Shown: one piece after another, positions 1 to 45,697 of the stretch
Layout: the number at the start of each line of letters is the position of its first letter
Numbering within the stretch: the first letter of the stretch is position 1
Notes under the pieces: model-generated
The model's input: only the letters and a program-made list of their open reading frames with translations
What the model was told of the DNA's origin: nothing
The model's database searches: none
Origin: Phycisphaerales bacterium
GTDB lineage: Bacteria > Planctomycetota > Phycisphaerae > Phycisphaerales > SM1A02
Length of the DNA: 45,697 bases
Assembly (NCBI GenBank): GCA_022446905.1
Contig: JAKVBT010000009.1
Location: 30,633 to 76,329 of the forward strand
Direction: 5' to 3'
Program-made: the position numbers and the translations under genes

Positions 1-327
1 TCGCTGACGATCATCGGTACAGCACTGGTCGATACGGGTTCCAAAGCGGATGAGGTCATCTTTGAGGAGTTCAAAGGAACCGGTAACAGTGAATTGCATC
101 TGACGCGCAAACTTGTCGAGAAGCGGATCTGGCCAGCCATTGATATTCCTGCTTCAGGAACGCGGCGCGAAGAACTGCTGCTTGATGACAAGGAATTGGA
201 TCTCGTTTCACGTCTCCGCAAGGTCGTCTCCGACATGAGTGTGGTGGAGGCCATGGAGTTGCTCAGAGGCCGACTTGGCAAGACAAACTCCAATGCAGAA
301 TTCCTCATGACGATGAATCTGGGTTGA
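1..327 (+). CDS. rho: Transcription termination factor Rho, C-terminal end (5' truncated)
   Basis: The reading frame is open from the first base and gives the last 108 residues of Rho, the hexameric RNA helicase that ends transcription of untranslated RNA. Visible family segments are the start [15 protein letters not shown], then [18 protein letters not shown], then KRIWPAID with SGTRREELL, matching the C-terminal part of the RecA-like motor domain including the R-loop region. The protein ends normally at a TGA. The RNA-binding domain and Walker motifs lie outside the window. The next gene starts 83 nt downstream on the same strand. Confidence 0.95.
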
Positions 328-410
328 TTGGAGGCCCATTCGGAGGCAGAAAGCATCCGAATAGCGGTTTCTTTCGTACGCTTATCTTGGACCCCGAACA
401 GGAGCATGCC

Positions 411-1556
411 GTGCCTCGACGCGTCCAATTTCGCCGAGCCTTCAGTCTGGTTGAGATGCTTGTGGTGCTTTCCATTCTTGGTCTGCTCCTAGGTATTGCA
501 GTCACCTCCCTCAGTGGTGTTGATGAAACCGAGCGGACCATGGAATCCAGAAATCATCTGCGGCAAATTGCCCAGTGGCTGGATGGGTATGCCGGCTCAC
601 ATAAGGACCAAGTGATTCCATCCCGGTTTGACTTTTATGACGAGCAGGGCGGCGGCCCAGGCGTCGTAGCTGGTGCCATGTACTTCCGTGACCTTGGGGA
701 TACGGATGCGTGGCTTCAGACCAACAACCCCTATATCCCCCCCACAGATCCTCGTGCTGACGGTGTCAGCCAAGGTTCATGGGCGGACATCATGTGGTGG
801 GATGCGGGCCTCACATCGAAGATGAATATTGAACCGCATCCGCAACCCGGCGGGCTCTCCGGTGGTGGTTCGACATGGGGATCGGATCAGTGGGCTGCTC
901 CACAGCGGTGGATGTATGAAGAAGGCAATGACGACGACTTCAGTAATCCACTGCGGTCAGCGGCAACCAATGTGCACAACTACCCGATGTTTCAGGCCAA
1001 CGGGCAAGGCACACTGGACAGTCTGGCCGCTCGTGGCAAGTCGGCGGAGCCACTGGACTTTGAAAGTCGACCCATCGGCATGCCCACGCCACGAGGAGGC
1101 AGCGCTTGGGAACGAGATCTGCCGGGGTTCTTTGCAGCCAACAACTTCTTTGATGCCCGTTCGATGCGGGATATCACTGGTGAAGACAGCGACTCGAGTG
1201 TGGATCGGATGATCACACACAGCCAGATACGGGCTCCGGATCGGTCGCTCTATCTGGTGGACTCTTTCCGGGGTGAGAGTATCGGCGGGAGTCCGCAACT
1301 GGACCGGCAGGATTACAGTGATCTCACTGAAGCGGCCTTCCATGTGAGCATGCCAGCGGACGATGGGGGTGCCCCTGCAACGCAGGAAATCGACTTCCGA
1401 TACAGCGGTCAGCAGCGCTGCCTCATTATGTACCTAGATGGTCATGTATCGACCGAGGCCAGATGGCGAACCTTCGAGGATCTCACAGGATCTGACGACA
1501 TCGTTGGCCGGGGGGTGCGGGTGATGGATTTGGACCTCCGCAGGCGGGCTCCATAG
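411..1556 (+). CDS. Prepilin-type N-terminal cleavage/methylation domain protein (pseudopilin-like)
   Basis: A 381-residue protein that starts with a short basic leader (MPRRVQFRRA) followed by FSLVEML and a hydrophobic helix, the class III signal recognised by prepilin peptidase; cleavage would fall between Ala10 and Phe11, with Glu at position +5 of the mature chain. Near the end is YLDGHVS, the DG-containing ending common in planctomycete pseudopilin-like proteins. The frame is open upstream to 324, but I place the start at GTG 411 because AGGAG at 400-404 lies 6 nt before it and the leader then has the right length. The body is rich in Gly, Asp and Trp and I recognise no catalytic domain. 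It may be a minor pseudopilin used by the pil/gsp system encoded at 20-25 kb, which is an inference. Confidence 0.8.
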   Translation: MPRRVQFRRAFSLVEMLVVLSILGLLLGIAVTSLSGVDETERTMESRNHLRQIAQWLDGYAGSHKDQVIPSRFDFYDEQGGGPGVVAGAMYFRDLGDTDAWLQTNNPYIPPTDPRADGVSQGSWADIMWWDAGLTSKMNIEPHPQPGGLSGGGSTWGSDQWAAPQRWMYEEGNDDDFSNPLRSAATNVHNYPMFQANGQGTLDSLAARGKSAEPLDFESRPIGMPTPRGGSAWERDLPGFFAANNFFDARSMRDITGEDSDSSVDRMITHSQIRAPDRSLYLVDSFRGESIGGSPQLDRQDYSDLTEAAFHVSMPADDGGAPATQEIDFRYSGQQRCLIMYLDGHVSTEARWRTFEDLTGSDDIVGRGVRVMDLDLRRRAP

Positions 1557-1636
1557 CCCGAGGGCCCCTTGAAGCCCTATGGGCGGGTGTAAATGCCGCC
1601 GATGACGAAATCGGCCAGGTCTCTGGGCCGCCCCCT

Positions 1637-1664
1637 TGTCAAGCAGCGGTGGGTCGGTACAATC
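1637..1664 (+). promoter_or_regulatory. Sigma70-type promoter for the tRNA-Thr/tuf operon
   Basis: TTGTCA at 1637-1642 and TACAAT at 1659-1664 are separated by 16 nt, close to the vegetative consensus. The predicted transcript starts near 1671, about 110 nt before tRNA-Thr. This is the only convincing signal in the 223-nt gap between the prepilin gene and the tRNA; the rest of the gap shows no gene that I can support. Confidence 0.6.
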
Positions 1665-1779
1665 TCTCCTTCCGTCCCTGTCTGGGGCGGTTTTTCTTCG
1701 CGTTCAGCACGATCGTGGAGATATGTGTTTTGAGTCAGGCCGAGGGCGGGACATTTCGACCTCGACACCAGTGATTTCC

Positions 1780-1851
1780 GCCACCGTAGCTCAGTGGTAG
1801 AGCACACCCTTGGTAAGGGTGAGGTCACGGGTTCAAGTCCCGTCGGTGGCT
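1780..1851 (+). tRNA. tRNA-Thr (anticodon GGT)
   Basis: A full cloverleaf can be drawn: acceptor GCCACCG pairs with CGGTGGC, the D stem is GCTC/GAGC, the anticodon stem CACCC/GGGTG encloses loop TTGGTAA with anticodon GGT, and the T stem ACGGG/CCCGT encloses TTCAAGT. The discriminator base is T and CCA is not encoded. GGT reads ACC, and perhaps ACU, threonine codons. Its position directly before tuf recalls the tRNA-tuf operons of other bacteria. Confidence 0.96.
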
Positions 1852-1931
1852 TGGCGTTTGAAGATGCTGCGGATGGTCCGTAGCGCATATGTGTGTCGAA
1901 TGGTTCGGCATGCATCACATCGATGGAATAT

Positions 1932-1964
1932 GGCCCAGGTATGGGCCCGAGCCCTACGGGGCTC
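1932..1964 (+). promoter_or_regulatory. Two tandem tetraloop hairpins in the tuf leader
   Basis: GGCCCA at 1932-1937 pairs with TGGGCC at 1942-1947 around loop GGTA. One base later GAGCCC at 1949-1954 pairs with GGGCTC at 1959-1964 around TACG, a UNCG-type tetraloop. They sit between tRNA-Thr and the tuf Shine-Dalgarno. Possible roles are protecting the tuf mRNA end after the tRNA is cut out, or regulation of tuf; neither is shown by sequence alone. Confidence 0.5.
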
Positions 1965-2045
1965 AAGTATTGCCGCGAGGCAGTGCGAGCCAAAGACGGG
2001 ACATGGACGCCCGGGTCGCATACCTCGAGCAGGAGAATCGCAGCG

Positions 2046-3239
2046 ATGGCGAAAGACACATTCGTTCGCAGCAAGCCGCACGTCAACGTAGGCACGATCG
2101 GCCACATCGATCACGGCAAGACCACCCTGACCGCGGCGATTACAACCCGTCAGTCGGCCAAGGGACTCGGCGATGCCCGTGCATTCGACGAGATCGACAA
2201 TGCCCCTGAAGAGAAGGCGCGTGGTATCACGATCGCGACCAGTCACCAGGAGTATGAGTCGGACGCCCGACACTATGCCCACGTCGACTGCCCCGGTCAC
2301 GCTGACTATGTCAAGAACATGATTACCGGTGCCGCTCAGATGGACGGTGCCATTCTGGTAGTGGCCGCCACTGACGGCCCGATGCCCCAGACCCGTGAGC
2401 ACATTCTGCTTGCCCGTCAGGTGGGCGTCCCCCGAATTTGCGTCTTCATGAACAAGTGCGACATGGTCGACGATGAAGAACTGCTTGAACTCGTCGAGAT
2501 GGAAGTACGTGAACTGCTTAGCCAGTATGACTTCCCCGGCGATGATATCCCGGTCATTCGTGGTTCAGCCCTGAAGGCGTTGGAGAGCGAAGGCAAAGAC
2601 GACGACGTCTGCAAGGCCATCGACGAGTTGATGGAGGCGCTGGATTCCTACATCCCCGAGCCAGAGCGTGAGGTCGACAAGGACTTCCTCATGGCCATCG
2701 AGGACGTGTTCTCGATCAAGGGTCGTGGCACGGTCGTCACCGGTCGTATCGAGACTGGTCAGGTCCACGTTGGTGATCCGATTGAAATCGTTGGTCTGAC
2801 CGAGGAGCCCACCAAGACGACCTGCACAGGCGTCGAGATGTTCAACAAGATCCTTGAAGATGCCCAGGCTGGCGACAATGTCGGCGCGCTTCTTCGCGGT
2901 GTTGAAAAGGACGACGTGGAGCGTGGTCAGGTGCTTGCCAAGCCCGGCAGCATTACTCCCCACACGAAGTTTGAATCAGAGGTCTATGTGTTGACCAAGG
3001 AAGAGGGTGGCCGTCATACGCCGTTCTTCTCCGGTTACAAGCCGCAGTTCTACTTCCGTACGACGGACGTGACTGGTGGTCTTGATCTGGTCGGTGCTGA
3101 GATGTGCATGCCTGGCGACAACATCAAGATGCTTGTCACCCTTGGCAAGTCCATCGCGATGACTGAGGGCCTGCGTTTCGCCGTTCGTGAAGGCGGCCGA
3201 ACTGTTGGTTCCGGCGTCGTGACCAAGATTCTCGAGTAG
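2046..3239 (+). CDS. tuf: Translation elongation factor Tu
   Basis: A 397-residue EF-Tu, the GTPase that delivers aminoacyl-tRNA to the ribosome. The G1 P-loop GHIDHGKT is at residues 19-26, followed by the G3 segment [13 protein letters not shown] and the G4 segment NKCDMVD, with GSALKALE after it; domains 2 and 3 follow with normal spacing ([12 protein letters not shown], then the C-terminal beta-barrel). The frame stays open 51 codons upstream, but the start is ATG 2046, giving [25 protein letters not shown] at 2031-2035 lies 10 nt before it. The gene is cotranscribed with tRNA-Thr upstream and is followed by a hairpin terminator that should reduce read-through into rpmG. Confidence 0.98.
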
Positions 3240-3244
3240 CACTT

Positions 3245-3275
3245 GGCGACCCGCTGAGGGTCGCCTTTGTTTGTC
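3245..3275 (+). terminator. Rho-independent terminator or attenuator after tuf
   Basis: GGCGACCC at 3245-3252 pairs perfectly with GGGTCGCC at 3258-3265 around GCTGA, followed by TTTGTTTGT. It lies 6 nt after the tuf stop. Because rpmG, secE and nusG follow without another clear promoter, it probably acts as a partial terminator that sets a high tuf to low rpmG/secE/nusG ratio. Confidence 0.75.
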
Positions 3276-3283
3276 GGTATTCC

Positions 3284-3313
3284 GTTCCCCCGTCGCTCTG
3301 GTGGCGGGGGAAC
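3284..3313 (+). promoter_or_regulatory. GC-rich hairpin before rpmG
   Basis: GTTCCCCCG at 3284-3292 pairs with CGGGGGAAC at 3305-3313, with two further possible inner pairs. There is no T-run after it, so it is not a standard terminator. It ends 25 nt before the rpmG start and could stabilise the processed rpmG mRNA 5' end or affect its translation. Confidence 0.45.
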
Positions 3314-3338
3314 ACACCGGCGAAAGGCAGGATGTGCC

Positions 3339-3518
3339 ATGGCCAAGAAGGCTGCTGATCGCGAATATGTTTGGCTCCAGTGCACGGAGTGTGGTGATCT
3401 CAACTACCGCACCAGCATTCGTGTGAAGGGCGGAATTGATGAGAAGGTGAAGGCTGGGATGAAGAAGTACAGCCCGCGGCTTCGCAAGCACACGCTGCAC
3501 AAGATCAAGAGGAAGTAG
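3339..3518 (+). CDS. rpmG: 50S ribosomal protein L33
   Basis: A 59-residue L33 of the large ribosomal subunit (MAKKAADREYVWLQCTEC...KKYSPRLRKHTLHK). The first Cys pair of the zinc-ribbon form is kept (QCTECG), but the second pair, usually KYCPxCRKHT, is KYSPRLRKHT, so Ser and Leu replace both cysteines. The protein can therefore not make a four-Cys zinc site on its own. The start ATG 3339 gives the usual MAKK N-terminus. It lies between tuf and tRNA-Trp as in other rpmG-secE-nusG clusters. Confidence 0.93.
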   Translation: MAKKAADREYVWLQCTECGDLNYRTSIRVKGGIDEKVKAGMKKYSPRLRKHTLHKIKRK

Positions 3519-3552
3519 GACTCCTCTCGGAGCCTTTGGGCTTCGAGACTCG

Positions 3553-3625
<73 letters not shown>

Positions 3626-3677
3626 TTTGGTTTAGGCCGGCGGCAGCCGGAAATACGGGTACGAATGGAGGCGGCAT

Positions 3678-4085
3678 ATGTCCGCGATTTACAAGGCAGG
3701 ACAGGGTTACTGGGTGAGACTGATGTCCGCCTACGGATTCGGGGCCATTGTTGCCTTGGGCTTGGTGTGGTTCTGGAAGGAAATGGACGGCGTGTCCATG
3801 TTCGGTCTTGAGCCGACCTACGTACGTGTCGGAGCGATGCTGATTGCTGCTGTGGTCTTTGGCTGGTTGGGCTGGATGATCATTGGAACTCGAAAGAAGA
3901 CGGTTGAGTTTTTGATTGCAACCGAAGGCGAGATGCGCAAAGTCAACTGGTCGAGCAAGCGCGAAATTGATCTTTCGACGCGTGCGGTCATCGGCCTGAC
4001 AATCATGACTGCGGCGTATTGCTGGGCGTTTGACATCGTGTTTGCGTCCATCTTTAGATGGATGACCGTGCTGCGAACCGGCTGA
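3678..4085 (+). CDS. secE: Protein translocase subunit SecE
   Basis: A 135-residue inner-membrane protein that clamps the SecY channel. Three hydrophobic segments are visible, at about residues 18-34, 51-69 and 103-126; the last follows the conserved cytosolic amphipathic helix VEFLIATEGEMRKVNWSSKREI, where most family members have W-P-S. GGAGG at 3667-3671 lies 6 nt before ATG 3678. The gene is followed 29 nt later by nusG in the standard order. It is longer than the minimal one-helix SecE and resembles the three-helix form. Confidence 0.92.
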   Translation: MSAIYKAGQGYWVRLMSAYGFGAIVALGLVWFWKEMDGVSMFGLEPTYVRVGAMLIAAVVFGWLGWMIIGTRKKTVEFLIATEGEMRKVNWSSKREIDLSTRAVIGLTIMTAAYCWAFDIVFASIFRWMTVLRTG

Positions 4086-4114
4086 GTTTGTGCCTGGAAG
4101 TGGGGAGTTGAATC

Positions 4115-4951
4115 ATGAATCCCGAAACTGAAGGAAGTGCTGAAATGGATTCCACGACACAGGAAGTGACGCCCGAGTCGTGCGCTGCTGGCGAGGCCGA
4201 TGAGCAGCCAGTGTCCGAGGCACCACCATTGACGCAGGCAAGTCCTGCTCAGGAAGAGGCAGTGCCAGTTGTCGAGACGGCCACGCCAGCAAAGTCGACG
4301 ACGATCGAGGGAGCTGGATTTGCAGTGTCTGCGCCACTGGATGATTCACAGGCCAGCGAAGAACAGTTCGATCCTGCCGTGGATATGCCTATGTATCGCA
4401 AGGGCATGGACTGGTTTGTGCTGCGCGTGGCTTCCAATAAGGAAAACTCGGTTCGCGATACGCTGCAACGCAAGGTTGAGATCGAAGAGCTGACTCATCG
4501 CATTGGTCGAATCATGGTGCCCACCGAGAAAACCCGAACACTCAAGGGTGGCAAGCAGAAGATCACTGAGATCAAGCTGTATCCCGGCTACATCTTTGTG
4601 GAGATGAAGCTTGAAGACGGCCGTATTCCGCAGGATGTTTTCTTCCTGATTAAAGAGACGACTGGTGTTGGTGACTTTGTGGGCACGGCCGGCCGGCCAA
4701 CGCCGATGTCACCAGGTGAAGTTGAGAAAATGCTCTTTGATTCGCGGATGCCTGAAGAAGAGCCTGAAATTAAACTCGAGTTCAGCCCGGGCGATGGTGT
4801 CACCATCAAGGAAGGCCCGTTCGAGAATTACGAAGGCACGATCGACGAGGTCATGCCTGACAAGGGCATGGTTCGCGTGCTGGTCACCATCTTTGGTCGC
4901 CAGGCTCCAATCGAACTGGAGTACTGGCAGGTCGAGAAGGCTGAGCAGTAG
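4115..4951 (+). CDS. nusG: Transcription termination/antitermination protein NusG with N-terminal extension
   Basis: A 278-residue NusG that binds RNA polymerase and couples it to Rho or the ribosome. The NGN domain starts at about residue 98 (MDWFVLRVASNKE) and includes RIMVPTEK and LYPGYIFVEM; the KOW domain, from about residue 225, has FSPGDGVTIKEGPF and ends with IFGRQAPIELEYWQVEKA. The first 95 or so residues are an acidic, Pro/Ala/Thr/Glu-rich stretch of low complexity with no counterpart in the roughly 180-residue E. coli protein. GGGGAG at 4102-4106 supports ATG 4115. The usual rplK is not found downstream. Confidence 0.95.
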   Translation: MNPETEGSAEMDSTTQEVTPESCAAGEADEQPVSEAPPLTQASPAQEEAVPVVETATPAKSTTIEGAGFAVSAPLDDSQASEEQFDPAVDMPMYRKGMDWFVLRVASNKENSVRDTLQRKVEIEELTHRIGRIMVPTEKTRTLKGGKQKITEIKLYPGYIFVEMKLEDGRIPQDVFFLIKETTGVGDFVGTAGRPTPMSPGEVEKMLFDSRMPEEEPEIKLEFSPGDGVTIKEGPFENYEGTIDEVMPDKGMVRVLVTIFGRQAPIELEYWQVEKAEQ

Positions 4952-5078
4952 TTCTATTGGCATTGTGGTGCTCACTGCCTGACCCTGTTCTTATCGAGCA
5001 CGGCTGCGGGGTCTGTACGCATGTGGCTGCCCCTTGGTGTCTGGCGGGTTGATCCAAACGCGCTTTCTAGCGGCTTGC

Positions 5079-5084
5079 TATGCT
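5079..5084 (+). promoter_or_regulatory. -10 element TATGCT for a leaderless start
   Basis: TGCTATGCT is an extended -10 form (TGN before the hexamer). The hexamer ends 7 nt before ATG 5092, placing the predicted transcript start at or next to the start codon. I see no Shine-Dalgarno, so this favours ATG 5092 over ATG 5080. Confidence 0.45.
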
Positions 5085-5091
5085 CGCGCCA

Positions 5092-6054
5092 ATGAGCATC
5101 TTGAGCACCATCATCGTCGGGGCGCTAGCAACCCCTGCCAACTTTTTAGCCGCGCCGCTATCTCTTGGGCAGGCCCAAGCATCAGGGGTAGCGCCAGTTG
5201 ATCAAGCTGTGGCCCCGATGGGGCAGTCGCAGGGCATGGCGTCTTCCGCATCAGTGCAGGCTGGATGGGTTTGGCAACTGAAGACCAGTCTCACAGACGG
5301 TGCTGGCGGGCGGTTCTCGATGAATCGGGGCCATGTCAATGCCAGTGCTCAACTGGCCTTGGCTTCGGATCTCGATCTATTGATTGGCGGTCGGTATCAG
5401 CGGGATAACTACAGTTGGGAAGACATCGCATCGCCCTGGACCTCCACCAATACAACACGATTCGAAGCCTCATTGAAGTGGAAGGCCAGTAGGCAACTTC
5501 AAGTCTTTGGAGGTGGCATGGCACGCTGGGCTGCTGAATCTGGGGCATCACTCAGTGATGGTTTTTCAGGTGGCGGTGCTATTGGAGCTGCGTGGGCGTT
5601 CAGCAAGGAACTTGTGCTTGGTGGCGGTGTCGGCATTCGATCGCGAATTCTCGATGATCCACTGTGGTTTCCGATCGTTGTCGTTGAGTGGCAGATCACT
5701 GAACGCTTGCGTCTTTCATCCCGGCTGACCAGTGGCTGGGCCAATCGCAGTGGTGCTGAGCTGATTTATGAACTCAGCGACAATCTGGATGTCGGCGTTG
5801 CGGCGGTCTATGACTATCAGCGGTTTCGTTTGTCGGATGATGCGCCGATTTCAGGGGGGGCGGGCACATCCGAAACGTTACCTGTTGCCGCCTTCATCTC
5901 GTACAACGTCAGCGAGCGATTCAGTTTGACTGCGTTTGCTGGCGCCACGGTGTACGGCCGGTTGACGGGGACGACCCAAGCTCGGAATGAGACATTCGCA
6001 TCAGACTTCGATCCTGCTCCAGTACTGGGTATTCAAGGGACGATTCGATTCTGA
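5092..6054 (+). CDS. Outer-membrane beta-barrel protein with signal peptide
   Basis: A 320-residue exported protein. The N-terminus (MSILSTIIVGALATPANFLAAP) is a signal peptide. The rest is a chain of alternating hydrophobic/polar strands rich in Gly, Ser, Tyr and Trp, such as DLDLLIGGRYQRDNYSW and LSSRLTSGWANRSGAEL, and it ends in GIQGTIRF with a terminal Phe, the usual end of outer-membrane barrels. It resembles the DUF6268-like barrel proteins of planctomycetes; the family assignment is from memory. Substrate or role is unknown. The start is set by the -10 element 7 nt upstream; ATG 5080 is an alternative that adds four residues. Confidence 0.7.
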   Translation: MSILSTIIVGALATPANFLAAPLSLGQAQASGVAPVDQAVAPMGQSQGMASSASVQAGWVWQLKTSLTDGAGGRFSMNRGHVNASAQLALASDLDLLIGGRYQRDNYSWEDIASPWTSTNTTRFEASLKWKASRQLQVFGGGMARWAAESGASLSDGFSGGGAIGAAWAFSKELVLGGGVGIRSRILDDPLWFPIVVVEWQITERLRLSSRLTSGWANRSGAELIYELSDNLDVGVAAVYDYQRFRLSDDAPISGGAGTSETLPVAAFISYNVSERFSLTAFAGATVYGRLTGTTQARNETFASDFDPAPVLGIQGTIRF

Positions 6055-6149
6055 GGTGCTCTTGGCAACATTGCTCACAGATCATGCGAGCCTGCTAGAT
6101 TGATGCCTGTTGGCTTGAGCCATGCTCTAGCCGGATTCACAGAACGCTT

Positions 6150-7112
6150 ATGCCAAGCACCTTCCAAGATGACTGGGAACGTCTCCGAGCCGAACTGGCG
6201 AAGGTCATTGTTGGCCAGGAGGATGTTGTCGAAGGTGTGCTGACCTGCTTGTTTGCTGGCGGCCACGCACTCTTGGAAGGTGTACCTGGACTTGGCAAGA
6301 CACTGCTGGTGCGCTCATTATCTGAGGCGCTGCACCTCGAGTTCTCACGGATTCAATTCACGCCAGACCTGATGCCAGCTGATGTGACTGGAACCACCGT
6401 TGTGGAAGAAGATGTAGATGGCCGACGGTTTGTTTTTCGCCCCGGCCCGATCTTTGCTCAAATTGTGCTCGCTGACGAGATCAATCGCGCTACTCCAAAG
6501 ACCCAGTCTGCAATGCTTGAAGCGATGCAGGAGCGTTCTGTGACAGTCGGCGGCGAGACACGCTCACTTGGCCCCCCATTTTTGGTGATGGCGACTCAAA
6601 ATCCAATTGAGCAGGAGGGGACCTATCCACTCCCAGAGGCGCAACTCGATCGCTTCCTCATGAAGATTCTCGTGCCATCCTGTGGTTTGGATGACCTCTG
6701 TGAAGTGCTCCGCCGGACGACAGCACGTGAGTCAGCATCTTTAGGGCAGGTGCTCGATGAGTCAGCCATTTTGAGTCGACAGCAGGAGGTTCGGGAAGTT
6801 GATATTCCCGACTCCATGCAGACCTGGGTGGCCAAACTGGTTCTGGCGACGCATGCTGGTCAGCAGCATGCGCCTCCGAGGGTTGATCGGTATATCCGGT
6901 TGGGGGCGTCTCCGCGTGGGGCTCAGGCCCTGGTGCTGGGGGCCAAGGTCACAGCGCTTCGGCATGGCCGGATGCAGGTCACAGCTGAGGATGTGCAGCG
7001 GGTTGCCTTTCCTGCCCTGAGGCATCGTCTAGTGATGAATTTTGAGGCGCAGGCTGACGGCATTGCCGCCGATGACCTCATTGCGGACATTCTGGAGACT
7101 GTTCCAGCCTGA
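6150..7112 (+). CDS. moxR: MoxR-type AAA+ ATPase
   Basis: A 320-residue AAA+ ATPase of the MoxR family, chaperone-like proteins that assist maturation of partner proteins. Walker A is EGVPGLGKTLL, Walker B is VLADEINRA, sensor 1 is MATQNPIEQEGTYPLPEAQLDRF, and the C-terminal lid has RYIRLGASPRGAQAL. All key residues are present. MoxR genes are normally followed by a DUF58 and a von Willebrand A protein; here a gene for a secreted protein follows after a 169-nt gap with its own promoter, so this copy is an orphan. No good Shine-Dalgarno is visible before ATG 6150; a TAGATT hexamer at 6096-6101 could be its -10. Confidence 0.92.
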   Translation: MPSTFQDDWERLRAELAKVIVGQEDVVEGVLTCLFAGGHALLEGVPGLGKTLLVRSLSEALHLEFSRIQFTPDLMPADVTGTTVVEEDVDGRRFVFRPGPIFAQIVLADEINRATPKTQSAMLEAMQERSVTVGGETRSLGPPFLVMATQNPIEQEGTYPLPEAQLDRFLMKILVPSCGLDDLCEVLRRTTARESASLGQVLDESAILSRQQEVREVDIPDSMQTWVAKLVLATHAGQQHAPPRVDRYIRLGASPRGAQALVLGAKVTALRHGRMQVTAEDVQRVAFPALRHRLVMNFEAQADGIAADDLIADILETVPA

Positions 7113-7185
7113 AACGGAGCCAAGTCCTCTTTTCGCCGTATCTTGGTGGGTTCGCAGACATCTGGATATCGCTGCTGCGTAGGTG

Positions 7186-7214
7186 TTGTCAGGAGGCTGC
7201 GGGTACGACATAAT
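7186..7214 (+). promoter_or_regulatory. Sigma70-type promoter for the FG-GAP/dockerin gene
   Basis: TTGTCA at 7186-7191 and CATAAT at 7209-7214 are separated by exactly 17 nt. The -35 is identical to that of the tuf operon promoter. The predicted leader is about 60 nt and ends with AGAGAG at 7268-7273, a Shine-Dalgarno 8 nt before the start at 7282. Confidence 0.6.
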
Positions 7215-7281
7215 CACCCGACTCGCCCCCTGATGTGGAGCGATCAGATTGGCTTGGCGAGGTGTTTAGAGAGATGATTCC

Positions 7282-9219
7282 ATGATGATTCGTGCAATCC
7301 CCTTGGCAATGATGGTGTTGCTGGCTGCAGCTGGCACCACAGCCTCGGCCCAGCTCAGCCTGACCATGGAATTGCTGATTAACCACACTGGTGGTGAGCC
7401 AGATGATCCCGTTGGCTGGGCCCCTGAGAGCCAAAGTTGGGGTCACGCTGTTGCGTTGTCAGAGATCGCATCACATATTCCCACTGCTGAATATGTTGCG
7501 GCAATCGCAGGTCCCGGCGTGGCGGATAGTGAAGATACTTTTGGCGTCCTTGTACCTGTTCCGGGCAAAGTAAGAATGATGTCTTGGGAAGGGGCTGCGG
7601 CCAAGTGGAGCCAGCGCCTTGAGATTGCTGACCCATCCAACCCAAATGACAATAGGACTTTTGGTCAGGCGATCAGCATGAGTCGAGATGGTCAATACAT
7701 GCTGGTTTCAGCACCTGCTGGGCGAAACATCAACCGCAGCGGCGAAGTGTATTTTTACGGACCTGATAATCAGTCATGGTCACAAGTTGATCTGATGCAA
7801 TCGTCGGGCAATTTAAACAACACATTCAACATCAACGACTGTTTTGGATGTTCAGTCAGCATGGAGACCTTTGAAGAAATTGGCCAGGATTATTTGGCCC
7901 TTGTCATTGGTGCGCCTTGGTGGGGCGAGGGATATCTCGATCCTGCCAATCCTGAGGAAACCTTCTCCCCAGCGAGGGGCAAAGTTCACCACGCAATTTG
8001 GGATGTGGCTGCGGCGGGGTATGCTCAGGCACTGACAGAGATTGCACCGGCCGACAAGATCTTTCCTGACTCAGATCAATGGTGTTCGGCCTATGGAGCG
8101 TGTGTAGCGATCGGCGCGGATATTTTGGCAACGCGCATGGCGATTGGTGTGCCGTATTACGGGGACGCCCCTTTGGGTGATCCAGACAATCCAGGCATTC
8201 TTCCGTGTTACATGACAGGCGCATGTTGTTATCTAGGCGTCCCGCCTGGCGGAGTTGATCCGGAGGTCCTTTGTGCCAATACGAATGCGACGTCCTGTGA
8301 CCAGCTCGGTGGCAATTGGCTAGGGCAGAACACGCTTTGCCAGAACTATCTTGGGTGCAATTTTAATACGAGTGATGCCGAGCACCTTCCGCCCGGCTAT
8401 GTGGTTGTCTACAAGCTAGATCGGTCATCGCCAGATCCTGCAGATTGGACCTGGGAGTTTGAGCAGAAGCTCACACCATCGACTGGCCAATACAATGAAC
8501 GGTTTGGATCATCCATGTCTTTCCATGGATCGGACCGGCTGGTGATAGGCGCTCCAGAACACACGACCGCTCTTGGTTCCGATGGAATTGTGTATGCATA
8601 TGACTTCCTCACTGAATTTGTTGAGGATGAATGGGTCGAAACAGATCGCATTCTTCCACCAAATTCCACTGTTGCGGGCAGGTTCGGCGATTCTGTCAGT
8701 GTCAACAATGATGAACTACTCATTGGAGCGCCTGGGGATGACTCTCCATTTGGCGGGGGCTTTGGCATGGCGTATCGCTACACCCATAGCGATGCGTTGG
8801 GGCGTTGGATCCTCACAGAGGAGTTGTCTCCTGGATCGCATGCCCAATCACAAGAAGAGGCGACTCAGTCTGAGCCCCTATTCGGTGCGAGTGTCGCCAT
8901 GAATGAGAAGGCAGTTATTGTCGGGGCACCACGCTACGCATTTATGTATCCAACACTCGGGGGCCCTCCCGTCCGTCGCGCTCCTGGTGTGGCTTTCTAT
9001 GCCTCGACCAATCTCGATGATCCTCCCCCGCCAGCTGAGCCAACTTGCGCCACCTGCGATCTGGATCAGGATGGAGACGTTGGTGTTCCTGACCTGCTGA
9101 GGGTCCTGCATTTCATGGGCCATTCACTCGTGCCGGAAGTTGATCTCAATGCCGATGGCGGCGTTGATATCGAGGATCTGGTGACCCTGGTCGGCTTCTG
9201 GGGCGAATGTCCGGAGTGA
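7282..9219 (+). CDS. Secreted FG-GAP repeat protein with Cys-rich module and dockerin-like C-terminus
   Basis: A 645-residue exported protein beginning with a clear signal peptide (MMIRAIPLAMMVLLAAAGTTASAQ). The body holds repeated segments of the form F-G-x-S/A-V-x-M...L-V-I-G-A-P, typical of FG-GAP or integrin-like beta-propeller blades (for example FGSSMSFHGSDRLVIGAPE and FGDSVSVNNDELLIGAPGD). At about residues 313-360 is a Cys-rich insertion starting GACCYLG and continuing with a CDQLGGNW segment and further Cys. The C-terminus has two Asp-rich calcium-loop repeats, DLDQDGDVGVPDLL and DLNADGGVDIEDLV, as in dockerin type I-like domains of Phycisphaerae proteins. It is probably on the surface or secreted; the ligand is unknown. 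Confidence 0.85.
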   Translation: MMIRAIPLAMMVLLAAAGTTASAQLSLTMELLINHTGGEPDDPVGWAPESQSWGHAVALSEIASHIPTAEYVAAIAGPGVADSEDTFGVLVPVPGKVRMMSWEGAAAKWSQRLEIADPSNPNDNRTFGQAISMSRDGQYMLVSAPAGRNINRSGEVYFYGPDNQSWSQVDLMQSSGNLNNTFNINDCFGCSVSMETFEEIGQDYLALVIGAPWWGEGYLDPANPEETFSPARGKVHHAIWDVAAAGYAQALTEIAPADKIFPDSDQWCSAYGACVAIGADILATRMAIGVPYYGDAPLGDPDNPGILPCYMTGACCYLGVPPGGVDPEVLCANTNATSCDQLGGNWLGQNTLCQNYLGCNFNTSDAEHLPPGYVVVYKLDRSSPDPADWTWEFEQKLTPSTGQYNERFGSSMSFHGSDRLVIGAPEHTTALGSDGIVYAYDFLTEFVEDEWVETDRILPPNSTVAGRFGDSVSVNNDELLIGAPGDDSPFGGGFGMAYRYTHSDALGRWILTEELSPGSHAQSQEEATQSEPLFGASVAMNEKAVIVGAPRYAFMYPTLGGPPVRRAPGVAFYASTNLDDPPPPAEPTCATCDLDQDGDVGVPDLLRVLHFMGHSLVPEVDLNADGGVDIEDLVTLVGFWGECPE

Positions 9220-9270
9220 CTTCGGCGCAAGCTGCTCACCGGTGAACTTATTTCTGTATTGGATTCAGAA

Positions 9271-9293
9271 TCAGCGATTGTTGGAATCGCTGA
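9271..9293. terminator. Hairpin at the convergent gene ends
   Basis: TCAGCGATT at 9271-9279 pairs perfectly with AATCGCTGA at 9285-9293 around GTTGG. On the minus strand the stem includes the stop codon of the upstream exported protein. Neither side has a strong T-run, so a terminator role between the convergent genes is only possible. Confidence 0.3.
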
Positions 9294-10860
9294 ACTGCTG
9301 ATCCCATCTTCGCAAATCGAATGTGGCTGCATTGAGGTTCATATGCCATGGGAGTCCTGGTGTCGGCCACGTCTCGACTGCCGGGATGCCGTGGTGGCCA
9401 CGGGCAATGGCAATGGAGAGCAGGCCTGAGGTAGTCCAGGCTTCCGGAATGCGCACGCGGGCGAGCCACCCGTAGTCATGCGTGGTCACGCTGGCTGGAT
9501 GGGAGGGGGCAGAATCCGTTGTTCGGGTATTGCCGTCAGGCGTGATGAGCAGCAAGTGCTTGTCAGTGCCTTCATGGACTTGGATGATCACAGCTTCATG
9601 GCCTGGCAGAGTCGCCAGTGACCACTGCTCCCAAGGGCCTTCAATTGCGGGGGTCGGCCAGCGACATTCAAACATCAGTTCCCAGTGCCCACTGAGTTGG
9701 CGAAGTTGCGCATGTGTTTGGTGGTTGTTTGCAATGGCAGTGGGCCTTGAGGCAGCGCGCACATCTTCTAAAACGCGCGGGGCAAACAGAGGACCGAGAA
9801 TCGGTCCTGGTGGTTCGACCTCAGTCACTGTGTAATCAACCGGCAATAGGAGTTTGTGGTCATCTACTTCGATGACCACCGCTTCGCGTTCGGCCAGGGG
9901 GGGAGTTTCCAGTGACTCTTGAGCAGATGTCCGAGGTGCAAGTCGCAGTGCCAGCGGCAGTGCACCTGGGCGGTTCCAGATGATTTCTGCAAGTTGTGGC
10001 GCTGGAGCAGCATTGAGAATCGAGAGTTCAACAGCCTCTTGGGTCTGTCCTTGGATCCACACAGAGACAGGCACCTGCCGGTCGCACCACGCGAGGGCTG
10101 ACTGGGCGAGATCACTCGCTGGTACTTGTTGTGTCATTAAGAGCAGTTCGTCAATCGCATTCGATGCAGTCAACCAAGCAGCAATCGTACGATTGCCAAA
10201 TGGCACGTTCGCCGTCAACAGTTCTGCAGCAGTTCTTGCCACACTGGGGCTTTGCTCATACAGGCGCCACATGGCCTCTCTCCACCGTGCGACATCGTGC
10301 GATGCCAGGAGAAGATCGGAGCCATCGAAACGACTCATGTTTGGAGGCAAGGCGTTCATCCGCGCTGCGAGGAGTTCCCATCGCCATGCTTGCATGGGGT
10401 CATCCAGTGGGGGCGCGCTTTCTGGGGAACACAAATTGGTGACTTCAGATCGGTCACTTGCAACTGGCCCCAAATGCAATGGAGGCATCTGCGTTCGTGG
10501 AGGTAGCCAGACCAGGGGAATCGTTTGCTCTTGAATCTGAAGATCGCCTTGGGGTTTTTGTGGAAGTGATATTGCCAGCCATGTCTCCGTGCTGGGTTCA
10601 GTAGCTGGGGCGATGGCGGTGCGAGTCGCTGGCCATGACCAAGAGCGCTCAGTTCGTACAGTGGACTTGATGGTGAAGGATGTTGTAGTCAGCGAGGTGT
10701 CACCCCGAGATAACCGTGCTTGGGGAAAGCCTGCACCATTGCCACTGGTGAACCAGGGTATGATCAAGGTTCCGCCCTCAATCGCCCACAATGAGGGCGA
10801 TGGCGCCTGCATCGCTACAGGAGCCGTGGCGAGTGACAAAATGAGTGCGGCACAGGACAT
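9271..10860 (-). CDS. Exported protein of unknown function, CBM9-like C-terminus
   Basis: A 529-residue protein with a signal peptide (MSCAALILSLATAPVAMQA). The start ATG shares its A with the gmk stop (TGATG), so it is translationally coupled to gmk; the frame opens 15 codons earlier, inside gmk, but that is less likely. The middle part is helical and Trp-rich without a known motif. The last 150 or so residues look like a carbohydrate-binding family 9-like beta-sandwich: a WELMFECRW strand, then ARVRIPEAW, and NLNAATFDLRRW near the end. That domain call is a pattern judgement. Pairing an exported protein with guanylate kinase is odd and probably only a shared transcript. Confidence 0.65.
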   Translation of the reverse strand: MSCAALILSLATAPVAMQAPSPSLWAIEGGTLIIPWFTSGNGAGFPQARLSRGDTSLTTTSFTIKSTVRTERSWSWPATRTAIAPATEPSTETWLAISLPQKPQGDLQIQEQTIPLVWLPPRTQMPPLHLGPVASDRSEVTNLCSPESAPPLDDPMQAWRWELLAARMNALPPNMSRFDGSDLLLASHDVARWREAMWRLYEQSPSVARTAAELLTANVPFGNRTIAAWLTASNAIDELLLMTQQVPASDLAQSALAWCDRQVPVSVWIQGQTQEAVELSILNAAPAPQLAEIIWNRPGALPLALRLAPRTSAQESLETPPLAEREAVVIEVDDHKLLLPVDYTVTEVEPPGPILGPLFAPRVLEDVRAASRPTAIANNHQTHAQLRQLSGHWELMFECRWPTPAIEGPWEQWSLATLPGHEAVIIQVHEGTDKHLLLITPDGNTRTTDSAPSHPASVTTHDYGWLARVRIPEAWTTSGLLSIAIARGHHGIPAVETWPTPGLPWHMNLNAATFDLRRWDQQFSDSNNR

Positions 10861-11456
10861 CACGAGGCTGGAGGAGTGCTCCGGCGTGCTGTAACCAGTT
10901 CGCATGCCTCGTCAACGGCTCGATCAAGTGAGTCATTAACGATAAATGCGTCATAGATGTTGCGGCTGGTGGCCAAAGCAATCTCTCGCCGCGCCTCGGC
11001 AAATCGCCGCTCAATGGCTTCTGTGTCATCACGGCCACGAGATGCAAGACGACGATGTAATTCATCTTCGCTTGGGGGCAGAATGAACACCATGAATGCG
11101 TCAGGCAAGTGGTCTCGCACCTGCATGGCACCCTGCACATCAATATCGAGCATGATCAGTTCGCCACGATCAAGCGATTCTTGAACAGGCTTGCGTGGGG
11201 TTCCGTAGGCATGCCGGCCAAAGACCTCGGCATGTTCGAGAAACTCATCCCGATGCAGCATGTCTTCAAATTCGGCCGGTGAAACAAACAGATAGTCAAG
11301 CCCATTGGTTTCACCTGGGCCTTGTGGTCTCGTCGTTGCGGACACGCTAAAGGTGCCGCCCAATCGCTCGCGAATGCGATGCACAATGGTTGTCTTTCCA
11401 ACACCAGAGGGCCCGGAGACAACCAAGAGCAGTCCTGTCATGCATTCGTTGGACAT
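10860..11456 (-). CDS. gmk: Guanylate kinase
   Basis: A 198-residue kinase converting GMP to GDP with ATP. The P-loop GPSGVGKTT is at residues 14-22. The GMP-binding segment follows: SVSATTRPQGPGETNGLDY, the FLEHAEVFGRHAYGT motif, and MLDIDVQGAMQVRD; the lid has RLASRGRDD. Length is normal. The start ATG 11456 is preceded by TAGATT 6 nt upstream on the minus strand, a leaderless arrangement; an internal ATG at residue 6 is a possible alternative. It is divergent from der and coupled to the exported protein downstream. Confidence 0.95.
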   Translation of the reverse strand: MSNECMTGLLLVVSGPSGVGKTTIVHRIRERLGGTFSVSATTRPQGPGETNGLDYLFVSPAEFEDMLHRDEFLEHAEVFGRHAYGTPRKPVQESLDRGELIMLDIDVQGAMQVRDHLPDAFMVFILPPSEDELHRRLASRGRDDTEAIERRFAEARREIALATSRNIYDAFIVNDSLDRAVDEACELVTARRSTPPAS

Positions 11457-11462
11457 AGCATC

Positions 11463-11468
11463 AATCTA
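11463..11468 (-). promoter_or_regulatory. -10 element TAGATT for leaderless gmk
   Basis: Read on the minus strand, TAGATT ends 6 nt before the gmk ATG, so +1 would coincide with the start codon. It lies in the 81-nt divergent gap shared with der. Confidence 0.45.
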
Positions 11469-11525
11469 TCACGCAGAGGGTGTCTTCTGGTCAGGTAGGG
11501 CGAGTCGTCTTCTATGCCTCGGCAC

Positions 11526-11531
11526 TACAAT
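11526..11531 (+). promoter_or_regulatory. -10 element TACAAT for leaderless der
   Basis: TACAAT, identical to the -10 of the tuf operon promoter, ends 6 nt before ATG 11538. There is no Shine-Dalgarno. This supports ATG 11538 over the in-frame ATG at 11514, which would lie upstream of the predicted transcript. Confidence 0.5.
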
Positions 11532-11537
11532 AGGCCG

Positions 11538-12944
11538 ATGTCCCTGCCCCAAATAGCCATTGTTGGCCGCCCGAATGTGGGCAAGTCGAGTCTGCTGAAC
11601 CGCTTTGTCGGCCGCCGGATCTCCATTGTCGATGCGGTGCCTGGAGTCACGCGTGATCGCGTCAGTGCGGTCGTTGAGCTGCTTGGGCCACGTGAGGATG
11701 GTGATGTTGAGCCACGATGGGTTGAATTCACCGACACAGGTGGCTGGGGTGTCTACACGACTGATGAGGAACGTATTGATGATGCGGGCTGTGATCTGGC
11801 CTCGCTGACTGAAGACATCGAAGGCCAGATCGGCGCGGCCATGCAGGGCGCTGCTGTCATTCTCATGGTGATTGATGCCAGCGGGGGCGTCCTCCCGCTT
11901 GATGAAGTCGTCATTGATCTGCTGCGAAAGCGTGGCCTACTTGATCGGGTTGTACTGGTCGCCAATAAAGTTGATGACGAGTCATGGGAACCCCATGCGT
12001 TGGAAGCAACAAGCCTTGGGATCGGCACCGCTTGGTGCGTTTCTGCCACAAGTGGGTATGGGATTCGGAAGTTGTTGGAAGAGGTCTGGAGACTGGTGGA
12101 TGGCGTAGAGGTGCCTACGGATTCAGACATGAATGTAGCGATTGTGGGTTGCCGCAATGCAGGTAAATCCACTTTGGTCAATGCCCTAGCTGGCGAAGAT
12201 CGATGCATTGTTTCAGAGATCGCAGGGACGACGCGCGATGCAGTCGATGTGCGCTTTGAAATGGAAGGCAGAGCATTCACGGCGATTGATACAGCAGGGT
12301 TGCGTCGTCGTAAAAGTTTCTCAGGAGATGTGGAGTACTACGCTTATCACCGCATGTTGCAGGCAATACGTCGCAGTGATGTGGTCATGTTCCTCATTGA
12401 TGCTACGCGTCGGGTATCACAGGTTGATCGCAAGTTGGCGCAGGAACTACAGCGTCAGTTCAAGCCTGTGGTGCTGGTACTGAACAAGTGGGATTTGGTT
12501 CCAGAGGACACTGATCCTGCGGAATTTGCTGAGTACCTCACACGCCAACTCCGAGGGTTGGAATATGCGCCGATTGTGCTGGTGAGTGCGGATGCGGGCG
12601 AGGGTCTTCAGGATCTGGTCACCATGGCCTTTAATCTGAGGCAACAGTCCCGGCATCGAGAGTCAACCGGTACGCTCAATTCGGTGATCGAGTCGATTCT
12701 CAAGCACCGTGGACCATCTTCGAGATTGGGCACACAGGCCAAGCTGTTGTATGTGTCGCAGGTGGCTACCAATCCACCCACCATTGCGATGGTGGTGAAT
12801 GATCCGAAGCTGTTTCAGGGGCGGTATGAGCGCTATCTCATGAATCGCCTGCGTGAGGAGTTGCCATTTAGTGAGGTGCCGATTCGGCTGCTCTTTTCAC
12901 GTCGATCTCGCAAATCCCTTCAGGATCTCAAGACTGGGCAGTAG
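11538..12944 (+). CDS. der: Ribosome-assembly GTPase Der (EngA)
   Basis: A 468-residue tandem GTPase needed for maturation of the 50S subunit. The first G domain has GRPNVGKSS at residues 10-18, DTGG as G3 and NKVD as G4; the second has GCRNAGKST, DTAGLRR and NKWD; a C-terminal KH-like domain follows (RLLFSRRSRKSL at the end). Both GTPase sites look intact. The start is chosen from the -10 element 6 nt upstream. Divergent from gmk. Confidence 0.96.
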   Translation: MSLPQIAIVGRPNVGKSSLLNRFVGRRISIVDAVPGVTRDRVSAVVELLGPREDGDVEPRWVEFTDTGGWGVYTTDEERIDDAGCDLASLTEDIEGQIGAAMQGAAVILMVIDASGGVLPLDEVVIDLLRKRGLLDRVVLVANKVDDESWEPHALEATSLGIGTAWCVSATSGYGIRKLLEEVWRLVDGVEVPTDSDMNVAIVGCRNAGKSTLVNALAGEDRCIVSEIAGTTRDAVDVRFEMEGRAFTAIDTAGLRRRKSFSGDVEYYAYHRMLQAIRRSDVVMFLIDATRRVSQVDRKLAQELQRQFKPVVLVLNKWDLVPEDTDPAEFAEYLTRQLRGLEYAPIVLVSADAGEGLQDLVTMAFNLRQQSRHRESTGTLNSVIESILKHRGPSSRLGTQAKLLYVSQVATNPPTIAMVVNDPKLFQGRYERYLMNRLREELPFSEVPIRLLFSRRSRKSLQDLKTGQ

Positions 12945-12984
12945 GGGTGTGCAATTGGCGCTTTGCTCAGGGTCTGCGATGGGC

Positions 12985-12990
12985 TACCAT
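12985..12990 (+). promoter_or_regulatory. -10 element TACCAT upstream of the ricT-like leader
   Basis: TACCAT at 12985-12990 follows TTGCTC at 12963-12968 by 16 nt. The predicted transcript begins about 125 nt before the start codon of the RicT-like gene, leaving room for the two hairpins in the leader. It lies 41 nt after the der stop. Confidence 0.4.
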
Positions 12991-13010
12991 AGAGGCCTAC
13001 TCGCGTTTCA

Positions 13011-13101
13011 CTGTCAGCGGGGCCAGGACCGTTGACAGGCTGAGAACCTCCTTGGTGACATTCAGGTTCATTTTGATCAAGGCCCGGTCGATGCCGACCG
13101 G
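13011..13101 (+). promoter_or_regulatory. Structured 5' leader with two hairpins before the ricT-like gene
   Basis: CTGTCAGCGG at 13011-13020 pairs with CCGTTGACAG at 13029-13038 (10 pairs including one G-T, 8-nt loop). CCGGTCG at 13084-13090 pairs with CGACCGG at 13095-13101 around ATGC, ending 20 nt before ATG 13122. The 45 nt between them contains GGCTGAGA, but the rest does not match a TPP riboswitch. I recognise no known riboswitch. Confidence 0.4.
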
Positions 13102-13121
13102 TGGTGATCGCGCGAGCACCC

Positions 13122-14429
13122 ATGTCCATTTTCCCCCTGCCTGTATTTGAAGCAGACGCTGATCCTACGAATCGTGATGCGTTAACGCTTGAGGAGCAAC
13201 TTGCGGCGACCGAAGCGCCCAAGACGATGGTGGTGCGCTTTGGTCGCATGCAGATGATTGGGGAATATGAGTCCAAGGATCTCAGGGCTGGCTGTGGTTC
13301 AAAGTTGGTGGTTCGGACACATCGGGGCGTGGAACTGGCCGAGATGCTGACAACCACGTGTCCAAATGCGGGTTGTGGCTCGGCTGTTTCGCGTCAGGAC
13401 ATGATGCAGTACATCGACGCATCTGGCGGCAAGGACTATCCCTTTTACGATCGCGGTCGGGTGCTTCGTATTGCGAGCACTGATGACCTCCGGAATTTTC
13501 AGGAACGTTCTGGGCAGGCCATCAATCTTGCTGGGCGGAGCAAGGAACTCGCTCAGTTCTTTAATTTGGAAATGAAGATTGTCGACGCGGAAATGACGCT
13601 TGATGGCCAGCGCGCTACGGTTTTCTACCACAGCGAGGAGCGCATTGATTTCCGTGAACTGGTTCAGGATCTTGCTGCAGAGTTCCGCTGCCGTGTTGAT
13701 ATGCGACAGGTTGGTGCTCGTGATGAAGCCCGATTGGTAGCTGATTATGAGCGTTGTGGGCAGCAGTGTTGCTGCAAGAACTTCCTCAAGGTGTTGGCGC
13801 CGGTATCGATGCGGAGTGCGAAGCAGCAGAAGGCGACCCTTGATCCGCTGAAAATATCTGGCCGCTGTGGACGGCTGATGTGTTGTTTGCGCTACGAGGA
13901 CACAACCTACAAGGAGCTCAAGGCCAACCTTCCGCATCGCAAGACGCGTGTGGGAACAGAAGAGGGCCCGGGCATTGTGTTGGATGGGCAGATCCTCACC
14001 CAATTAGTCAAGATCAAGTTGGAGCACGACAATCGCATCATTGCAGTTCCGGTTGAGGAACTGATGGATCCAGATGAGTGTCCAGATCCAACTGCAGTCC
14101 CAGAGCCAGAGCCCATTCCTGCAGCGGAGCCGCACAAGCGATCACGTCGGCGTAAGCGTCGACGGGGAAGTGGTAGCCAACCTCCCCATCAGGGTGAGCA
14201 GCAGGGAGATCAGGCCACCGCAAATGACAGCGACAAGCCAGCCGGGGGACGCAGTCGTCGCCGCAGGCGTGGTGGCGGTTCGAAAAAGGCGGCCAGCCAG
14301 CCTGCACCGAATGAACCTACGGCATCCGGCGATCAGCCTCCAAAGAAGAAACGGCGGCGTCGAAGACGGCGCCGCGGCGGCGGTTCGGGCGGATCAGAGT
14401 CTTCAGGCGGCTCAACAGCCGGGGACTGA
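13122..14429 (+). CDS. ricT: PSP1/RicT (YaaT)-family iron-sulfur regulatory protein with Arg-rich tail
   Basis: A 435-residue protein of the PSP1/YaaT (RicT) family. In Bacillus, RicT works with RicA and RicF, carries iron-sulfur clusters and helps RNase Y mature mRNAs. The two family Cys motifs are present as RCGQQCCCKNFL and RCGRLMCCLRYED, with PVSMRSAKQQ and KISGRCGR between them. Two further Cys (CPNAGCG) lie near residues 80-86. The last 100 or so residues are a disordered, strongly basic tail with KRSRRRKRRR, SRRRRRGGG and a run of Arg/Gly, likely RNA-binding. GTG 13101 is an alternative start, but it lies in a hairpin. No ricA or ricF is in the window, so the function is inferred. Confidence 0.82.
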   Translation: MSIFPLPVFEADADPTNRDALTLEEQLAATEAPKTMVVRFGRMQMIGEYESKDLRAGCGSKLVVRTHRGVELAEMLTTTCPNAGCGSAVSRQDMMQYIDASGGKDYPFYDRGRVLRIASTDDLRNFQERSGQAINLAGRSKELAQFFNLEMKIVDAEMTLDGQRATVFYHSEERIDFRELVQDLAAEFRCRVDMRQVGARDEARLVADYERCGQQCCCKNFLKVLAPVSMRSAKQQKATLDPLKISGRCGRLMCCLRYEDTTYKELKANLPHRKTRVGTEEGPGIVLDGQILTQLVKIKLEHDNRIIAVPVEELMDPDECPDPTAVPEPEPIPAAEPHKRSRRRKRRRGSGSQPPHQGEQQGDQATANDSDKPAGGRSRRRRRGGGSKKAASQPAPNEPTASGDQPPKKKRRRRRRRRGGGSGGSESSGGSTAGD

Positions 14430-14453
14430 GGTCCTCTGAGCGTGGCAGATGAC

Positions 14454-14459
14454 TATCCT
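14454..14459 (+). promoter_or_regulatory. -10 element TATCCT for leaderless lepB
   Basis: TATCCT ends 8 nt before GTG 14468. No Shine-Dalgarno is visible and the next in-frame ATG would remove most of the membrane anchor, so the GTG start fits a leaderless transcript. Confidence 0.4.
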
Positions 14460-14467
14460 GCCTACCT

Positions 14468-16048
14468 GTGTCGCGATCAACATCCACTCCAACACACCAC
14501 ACGGCTGGCATCATCGATACGTTGCAGTCAGTGATTGTCGCGTTCACCTTGGCGATGATTTTCCGCGGCTTTGTCATCGAAGGCTTTGTGATTCCCACGG
14601 GGTCGATGGCACCAACGCTCATGGGTCAGCACCTCAAGATCACCAGTGGCCAGACGGGGTCGACTGTTCCTGTGGGTCTCGACAGCGGCGGGCGCATCGT
14701 TCCAGCGATGCTTCGCGACCATTTGTTGGGGCAGTCACAGCAGTTGACAGCAGCGACACCATCTTCACTGATTCCACGCGGCGGTGATCGCATCTTGGTT
14801 GCCAAACTGATGTATCCCTTTGTCGAGCCAGACCGGTGGGATGTTGTGGTCTTCAAGAATCCTGCGAACCCTGAAGGGGAGAGCGGAACCTATATCAAGC
14901 GGCTTGCAGCGCTTCCTGGCGAAACCCCATGGATTGTCGATGGCGATGTTTTCATCAAATCTCCAGCGGCAGATCGGTTCCAGATTGCGCGCAAGCCTGA
15001 CCATGTTCAGGAGGCGGTGTGGCAATTGGTCCACGACTCCAATGTCACCGCTGCGCGGCCTGCCAAACTTCCGCGACGGGCGATGGATGGGCCATGGGTC
15101 GCCACGCCGCCAGCAGATTGGACTGTGCAAGATGGCGTGTATGACAAGAGCAGCGATGGGATCGCACACTTGGAGTGGAATGACCGTCGATATCCATTGA
15201 ATGACTGGTCGGCTTACAACATGCTGATGACGGTTCCGGATTTAAATCCAGTCAGTGATCTCCGCATTGCTGCCACCATTACACCGGAAGCAGATGATGT
15301 GCAGACCACATTTGCACTGACGGCTCGGTCGCATGTCTATGAAGTGAGTGTGGCTGATGGGCGTGGGACGCTCTCGATGCGCCCTGAGCAAAAAACGGAT
15401 GCCGTGAGTAGCGTCAGTTTCGATGCTCCAGCCACCGCAAGTGGATTGCCTTGGCGCATGGTGTTCGAACATGTGGATCAGCGTTTGCGAGTCTGGATCG
15501 AAGATGAACTGGTGGCAGATCTTGCGTATGACTGGTCTCCACAGCAGCGATTGGCCAATTCAACTGGCCAGACTGAAAACGCGGAGTCTGCGCAACAAAT
15601 GCTACGACGTCGTGTGCTTAGGCCGATGTTGACGTGGACGCTCGCGGGCGGTTCGGCAGCGCTGTCCAATATGACGGTCGAACGCGACTTGTTCTATCGG
15701 GGTGGAATGCTCGGCCCGCAGTCCATGGCGAGTCAGCCGTCAGAAGAATGGGCAGATCTGGTTTCGTTGCATGCGCCAGGTGCGGCGACGCATCCTGATG
15801 CGTTGGTGACTCTTGGTCCTGATCACTTCTTTGTGTTGGGTGATAACAGTGGCCGCAGTCTCGACAGTCGGCTGTGGGGTGCGCCAGCGCCAATTGCCGC
15901 AGCACAAGTCGACGATACTCCCTTTGTCGTGCCACGGGAGCTCTTGATTGGCAAGGCCTTCAGTGTGTACCTGCCATCTATGCTCCCGGCATGGGAAGGC
16001 GGCCCGACCATCATTCCTGATTTTGGTCGATGGCGGTTCATTCACTAA
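14468..16048 (+). CDS. lepB: Signal peptidase I with a large beta-rich insert
   Basis: A 526-residue type I signal peptidase (family S26) that removes signal peptides at the outer face of the inner membrane. One N-terminal membrane helix (about residues 18-35) is followed by the Ser box IPTGSMAPTL with nucleophile Ser46. The general base is Lys113 in RGGDRILVAKL, after a spacer longer than usual. The next family segments are DVVVFKNP, YIKRLAALPGE and, near residue 458, FFVLGDNSGRSLDSR. Between these, at about residues 210-425, is an insert of some 200 residues predicted as a jelly-roll-like sheet domain (WTVQDGVYDK, AATITPEADD, LRVWIEDELVADL). E. coli LepB has about 324 residues. The protease core looks active; the insert's role is unknown. 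Confidence 0.88.
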   Translation: MSRSTSTPTHHTAGIIDTLQSVIVAFTLAMIFRGFVIEGFVIPTGSMAPTLMGQHLKITSGQTGSTVPVGLDSGGRIVPAMLRDHLLGQSQQLTAATPSSLIPRGGDRILVAKLMYPFVEPDRWDVVVFKNPANPEGESGTYIKRLAALPGETPWIVDGDVFIKSPAADRFQIARKPDHVQEAVWQLVHDSNVTAARPAKLPRRAMDGPWVATPPADWTVQDGVYDKSSDGIAHLEWNDRRYPLNDWSAYNMLMTVPDLNPVSDLRIAATITPEADDVQTTFALTARSHVYEVSVADGRGTLSMRPEQKTDAVSSVSFDAPATASGLPWRMVFEHVDQRLRVWIEDELVADLAYDWSPQQRLANSTGQTENAESAQQMLRRRVLRPMLTWTLAGGSAALSNMTVERDLFYRGGMLGPQSMASQPSEEWADLVSLHAPGAATHPDALVTLGPDHFFVLGDNSGRSLDSRLWGAPAPIAAAQVDDTPFVVPRELLIGKAFSVYLPSMLPAWEGGPTIIPDFGRWRFIH

Positions 16049-16116
16049 GCAAGGCGTGAATGGTGGATGGGGTATCGTGTAAAAGTGTGCTGTTTCAGAA
16101 CCGACGGAGGCACGAT

Positions 16117-16893
16117 ATGACTTGCAAACTTCTACTTGCTTTGGCAATGAGTGCAGTTTCGCTGGTTGGTTGTGAGGACCGTTCGGGCGATTTGCTACAA
16201 GGCTGCCTCGATAATTCAAACAACCTCACAGTTGCTGAAGTTCAAGAGCTTGTAGATCGCGGTGCAGATGTGAATGCTCGGGGGGAGTATGACTTGACTC
16301 CTTTGATGCACGTGGCGGGCGTCAACCCCAATCCTGAAGTGACCTCTGCGCTTCTGAAGGCAGGCGCAGAGATCAATGCGAAAGACTGGGTTGGCTGGAC
16401 CCCACTGTTCTACGCAGCGATGACCAACACAAATCCCATGGTGCTATCAGTCCTGCTTGGGGCAGGTGCTGAGGTGAATGCAAAGGCAAAGAGTGGTTTT
16501 ACTCCCCTGATAGCAGCAGCAGGACGTTCCAGTCCTGAAGCGATTGCAGTTTTGCTAGACGCAGGTGCTGAGTTGAATCCAAAGGGAGATTCTGTGTTTA
16601 CTCCTTTGATGCAAGCGGCATCCTTTAACAGTCCAGAAGTGATCTCGTTGCTGCTGAATGCAGGTGCTGATGTCAATGCGAGGTGTAAAACTCCGTACGG
16701 CGGCATGACTCCGCTTATGTGTGCAGCGAGATTTAGCGGTAATCCTGAGGTGTTTACAGTGCTTCTTCAGGCGGGTGCTGATGCGAAAGTAAAGAGCACA
16801 TTTGGGGAGACTGCTCTTGACTTGGCGAAGGCAAACGAAAAACTCCAAGGCACACAGGTAGTAAAAGAACTACAAGAAGCAACCAACCCGTGA
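16117..16893 (+). CDS. Ankyrin-repeat lipoprotein
   Basis: A 258-residue protein with a lipoprotein signal: MTCKLLLALAMSAVSLVGC, lipobox L-V-G-C with Cys19. After processing it would be anchored in a membrane facing the periplasm or the outside. About six ankyrin repeats follow, with the repeated pattern T-P-L-x-x-A-A...L-L-x-A-G-A-x-x-N-A-K. GGAGG at 16106-16110 lies 6 nt before ATG 16117, so the longer open frame from 16060 is not used. Ankyrin repeats bind other proteins; the partner is unknown. A terminator follows. Confidence 0.88.
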   Translation: MTCKLLLALAMSAVSLVGCEDRSGDLLQGCLDNSNNLTVAEVQELVDRGADVNARGEYDLTPLMHVAGVNPNPEVTSALLKAGAEINAKDWVGWTPLFYAAMTNTNPMVLSVLLGAGAEVNAKAKSGFTPLIAAAGRSSPEAIAVLLDAGAELNPKGDSVFTPLMQAASFNSPEVISLLLNAGADVNARCKTPYGGMTPLMCAARFSGNPEVFTVLLQAGADAKVKSTFGETALDLAKANEKLQGTQVVKELQEATNP

Positions 16894-16928
16894 TTTCTTG
16901 ATTCCTGCTCGCCAACCAACCAACCCTC

Positions 16929-16962
16929 AACCCCTCTGTACATCGCAGGGGGGTTTTTCTTT
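16929..16962 (+). terminator. Rho-independent terminator after the ankyrin gene
   Basis: AACCCCTCTG at 16929-16938 pairs with CAGGGGGGTT at 16946-16955 around TACATCG (one G-T pair), followed by TTTCTTT. It is oriented for the plus-strand ankyrin gene; the minus-strand side has no T-run. Confidence 0.85.
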
Positions 16963-17023
16963 GCGCCGCTGAGGGCGTTAGAGGAAGCATCCCGACAGTG
17001 CATGGGCGGCGCGCTATCGGGTG

Positions 17024-18913
17024 TCAGCGAAGGATTGACCGCATCTCTTGAATTGACTTGGCGGTCCGGTCTCCGAACTCTTGGAGTGGAATACTGCCAA
17101 GTTCATCAAACGCAATCGAGGTGTCTTCGTCGCTTCCGAGTTCAGTCCAACTATTCAGCATGGCCCCATCGATCGGTGTGAAACGAAGCAACTCTGGGTC
17201 TCCCTGAGGAACGAGGAATTGTCGTGGTGACTGGCGCTGCAATGATCGGCCACGTCGCCAGGCCGCGAGGTTCAGCAGCGCTCCATCAGAGAGGTCGGCG
17301 ACAACTACATCGTCAGACTCGGTCCACCCGGTTCCTGTGTAGGAAAGGTGTTCGCGAGTCCATGCAGTGGCGCGTTGGAGTCCAGCGGGATCTCTCAATG
17401 GCAGTTGTCGGAGCAGTCGGTCAAAGTCGCTGCGTGCCCCTGGGTCTGTCAGATGGTGCTTGGCATAGGCTTGAACTGGAGCTACCAGACGCATGGTGAT
17501 GCTCGCAGACAGAAGCGAAGAGGCAATATTGGGGTGATCTGCCAGGGCTGCAGCAATTCGAATCAACTGCTGAAGTGTGCGATCAGTTGTGGCGGCATCA
17601 CCTGCCTCAGTTGACCGGTCAAGCATGACAAAGAGGCCATCCAGTAAAGCCTCTTGCCCAGGAAGCCACCATGGGACGATGGCCATCAGATACTCATTGA
17701 GGGGTTCGGGATAGGACGCGGTCTGCATGGCGCCGGCTTGGGCAAGTAACTCCTGAATCTCTGTAGTTGCTGATTCATCATCAACCCAGGGGCCGCTGGC
17801 CTGCATCGCCAATTGGCCTGCTTCAATCCACTTCCAAGCGGCGTTGCCCGTGCCACGAGATGACATGATGGAGGTCAGGCGAATCTGACAGTCTCGAATG
17901 TCTTCGACGCGTTCATTACGCTTCTTGATCACGTGTGATATTGCAGGCAGCAAGAGCGTTGCGAAAAACCCATGTGAACCTTCGCTTGCAGCTTGCTCCA
18001 AAGCCTTGATCGCTGTAATAGACGCAGCTTGATTCGGTGATTGAGCTAAGGTTGCAAGTTGACCGTATGCAACTTGCAATTTCTGGAGATCCTTTCGAAT
18101 GCTTCCGATTGTGAGCTCGGGTGGAGGTTTGGCATCTAAGCCGAGGCCGTCTACTCCGAAGAATTGCTCCATAAGATCTTGAGGCGGGGCGTCGTCCGCA
18201 GGCAGGGCATCAAGTTGTAGATGTTTGGTGATGCTCCATGTGGCAATTTCTGCTTCAAATCTCATGGATGCGGCAACATTGAAGGGATCTTGAGTCAGGT
18301 AGCGCTCTAGTGACTGATGGAGCGTCTGCCTTTGCGCTTCAGTAAGTGTGCTGCAGTCGAGAAGATGATGAATCGATTGGACGACATGTCCGGCTACGCT
18401 TTGGGCCACCACGGCATTGATGATGAGCTTGTCAGTAGCGATATGCTCGCCGATGCGGGATGCCGCCTTGATGTGCTCAATCGCGGGCTCGATTGCTCCT
18501 TGAGAAGCCTCCCAGCGTGCAGCGGCCAGCAATAGCTTTGATCCCCGCATCATGGGGCTCAGTTCTGGAACGAGTTCTTGAAACCCATTCTCTTTGAAGT
18601 CGTGCTCAAAGTCTGGCGAATCACCCGCGGAAGCGCTTCGGGCCAGATCAATCGGTTGTTTCGTGTGTGCACGCCAACGTGCTTCCATTTCAGGTGTTGC
18701 CGGAATGCCAGCATCAAGACATGTAGTGAGCCATGTGAGCTCTTCGTGCTGATCCGAGGGCATTTCTTCTTGCCACGAAATCAATTCACGGTACAAATCT
18801 GCAGAGTTGGGGCTCAGCATCGTCACGCACAGTGAGATTGAAGCCATCATCAGCATTGAGGGTCTCCACGCAGCCCGCCATTGACTCTCGAAAGGGTATC
18901 GTGCTGGGATCAC
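17024..18913 (-). CDS. Exported protein of unknown function, helical
   Basis: I do not recognise this 629-residue protein. The N-terminus has basic and aromatic residues (RYPFESQWRAAWRPS) followed by a hydrophobic stretch MLMMASISLCVTML, consistent with a signal peptide or anchor. The rest is mainly helical, rich in Ala, Leu, Gln and Glu, with repeat-like segments of TPR character (for example LLLAAARWEASQGAIEPAIEHIKAASRIGEH). The start taken is GTG 18913; ATG 18856 is an alternative but would lack the positive charges of a signal peptide. The GTG lies 5 nt from the divergent deiodinase-like gene, so the two promoters must lie inside each other's coding sequence. Confidence 0.6.
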   Translation of the reverse strand: MIPARYPFESQWRAAWRPSMLMMASISLCVTMLSPNSADLYRELISWQEEMPSDQHEELTWLTTCLDAGIPATPEMEARWRAHTKQPIDLARSASAGDSPDFEHDFKENGFQELVPELSPMMRGSKLLLAAARWEASQGAIEPAIEHIKAASRIGEHIATDKLIINAVVAQSVAGHVVQSIHHLLDCSTLTEAQRQTLHQSLERYLTQDPFNVAASMRFEAEIATWSITKHLQLDALPADDAPPQDLMEQFFGVDGLGLDAKPPPELTIGSIRKDLQKLQVAYGQLATLAQSPNQAASITAIKALEQAASEGSHGFFATLLLPAISHVIKKRNERVEDIRDCQIRLTSIMSSRGTGNAAWKWIEAGQLAMQASGPWVDDESATTEIQELLAQAGAMQTASYPEPLNEYLMAIVPWWLPGQEALLDGLFVMLDRSTEAGDAATTDRTLQQLIRIAAALADHPNIASSLLSASITMRLVAPVQAYAKHHLTDPGARSDFDRLLRQLPLRDPAGLQRATAWTREHLSYTGTGWTESDDVVVADLSDGALLNLAAWRRGRSLQRQSPRQFLVPQGDPELLRFTPIDGAMLNSWTELGSDEDTSIAFDELGSIPLQEFGDRTAKSIQEMRSILR

Positions 18914-18918
18914 ACGTT

Positions 18919-19605
18919 ATGGCAGCGGCACCCCAATTCATCCCATATGACCACTGGAAGCCAGATGAGCCGCCTTTGAACGCGGCGCAGCGGTTTCAGC
19001 AGTGTGTATCGAAACGACGTACGGTCAGGCATTTTTCCAATCGACCAGTGCCGAAGGAGTTGATTGAATCAATCATTGCTGCCGCGGGCAGTGCTCCGAG
19101 CGGCGCCAATAAACAGCCATGGCGATTTGTAGCGATTGATGATCCGGAAGTGAAACGTGAGATTCGAGATGGGGCTGAGGCAGAAGAGCAACTGTTCTAC
19201 GACCAAAGGGCCCCAGAACGCTGGCTTGGCGATCTCCATCAACTTGGTACCGATGCGCACAAGCCACATCTTGAGGATGCTCCGTGGTTGATTGCAGTCT
19301 TCAAACTGATGCAGGACGAGTACGACAATAATTTGTCCGGGGGGGTTTACTACGTCAATGAATCTGTTGGAATCGCCTGTGGTTTGTTACTTGCAGCAGC
19401 GCAACACGCAGGACTTGCGACCTTGACTCATACCCCGAGTCCGATGCAGTTTCTCTGTCAGATTCTTCAGCGACCAGCGTATGAGCGGCCTTTCTTGTTG
19501 ATTCCAGTAGGTTGGCCAGCGGATGATTGCATGGTTCCTGATATCACTCGCAAGCCACTCGATGAGATTATGGCGCACAACCGCTCAGGCGGGTCGTCTA
19601 CATGA
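18919..19605 (+). CDS. Iodotyrosine deiodinase-like nitroreductase-fold flavoprotein
   Basis: A 228-residue FMN flavoprotein of the nitroreductase fold, closest to iodotyrosine deiodinase (IYD). IYD reductively removes halogen from mono- and di-iodotyrosine. Matches to the human protein include KRRTVRHFS (FMN phosphate), APSGANKQPWRFV, VYYVNESVGIACGLLLAA, THTPSP and KPLDEIM at the end. The three residues that hold the tyrosine zwitterion in IYD (human Glu157, Tyr161, Lys182) align with Glu90, Tyr94 and Lys115 at the same spacing. The start ATG 18919 avoids overlap with the divergent gene; the frame is open from 18832. A TATCGT at 18897-18902 may be the -10. The stop overlaps the next gene by ATGA. 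Natural substrate unknown; a halotyrosine or related halophenol is likely. Confidence 0.85.
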   Translation: MAAAPQFIPYDHWKPDEPPLNAAQRFQQCVSKRRTVRHFSNRPVPKELIESIIAAAGSAPSGANKQPWRFVAIDDPEVKREIRDGAEAEEQLFYDQRAPERWLGDLHQLGTDAHKPHLEDAPWLIAVFKLMQDEYDNNLSGGVYYVNESVGIACGLLLAAAQHAGLATLTHTPSPMQFLCQILQRPAYERPFLLIPVGWPADDCMVPDITRKPLDEIMAHNRSGGSST

Positions 19606-20147
19606 TGTGGCTGCATTGGGTACTGACAGGCCTGTTTGCCTTGCTCGGCATGGGTTGTCTGCTGCTGGTGATTATGCAGTTGCCCGGTGTGTGGATTTTG
19701 CTTGTGCTTGGCTTGGCTGTGCAGTTGATCGATGTCACATGGATTCATGGCGACGACGCGACTGCGGGTTGGTGGGCTCTTGGCTTAGCGGCCATTCTGG
19801 CAGTCATCGGTGAAGTGCTCGAGAATCTCGCTGGCGCCGCAGGGGCCCGTGCTGGCGGCGGATCTCGCCGCTCGATGTGGGGCGGCTTGATTGGAGGGAT
19901 CCTTGGGGCGATCTTTGGTACACCAATCATTCCAATTCCCATACTTGGAACCTTTATCGGTGCGGTCATCGGCGCATTTGCCGGAGCCTTTCTTGGCGAA
20001 GTCACCGGACCGAATCCAATGCGAACAACCGAAGCGATGAAACCTGCAGCGGGGGCAGCGACTGGGCGTGCAGCGGGCACATTGATCAAGGCAGGCATTG
20101 CTGTGGCGATCTGGCTGATCGTGCTTGCGGGCCTATTGATTCGCTAA
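19602..20147 (+). CDS. DUF456 family membrane protein
   Basis: A 181-residue integral membrane protein of the DUF456 type. Hydrophobic helices at about residues 5-45 and 60-75 are followed by the Gly-rich glycine-zipper-like core (GGLIGGILGAIFGTPIIPI, then FIGAVIGAFAGAFLGE) and a last helix at about 160-180. No enzymatic motif is visible and the function of the family is unknown. Its start overlaps the stop of the deiodinase-like gene by four bases (ATGA), so the two are translationally coupled. The gene ends 7 nt from the convergent gspE stop. Confidence 0.85.
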   Translation: MMWLHWVLTGLFALLGMGCLLLVIMQLPGVWILLVLGLAVQLIDVTWIHGDDATAGWWALGLAAILAVIGEVLENLAGAAGARAGGGSRRSMWGGLIGGILGAIFGTPIIPIPILGTFIGAVIGAFAGAFLGEVTGPNPMRTTEAMKPAAGAATGRAAGTLIKAGIAVAIWLIVLAGLLIR

Positions 20148-20154
20148 TCGATTG

Positions 20155-21924
20155 CTACGTGTCACCAGTGACGCGAAGAACTTCCGAAAGTGTTGTCTGG
20201 CCTACGGCCATTTTGTGCAAAGCATCCTCACGAAGCGTCATCATGCCTGCATTGACACAGTGTTGGCGAAGTTCATTCACGCTTGGATTCCGTGCAATGT
20301 GATCTCGCATGTCGTCATCAACTTTGAGTATCTCATGGACGCCGAGTCTTCCGGAAAGTCCAGTTTCTCGGCACGCATCACATCCACCACCCTCTACCAA
20401 ATGCTTTGCATCTACATTGATACGAGCCAGATATTCAGCGGCGGTGTCTGATACAGGGACCTTCTGCGAACATTGAGTGCAGACACGACGCATAAGACGC
20501 TGTGCTAGAACCGCATTCACTGCACCAGAAACGAGGAAGGGTTCGATGCCGATGTTGATCAGTCGCGTAATAGATGACGGGGCATCATTGGTGTGCAAGG
20601 TAGAAAGCACAAGGTGTCCGGTCAGAGCGGCCTGGATGGCAATGGTGGCTGTTTCTTGATCACGAATCTCGCCAACCATGATGACATCTGGATCCTGTCG
20701 CAATAGCGTTCGCAACGCTGCCCCGAAAGTCATGCCAATGCGATCATGAGTCTGAATTTGGGTGATGCCCTGAACTTGATACTCCACTGGATCCTCGACT
20801 GTCGAAACATTGAGGCGCTGAAGATCAAGTTCCTGAAGAGATGCGTAGAGGGTTGTGGTCTTACCTGATCCAGTAGGTCCGGTCACCAGCAGAATGCCGT
20901 GTGGCTTGGCAATCTGCGCTTGCCAATCAGTGAGCAGATCATCGCGGAATCCAAGTTTTTCAACGGGCACCTGCACACTTCGATTATCGAGCAGTCTCAT
21001 TACGGTCTTTTCGCCGTGTGGGGTGCGAGCGGTAGACACTCGCAGATCTAGCGGTCTGCCAAACACCTGAACACGGATGCGGCCGTCTTGCGGAAGTCGT
21101 CGTTCGGCAATATCCAGCGAAGCCATAATCTTGATGCGGCTTGTAATCGAAGCGAGCATCTTTCGTGGCGGGTTCATGGTTTCATAGAGCACCCCATCAA
21201 TGCGCAGGCGAACACGGACTGCGGACTCAGAGGGCTCAATATGTATGTCGGATGCGCCTTCGCGTACGGCTGTTTGGATGATGTGATTCACATAGCGAAC
21301 GACTGGCGAGCTGCTCCCATCGTCGCACTCTTCTTCAGCGGCGGCCTCGACTACAGAGACGTCATCTTCAGCAGCATCAGCAAGAAGCTCCTCAACATCG
21401 AGATCTTCTTCCGTTTCGCTCTTTAATGTGTTGAGCAGTGCGGTGATGGTGCTTGGCCCACAAAGCACCTGCGTGAGGCGTTGGCCTCCAAGCATCGCTC
21501 GCACCTCATCTAGCGTCGCAAGGTCATCAGTGCTCGACATTGCCAGTCGAACTCGGTCCTGATCATCTGCGAGTGGGAGAATGCCGGAAGATTCACAGTA
21601 CTCAATGCCAAGTGTGTTCAGTGCCTTTTCGTGGATGTCATCCTTGTTTGGCATGACATAGTCAACACCAACATGTTCGGCAACCACTTGTAGCAGACTG
21701 TGTTCATCTGCGCCCATATTGAGCAGAACCTGCGCAATAGAGCTTCCTGGTGTCTGTTTCAGTACGCGGCGTGCGGTGTCAACCTGGGCGCGGTCAATCA
21801 CGCCACGCTCAATAAGCGTGTCTCCGAGGTCGCAAAAGTTAGGTGCAGACTGCGCATCAGGCAGCCAAAGATCGTGCAAAGTGGAGTCAGTAGATTTGGA
21901 TTGCTTGGTCATCAGTGTGCTCAA
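20155..21924 (-). CDS. gspE: GspE/PilB-type secretion or pilus assembly ATPase
   Basis: A 589-residue hexameric ATPase that drives pilin or pseudopilin assembly. An N-terminal MshEN-like domain (LGDTLIERGVIDRAQ...) precedes the catalytic part: SDIHIEPSE, Walker A GPTGSGKTTTLYA, the Asp box, Walker B-like IMVGEIRDQETA and the His box. Two Cys pairs (CTQC and CDAC) form the zinc site typical of GspE and PilB. The start is TTG 21924 because it overlaps the pilP-like stop as TTGA, as at the pilM/pilN junction; ATG 21912 is an alternative. Last gene of a five-gene operon. Type IV pilus and type II secretion ATPases cannot be told apart from sequence alone. Confidence 0.9.
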   Translation of the reverse strand: MSTLMTKQSKSTDSTLHDLWLPDAQSAPNFCDLGDTLIERGVIDRAQVDTARRVLKQTPGSSIAQVLLNMGADEHSLLQVVAEHVGVDYVMPNKDDIHEKALNTLGIEYCESSGILPLADDQDRVRLAMSSTDDLATLDEVRAMLGGQRLTQVLCGPSTITALLNTLKSETEEDLDVEELLADAAEDDVSVVEAAAEEECDDGSSSPVVRYVNHIIQTAVREGASDIHIEPSESAVRVRLRIDGVLYETMNPPRKMLASITSRIKIMASLDIAERRLPQDGRIRVQVFGRPLDLRVSTARTPHGEKTVMRLLDNRSVQVPVEKLGFRDDLLTDWQAQIAKPHGILLVTGPTGSGKTTTLYASLQELDLQRLNVSTVEDPVEYQVQGITQIQTHDRIGMTFGAALRTLLRQDPDVIMVGEIRDQETATIAIQAALTGHLVLSTLHTNDAPSSITRLINIGIEPFLVSGAVNAVLAQRLMRRVCTQCSQKVPVSDTAAEYLARINVDAKHLVEGGGCDACRETGLSGRLGVHEILKVDDDMRDHIARNPSVNELRQHCVNAGMMTLREDALHKMAVGQTTLSEVLRVTGDT

Positions 21925-22568
21925 GGTTTGGGCAAAATCGCCTCATGCGTCACTTCCATAGAGGGGTCGGCGAGTTGAACGTGGATGCCGCTGGAGTTGA
22001 CTGCCATGAGCGTCAGGTTGACATTGTCAGGTAGCTCAACGGCCTCGTTGAGGCGAACGGTATGACCATCAATGATGGCCATCGTTGTTCGACCGCGGAG
22101 CACCATGGAGACATGCATCTCACTGACCAACGATTGCAGTTCCTCTTCGCGGACAAGCTGCCTTGATGGCCCGCGATGTCCTGAGGTTTCGGCGACTACT
22201 GCCTGCAATGTGCCAGGAAGAATAAATGGATTCATATGCACAGCACGAACCGCATGTCTAGCACGAGATTGGTCGCTGTGGGATAGCGTGGCAATGGCAT
22301 TGGATGCAGTGTCACTGTTTGAATGGGAATCACTTGGCAGTAAGTATGATTCAATGGTGCGCTGAGCCTCTATCTGAGCAGTGGCAGTGGCTGGTCCGCC
22401 CACAAAAAAACGCATGCCGACAATGATCACGGCACCGCCACCGATCACCAACGACATGACGGTGATGCGCCGTTTCCGTTCACGTGAGAACGGAGATTCA
22501 GCTATTGGCTCAAAAGTCTGTTCTGTTTCGATGTCACTGCCAGTGACTTCAACATCAGACCAAGTCAT
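21921..22568 (-). CDS. PilP/GspC-like inner-membrane protein
   Basis: A 215-residue bitopic protein: a cytoplasmic N-terminus of about 35 residues, one membrane helix (about 36-57, VMSLVIGGGAVIIVGMRFF) and a periplasmic part. The C-terminal 75 or so residues (MVLRGRTTMAIIDGHTVRLNEAVELPD...) look like the small beta domain of PilP and GspC that contacts the secretin. Identification rests on that domain plus its place after PilM-, PilN- and PilO-like genes. Starts and stops overlap neighbours by ATGA and TTGA. Confidence 0.65.
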   Translation of the reverse strand: MTWSDVEVTGSDIETEQTFEPIAESPFSRERKRRITVMSLVIGGGAVIIVGMRFFVGGPATATAQIEAQRTIESYLLPSDSHSNSDTASNAIATLSHSDQSRARHAVRAVHMNPFILPGTLQAVVAETSGHRGPSRQLVREEELQSLVSEMHVSMVLRGRTTMAIIDGHTVRLNEAVELPDNVNLTLMAVNSSGIHVQLADPSMEVTHEAILPKP

Positions 22569-23158
22569 GGTCGGTCTCCTGCCTCAGCCAACGTAGGAAC
22601 GCTGTCCGAGAAGTACACACTCAGCACAAATTGAGCCGCAATTGAGCCCGGGGGAAGTTCGTTGCCGGGGCCACGCAATTGCATGCCGGATTCTTGAATG
22701 GACATCTCTGCGATGCGGGTGATTCGTGGAAGTCCCTCGAGATCAATGAGAAACCGGTAGAAGCCTTCAAACGGCCCACTCATTGAGACTTCTAATGGAA
22801 GTTCCATATACAGACCAGAAGGTACGGCTGGCTTTGTCTTAAATGAGCGCACAGTCAGTCCGTTGCGTTCGGCAATCTGCCAGGTTTGTTCGAGTACAAC
22901 TTCTACATCTCGTCGTGGAGGCAGTTTGGCTTCAATCTGCGTTACCAAATTTTCAGCGGTTGCTAATGCATCCTCAAGATCTGGAATGCGACGAGTTAGA
23001 AGTGCCACTTTCTCCAGTTCTGTATTGCGCGAGTCAATTTCCTGGATAGCTCGGTCAATTTCCTGCTGTTGAGGCTGGAAAACAAGCACCCAAGAGAGCA
23101 CTGGTATGCAGACCAAAGTAAAGACAAAGCCTGTTTGGCGGAGGGTTTTGTTTGTCAT
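22565..23158 (-). CDS. pilO: PilO-like pilus/secretion assembly protein
   Basis: A 197-residue protein with a short cytosolic start, one membrane helix (about residues 10-27), a coiled coil (EIDRAIQEIDSRNTELEKVALLTRRIPDLEDAL in part) and a periplasmic ferredoxin-like domain containing EVSMSGPFEGFYRFLIDLEGL, the typical PilO/GspM-type segment. It forms part of the inner-membrane alignment complex with PilN and PilP. ATGA overlaps on both sides. Confidence 0.78.
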   Translation of the reverse strand: MTNKTLRQTGFVFTLVCIPVLSWVLVFQPQQQEIDRAIQEIDSRNTELEKVALLTRRIPDLEDALATAENLVTQIEAKLPPRRDVEVVLEQTWQIAERNGLTVRSFKTKPAVPSGLYMELPLEVSMSGPFEGFYRFLIDLEGLPRITRIAEMSIQESGMQLRGPGNELPPGSIAAQFVLSVYFSDSVPTLAEAGDRP

Positions 23159-23862
23159 TGGCCTGCCTCCAGAGCGCTGGCATCACTGAGGTGCATACTC
23201 CTGATGTCAGCGTTCGGTCCAATCGTCGCGCGAATACTGAACTGACGAACTGGAACGTCATTGAGTTCAACTTCTTCAGAGAAGATGAGTGTTACGGTCT
23301 CGAGTAGTGGATGGTCATTGAGTGATGCAAGGAAGGCAGACACATGAACATCGGTAGGAGCAAAACCAAGCAGGCTTATGGCGGTATTCCAACGTGGCGG
23401 TTCAATTGGGGCGGTGCCTGATTCGGTAGCGGTTTGAACTCGGCTTGGCTGATTTGCAGGCCTCGCACCATCTGTCTCAGTGGGCTCAATGATTGTTGTG
23501 GTCAGTTCGAACTCCATCAAGCCAAGGCCTTCTGGCATGCGATTGATGAACTCAGCGAGAAGGACTGAGCGTGGGAGTCGGTCTACTAGGCCAGCAGCCA
23601 GCATGGCCCGTTTCTGTACTACATCCATCTGGTGTTCGAGTTCATCGAGCGTTTGAACCTGCGCTGCTGCGTGCATGTAGCGCTGTGAGACTTCGTTCCG
23701 AATATTTCGGATCTCTGTCCATGATGTGCGTTGGAGCAGAAATCCAACAGCGAGACCGGCGACAACGATGATGAATAAGGCCGTTGCTGCCAAATGCATC
23801 CGTCGATCCTGGCGGTGCTCGATGTATTCGCGAGGGAGAAAGTCGTCTGTCGTGTGGCTCAA
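23155..23862 (-). CDS. pilN: PilN-like pilus/secretion assembly protein
   Basis: A 235-residue bitopic protein. It opens with SHTTDDFLPREYIEHRQDRR, the PilN-type cytosolic peptide that binds PilM, then has one membrane helix (about residues 23-42), a coiled-coil stretch and a periplasmic domain. The open frame extends to 23913, but the start is taken as TTG 23862 because it overlaps the pilM stop as TTGA and has GGGAG 9 nt upstream. The long Thr/Pro-rich stretch at about 140-165 is a probable linker. Confidence 0.75.
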   Translation of the reverse strand: MSHTTDDFLPREYIEHRQDRRMHLAATALFIIVVAGLAVGFLLQRTSWTEIRNIRNEVSQRYMHAAAQVQTLDELEHQMDVVQKRAMLAAGLVDRLPRSVLLAEFINRMPEGLGLMEFELTTTIIEPTETDGARPANQPSRVQTATESGTAPIEPPRWNTAISLLGFAPTDVHVSAFLASLNDHPLLETVTLIFSEEVELNDVPVRQFSIRATIGPNADIRSMHLSDASALEAGQ

Positions 23863-24968
23863 GTTCGATTGCTCCCATCGGTCGTGCCTGCCAAGCCAGC
23901 AGCAATAGCCCACTGTGGGCGAATGTGCTGATGCCAGTTGTCAATGGGAACGTTGGTTTGCTCAGTATTCCACTGGCCGAGAGGGTCTCCTACGACTGCT
24001 GGAACACCAAGCGAACGTGCCAATTGCCTGCATGGCGATTGTTCTGTAGCAGCCGTTCCTGTGAACACCACGCGACCAACTTCGATGTTGTCAAAGAGGC
24101 TGCGATGGTGTCGAAGGCATAGCTGAAGTTCTTCCACAATCTCTGCGGTGTTCTTATTGCCCGCGGCACCATCACCTACTGGCAGACTCGCCATGCTGTC
24201 TGGCATAGCGCCTTGTCGACGATTGAGTGTTGCGAGGAATTGTTGTTCACTCGGACTTTCTGCTGCGGCGACAGGTACTGACTGTTCGATCCGTCTCGGG
24301 GCAGCATGGATCGCGTTGGTGCACACACTGGTATCAAAACGGCGAGCAAGCACCATTTGCCGTCCATGACCGATCGCAGCGGTTGTTCCATGCTGATCTA
24401 GATCAACATAAAGCGTTGCGCTATCAGTATCACGTTCACGTCGATTCAAGTGAGCAAATGCACGCACCATCATGCTTGCAGGTGAGTACACAGCGGCAAC
24501 CTCAAACTTGAGATCGTGGAGCATTTCGACATAGCGCAGTACGGAAGCGCGAGACATGGCGAGCAGGAGCACATCACGACCAGAGCGCATGGTGCGGCCA
24601 TTGACTGGCAGATCAATTGTGCGCAGGGTGAGATCTTCAGCAAGGTCTGGAAACCGCGACTGTGCGATGAGTTGTGGGTCCTCATCAGCTTCAATGCGGG
24701 CATAGGCCATTGAGACCATCGCTGCTGGAAGTGCCACGGCAAGCCTTCGCCCACGCCACGGGCCATCGTCAGAGATGGTTTTGAGGGCATGTGATGCGAC
24801 TTCTAGGTGGCTGCTGAGGTCAAATGGTGCCGCGTTGGGCAGTGGTGTTTCGGTAGCGGTCGCAACCGAGGTGAGGTCCTCTGAGTCCAATTGAACCAAT
24901 CTGATGGCATCGACTCCGAGATCCGCAGCAATCGGAGGCGGTCCGGACCGCTTCCAGGGCAAAGGCAT
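23859..24968 (-). CDS. pilM: PilM-like actin-fold assembly protein
   Basis: A 369-residue actin-like ATPase fold protein. The phosphate-1 motif is IAADLGVDAIRLVQL, the second is LYVDLDQHGTTAAIG, and VVFTGTAA near residue 310 corresponds to the adenosine motif. PilM binds the PilN tail at the cytoplasmic face. GGAGG (minus strand, 24977-24981) lies 8 nt before ATG 24968; in-frame starts further upstream (24983 to 25025) lack such a site. It is the first gene of the pilM-N-O-P-gspE operon. Confidence 0.82.
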   Translation of the reverse strand: MPLPWKRSGPPPIAADLGVDAIRLVQLDSEDLTSVATATETPLPNAAPFDLSSHLEVASHALKTISDDGPWRGRRLAVALPAAMVSMAYARIEADEDPQLIAQSRFPDLAEDLTLRTIDLPVNGRTMRSGRDVLLLAMSRASVLRYVEMLHDLKFEVAAVYSPASMMVRAFAHLNRRERDTDSATLYVDLDQHGTTAAIGHGRQMVLARRFDTSVCTNAIHAAPRRIEQSVPVAAAESPSEQQFLATLNRRQGAMPDSMASLPVGDGAAGNKNTAEIVEELQLCLRHHRSLFDNIEVGRVVFTGTAATEQSPCRQLARSLGVPAVVGDPLGQWNTEQTNVPIDNWHQHIRPQWAIAAGLAGTTDGSNRT

Positions 24969-24990
24969 GCGCAAGTCCTCCATTGAGAGA

Positions 24991-25006
24991 TGACCCTCAA
25001 GGGTCA
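24991..25006. promoter_or_regulatory. Inverted repeat upstream of the pil operon
   Basis: TGACCC at 24991-24996 and GGGTCA at 25001-25006 form a 6-bp inverted repeat around TCAA, just upstream of the pilM Shine-Dalgarno. It could be a small operator or an mRNA hairpin; there is no further support. Confidence 0.25.
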
Positions 25007-25121
25007 TGAGGTCTCGTCGGCACAATGCATGGCAGACTGAATCTCGCTCAGAGTGCTGGGCCGACCCTTGCAGATGGCCGTTGGTCTGTACCGGTTGTGT
25101 CGGATTGCAATGTTGGGGTGG

Positions 25122-25859
25122 TCAGGCTGGGAGGTTTGGAAAGGCCAGGCGCGTTGCTTGCGAACCTTCCCCAAGAAGATCTCGGATGTGCACAGCGAGC
25201 AACGCTGCAGCACGCCGGGGCGTTTCTTGGTCCGCAGGTGGGTCGGGCTGATTCTGGTTGAGGCTGGCGAGATAGTGCACAGTGCTGGGTCGTACTCGGT
25301 GATCTCCAGAGATCGGATTGGCAACTACCCCACCAGCGGCGACCCGGAACCCCAAGCTTTCTGCATTCTCAGGAAGTGGTTCGCCGGTTGTGGCATCACA
25401 GTGCATTTGTGGCATCCAGCCTACGGATTGAAGAAGTCCACATTGGAAATGGGTCAACTGGGTATAGGCACAATCGACCTGTCCAGCGCCTTCCAGCATC
25501 ACATGCAGGTGTTCAAACACATCCGGGTGCGGATCTCGATCCGTCAGGAGGCGCTGCGTGAGATCAACTGCATAGATAGCGAGTCGGTTGGCTTGCAGAT
25601 TTTGGCGAACAGGCCAATAGACATCCTGCAGGCTCCACTCGGTCAGCGTGCAGAGTTCACGATCATCCTTTTGAATCCAAGCCAGTTGCCCACGTGTCAT
25701 CGGTTCAAATCCGCCGCCAAACGACCCATTGGGTCGTAGCGCGCCCTTGGCCAGCCCTCGGATAATGCCATGTTGGTGCGTCAGTACAGAGACAGTCTGG
25801 GAGGTCTCGGAGTACTCCCATCGCCGCAGCACAATTGCATCATCCACCAGTCGAGGCAT
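25122..25859 (-). CDS. recO: DNA repair protein RecO
   Basis: A 245-residue RecO, which anneals single-stranded DNA and loads RecA with RecR. The N-terminal OB-fold domain has the family start DDAIVLRRWEYSETSQTVSVLT and GIIRGLAKGALRP; the helical domain follows with FQCGLLQSVGWMP and a short region at about 155-180 where zinc-binding Cys are found in some RecO proteins; here only one Cys remains (MHCDATTG). The upstream GACACT on the minus strand ends 6 nt before ATG 25859, a weak leaderless-type -10. Divergent from parA and 153 nt upstream of pilM. Confidence 0.88.
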   Translation of the reverse strand: MPRLVDDAIVLRRWEYSETSQTVSVLTHQHGIIRGLAKGALRPNGSFGGGFEPMTRGQLAWIQKDDRELCTLTEWSLQDVYWPVRQNLQANRLAIYAVDLTQRLLTDRDPHPDVFEHLHVMLEGAGQVDCAYTQLTHFQCGLLQSVGWMPQMHCDATTGEPLPENAESLGFRVAAGGVVANPISGDHRVRPSTVHYLASLNQNQPDPPADQETPRRAAALLAVHIRDLLGEGSQATRLAFPNLPA

Positions 25860-25925
25860 ATCAGCAGTGTCGCGGATCCATCCACGAAGGGCCAGTCCGC
25901 ACTGCCATCAGCCGCCCGGGTCGCG

Positions 25926-25931
25926 TACACT
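25926..25931 (+). promoter_or_regulatory. -10 element TACACT for leaderless parA
   Basis: TACACT ends 7 nt before ATG 25939. There is no Shine-Dalgarno; the open frame continues upstream into recO on the other strand, so this element fixes the start at MSTAGRTVAVINQKGG. Confidence 0.45.
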
Positions 25932-25938
25932 CGCATTC

Positions 25939-26817
25939 ATGAGCACCGCTGGGCGTACGGTCGCAGTGATCAACCAGAAGGGCGGCGTGGGCAAGACGAC
26001 CACGACGGTCAATTTGGGTGCTGGCCTGGCAGCACTTGGCTGCCGGACGTGTCTGATCGACCTCGATCCGCAGGCCCACCTCTCGCTGCATCTGGGAATT
26101 CGCCCTGCTGCCGATGATCCGACCGTATACGACCTGCTTCTGGATCAGGATCTGCCTGCTCAGGAGGTCGCGGTGCGGATTGAGCCCAATCTCGATCTTG
26201 TACCGGCTGAAACCGATCTCGCAGCTGTGGAAACAGAGCTTGCCACAGCGCCCGACCGGCACACGCGGCTGGCCCACACGCTGGCCAATTCAAATATGTG
26301 GGATGCGGTTCTGATCGATTGCCCACCCAGTCTTGGGACACTCACGCTCAACGCGCTGTCCGCAGCCAGCGAGGTTTTTGTTCCAATGCAGGCGCACTTC
26401 CTTGCCTTGCAGGGTGTAGGCAAGTTGTTGGAGACCATCGGGTTGGTCTGTGGTTCAGTGAATCCATCGCTTCAGGTCAGCGGCATTGTGCTGTGTATGC
26501 ATGAGACCCAAACCACGCTGGCAAGAGAAGTCGTGCAGGATCTCAGTGATTTTCTTGAGTCAGCCCGATCGCAGGATGTTCCATGGCGGGACTGTCGCGT
26601 TTTGACACCGGCAATACGTCGCAACATCAAGTTGGCTGAGGCCCCCTCATTTGGTCAGTCGATTCATGCTTACGACCCAACCTCCCGCGGTGCTGAAGAC
26701 TATTTAGCATTGGCCCAAGATGTGCTTACGATGTGGGATCAGGGTTTTTCAGATGCATCGCAACAGGCCGATGTCTCAGAATCGCCGGCCGAAGTGACCC
26801 CAAAATCCGTTGATTGA
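25939..26817 (+). CDS. parA: ParA/Soj-family ATPase
   Basis: A 292-residue ParA-type ATPase of chromosome or cargo segregation. The deviant Walker A KGGVGKTT is at residues 13-20 and the family segments LIDLDPQAHLSLHLG, VLIDCPPSLGTLTLNAL and GIVLCMH follow. No parB is adjacent; vanZ- and murJ-like genes follow instead. The C-terminus carries a short extension after LAQDVL. The next gene starts inside its last codons. Confidence 0.92.
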   Translation: MSTAGRTVAVINQKGGVGKTTTTVNLGAGLAALGCRTCLIDLDPQAHLSLHLGIRPAADDPTVYDLLLDQDLPAQEVAVRIEPNLDLVPAETDLAAVETELATAPDRHTRLAHTLANSNMWDAVLIDCPPSLGTLTLNALSAASEVFVPMQAHFLALQGVGKLLETIGLVCGSVNPSLQVSGIVLCMHETQTTLAREVVQDLSDFLESARSQDVPWRDCRVLTPAIRRNIKLAEAPSFGQSIHAYDPTSRGAEDYLALAQDVLTMWDQGFSDASQQADVSESPAEVTPKSVD

Positions 26818-27625
26818 CCAGGCGGTTCGACAGTCTGCTGTGCGAACTTGGCGTTTCACGCTGTTGGTCTACTTTCTTGTTCTGACGACCCTGACCCATT
26901 GGCCGACGATGGATCCATTAGGGCCTGAGCATCCATCCCCAGACAAGTTGGCCCACTTTTTGGCGATGGGGATTCTGACGATCTTGGTGGAGCGTTCCAG
27001 AATGCTGCCACGAAGCTGGTTGGCGATCGTGTGTGTGGTGGTCTGGGCGTGGGTAGACGAGTGGACTCAAGGATTGGCATCCAGCCAGCGGGATGCATCT
27101 TGGTCCGACATCATTGCTGGTTGGCTGGGAGTGATGGCGGCGGGTGTTGTTCTGATGGCGCTGCGTCCACCCAAGGCTGCGTCCAACACTTCTCCTTGGC
27201 GACGTGTCGAAGCCACGATTGATGTGATGGTTGCCCGTGGTGGCGGGGGAGTGCTGGCGGCGGCTGTTGCCTCGCTCGTTTGTATTGTTTCATTTCCACT
27301 GTGGTTTGCTTTCTTTTGGAACGCATTGGGGTGGTCGCAGGCGAGCATCTGCGTATTACTGTCCCTAGCAACCGGCCTAGTCACAGCAGCTCCACTGATT
27401 TTGCGGTCCTGGAATCGTGGAGGTGGTCCATCATGGCCACTGCCACAGCCAGCGGTCTGGTTACTGGCTCCAGGTGGAGTCCTCCTTGGATGGTGGGTGA
27501 ACCAGACCTTGCTTGCAGCTGGACTGGCTGGTCTTGGATGGTCGATGATGGTGCTCGGCGCTGTGGATGGTCTCGCTATTGCGGTACGGCTTGGGTGGAT
27601 TCGAGCAGAGCGTGTGAGCGTGTAA
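26810..27625 (+). CDS. VanZ-like membrane protein
   Basis: A 271-residue membrane protein. The first half carries the VanZ-like pattern: an N-terminal helix, PSPDKLAHFLAMG, a second helix, and WAWVDEWTQGLASSQRDASWSDIIAGWLG. The second half has four more hydrophobic segments (about residues 150-265) beyond the usual VanZ length. VanZ-like proteins are linked to glycopeptide tolerance or cell-envelope roles, but for most the function is unknown. The start is TTG 26810, overlapping parA by 8 nt; GTG 26840 is a reasonable alternative. The stop overlaps murJ as TAATG. Confidence 0.75.
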   Translation: MIDQAVRQSAVRTWRFTLLVYFLVLTTLTHWPTMDPLGPEHPSPDKLAHFLAMGILTILVERSRMLPRSWLAIVCVVVWAWVDEWTQGLASSQRDASWSDIIAGWLGVMAAGVVLMALRPPKAASNTSPWRRVEATIDVMVARGGGGVLAAAVASLVCIVSFPLWFAFFWNALGWSQASICVLLSLATGLVTAAPLILRSWNRGGGPSWPLPQPAVWLLAPGGVLLGWWVNQTLLAAGLAGLGWSMMVLGAVDGLAIAVRLGWIRAERVSV

Positions 27626-29208
27626 TGAGCGACGGCTTCGAAAGAAACACTCGAACGGTCATGCTTTTGACCGCTGCCAGTCGGGTGGCGGGTCTGGTTC
27701 GCGAATCTGTTCTAAGTCGCTTGATTGGCACTAGTGAGGCAATGAGCGCGTTTGCATTTGCGTTTCTAATCCCCAATTTATTTCGCAGACTTTTTGGCGA
27801 AGGCGCGCTATCAGCAGCCTTCCTGCCGACCTATCAACGTCTAGTTGACAGCGATCAGCAAAAAGCAGCGGCGCTCGCTGGTGGAATGATCGGATTGCTG
27901 TCTTTGGCACTTGGTGTCGTGGTTGTATTTGGGGAGATGATGTTATTCCTCATATCTGCAGCAGCCGAGCACACACATGATTGGCTTTGGTTGATGATGT
28001 TGATGCTTCCATACATGCCTTTGGTGTGTGTGGTTGCAATCGCTGGTGCCATGCTGCATGTTCACGGGCGATTTGGACCAACAGCTGCAGCGCCCATTTT
28101 GCTCAACGGCTGTCTGATCGTTACGGCCTTACTTGGCGCGTGGTACTTCGGGGTTGATGATCATGCCCGGCGACTCAAAGTGGTTGCTCTGCTTTCAGGT
28201 GCGGTGGTTCTTGCTGGCGCTTTACAAGTGGCTTGGTCGCTTTTGGCATTACGCAAGCATGTTTCGTTGCGTTTGGATATTCAGGCAGCTACGGATCCGA
28301 TACTCGAAGTCATTCGCCGCGCCGGCCCGATGATGCTCGGCTTGGGTGTACTGCAGATCAATACGCTTATCGACGGGCTGATTGCCTCATGGCCTCTATT
28401 CAGTTCAACCATTTTTGGTGTGGCGTATCCACTTGATGTGCACAGCATGGCAGACCTCAGCTTTGCACAGCGTTTGTATCAGTTCCCACTTGGAGTCTTC
28501 GGTATTGCGGTGGCGACGGCGATCTATCCATTGCTTTCGCGACGATCAGAAGACCACACTGCATTTGTCGATACTGTGCGTCGTGGCACACGTCTGGTGC
28601 TGTTTATTGGTCTCCCCGCCGGCATTGGCCTGATGTTTGTGCGTTTGCCTTTGGTTGAAGTCATTCTTCAGGGCGGACAGTTTGGTGCGTCAGACTCCGA
28701 TCGTGTGGCATTTGTACTGTTGGGATATGCGGCGAGTGTATGGGCCTATGCGCTGATTCAAGTGTTAACGCGGGCGTTCTATGCTCGTGATGAAGTAATG
28801 ACGCCAGTGCGTGTGGCGATGGGCATGGTGGCTTTGAATCTGTCACTCAATGTCACGCTCATTTGGACGCCACTAGGGGTCGCCGGATTGGCCTGGTCCA
28901 CTGCTATATGCGCGGTGCTTCAATCGCTATTGCTCGGCTATTTGCTACATCAGCGGCAGGTTTTGCTGTGGTGCTCTTCAGTCCAAGTATCAATTCTGAA
29001 GTCGCTCGCATTGACGGCTGCTATGGCGGTTTGTTTGGCGATCTTGTTGTGGGTGATGCCGACTCCAACGAGTTGGGGGCAATCTCTATTGTCGCTTGCT
29101 CTGATGACCGTCCTAGGAGGGGGGATCTATTGGGGAGGCGCCATCTTCTGGCGTATGTCAGAGTGGCGGTGGGCCTTGGGGCGTGATGGGGTCAGCACAG
29201 AATCGTAA
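27625..29208 (+). CDS. murJ: Lipid II flippase MurJ
   Basis: A 527-residue MATE/MOP-type flippase that moves lipid II across the inner membrane for peptidoglycan synthesis. It starts with SRVAGLVRESVLSRLIG and LIPNLFRRLFGEGALSAAFLP, the signature N-terminus of MurJ (formerly MviN), and has about 14 hydrophobic helices over normal length. The reading frame is open far upstream, but the ATG at 27625 overlaps the vanZ stop as TAATG. A functional MurJ fits reports that planctomycetes possess peptidoglycan. Confidence 0.93.
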   Translation: MSDGFERNTRTVMLLTAASRVAGLVRESVLSRLIGTSEAMSAFAFAFLIPNLFRRLFGEGALSAAFLPTYQRLVDSDQQKAAALAGGMIGLLSLALGVVVVFGEMMLFLISAAAEHTHDWLWLMMLMLPYMPLVCVVAIAGAMLHVHGRFGPTAAAPILLNGCLIVTALLGAWYFGVDDHARRLKVVALLSGAVVLAGALQVAWSLLALRKHVSLRLDIQAATDPILEVIRRAGPMMLGLGVLQINTLIDGLIASWPLFSSTIFGVAYPLDVHSMADLSFAQRLYQFPLGVFGIAVATAIYPLLSRRSEDHTAFVDTVRRGTRLVLFIGLPAGIGLMFVRLPLVEVILQGGQFGASDSDRVAFVLLGYAASVWAYALIQVLTRAFYARDEVMTPVRVAMGMVALNLSLNVTLIWTPLGVAGLAWSTAICAVLQSLLLGYLLHQRQVLLWCSSVQVSILKSLALTAAMAVCLAILLWVMPTPTSWGQSLLSLALMTVLGGGIYWGGAIFWRMSEWRWALGRDGVSTES

Positions 29209-29252
29209 TCCTTGTGCTGTCGTGGTTCTTTAGAACACATATTTCTATTTGA

Positions 29253-30614
29253 TCAAGGCAGTGAGTGAGCGGTCCATTCAGCGCCCTGACGCTTGACGTG
29301 GCGGTAGAGCGTGTCACGCTCAACAGGACGAAGCCCTGCTTCTCGAATCACACGGTGGAGATCTGCCACACTGGTTTCCTGATGAGTTCCAGCGCCATCG
29401 ACCTTGGTAATGTCGTACCAAACGATCGTGCCATCAATATCATCAGCACCAGCAACCTGAAGCATCAACTGGCTCAAGGGGAGAGTCTGCATGATCCAGA
29501 ATGCCTTCATGTGCGGGACATTGTCGAGCATCAGACGGGCAATGGCCATCGTGCGAAGATTCTCTACGCCCGTTGGTCCGTAGAGATGTTGTAGTTCGCT
29601 GTCATCGGGGATAAACGGAAGTGGGATGCAAGTCTGGTACCACCCAGTTTGGCACGTGCCGAGTAAGGGCAGGCGATCTTCGGGGTACATCTTCTCTGGC
29701 CCAGTGAGTACTACGGCAGGTTCCATCTGACCATGACTGTTGATCGATTCTTGGATCGGTATTTTCTGAGTGCGCGCCCATGCCTGTAATGTGACATCTT
29801 GCTGTTCACGTAGCAGCATCATGTGCCCGATGCGTTCCGGTCTGGACTCGACATGTCCGTACAACATGGTGGCATTGGTATGTATGCCTAACTCGTGAGC
29901 CATGCGGTGCACATCTTGCCATGCATCGCCACGGATCTTGCCTTTAAAAGCCTCATCGTGGACGCGGTCATCAAAGACTTCCGCGCCGCCACCAGGTAGT
30001 GATCCGAGTCCGGCTTCTCGAAGATCCATCAAGACAGCTCGAATGCCCTCAGCGCCATCTCGACCGCGACGGCTGATGCGAGCAAGGTGCACAATTTCCA
30101 CGGCAGTAAATGCTTTGATGTGCACATCCGGGGCAACTTCCTGAATCGTGCGCAGCATGTCAAGGTAGTACTCAAAGGGAAGCCATGGATGCAGGCCTCC
30201 AACGATGTGCATTTCAGTGGCCCCAGATTCAGCAGCACGCTGTGCTTCAACTCGAATCTCATCAATCGAATACTCATAAGCGCCGTCCTGATCTTTCTTG
30301 CGATGAAAGGCGCAGAAACTGCAGGAGAGTGCGCAAATGTTTGAGTAATTGAGATGGCGATTGACGTTGTAGTAGGCCACATCGCCATGCATCCGACGGC
30401 GGGCGAGGTTGGCCAATTCACACACGCCCCATAAATCAGATGACTGATACAGGGCGATCCCGTCTTCAGCGTTGAGCCGAACGCCGTGCTGAACCTTTTC
30501 GGCAATTGAGCCGAGTTTGGGGTCTGTCTGTGGGCCGGGCTGAACGGGCAAAGTGGTCATGAGATCAGTCATGGTAGTGCTCTGCAGCCTGTCAAGCCTG
30601 TGTTGGCCAGTCAT
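29253..30614 (-). CDS. mqnE: Aminodeoxyfutalosine synthase MqnE (radical SAM) with insertion
   Basis: A 453-residue radical SAM enzyme of the futalosine route to menaquinone. It joins the enolpyruvyl benzoate precursor to the adenosyl radical and releases CO2. The cluster motif is NICALSCSFCAF with Cys94, Cys98 and Cys101. Family segments follow: ATEMHIVGGLHPWLPFEYY, KAFTAVEIVHLAR, AGLGSLPGGGAEVF, LGIHTNATMLYGH and, near the end, GADDIDGTIVW and RPVERDTLYRHV. At about residues 272-325 there is an extra segment (QAWARTQKIPIQE... to ...CQTGWYQ) between the QQDVT and IPLPFIPDDSEL motifs, where most homologues have only a few residues. AGG lies 4 nt before ATG 30614; ATG 30572 is an alternative start. 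Converges with murJ. Confidence 0.9.
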   Translation of the reverse strand: MTGQHRLDRLQSTTMTDLMTTLPVQPGPQTDPKLGSIAEKVQHGVRLNAEDGIALYQSSDLWGVCELANLARRRMHGDVAYYNVNRHLNYSNICALSCSFCAFHRKKDQDGAYEYSIDEIRVEAQRAAESGATEMHIVGGLHPWLPFEYYLDMLRTIQEVAPDVHIKAFTAVEIVHLARISRRGRDGAEGIRAVLMDLREAGLGSLPGGGAEVFDDRVHDEAFKGKIRGDAWQDVHRMAHELGIHTNATMLYGHVESRPERIGHMMLLREQQDVTLQAWARTQKIPIQESINSHGQMEPAVVLTGPEKMYPEDRLPLLGTCQTGWYQTCIPLPFIPDDSELQHLYGPTGVENLRTMAIARLMLDNVPHMKAFWIMQTLPLSQLMLQVAGADDIDGTIVWYDITKVDGAGTHQETSVADLHRVIREAGLRPVERDTLYRHVKRQGAEWTAHSLP

Positions 30615-30707
30615 TCAACCTGAGGGGCTTGGGACGGTCATTCCGCTCAGTTTCTCAGGATTCACACAAGCGCATTCCTGTCCTAGTCGATTGTCCTTGG
30701 TGGACCC

Positions 30708-30917
30708 ATGACACATTCTTCCCATCCATTCAGGCCTTCCGAACCCGTGCCATTGCCCTTGCCGTTTCCTGTAGAAACAGCGCGAGTTGGTCACAAGGCG
30801 GCATATCGGCTGCAAGAACTGGCCCGGCGATCGAATCGCCAAATCGATGCGATGGCGTTTCAAATGCGATGTTTGGGATGGTTTGACTCTGAGCGTGACG
30901 GCCCGCGGGCTGCGTGA
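30708..30917 (+). CDS. Possible small protein upstream of mobA
   Basis: A 69-residue open frame in the 335-nt gap between mqnE and mobA. The product starts with a Pro-rich stretch (PFRPSEPVPLPLPFPVE) followed by a helical part AAYRLQELARRSNRQIDAM. GGTGG lies 4 nt before ATG 30708. It ends before the mobA -10 element, so it could be an independent small gene or nothing. I do not recognise it. The rest of the gap, 30615-30707, holds nothing I can support. Confidence 0.35.
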   Translation: MTHSSHPFRPSEPVPLPLPFPVETARVGHKAAYRLQELARRSNRQIDAMAFQMRCLGWFDSERDGPRAA

Positions 30918-30935
30918 GAAATCGCGGTGAACGGA

Positions 30936-30941
30936 TACGCT
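30936..30941 (+). promoter_or_regulatory. -10 element TACGCT for leaderless mobA
   Basis: TACGCT ends 8 nt before ATG 30950. It favours ATG 30950 over GTG 30914, which lies upstream of the element and would overlap the small frame before it. Confidence 0.35.
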
Positions 30942-30949
30942 GTTCACTG

Positions 30950-31516
30950 ATGTGCTGTGACTCCCAATCCAAAGTTCCATTAGCCGCCGCCATACTCGTT
31001 GGCGGTCGGGCACGTCGTATGGGCCGGCCCAAGCAGTCGGTGTTGTGGCAGGATGAGCAGACGATGGGTCAACGCATGGTGTTGTTGGCGCGAAGCGTGT
31101 GCGAGACGGTCCTCGCCAGTGGGCCAACGGGTTCGTTAGATGGCGTCCAGTGTCTCGAAGATGCGACAAGTTGGGAAGGCCAAGGGCCATTGTCGGGGAT
31201 AGCAACAGCGCTGATGAGCGGTTTGGCAGAGCGGTGGCTGATCATGCCTTGTGACATGCCAGCCTTGACTACTGAGGATCTCCACCGACTCATTGCGATG
31301 GAATCAACATTGGCGTGTTGTGCAGTGGAGGGACATATCAGGCCACTTCCCATGTGCGTGCATGCGTCACTTGGATTGAGTCTTAGCCAATTTCTTCATG
31401 GTGGTGGACGCCGTGTGCAAGATTGGACTGAGCTTCATGAACCCGCCATCATGCCGCTGGCCGCTGATCGTGCGATCAACATCAATCGTCCCGAAGATCT
31501 CCCTACACCCAATTGA
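30950..31516 (+). CDS. mobA: Molybdenum cofactor guanylyltransferase MobA-like
   Basis: A 188-residue nucleotidyltransferase that adds GMP to molybdopterin to make the bis-MGD cofactor. The nucleotide-binding start AAILVGGRARRMGRPK is a close variant of L-A-G-G-x-S-x-R-M-G-x-D-K, with Lys kept. CDMPAL (metal-binding Asp) and the closing NINRPEDL (usual N-I-N-T-P-x-D) follow. It converges with a molybdopterin oxidoreductase gene that needs this cofactor; the two stops are 7 nt apart. GTG 30914 would add 12 residues. Confidence 0.85.
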   Translation: MCCDSQSKVPLAAAILVGGRARRMGRPKQSVLWQDEQTMGQRMVLLARSVCETVLASGPTGSLDGVQCLEDATSWEGQGPLSGIATALMSGLAERWLIMPCDMPALTTEDLHRLIAMESTLACCAVEGHIRPLPMCVHASLGLSLSQFLHGGGRRVQDWTELHEPAIMPLAADRAININRPEDLPTPN

Positions 31517-31523
31517 GTGGCGT

Positions 31524-33689
31524 TCAAGACAAAGTCGCGACGAAGCCTTTGAAGCCAGGTGTGCGACTCTTGCCATCGATGCGCCGAGGTACGATGATGT
31601 TGCATTCGGGGGGGTACATGGCGGCGCAACCACGGGCGACGTCATAGGCAAACGCCACGGCAGACATGGAGCCTGCGTCTGTTGAAACGCTGATGCGTTC
31701 GCCAGTGCAGATATTCCACCGTGCCATGTCGTCAGGATTCAGCAGGATGGCGTCTCTGCAGGGGATGCCACGATAGACATCATTGTCCTCATACACGACG
31801 GTGTTAAATTGACCCTCGCTACGCACAGTCATGACCCGCACTTGCCGATCGCCGATGGGGGCTGGTTGCGGAACCTCCACATCATGAATGATGAGGCGGC
31901 CGTGATCAGTTGCGAAGGATGGTTCATGAAAGGTTCGTCCGGAAATTTGAAACTCATCACCATGACGGATGGAGTCGTATCCAGGAACCAGATCAGCAAT
32001 CATCTCTCGAACAGTCTGATGACTACGCAACGATGACAGATCAAGTGGCAGATCCGCGGGCAGCACCTGTTCGGCAATAGAGAGGAGTACATCTGACTCA
32101 GGTCTTGGACCTTCGTGCCGAAGTGGGCCTCCGTCACTAAAACGGACGAGGTTGAACATGCTCTCCTGCGTAGTTTGCTGCGGCTCTTCGTCACGCGCGC
32201 AGACTGGAAGCACGAGCATCTCGCGCGATCTTGCACGAATCAGGCCAGTGTTGAGTGTTGTGTTCAAATGCACAGCAGTGCCAATACGCTGCAGTGCGGC
32301 GGCGGCAAAATCGGCGTCAGGTGCTGAGCCAAATAGATTTCCCCCCAAACAGATGACGGCGTCCATCTCACCACGGTGAGCGGCCTCTAGGCACCCAAGC
32401 GTGTCTAGTCCTGGTGCTTTGGGCAGATCGAGTCCAAGCGTGTCTTGCAGCGCGTTATAGAACGCTTCCTTCAGTTGAGGTGCTACGCCCACACTACCAA
32501 TACCCTGCACGTTGGAGTGGCCGCGAAGGGGGAGTAGCCCGGCGCCTTCTCTCCCAAGCATCCCTCGACTTGCTGCCAGAGCGCCGAGAATTTGGATCGT
32601 TCGCACGCCATGCGTATGGTGAGTGAGGCCCATCGCCCATGCAAACACAGCATGCTTAGATGCAGCATAGAGATTTGCCAATTCGTGAATTGCATTCTGG
32701 TCAATGCCCGATTGCTCAACGATGTCCGACCATGGAGTCGATTCCACTCGACTGGCCCAGGTCGACCAACCTTCAGCGTATTGGTCAAGCCAAGATTGGT
32801 TGTGTTGTCCAATCTCAAGTAGTCGCTTCATGATTCCAGTCAGCAGCATGGCGTCACCGCCGACAGTGGGTTGTAGGTAGAGATCTGCAACCTGCGATGC
32901 CTTCAGCATGCTTCTGACATCACTTGGAATCTTGAACTTCATGAGTCCTGGCTCACGAAGTGGATTGATGATGATGACTTTTCCACCTCGACGTCTGCAC
33001 TCAACCAGTGTGCGCATAAAGCGAGGATGATTGCTAGACGGGTTAGCGCCAATGACCATGATCAAATCACAGTGCTCCAAATCATCAAGTTGTATGGTGG
33101 CGGTTCCAGATCCGGTCATACTTTGCAGAGCAACGCCAGATGCCTGGTGGCAGAAATAGGAGCAATTGTTGACGTTGTTTGTTCCACGCAGTCTGGCAAT
33201 AAGTTGCAGCAGAAAACCCGCTTCGTTGGATGAACGGCCACTGCTGTAATAGAACGAGCGGTCCGGATTGGTTTTACTTAAGGCGCGACTCGCACGCTCA
33301 ATGGCTTCCTCCCAGGTGATGATCCGAAAGCGATCATCGAGCGACGTAGCGAGCATCGGTTGACGAATTCGACCAAGATGCTCAAGTTCTCGGGGGCTCA
33401 GTCTTTCAAGGGTGGCAAAGGGCTGATCAAGTGTCTCAGGCGAGATGCCACCTTGAAGGTCGGCTCCCATTGCCTGAATTGACTTCTTGCATACTTCTGG
33501 AAACTTGCCGAGTTCATTGACCATTCCACCACGCTGCCCGCCCATTCCAAGGGCGCAGGTCTTGCAGGCGTTCTTACTCCTTAGCGCACGCCACATGCGC
33601 CATAAGCCCCCAGTCTGACGGGCAGTCCGCAGGCTGTATCGAATGGCACGCCATCCTCCACCATGGGCAGCTGGTTTCATGGGATTCAT
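31524..33689 (-). CDS. FdhF/YdeP-family molybdopterin oxidoreductase
   Basis: A 721-residue molybdopterin-dependent oxidoreductase of the formate-dehydrogenase-alpha-like (YdeP) family, probably cytosolic as it has no Tat or Sec signal. It has ITWEEAIERASRAL, NNCSYFCHQASGVAL, LIMVIGANPSSNHPRFM and the C-terminal cofactor-binding domain with VRSEGQFNTVVYED. The N-terminal Cys segment is CKTCALGMGGQRGGM, unlike the C-P-G-C-A-W of E. coli YdeP and without the full four-Cys iron-sulfur box of true formate dehydrogenases. The substrate is therefore unclear. Its neighbour mobA supplies the cofactor. Starts at ATG 33689; ATG 33680 is possible. Confidence 0.88.
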   Translation of the reverse strand: MNPMKPAAHGGGWRAIRYSLRTARQTGGLWRMWRALRSKNACKTCALGMGGQRGGMVNELGKFPEVCKKSIQAMGADLQGGISPETLDQPFATLERLSPRELEHLGRIRQPMLATSLDDRFRIITWEEAIERASRALSKTNPDRSFYYSSGRSSNEAGFLLQLIARLRGTNNVNNCSYFCHQASGVALQSMTGSGTATIQLDDLEHCDLIMVIGANPSSNHPRFMRTLVECRRRGGKVIIINPLREPGLMKFKIPSDVRSMLKASQVADLYLQPTVGGDAMLLTGIMKRLLEIGQHNQSWLDQYAEGWSTWASRVESTPWSDIVEQSGIDQNAIHELANLYAASKHAVFAWAMGLTHHTHGVRTIQILGALAASRGMLGREGAGLLPLRGHSNVQGIGSVGVAPQLKEAFYNALQDTLGLDLPKAPGLDTLGCLEAAHRGEMDAVICLGGNLFGSAPDADFAAAALQRIGTAVHLNTTLNTGLIRARSREMLVLPVCARDEEPQQTTQESMFNLVRFSDGGPLRHEGPRPESDVLLSIAEQVLPADLPLDLSSLRSHQTVREMIADLVPGYDSIRHGDEFQISGRTFHEPSFATDHGRLIIHDVEVPQPAPIGDRQVRVMTVRSEGQFNTVVYEDNDVYRGIPCRDAILLNPDDMARWNICTGERISVSTDAGSMSAVAFAYDVARGCAAMYPPECNIIVPRRIDGKSRTPGFKGFVATLS

Positions 33690-33718
33690 GGTAAATCAAC
33701 GATGGCCTCATGATGTCG

Positions 33719-33724
33719 TACCAT
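33719..33724 (+). promoter_or_regulatory. -10 element TACCAT for the leaderless kinase gene
   Basis: TACCAT ends 6 nt before GTG 33731, the same hexamer as in front of the ricT-like leader. It overrides the in-frame ATG 33710, which lies upstream of the predicted transcript. Confidence 0.45.
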
Positions 33725-33730
33725 GCTCCC

Positions 33731-35593
33731 GTGAATGCAGATGTGGGCATTCTGGTCGTCAATTCCAATGCTGCGGTAAGACGCATGCTGGAATCGCATC
33801 TCCAGCGCGTGAGCCACCGAGTTGTTGGGTGCGGCACTGTCAGCGAGGCTCAGGGTCTTCTAGAAGAAGGCCAATGGTCGTTGCTGCTGATTGATTCAGA
33901 CCTTAATGACGGTTCTGGATATGACCTGATGAGGCATGCCCGAGGACTTCCCGATGGGCACCGTTTAGGGGTCATCATCACCTCCGATCGCGATCAGCCA
34001 GAGCGAATTTTGCGGGCTCTGGAACGTGGGGCAGATGACTACATCACCAGTCCGATTAGTCCAGCAGTTGCCATCGCTCGATCTTCAGCCTTGTTGGCGC
34101 TCCGCGGTCATCGTGAAGACTTGCGGGCTGATGCGCCTATGCTCGACCTTCCACGCTTAGATCGTGTGCTTCGACAGGCATCTGGTGGCGCAGCAAAATT
34201 ACGTGCGATTTGTGATGCGCTTCGGGACGGTTTGCAAGCAGAACGAGCATCGGTCTATCGCTACGATCAAGAGCGGGATGAGTTGCTGACTGTGGTTGCG
34301 CACGGTGAATTGGTTGAGTCAGGAAGTCCGCTTATCCGAATGCCCGCAGAATCTGGTCTCGCAGGCGCGTGTCTTCGACTTGGACATTTATTGAATACAC
34401 CAGTGGCCTATGAGGATGAGCGATTTAATCCTCAGTTTGACCAAGAAACAGGATTCCGAACGGAATCTGTTCTGAGTCTTCCACTTCGCGATGAAGACAA
34501 TGAGCTTATTGGTGTGGCGCAGGTTCTAAACCACGAGCATGGCCCATTCACAGCGCATGAGGAAGTAAAGGCGAGGCAACTCGCACCGCGATGCGCATTG
34601 ACTCTGGCAGAGGCTTTTTTTGAGGTTGATCAGGAACTTAATCTTGCCGCCACCATTGTTGCGCAGCCGGGAAGTGCAACCTTCATGCCCACGATGCTCG
34701 GCAGTGACCGAATCAGCACAGGCATACTGCCATCCGGCGGGCGTGCGGATCCTGAAAAACTGATTGGTACTGAAATCGGTCGTTATCGAGTGACCTCGGT
34801 TCTAGGCCGCGGAAGTCAGGCAAGTGTGCTGGAAGGTGAAGATGAACTACTTGACCGACGGGTGGCAATTAAACTATTGGCGCCAGATTCAGCACGCATA
34901 CCAATGTTGCGGCGGCAGTTTATGCAAGAAGCACGCAGCATGGCCAAATTGGTACACCCCAATACAGTGGCGATTCATGATGTTGGTGATCTTGATGGTG
35001 CTTTGTATCTGGTGATGGAGTGTTGTCCAGATGGAACTGCTTGGGACATGCTTCGGCGCGAGGGCGAATTAGAGGCCAAGATTGTTGCTCGGATACTCAG
35101 AGATGCATGCCGTGGCCTTGATGCGGCGCATAAACGGGGCATGATTCACAGAGACATCAAGCCCGACAACATCTTGATCGATGATGGTGGGACCGCCAAG
35201 TTGAGCGACTTTGGCCTGGTTCTCGCACCGAATATGACAGATCTTGCTGGCCGTGATCATGTCGTCGGCACTCCTCATTACATGAGCCCAGAGCAGTGTG
35301 ATGGCGGGCTGGTAGATCACCGAAGTGACCTCTACGCCATGGGTGCAACCTGCTATCACCTGCTTACTGGACAAGCGCCATTTCACGGCAGCCGTGATGT
35401 GAAGGAACTCATGAAGCAGCACTGCGGCACACCGTCTCCAGATCCTCGGGATGCCAAGCCTGATGTGCCGGAAGAGATGGTCTCAATCATTGGATCAGCG
35501 ATGGCAAAGAAACCAGAGGATCGATACCAGGCGGCTGCCGAGATGCTGCGTGACTTTCAGGCCATTCTGGATTCTCACGTTGCTGGCGGGTAG
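33731..35593 (+). CDS. Pseudo-receiver, GAF and Ser/Thr protein kinase fusion
   Basis: A 620-residue cytosolic signalling protein. Residues 5-118 form a receiver-like domain: the phosphoacceptor position is Asp55 and Thr84 is kept, but the acidic pair that binds magnesium is Asn11-Ser12 and the conserved Lys is Ser107. A GAF domain follows (about 150-310, FRTESVLSLPLRDEDNELIGV). A Hanks-type kinase spans about 351-612: Gly loop LGRGSQASV, VAIK with Lys381, HRDIKPDN with catalytic Asp475, DFG and the SPE that replaces APE. The kinase looks active. Start GTG 33731 is chosen from the -10 element. It is followed by a STAS gene, suggesting that the kinase phosphorylates that protein or controls its partner. 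Confidence 0.92.
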   Translation: MNADVGILVVNSNAAVRRMLESHLQRVSHRVVGCGTVSEAQGLLEEGQWSLLLIDSDLNDGSGYDLMRHARGLPDGHRLGVIITSDRDQPERILRALERGADDYITSPISPAVAIARSSALLALRGHREDLRADAPMLDLPRLDRVLRQASGGAAKLRAICDALRDGLQAERASVYRYDQERDELLTVVAHGELVESGSPLIRMPAESGLAGACLRLGHLLNTPVAYEDERFNPQFDQETGFRTESVLSLPLRDEDNELIGVAQVLNHEHGPFTAHEEVKARQLAPRCALTLAEAFFEVDQELNLAATIVAQPGSATFMPTMLGSDRISTGILPSGGRADPEKLIGTEIGRYRVTSVLGRGSQASVLEGEDELLDRRVAIKLLAPDSARIPMLRRQFMQEARSMAKLVHPNTVAIHDVGDLDGALYLVMECCPDGTAWDMLRREGELEAKIVARILRDACRGLDAAHKRGMIHRDIKPDNILIDDGGTAKLSDFGLVLAPNMTDLAGRDHVVGTPHYMSPEQCDGGLVDHRSDLYAMGATCYHLLTGQAPFHGSRDVKELMKQHCGTPSPDPRDAKPDVPEEMVSIIGSAMAKKPEDRYQAAAEMLRDFQAILDSHVAGG

Positions 35594-35619
35594 GGTGCTT
35601 GTTTGAGAGAGGCATTGCT

Positions 35620-35991
35620 ATGAGTTCATCGACCCCCCAGAGCCTGTTCGTCCGCTTTAGCACAGATGATGATGCATTTGTGGCGACGCTCGATGCGCCT
35701 TCAATCAACCAGCGAGAAGCTGAAATCATCGGGTCCTCAATAGAGGAAGCAATGGTGGATTTGGCTGGGTATAAGTGGTTTGTCGTTGATATGGCAGAAG
35801 TGACATTTATGAGCAGCATGGGTATTGGCATGCTGATTGATGCCCGCAGCCGAGCAGTAGGTCGAAAGATGAAACTTGTTTTGGCAAATGTCACCAAGGA
35901 TCTTGAGCAACTGCTCAAGATGGTCAAACTGGATAAGGTCTTTGTCATCTGCAGCAGTGAGAAGCAGTTGAGAAAAGCACTCAAGCGCTGA
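35620..35991 (+). CDS. STAS-domain anti-sigma factor antagonist-like protein
   Basis: A 123-residue single STAS domain (SpoIIAA/RsbV-like). The core is KWFVVDMAEVTFMSSMGIGMLIDARSRAVGRKMKLVL. At the phosphorylation site F-M-D-S-S-G of SpoIIAA it has F-M-S-S-M-G, so the phosphoacceptor Ser is kept while the preceding Asp and the next Ser are replaced. GAGAGG at 35607-35612 lies 7 nt before ATG 35620. It lies 26 nt after the kinase gene and overlaps the next gene by TGATG. Probably a partner switch downstream of the kinase; no sigma factor or anti-sigma kinase is in the window. Confidence 0.85.
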   Translation: MSSSTPQSLFVRFSTDDDAFVATLDAPSINQREAEIIGSSIEEAMVDLAGYKWFVVDMAEVTFMSSMGIGMLIDARSRAVGRKMKLVLANVTKDLEQLLKMVKLDKVFVICSSEKQLRKALKR

Positions 35992-36542
35992 TGGCGGAGT
36001 TGCACCCAGAGCAATTGTCCGAAGCCCCCCCCGCAAGCAATGGCCTTGGGCTTGCCTCTTTTATTGTTGCGATCGTGGGTCTGTGCAGCGGGGGCTGTTT
36101 GAGCTTCATAGGATTTGTCATGGGTCTGATTGCGCTACGCAACGAGCCAAAGGGGTTTGCTATTGCGGGCATCATTATTGGATTTATAGGCACCTTTGGC
36201 GGCCTGATTCTTGCGGCATCATTCTTTGGCCTCTTTGGCGCCTTCGGTCTTGGAATTGCCACAATCTTCTTTAGTGAAATCAATATAGGCATCAAGCAGG
36301 CAAATAATGCCGCTGAAGTTGTCCGCACATGGCAAATTGAACATGGGGGCACATTGCCAACTTCTGAGCAGGCCAAGCAGGCGTTGGCTGCAGCAGGCCT
36401 TGATGTCTCCTACACACTTCTCAGCCCAGATGAATTTGAGATTCAGTTTGTGCTCGACCCCGAGAACCAGCGTGCGTGGTCATTTACAAGTGCCTATGAC
36501 AGCGATGGTGAACGCATCGAGTTTCATTGGAGCACGGACTAG
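35991..36542 (+). CDS. DUF4190-like membrane protein with C-terminal soluble domain
   Basis: A 183-residue protein with two hydrophobic regions at about residues 18-80 (LASFIVAIVGLCSGGCLSFIGFVMGLIAL and FAIAGIIIGFIGTFGG), the DUF4190-type layout, then a third hydrophobic stretch to about 95. The C-terminal 80 or so residues are soluble and may be a small sensor or pilin-like end (IKQANNAAEVVRTWQ). The start shares its A with the STAS stop (TGATG), so it belongs to the kinase-STAS unit. Function unknown. Confidence 0.6.
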   Translation: MAELHPEQLSEAPPASNGLGLASFIVAIVGLCSGGCLSFIGFVMGLIALRNEPKGFAIAGIIIGFIGTFGGLILAASFFGLFGAFGLGIATIFFSEINIGIKQANNAAEVVRTWQIEHGGTLPTSEQAKQALAAAGLDVSYTLLSPDEFEIQFVLDPENQRAWSFTSAYDSDGERIEFHWSTD

Positions 36543-36549
36543 CGCGCGA

Positions 36550-37986
36550 TCAAGTTGTGGTAATGAGATCAATCAATGCCTCAATGTCAAAGTCCTCGAC
36601 AGAGAGCGTCCCGATGGCAAACCGAATCACGAGTGTATTGTTGAGGCTGCAGTGGGTCACTGCAAAGCGGCCCGAATTGTTGATTCGTTGCAGTAGTGCC
36701 TGAGTTGCAGCATCGCCATTGCGGTGTCGAGCACAGACTAATGAAAGAGAACGAGGTGCTGCGAGTTCTAGATGAGGCATCGAAGCAATTGCATGCTCTA
36801 GGGAAGCGGCAAGTTCAATGTGATGATCAATCATCTTTGCAAGTGCACTAACGCCAGTGCGACGCAGCAGCAACCAGAGTTTGAGGGCTCGAAATCGACG
36901 GCCAAGTTGGACATGCCAATCGCGATAGTCGATGACGTGACCTTCCTCGCTTTGCTTATTACGAAGGTACTCAGGGTCGATGGCCATAGCAGTTGTTAGT
37001 GCGCGGCGATCTGCCACCCACAAACAACAACAATCAAAGACCGCACCAAGCCACTTGTGCGGGTTGAAGCACCAGGAATCTGCCTGGGCAGCGCCGGCAA
37101 TGATCAGATCGCGATGCGTTGGGCTTATCGCTGCTGATCCAGCCCATGCGGCATCAACATGCAGCCACATGTCATGTGATTGACAGATTGCGCTGATGGC
37201 CTCAACCGGATCAAATGCTCCACTGGCGGTTGTTCCGACAGTAGCCGAGCAGAAAAAAGGCTTTAGCCCTGCGTGGAGATCAGCCTCCACTTGAGTTTGG
37301 AAGGCATCAATATCCATGCAATAGTTTTGGTCGGTTGGAATAGATCGGAGATTGGCTCGGCCGATCCCAGTGATGCCAACCGCCTTGGCCATCGACGAGT
37401 GCGCCTGGTTGCTGCAATAGGCAACAAGTCCTTCTGCGGCACTTGGCCCATGCTCATTGACCTGTCCATTGGTAGCGCGTTCTCGTGCAGCCACCAGTGT
37501 GGCTAGTACAGCACTGCTTGCGGTGTCTTGAATGACGCCTCCGCCATCCCCGCCTTCGGCAAACTGATCAGGCAAGCCGATCGACTTACGCATCCATTCC
37601 ATCATGCGCATTTCTAATTCAGTGCAGGCTGGACTCGAGAGCCACAACATGCCCTGTTGCGACATGACCGACGAGAGCAAGTCGCCAATGATGGAGTCAG
37701 GGTGGGCGTTGCATGGAAACCATGCCATCCAGCCAGGCGTATCCCAGCGCACCAGTCCAGGTTTGATGTACTCATTCAGATCGCGCAGCACCGCGTCCAA
37801 GGGGTCTGGCGCTATGGGCGGATGATCTGGAATTGCCGCCAAAATCGTTCCAGGGGCGACATCGGACCAAGGAGCATCATGTTCACCATCGGCTAGATGC
37901 TTTTCCACCCAAGGCAACACCTGCTCCACATCGGATAGAAATGCATCTGGCGAACGCCGCCACGGCCTAGGTGGGCGCGTGCTCAT
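36550..37986 (-). CDS. Aromatic-L-amino-acid decarboxylase-like PLP enzyme
   Basis: A 478-residue group II PLP decarboxylase. The PLP lysine is Lys311 in SWCFNPHKW, with Asp278 in LHVDAAW bonding the pyridine nitrogen and SQQGMLWLSSPACTELE forming the substrate pocket. The flexible loop reads AIDPEYLRNKQ, so Tyr340 aligns with the catalytic loop Tyr of true decarboxylases rather than the Phe of aldehyde synthases. IDYRDWHVQLGRRFRALKLW follows as in animal and plant enzymes. The amino-acid substrate (Tyr, Trp or DOPA-like) cannot be read from sequence. The start overlaps the stop of the peptidase gene by ATGA. Last gene of the ispE operon. Confidence 0.9.
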   Translation of the reverse strand: MSTRPPRPWRRSPDAFLSDVEQVLPWVEKHLADGEHDAPWSDVAPGTILAAIPDHPPIAPDPLDAVLRDLNEYIKPGLVRWDTPGWMAWFPCNAHPDSIIGDLLSSVMSQQGMLWLSSPACTELEMRMMEWMRKSIGLPDQFAEGGDGGGVIQDTASSAVLATLVAARERATNGQVNEHGPSAAEGLVAYCSNQAHSSMAKAVGITGIGRANLRSIPTDQNYCMDIDAFQTQVEADLHAGLKPFFCSATVGTTASGAFDPVEAISAICQSHDMWLHVDAAWAGSAAISPTHRDLIIAGAAQADSWCFNPHKWLGAVFDCCCLWVADRRALTTAMAIDPEYLRNKQSEEGHVIDYRDWHVQLGRRFRALKLWLLLRRTGVSALAKMIDHHIELAASLEHAIASMPHLELAAPRSLSLVCARHRNGDAATQALLQRINNSGRFAVTHCSLNNTLVIRFAIGTLSVEDFDIEALIDLITTT

Positions 37987-39701
37987 ACAGGCAGTCGACT
38001 CAACTCATCTTCGACCTCAGCCATCAGTCGCGCAATCATCACTGGACTGAAGTCGAACTGTAGACCAGCAGCGTCAAAGAGTGCGGGAAGTGGCTTTGAC
38101 CCACCCAATGACATCGCCGTTCGGTAGTGATCAATGGCTCGAGCGGGATCCTCTCGATACATAAGCCACATCTGCAGCGCCCCAAGTTGAGCAATTCCAT
38201 ATTCGATGTAATAGAAGGGAACTTCAAAGAGGTGTAGTTGGCGGTGCCACAGTTTGGCGCGAGCAGTGTCTAGTCCTTCCCATGACACATCTGGTCCATA
38301 GATTGCATGCAACTCAAGCCAGTAAATTTCGCGTTGGTCTTGAGTGTGATGTGGATGGGTATACAGCCAATGTTGGAAGGCGTCGATGGTGGCAATCCAA
38401 CACAAGCTGCTGATTACACCCTCGAGATGTGTTCGACGGGCACGGTCCGCATCTTCTTGCGATAAATACTCATCGAGATAGGGGTGGGCAATCAACTCCA
38501 TGCTCATTGAAGCAACTTCTGCGAACTCGATTGGCGGGTGGCGGTAATTGACCAGTGGCTCGTCACGGGACAGCATGGAGTGAAATGCATGCCCGGCCTC
38601 ATGCACCATGGTGTCTACATCCCGCATGAGTCCAGCTGCGTTCATGAATATGAAGGGAAGGCGTCTGCGATCGCGGTCGTACTGGTAACCGCCCGGCGCC
38701 TTGCCCTTGCGCGACTCTAAATCAAGCGAATCGCCTTCACGCATGGTGTCAAAAAGACCACCAAGTGAAGGGTCGACACGATGAAACAGCCTACTTGTGC
38801 GATTGACAAGTTCGTCAGCGCCCGCAAAGGGCTTGAGTGGGTCGCGGCCGAGTGGGTCCACATCCAAATCCCATGGCCGCAAAAGATCAACTTTCATTGC
38901 CTCTGCTCGAAGGCGATTGCTCGTGTGCATGATCGGCACACAATTCTCACGAACCCCTCGATGGAATGACTCGCACGTCGCTGGTGTGTAATCAAATCGA
39001 TGTTTGGCTTGGAATGACCAAGAGCGGAAGTCTTCGTGGCCTGCATTATCTGCAATCGTGTTCCGCACCGTGACCATCTGACTAAAGATCTCATCTAACT
39101 TGTCAGCATCCTGAAGACGACGCTCAGTGATTGTTTCAAATGCGCTTTGTCGGACCTTGCGGTCAACGACTTGCATGTATGGCCCCATCTGAGGAAGTGT
39201 CTTTTCCTCACCATCAAACTGCACAGTCATGGCTCCGCAGATTTCAGAGTATTGCTGTCCGAGTTTGGTGTCTTCAACCTCGAGCGGAATATTCTCCTCA
39301 CGGAACAGCTTTACATCAGATTCAAGATCGCGCAGCAGTACTCCATAGCGATCTTGATCGAGATCATCTGCAAAGGGACACTGCGCAATATGCCGGTCGA
39401 GTTGAAATGAGATGTCCTTGAGTTTAGGAACGATCTCTTCAACAAATGACAAATACGCTTTCTTAATGTCCTCATCGTCTGTGTGGCGTGTCATCTCGAT
39501 ATAGAGCGTGGCCCCTGCTTCATTCACTGCGGCATCGAGTTCGCTGCGATCGAGGAGCAGTTGCTCAAGACAACCTTTGCACTTGAGTTTGCGATTCAAC
39601 AATTGGTCGTAGAGGGGCTGGACTGCAGACCAATCAGCCCCATGTAGATCGGCAGGGGCAAAGCTGATATCGGTTGGGTAGGCCGTAAGGAGGGTAGTCA
39701 T
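37983..39701 (-). CDS. pepF: M3-family oligoendopeptidase (PepF-like)
   Basis: A 572-residue zinc metallopeptidase of family M3 that degrades short peptides in the cytosol. The zinc site is HEAGHAFH near residue 368, with the third ligand in EFAEVASMSMEL; GGYQYDRDRRRLPFIFMN precedes it as in oligoendopeptidase F. Length is normal. No signal peptide is visible. It overlaps both neighbours by ATGA (ispE upstream, decarboxylase downstream), so the three are one operon. A functional link to isoprenoids or amines is not evident. Confidence 0.9.
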   Translation of the reverse strand: MTTLLTAYPTDISFAPADLHGADWSAVQPLYDQLLNRKLKCKGCLEQLLLDRSELDAAVNEAGATLYIEMTRHTDDEDIKKAYLSFVEEIVPKLKDISFQLDRHIAQCPFADDLDQDRYGVLLRDLESDVKLFREENIPLEVEDTKLGQQYSEICGAMTVQFDGEEKTLPQMGPYMQVVDRKVRQSAFETITERRLQDADKLDEIFSQMVTVRNTIADNAGHEDFRSWSFQAKHRFDYTPATCESFHRGVRENCVPIMHTSNRLRAEAMKVDLLRPWDLDVDPLGRDPLKPFAGADELVNRTSRLFHRVDPSLGGLFDTMREGDSLDLESRKGKAPGGYQYDRDRRRLPFIFMNAAGLMRDVDTMVHEAGHAFHSMLSRDEPLVNYRHPPIEFAEVASMSMELIAHPYLDEYLSQEDADRARRTHLEGVISSLCWIATIDAFQHWLYTHPHHTQDQREIYWLELHAIYGPDVSWEGLDTARAKLWHRQLHLFEVPFYYIEYGIAQLGALQMWLMYREDPARAIDHYRTAMSLGGSKPLPALFDAAGLQFDFSPVMIARLMAEVEDELSRLPV

Positions 39702-40594
39702 GAGGAGGACTCCACTGTGGGTTGATCAAGGAGTGTTGGTTGAACCGCAATGGCTTTCAGGTCAAGTTGTTCTTCAATAGCAGCCTGTAGAGCATCAGCC
39801 TCCATGCTGGTATCGCAGGTCATGAACAGTGTGGATCCGCTGCCGCTGACAAGCACGTCGCGGCCCATTGCGGCTTCAAGTGTATGCATGTGATCACGCA
39901 GTTCGCTTTGGATATGAAAAGCTGCCTGAGTGAGGTCGTTGAAACGAGGTCCCCCTTGTATCGCGGCTCGAACAGCGTCAGAACGCAGTGCTGATGTGCC
40001 AAGTTCATCAAACGATCGATACACCTCCCCAGTATTGCATCGCAGTTCGGGCAGAATCAGTACCGCGTAAAAATCAGGAAGTGTAGATTGGGGCGTAATG
40101 ATATTGCCCGTTCCTTCGACCAGTGCACTGCCTCCATCAATGAGAAATGCAACATCAGAACCAATCGCGCCGGCGATGTGTCGCATGGCATCGGTATCAA
40201 GTTGCAGATCAAACAACTGATTGCACGCGCGTAGTACTGCAGCGGCATCAGAGGATCCGCCTCCCAGCCCAGCTCCAACAGGAATGCGTTTCTCTAGTTT
40301 GAGTTGAATAGGAAGTTGGCGGGAGCTATATCGCTCAATTGCTTGGTGCATCCGAACGGCGAGGTCAGACTGCACGGGCCAATCAATGTCAGTCTTGTGT
40401 GGCGCATCAGCATGCCAGAGGATGGCGTACCTTGAAATGGCATCATCCTCAAGTCGAGTGACCTCAAGGTCATCATAGAAGTCAACAGTGACCATCCAGG
40501 AGGAGATTGGATGGAGGCCACTATCGTCAGTCGGTCCGACAGAGAGTGACAGATTGAGCTTGGCCGGAGCAGATTCGAGGAGTCGTGTGCGCAT
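39698..40594 (-). CDS. ispE: 4-diphosphocytidyl-2-C-methyl-D-erythritol kinase
   Basis: A 298-residue GHMP kinase of the MEP isoprenoid pathway. The family start APAKLNLSLSV lies at residue 9 and the ATP loop is PVGAGLGGGSSDAAA; the C-terminal VSGSGSTLF is the third GHMP motif. The frame is open to 40630, but TATGCT on the minus strand (40606-40611) lies within that extension, so the start is ATG 40594. Divergent from ybjQ and first gene of the ispE-pepF-decarboxylase operon. Confidence 0.93.
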   Translation of the reverse strand: MRTRLLESAPAKLNLSLSVGPTDDSGLHPISSWMVTVDFYDDLEVTRLEDDAISRYAILWHADAPHKTDIDWPVQSDLAVRMHQAIERYSSRQLPIQLKLEKRIPVGAGLGGGSSDAAAVLRACNQLFDLQLDTDAMRHIAGAIGSDVAFLIDGGSALVEGTGNIITPQSTLPDFYAVLILPELRCNTGEVYRSFDELGTSALRSDAVRAAIQGGPRFNDLTQAAFHIQSELRDHMHTLEAAMGRDVLVSGSGSTLFMTCDTSMEADALQAAIEEQLDLKAIAVQPTLLDQPTVESSS

Positions 40595-40605
40595 GGTGGT
40601 CGCAC

Positions 40606-40615
40606 AGCATAGAAT
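40606..40615. promoter_or_regulatory. Overlapping divergent -10 elements of ispE and ybjQ
   Basis: On the minus strand TATGCT occupies 40606-40611 and serves ispE (start 11 nt further on). On the plus strand TAGAAT occupies 40610-40615 and serves ybjQ (start at 40643). The two hexamers share two bases, so only one polymerase could open the site at a time. Confidence 0.4.
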
Positions 40616-40642
40616 GCCAGCCTCACTCAAGGGAGATCAAGC

Positions 40643-40975
40643 ATGACTATTCCCTGTACGACGACGTTCTCTTTTGAAGGCCACCGGATTGTTGAATACA
40701 AGGGTTTGGTGCGCGGTGTCGTGGTTCGGGCGCCGACCATTGCGCAGGGCATCGTGGGCGGCCTTAAGCACATTGTCGGAGGCAAGATTGGGGCTTTCCA
40801 ACAGATGTGTGAGACCACCCGTGGTGAGGCTCTGGATCATCTCTTGGAGCATGCTGAAGAGATTGGCGGGAACGCTGTCGTCGGACTTCGATATGAGTCA
40901 TCTGAGGTGGCGGATTCGGCGACTGAAGTGCTTTGCTACGGCACCGCCGTCGTGATTGAGCCGATATCAGGCTGA
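40643..40975 (+). CDS. ybjQ: YbjQ family (UPF0145) protein
   Basis: A 110-residue protein of the YbjQ family, a conserved pentamer-forming fold of unknown function sometimes called heavy-metal-binding. Typical segments are GHRIVEYKGLVRGVVVRA, EALDHLLEHAEEIGGNAVVGLRYES and GTAVVIEPI. GGGAG at 40631-40635 lies 7 nt before ATG 40643. The gene stands alone, divergent from ispE and convergent with the Nif3-like gene. Confidence 0.9.
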   Translation: MTIPCTTTFSFEGHRIVEYKGLVRGVVVRAPTIAQGIVGGLKHIVGGKIGAFQQMCETTRGEALDHLLEHAEEIGGNAVVGLRYESSEVADSATEVLCYGTAVVIEPISG

Positions 40976-40984
40976 GTATCTGAC

Positions 40985-41001
40985 ATCGGAGTTGGTCCGA
41001 T
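40985..41001. terminator. Small hairpin between convergent ybjQ and nif3-like genes
   Basis: ATCGGA at 40985-40990 pairs with TCCGAT at 40996-41001 around GTTGG in the 35-nt convergent gap. No T-run follows on either side, so the terminator role is weak. Confidence 0.25.
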
Positions 41002-41010
41002 CGATGAAGA

Positions 41011-42135
41011 TCAGTATTGGCGCCACGGGATGCAATCGGCTTGAGACACGCTGTACTGACAGTTGGGCATAGTGGCCGCCAGCCGATCGCGTAGCTGGGG
41101 AAGGAAGCCCCGCTCCGTATTGGTATGCCCCGCCAGAATGACCGTTATGCCATGTTCGATCGCTAAGAGCACATCATGGTGACGCATTTCACCAGTGACA
41201 AACATGGTCGCGCCAACTCGGCGGGCATCACTGAGCATGGAGCCGCCAGCGCCGCAACAACAAGCGGCGCAGGTGTGTTGATTCGGTGCCGAGATTGACT
41301 TGGCCACACGTACCGTATCGACCCCAAGATGCACCTTCAGCCGATCTGCAATGGCAGTGGTATCAGTGGGCTCGTTGAATTGAATGAGTCGTCCGAGCCC
41401 ATGATCCGGCAGTGGTGTTTCAGCCAACTCGATGATATGGACAGGCGGCTCTTCATAGGGATGAGACCTGCGAAGCGCGGCAACAGCGTCTGCCAGTTGA
41501 TCGCGATGACAAACCATCATTAGACGAAATTCTTCCACGGTTTCAAGTCGTTCCGATTGGCCAATTGCAGGGGCGGTGCCAACTTCACCCATGAAGGTCC
41601 CTGTGCTGGCGATACGGGTTGAGCACATGCTGTAGTCGCCAATACGACCTGCTCCTGCATCACTCATTGCTTGATGCACAGTGTCCACTGCGTTGCCAGG
41701 GACATACGTAACCAATTTGAACATATGTGCGCTTGCATGATCAGGTGCATGGTGCAATGGGCTCACAATGCCACTGCCAAGACCTTCAGCAAGCCAGTCA
41801 GTAATTCCATTGGGCGTAGCATCAAGTGCAGAGTGCGGGCTATAGACTGCGATGCCTGCTTCGGCCAGTCGTAGTAGTGCGCCTGGGCCGCCGCGAGCGT
41901 CGGTCAGCGACTTGATGGGCTCAAAGAGTGGGGGGTGGTACGCGACCACAGCATGTACACGGGTATTGACGGCCTCTTCAGCAACTGCATCAGTGAGATC
42001 GATACAGAGCATCACCCGCTCAATCATCGCGTCATGTCGCCCGAGAATAAGGCCCGTATTGTCCCAAGACGCCGCCAAATGCAATGGCGCAATGTCTTGC
42101 ATCGTCCGGCAGAGGTCATCAACAGTGCAGTTCAT
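41011..42135 (-). CDS. Nif3-like dinuclear metal centre protein
   Basis: A 374-residue Nif3/YbgI-family protein with the middle insert domain of the longer members (about residues 130-240, FKLVTYVPGNAVDTVHQAM). Metal-site residues are visible: YHPPLFEPIK, SPHSALDA and AGHTNTERGFL. Where most members have a Gly-rich VAVxGGSG loop, this one has HTCAACCCGAGGSML. The frame extends far upstream on the strand opposite ribB, but TATCTT (minus strand 42142-42147) lies 6 nt before ATG 42135, giving MNCTVDDLC and a normal start. The function of the family is not settled; a hydrolase or GTP-cyclohydrolase-like role has been proposed. Confidence 0.88.
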   Translation of the reverse strand: MNCTVDDLCRTMQDIAPLHLAASWDNTGLILGRHDAMIERVMLCIDLTDAVAEEAVNTRVHAVVAYHPPLFEPIKSLTDARGGPGALLRLAEAGIAVYSPHSALDATPNGITDWLAEGLGSGIVSPLHHAPDHASAHMFKLVTYVPGNAVDTVHQAMSDAGAGRIGDYSMCSTRIASTGTFMGEVGTAPAIGQSERLETVEEFRLMMVCHRDQLADAVAALRRSHPYEEPPVHIIELAETPLPDHGLGRLIQFNEPTDTTAIADRLKVHLGVDTVRVAKSISAPNQHTCAACCCGAGGSMLSDARRVGATMFVTGEMRHHDVLLAIEHGITVILAGHTNTERGFLPQLRDRLAATMPNCQYSVSQADCIPWRQY

Positions 42136-42141
42136 GCGGTG

Positions 42142-42147
42142 AAGATA
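42142..42147 (-). promoter_or_regulatory. -10 element TATCTT for the leaderless nif3-like gene
   Basis: Read on the minus strand, TATCTT ends 6 nt before ATG 42135, so +1 falls on the start codon. It lies in the 61-nt divergent gap shared with ribB. Confidence 0.45.
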
Positions 42148-42178
42148 CCAACGCTGCCGCGAGGAACGCGAGGGGCAG

Positions 42179-42184
42179 TACAAT
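42179..42184 (+). promoter_or_regulatory. -10 element TACAAT upstream of ribB
   Basis: TACAAT, the same hexamer as at der and the tuf operon, ends 12 nt before ATG 42197. The predicted leader is only about 5 nt. Confidence 0.4.
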
Positions 42185-42196
42185 GGCCCGTCTCCC

Positions 42197-43417
42197 ATGT
42201 GCGCCACGACCTGTCTCAGCAGCATTCCTGACATACTCGAAGATCTTCGAGCAGGTCGCCCCATCGTTCTGGTTGATGACGAACACCGCGAGAATGAGGG
42301 TGATTTTGTTGTTGCAGCGGAGCATGTCGATGTGGAAGCCATCAACTTCATGACTCGGGTCGGCGGCGGGTATCTCTGTGTGGCCATGACTGGCGAAGAC
42401 TGTGATCGCCTTGATCTTGGGCCACAGGCAGCAGTCAACACCTCGCTTCATACAACAGCCTTCACCATCAGTGTGGATGGTCACCCTCGGCATGGAGTGG
42501 GCACTGGAATTTCAGCTTCTGATCGAGTCAAGACGATTCAAATGCTTGCAGAGCCTTCGACGCGTAGCGATGACTTTGTGCGTCCAGGACACATCAATCC
42601 ACTTCGAGCCCGTCGAGGTGGCGTGTTGGCTCGTACTGGCCAGACTGAGGGCTCAGTCGATTTGTGCCGTATGGCCGGCCTGCGACCGGCGGCAGCGATC
42701 ATTGAGATTGTCAAGCCAGATGGCGAAATGGCAAGAATGGATGATCTTGAGACGCTTTGTCAGGAACATCAATTGCGGATGTGCAGCGTTGAGCAAATCA
42801 TCGAACATCGGCTTGCGGAAGAAACGCTCGTAGAGCGTTTGGATCCGATCGAAGGCACTGAAGTGTCTACGCCGTGGGGGGACTTTCGATTGATTGCCTT
42901 TCAAAGCCATATCGATCCCCAGCCACATATCGCGTTGTGTATGGGCGATGTTGGGATGGTGGATGCAGATGGTCATCCGATAGACATTGATGAGCCAGTG
43001 TTGGTGCGGGTTCACCGGCGCGATATTCTTGGCGACATCTTTGAAGTTGGTGAAGAGCCATCAGCGACTTCACTTCGGACATCGATGAAAACGATTGCTG
43101 ATGCTGGTCGTGGTGTATTGGTATATCTGCGACCCGAGCAGATGTTGGACAGTCCGCTTTCATCCGTATTGCACCAAGTGCGACGGCCAGATGCCGATGA
43201 TCCAGACAGACCGGATCTCACCCGTCCGGGCGGCGTTGGCGAGCGTGCGGTTCCTATCGACACCCGAAATACCGGAACTGGCAGCCAAATTCTCCGAGAG
43301 TTGGGCTTGCACAAAATGCGATTGCTTTCCAGGACGCCGCGGGTGTGGCATGGACTTGCGGCTTTTGGCCTGGAAGTCACAGAACATGTGCCTTTGAATA
43401 TTCCCGGGCAGGACTGA
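42197..43417 (+). CDS. ribB: 3,4-dihydroxy-2-butanone-4-phosphate synthase fused to an inactive GTP cyclohydrolase II-like domain (RibBX type)
   Basis: A 406-residue riboflavin-pathway protein. The N-terminal RibB domain (about 1-200) makes the four-carbon unit of riboflavin and is complete: RENEGD at residues 31-36, HTTAFTISVD, the SDRVKT segment and RPGHINPLRARRGG with RTGQTEGSVDL. The C-terminal domain (about 205-406) has the RibA fold (RVHRRDILGDIFEV, and MRLLSRTP near the end), but the three zinc Cys of the usual H-S-E-C-L-T-G-D...C-D-C-G box are all absent. The RibA half should therefore not have cyclohydrolase activity, as in RibBX hybrids known from proteobacteria. A separate active RibA would be needed elsewhere. 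Short leader; divergent from nif3. Confidence 0.9.
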   Translation: MCATTCLSSIPDILEDLRAGRPIVLVDDEHRENEGDFVVAAEHVDVEAINFMTRVGGGYLCVAMTGEDCDRLDLGPQAAVNTSLHTTAFTISVDGHPRHGVGTGISASDRVKTIQMLAEPSTRSDDFVRPGHINPLRARRGGVLARTGQTEGSVDLCRMAGLRPAAAIIEIVKPDGEMARMDDLETLCQEHQLRMCSVEQIIEHRLAEETLVERLDPIEGTEVSTPWGDFRLIAFQSHIDPQPHIALCMGDVGMVDADGHPIDIDEPVLVRVHRRDILGDIFEVGEEPSATSLRTSMKTIADAGRGVLVYLRPEQMLDSPLSSVLHQVRRPDADDPDRPDLTRPGGVGERAVPIDTRNTGTGSQILRELGLHKMRLLSRTPRVWHGLAAFGLEVTEHVPLNIPGQD

Positions 43418-43429
43418 AGGTGATTTGCC

Positions 43430-45067
43430 TCAGGTCTGCAAGACACCAGTTCGATAGGGTCCATCGACTGGGAAGGTCGAAGCGATCTGCAGCGCAGCAG
43501 CCAACTCCTCCCTTGTGTGATGCGGCTCAATAATCCGATCGACCCAACCTCGAGCAGCGCCGTATCGGATGTCCTGTTGCTCGTTGTATGAATCGGTAAT
43601 CGCTTGTAGTAGGGCACTCCGTTCTGCCTCATCAATTTCCTCGCCCCGTCGTGTGCGGGCTGCGAGATCGATCTGCAGCAGAGTATTGGCAGCGCTTTGT
43701 GCGCCCATGACAGCGCACCGACTTCCAGGCCAAGCAAGTGTGAGGAACGGATCGAACGCGCGGCCACACATCGCATAGTTTCCAGCCCCATAAGATCCGC
43801 CGGTAATCAGGCTGATCTTTGGAACAATGCAGTTGCTCATTGCATTGACCATCTTTGCGCCGCTTCGAATAATTCCCTCTTGTTCACTGTCGCGACCGAC
43901 CATGAACCCGGTTGTATCGTGCATGAAAACAATTGGAATATGCTTCTGATTGCAATCCATGATGAACCGTGCGGCCTTGTCAGCACTCTCAACATAGATT
44001 ACTGCGGGCATGTTGGCGGACTTGGATGGCCCCTCCTTGCCGCCGGGCATGGTGCGCTGTGTTAGTTTCCGTTGGTTGGCTACGATGCCGCAGGGACGGC
44101 CATCGATACGGGCATAGCCACAGACGACTGAGCCACCAAACTCACGCCGATATTCATTCCACGAACCTGCGTCCACAATGCAACTAAGCAGCTCGACGAC
44201 ATCGTATTGAGTCCGCGCATCATGGCTGAAGATCTCGTAAACATCATCGGTTGCTCGCTCAGGCGCAGCAGACTCAATTGAAGCATCCTGCATTGGCGGG
44301 GTCTTCTGATCGGCGTGCATAAGGTCGCGAAGGCGGCGTAGGCAAGTGTCGTCATCCGGTTCGTGGTAGTCAACGGTTCCTGAAATTTTCGCATGCATTT
44401 CAGCGCCGCCGAGTTCTTCACTATCGACATCCTGACCAATGGCTGCTTTGACAAGCGCTGGTCCAGCGAGGTACAGGCCACTTCCTTCTGTCATGAGCAG
44501 CACATCACAGAGCACTGGCAAGTAGCCACCACCTGCAACACAGTTGCCCATGATCGCAGCAATTTGAGGGATGCCATCAGCGGAGATCACCGCGTTGTTC
44601 CGGAAGATTCGCCCAAAGTCATCGGTATCGGGGAACACATCTTCCTGTAATGGCAAAAACACACCAGCGGAATCCACCAAATAAATCAACGGCAGTCGGG
44701 CGCGTTGGGCAATGGTCTGAGCGCGAATGATCTTCTTGCACGTCATAGGGAAGAACGCGCCAGCTTTGACCGTTGCGTCATTTGCGATGATCATGCAGAG
44801 CCGTCCGCCGACCGGTGCAATGGCCGTCATGACACCGGCGCCGGGCGCACCGCCATACTCTTGGTACATGTTCCAAGCGGCAAACAAGCCGCATTCAAAG
44901 ACATGGCCCCCGGGATCAACTAATTTTGCAATCCGTTCGCGCGCTGTCAGCCGGCCATGGCGATGTTGCCTAGCAACACCCTTTTCGCCCCCGCCGAGAC
45001 GAATGATCTTGGCCTCGTCGATGAATTGCTGGGTATCAGCACGCAGATCGCATGTCTTGGTCGCCAT
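43430..45067 (-). CDS. Acyl-CoA carboxylase carboxyltransferase subunit (methylcrotonoyl-CoA carboxylase beta-like)
   Basis: A 545-residue biotin-dependent carboxyltransferase of the crotonase fold. It has GRLTARERIAKLVDPG, YEIFSHDARTQYDVVELL, the oxyanion segments GNCVAGGGYLPVLCD and TGGSYGAGNYAMCGRAF, and TTGFMVGRDSEQEGIIRSGAKM, which resembles methylcrotonoyl-CoA carboxylase beta more than propionyl-CoA carboxylase. It would need a biotin carboxylase/BCCP partner, which is not next to it. The start ATG 45067 lies 6 nt after the upstream gene's stop, so both are probably one transcript. Confidence 0.88.
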   Translation of the reverse strand: MATKTCDLRADTQQFIDEAKIIRLGGGEKGVARQHRHGRLTARERIAKLVDPGGHVFECGLFAAWNMYQEYGGAPGAGVMTAIAPVGGRLCMIIANDATVKAGAFFPMTCKKIIRAQTIAQRARLPLIYLVDSAGVFLPLQEDVFPDTDDFGRIFRNNAVISADGIPQIAAIMGNCVAGGGYLPVLCDVLLMTEGSGLYLAGPALVKAAIGQDVDSEELGGAEMHAKISGTVDYHEPDDDTCLRRLRDLMHADQKTPPMQDASIESAAPERATDDVYEIFSHDARTQYDVVELLSCIVDAGSWNEYRREFGGSVVCGYARIDGRPCGIVANQRKLTQRTMPGGKEGPSKSANMPAVIYVESADKAARFIMDCNQKHIPIVFMHDTTGFMVGRDSEQEGIIRSGAKMVNAMSNCIVPKISLITGGSYGAGNYAMCGRAFDPFLTLAWPGSRCAVMGAQSAANTLLQIDLAARTRRGEEIDEAERSALLQAITDSYNEQQDIRYGAARGWVDRIIEPHHTREELAAALQIASTFPVDGPYRTGVLQT

Positions 45068-45073
45068 GGTGAA

Positions 45074-45697
45074 TCAGGATACCAGCGGGATTGAGGCTTC
45101 TTCGTCTCGGAGTTCCAGACGAAGGCGTGTGATGTGGGTCGGCTGTGCTTCAAGCACCGAGAAGACCATGTTGCCGACGGCCAAAGATTCTCCCTGATCC
45201 GGGACTCGGCCAACCGTTGCGGTGAACCAGCCAGCAACCGTGTCGTACTCCTCATCCTCAGGCAATGCGAGATCGATTGTCTCATTGAGGTCATCGATGT
45301 GGTACCGCCCATCGACTTCCCAGATACGCGGCGCTACTTCTATGAGGGTTGGCTCGTCGTCGTCGTCATCGCCTTCGTGTTCGTCCTTGATTTCACCAAC
45401 AATTTCCTCAAGGACGTCTTCGATCGTAGCCAACCCAGCGGTGCCTCCGAACTCATCGACGACGATCGCCATGTGCACTTCTGCCTGTTGAAAGTCTGCA
45501 AGCAAATCTGCGACGGGCTTGATTTCAGGTATGACGATGGGGCGGCGCAGAAGATCACGCATGCGAAAGTTTGCAGCGTCCTCTCCAAGATAGGGAACGA
45601 GATCCTTTACATAGAGAATGCCTTGGATGTGGTCAAGATCTTCGATGTACACGGGAATGCGGGAGTGCCCAGCTTCGAGAATGAACGCCTTGATTAC
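45074..45697 (-). CDS. CorC/HlyC-type CBS-pair protein, C-terminal part (truncated at the window end)
   Basis: The frame runs off the right edge and gives 207 C-terminal residues. The second half of a CBS pair is visible (HSRIPVYIEDLDHIQGILYVKDLV, then MAIVVDEFGGTAGLATIEDVLEEIVGEI), followed by an acidic linker (DEHEGDDDDDEPT) and a CorC/HlyC transporter-associated domain ending in ITRLRLELRDEE. Such proteins are linked to magnesium or cobalt efflux, or act as soluble CBS proteins; whether a membrane DUF21 part precedes it lies outside the window. Confidence 0.88.
   Translation of the reverse strand, partial: VIKAFILEAGHSRIPVYIEDLDHIQGILYVKDLVPYLGEDAANFRMRDLLRRPIVIPEIKPVADLLADFQQAEVHMAIVVDEFGGTAGLATIEDVLEEIVGEIKDEHEGDDDDDEPTLIEVAPRIWEVDGRYHIDDLNETIDLALPEDEEYDTVAGWFTATVGRVPDQGESLAVGNMVFSVLEAQPTHITRLRLELRDEEASIPLVS

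Follow-up and report, generated by a model that had tools for sequence, protein, structure and literature searches.

The frame at positions 18919-19605 of the window, which is the whole stretch of 45,697 nucleotides of Phycisphaerales DNA analysed here, raises the question of whether a planctomycete encodes an iodotyrosine deiodinase (IYD) that acts on halotyrosines, and whether the membrane protein gene that overlaps it is a working partner. The frame, which has an ATG start and a TGA stop, with an in-frame GTG upstream at 18832, very probably encodes a bacterial IYD, a counterpart of the thyroid enzyme that removes iodine from iodotyrosine. The features of the enzyme itself are the following.

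18919..19605, + strand: IYD homologue of 228 aa with a nitroreductase fold, with the triad Glu90, Tyr94 and Lys115, and Thr172 corresponding to human Thr239.
19186..19200, + strand: codons Glu90 to Tyr94, placed by position arithmetic, within modelled helix 76-96.
19261..19263, + strand: codon of Lys115, placed by position arithmetic, just ahead of modelled helix 117-120 according to the alignment and the model.

The 228-aa protein matches PF00881 with 95.1 bits in the Pfam search, which indicates membership of the fold only. Its six top phmmer matches among PDB sequences are all iodotyrosine deiodinases: 5ko7 from Haliscomenobacter hydrossis (E 3.8e-70), which was deposited with the molecule name "Nitroreductase" and with a title naming the H. 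hydrossis IYD, human 4ttb (4.2e-54), mouse 3gb5 (1.6e-53), 5yak, 3tnz, and 6pz0 (4.5e-23), which is the weakest. The first non-IYD match, 4dn2 (1.2e-17), lies about 52 orders of magnitude behind the best IYD and about 5 behind 6pz0, and the same six IYDs rank first when the PDB sequences are searched with a profile of 22 planctomycete homologues. Identity is 53.2% to 5ko7 (115 of 216 aligned columns) and 45.1% to human IYD (96 of 213), while the human and H. hydrossis enzymes are 45.5% identical to each other. The homology to IYD, which the earlier note had claimed over the whole length, is thus confirmed over nearly that length by the ranking and identity of these matches. The BluB equivalog model TIGR02476 gives the protein 56.5 bits, below its cut-off of 150. 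The only other PF00881 match of the genome at a threshold of E 0.001 aligns with IYD just over residues 32-81, with 11.5 bits, and the triad region is outside that alignment.

Glu90, Tyr94 and Lys115 stand opposite human Glu157, Tyr161 and Lys182 in the alignment, with no gap in between, so the spacing is the one that had been proposed from the sequence; Glu, Tyr and Lys at this spacing form the substrate triad of IYDs. The complete triad is found in 185 of 186 planctomycete loci, of which about 15 rows are repeats, and in the sole exception, L137, the triad Tyr is replaced by Phe. Eighty of these loci, the retained part of 283 confirmed ones, come from six peptide patterns, and 106 come from whole-protein searches at E <= 1e-30, a choice that favours close relatives (46 returned by the search and 60 hand-picked from the remaining matches). 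Because one of the peptide patterns spans residues 89-96, the 106 whole-protein loci weigh more. The two collections overlap, with 173 different sequences in 188 tree rows. Thr172, which is equivalent to human Thr239 and presumably lies near the flavin, is kept in all loci that cover its position (79/79 and 106/106). At Ala113 the human and H. hydrossis enzymes both have a tryptophan (Trp180 in human IYD); this position is Trp in 14 of the 186 loci and mostly Glu, Ala, Pro, Asp or Ser in the others, and therefore the lid is not identical. In the alignment, Asn64, Lys65, Arg69 and His171 also differ from human IYD.

An AlphaFold2 monomer model, which was built from a 22-sequence alignment and has pLDDT 87.4 and pTM 0.85, puts Glu90 and Tyr94 on its helix 76-96 and Lys115 before its short helix 117-120. 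The best structural matches of the model in VIA-align are halotyrosine-bound IYDs: 3tnz (Z 25.1, rmsd 1.9, 219 aligned), 3gfd (25.0), 5yak (24.9), 4ttc (24.9), 3gh8 (24.6) and 5ko8 (Z 24.3, rmsd 2.3, 217 aligned). The ligand-free IYDs 5ko7, 4ttb, 3gb5 and 3to0 have Z 20.6 to 22.2, a difference to be read with the 185 to 202 ordered residues of ligand-free chains against 218 to 222 of bound ones, which alone lowers Z. The 2-iodophenol complex 5krd (21.8) and the L-tyrosine complex 6pz0 (21.2) are within this ligand-free range, and the first non-IYD structure has Z 17.3. Foldseek likewise has 5ko8 as top match (E 1.2e-23). The overlay on IYD structures that had been suggested as a check hence agrees at the level of the fold, and the agreement is confined to that level.

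The protein could alternatively be an ordinary nitroreductase or flavin reductase whose triad likeness is incidental, since it belongs to PF00881, a family with many activities. Such an enzyme is very hard to reconcile with an IYD match over nearly the whole length that leaves other nitroreductases far behind, with a triad kept in all but one of the loci and with IYD structures at the top of the structural ranking, and it is the least probable of the readings considered. BluB and other PF00881 nitroreductases share the fold and the N-terminal part with this protein, and differ from it by the low BluB score and by structural Z values of 17.3 or less.

Among known systems, the H. hydrossis IYD (5ko7, 5ko8, 5krd) has, like the protein described here, the same triad at the same spacing in 228 aa, and both have Lys65, His171, Met176 and Phe178. 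They differ at human position 180, where H. hydrossis has Trp and this protein Ala113, and at positions 64 and 69, which are His and Thr in H. hydrossis and Asn and Arg here. Human and mouse IYDs (4ttb/4ttc and 3gb5/3gfd) have the triad, the threonine at Thr172/Thr239 and the overall fold in common with this protein, and carry Thr where it has His171 and Lys65. Animal IYD has an N-terminal membrane anchor, which is absent from this 228-aa frame. 6pz0, which is presumably from Thermotoga and was deposited as an IYD of 192 aa with L-tyrosine bound, shares the nitroreductase fold, but is 32% identical over 184 aligned residues, with a match that begins at residue 24 here. Novelty is limited because crystal structures of bacterial IYD exist (5ko7, 5ko8, 5krd), some of them ligand-bound.

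IYD is a homodimer, and this protein would be expected to form one as well. In the review PMC5499721, the lid of IYD is described as helical and as closing around both iodotyrosine and FMN; the phenolic end of the substrate is contacted by the 2'-hydroxyl of FMN, and two mechanisms with reduced FMN are proposed. By homology, the same lid and FMN mechanism is expected here. A lid above the flavin would carry Glu90, Tyr94 and Lys115, which would grip free halotyrosine by its amino-acid part, and reduced FMN would strip iodide from the ring, and probably bromide and chloride too, to give tyrosine. Dehalogenation of halotyrosine is thus the likely activity, and there is good reason, from alignment and model, to regard the protein as a genuine bacterial IYD, predicted to be an FMN enzyme that converts free halotyrosine to tyrosine. 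From the earlier reading as a halotyrosine dehalogenase, the core is retained, with the complete triad, its conservation and a model that matches halotyrosine-bound IYDs, while its novelty and its DUF456 partner are not.

The triad might instead grip another phenolic or aromatic amino acid, so that the natural substrate is a different one and halotyrosine turnover a side activity. The replacement of human Trp180 and the differences at residues 64, 65, 69 and 171, which are alignment positions only, would fit such an enzyme; so would a genome in which the halogenase family PF04820 has no match at E 0.001, and flanks in whose larger clusters no halogen-related family was recognised by eye among the recurring neighbours. 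However, Lys65 and His171 are found in the H. hydrossis IYD too, an enzyme crystallised with iodotyrosine (5ko8), and PF04820 is one halogenase family searched in an incomplete assembly, while the substrate could come from outside the cell. A different natural substrate is accordingly a minority prospect, though a more serious one than an ordinary nitroreductase, and halotyrosine is taken as the more probable substrate in what follows.

The earlier note also coupled the gene to a DUF456 membrane protein through an ATGA overlap and considered this pairing unexplored. The neighbouring features are the following.

17024..18913, - strand: divergent frame of 629 aa with no Pfam match at E 0.001, left side of a syntenic block.
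19602..20147, + strand: DUF456 membrane protein (PF04306), a syntenic neighbour with ATGA overlap with the IYD gene.
20155..21924, - strand: GspE/PilB-type secretion ATPase (T2SSE), identified by Pfam and locus comparison, right side of the block.

The overlap is real (19602-19605), and the downstream frame matches PF04306 with 81 bits against a gathering cut-off of 29.4. A mere 5 bases separate the GTG of the 629-aa frame, at 18913, from the start codon ATG of IYD, and the true start of that frame therefore probably lies further inside; relatives of this frame are found by phmmer in 34 of 187 loci, and the window copy has a hydrophobic N-terminal stretch. Conservation of the neighbour, which had been proposed as a check, is low: DUF456 is directly downstream of IYD (same strand, frame start between -150 and +300) in just 20 of the 179 loci that have at least 900 bp downstream, and it is present anywhere in the fetched DNA in 24 of 186. 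Twenty-one of these 24 loci share one order, which is the divergent 629-aa gene, IYD, DUF456 and convergent GspE; the exceptions are L016 and L020, which have DUF456 and GspE about 4 kb away, and L042, which has no 629-aa match.

A two-gene functional unit of IYD and DUF456 would account for the ATGA overlap at this locus and for the 20 directly downstream cases. It could also draw on the FastTree phylogeny, in which no fewer than 7 changes of the block label are required over the whole tree, so that the pair occurs in more than one clade as resolved; this tree is poorly resolved, with 61 of 170 inner branches open. No single clade is claimed for the block because of these changes. Against such a unit, the flanking of the pair by the 629-aa gene and GspE in 21 of 24 loci is what inherited synteny predicts, and the window IYD falls among 16 rows grouped with support 99, of which 15 have the block. 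DUF456 is widespread in the order (84 of 101 genomes), and the 38 genomes of the order that have both genes hold them adjacent in 3 cases (the window's own genome, G137 and G297); another adjacent pair is found in G672 (L190), which lies outside the class IYD survey. Of the 9 sampled members of the family that lack IYD, 8 retain DUF456.

When 30 DUF456 loci are compared with flanks of up to 1.5 kb, GspE is present in the flanks of 15 and IYD in those of 4, the window included. In L194, L202 and L204 the 629-aa gene adjoins DUF456 and IYD is absent from the flank, and L194, which comes from a genome without IYD in the class search (G252), has the 629-aa gene, DUF456 and GspE with IYD missing. 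Since the block exists without IYD, IYD looks like an optional element of it. DUF456 thus looks like an inherited syntenic neighbour of IYD and not a working partner, and a two-gene unit is highly improbable. DUF456 is not wholly unexplored either, as YqgC of Bacillus subtilis, a DUF456 protein, was studied alongside SodA in manganese homeostasis, where, according to PMC10888875, the double deletion was manganese-sensitive and the yqgC deletion alone was not.

Clustering of 802 flanking frames of at least 90 aa, up to three on each side of 187 loci, gives lineage blocks: the 629-aa gene, GspE and its cluster, DUF456, a signal peptidase and small sets. No recurring catabolic or transport neighbour of IYD was seen among the larger clusters, as judged by eye. 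The region 20155-25025 (- strand) of the window contains the GspE-type ATPase and, after it, further frames on that strand that reappear as a group in related loci; these may form a cluster for type II secretion or a pilus. A 526-aa frame at 14468-16048 (+ strand) matches Peptidase_S26 in three separate stretches, which suggests a large insert within a signal peptidase, and 16060-16893 (+ strand) encodes an ankyrin-repeat protein that has no relative in the fetched loci by phmmer.

The assembly to which the window belongs, 2.58 Mb in size and 96% complete, has a single copy of IYD. At E <= 1e-30 the gene is present in 90 of the 298 genomes sampled from the class and in 121 of the 392 sampled from the phylum. 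It is a single-copy gene throughout the survey except in G422, where two partial pieces lie on two contigs. The 80 retained pattern-found loci are mostly titled Phycisphaerales, Phycisphaerae or Planctomycetota. IYD is therefore a fairly common, optional planctomycete gene, found in about 30% of sampled genomes. At locus L032 the IYD frame is in two adjacent pieces (4944-5345 and 5349-5645), either a broken gene or a sequence error. A marine-type origin, which had been suggested for the host bacterium, is plausible from the names of near relatives (Arabian9, ALOHA). A search of the literature for IYD or iodotyrosine in planctomycetes returned nothing; subscription papers are mostly outside its coverage, so reports in print may exist.

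The window's own genome has an HPPD above the model cut-off and, about 2 kb from it, an hmgA-like match that is far below its cut-off (58.7 bits against 510.75); with these, freed tyrosine could be used. Across the class (n=298), 83 of the 90 genomes with IYD have HPPD, against 21 of the 208 without IYD, and among the 184 genomes with a heme-copper oxidase match the counts are 83 of 89 and 21 of 95. The control, tryptophan 2,3-dioxygenase, is found in 76 of 90 IYD-positive and 13 of 208 IYD-negative genomes, in counts taken at E <= 1e-20 (89 genomes), of which only 12 exceed the model's own cut-off. By family, the IYD-HPPD signal is largely one of lineage: in family f4 a single genome of 11 has all three genes, in f3 (n=4) two have IYD and none HPPD, and in f10 (n=24) three have IYD, two HPPD and one both. 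Beyond the class, HPPD was matched in 14 genomes, in one of them just below the cut-off, and 4 of these have IYD. This compares with 103 IYD-positive genomes listed outside the class in the phylum survey, in which handles run from G298 to G648; the HPPD search covered a smaller draw of 294 genomes. The co-occurrence was consequently rejected as specific evidence for a tie of IYD to tyrosine degradation, as the tryptophan control is nearly as strong and the link was not seen outside the class. Two genomes of a single genus have a tryptophan 2,3-dioxygenase family match on the strand of IYD and close to it, at a distance of about 1.4 kb in G002:C1 and about 1.5 kb in G038:C1.

Because HPPD co-occurrence barely exceeds the control, tyrosine salvage is named as the most likely role on biochemical and not genomic grounds; the optional single-copy gene would serve to recover tyrosine from environmental halotyrosines. 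For this locus the annotation can be upgraded from "nitroreductase family" to IYD, although the importance of a single locus is modest. Bacterial IYD is already known, and its spread in planctomycetes is the addition made here and the part worth passing on. Planctomycetes, in which about 30% of sampled genomes carry the gene and non-carriers occur in the same families, offer natural pairs for testing the purpose of the enzyme where there is no thyroid. Tentatively, and with the odds somewhat against it, planctomycetes may be a large, little-noticed reservoir of IYD, with triad-complete enzymes in about 30% of sampled genomes and a lid variant of their own, that would dehalogenate free iodo-, bromo- and chlorotyrosine. 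If true, this reservoir would tie the breakdown of proteins to the cycling of iodine and bromine.
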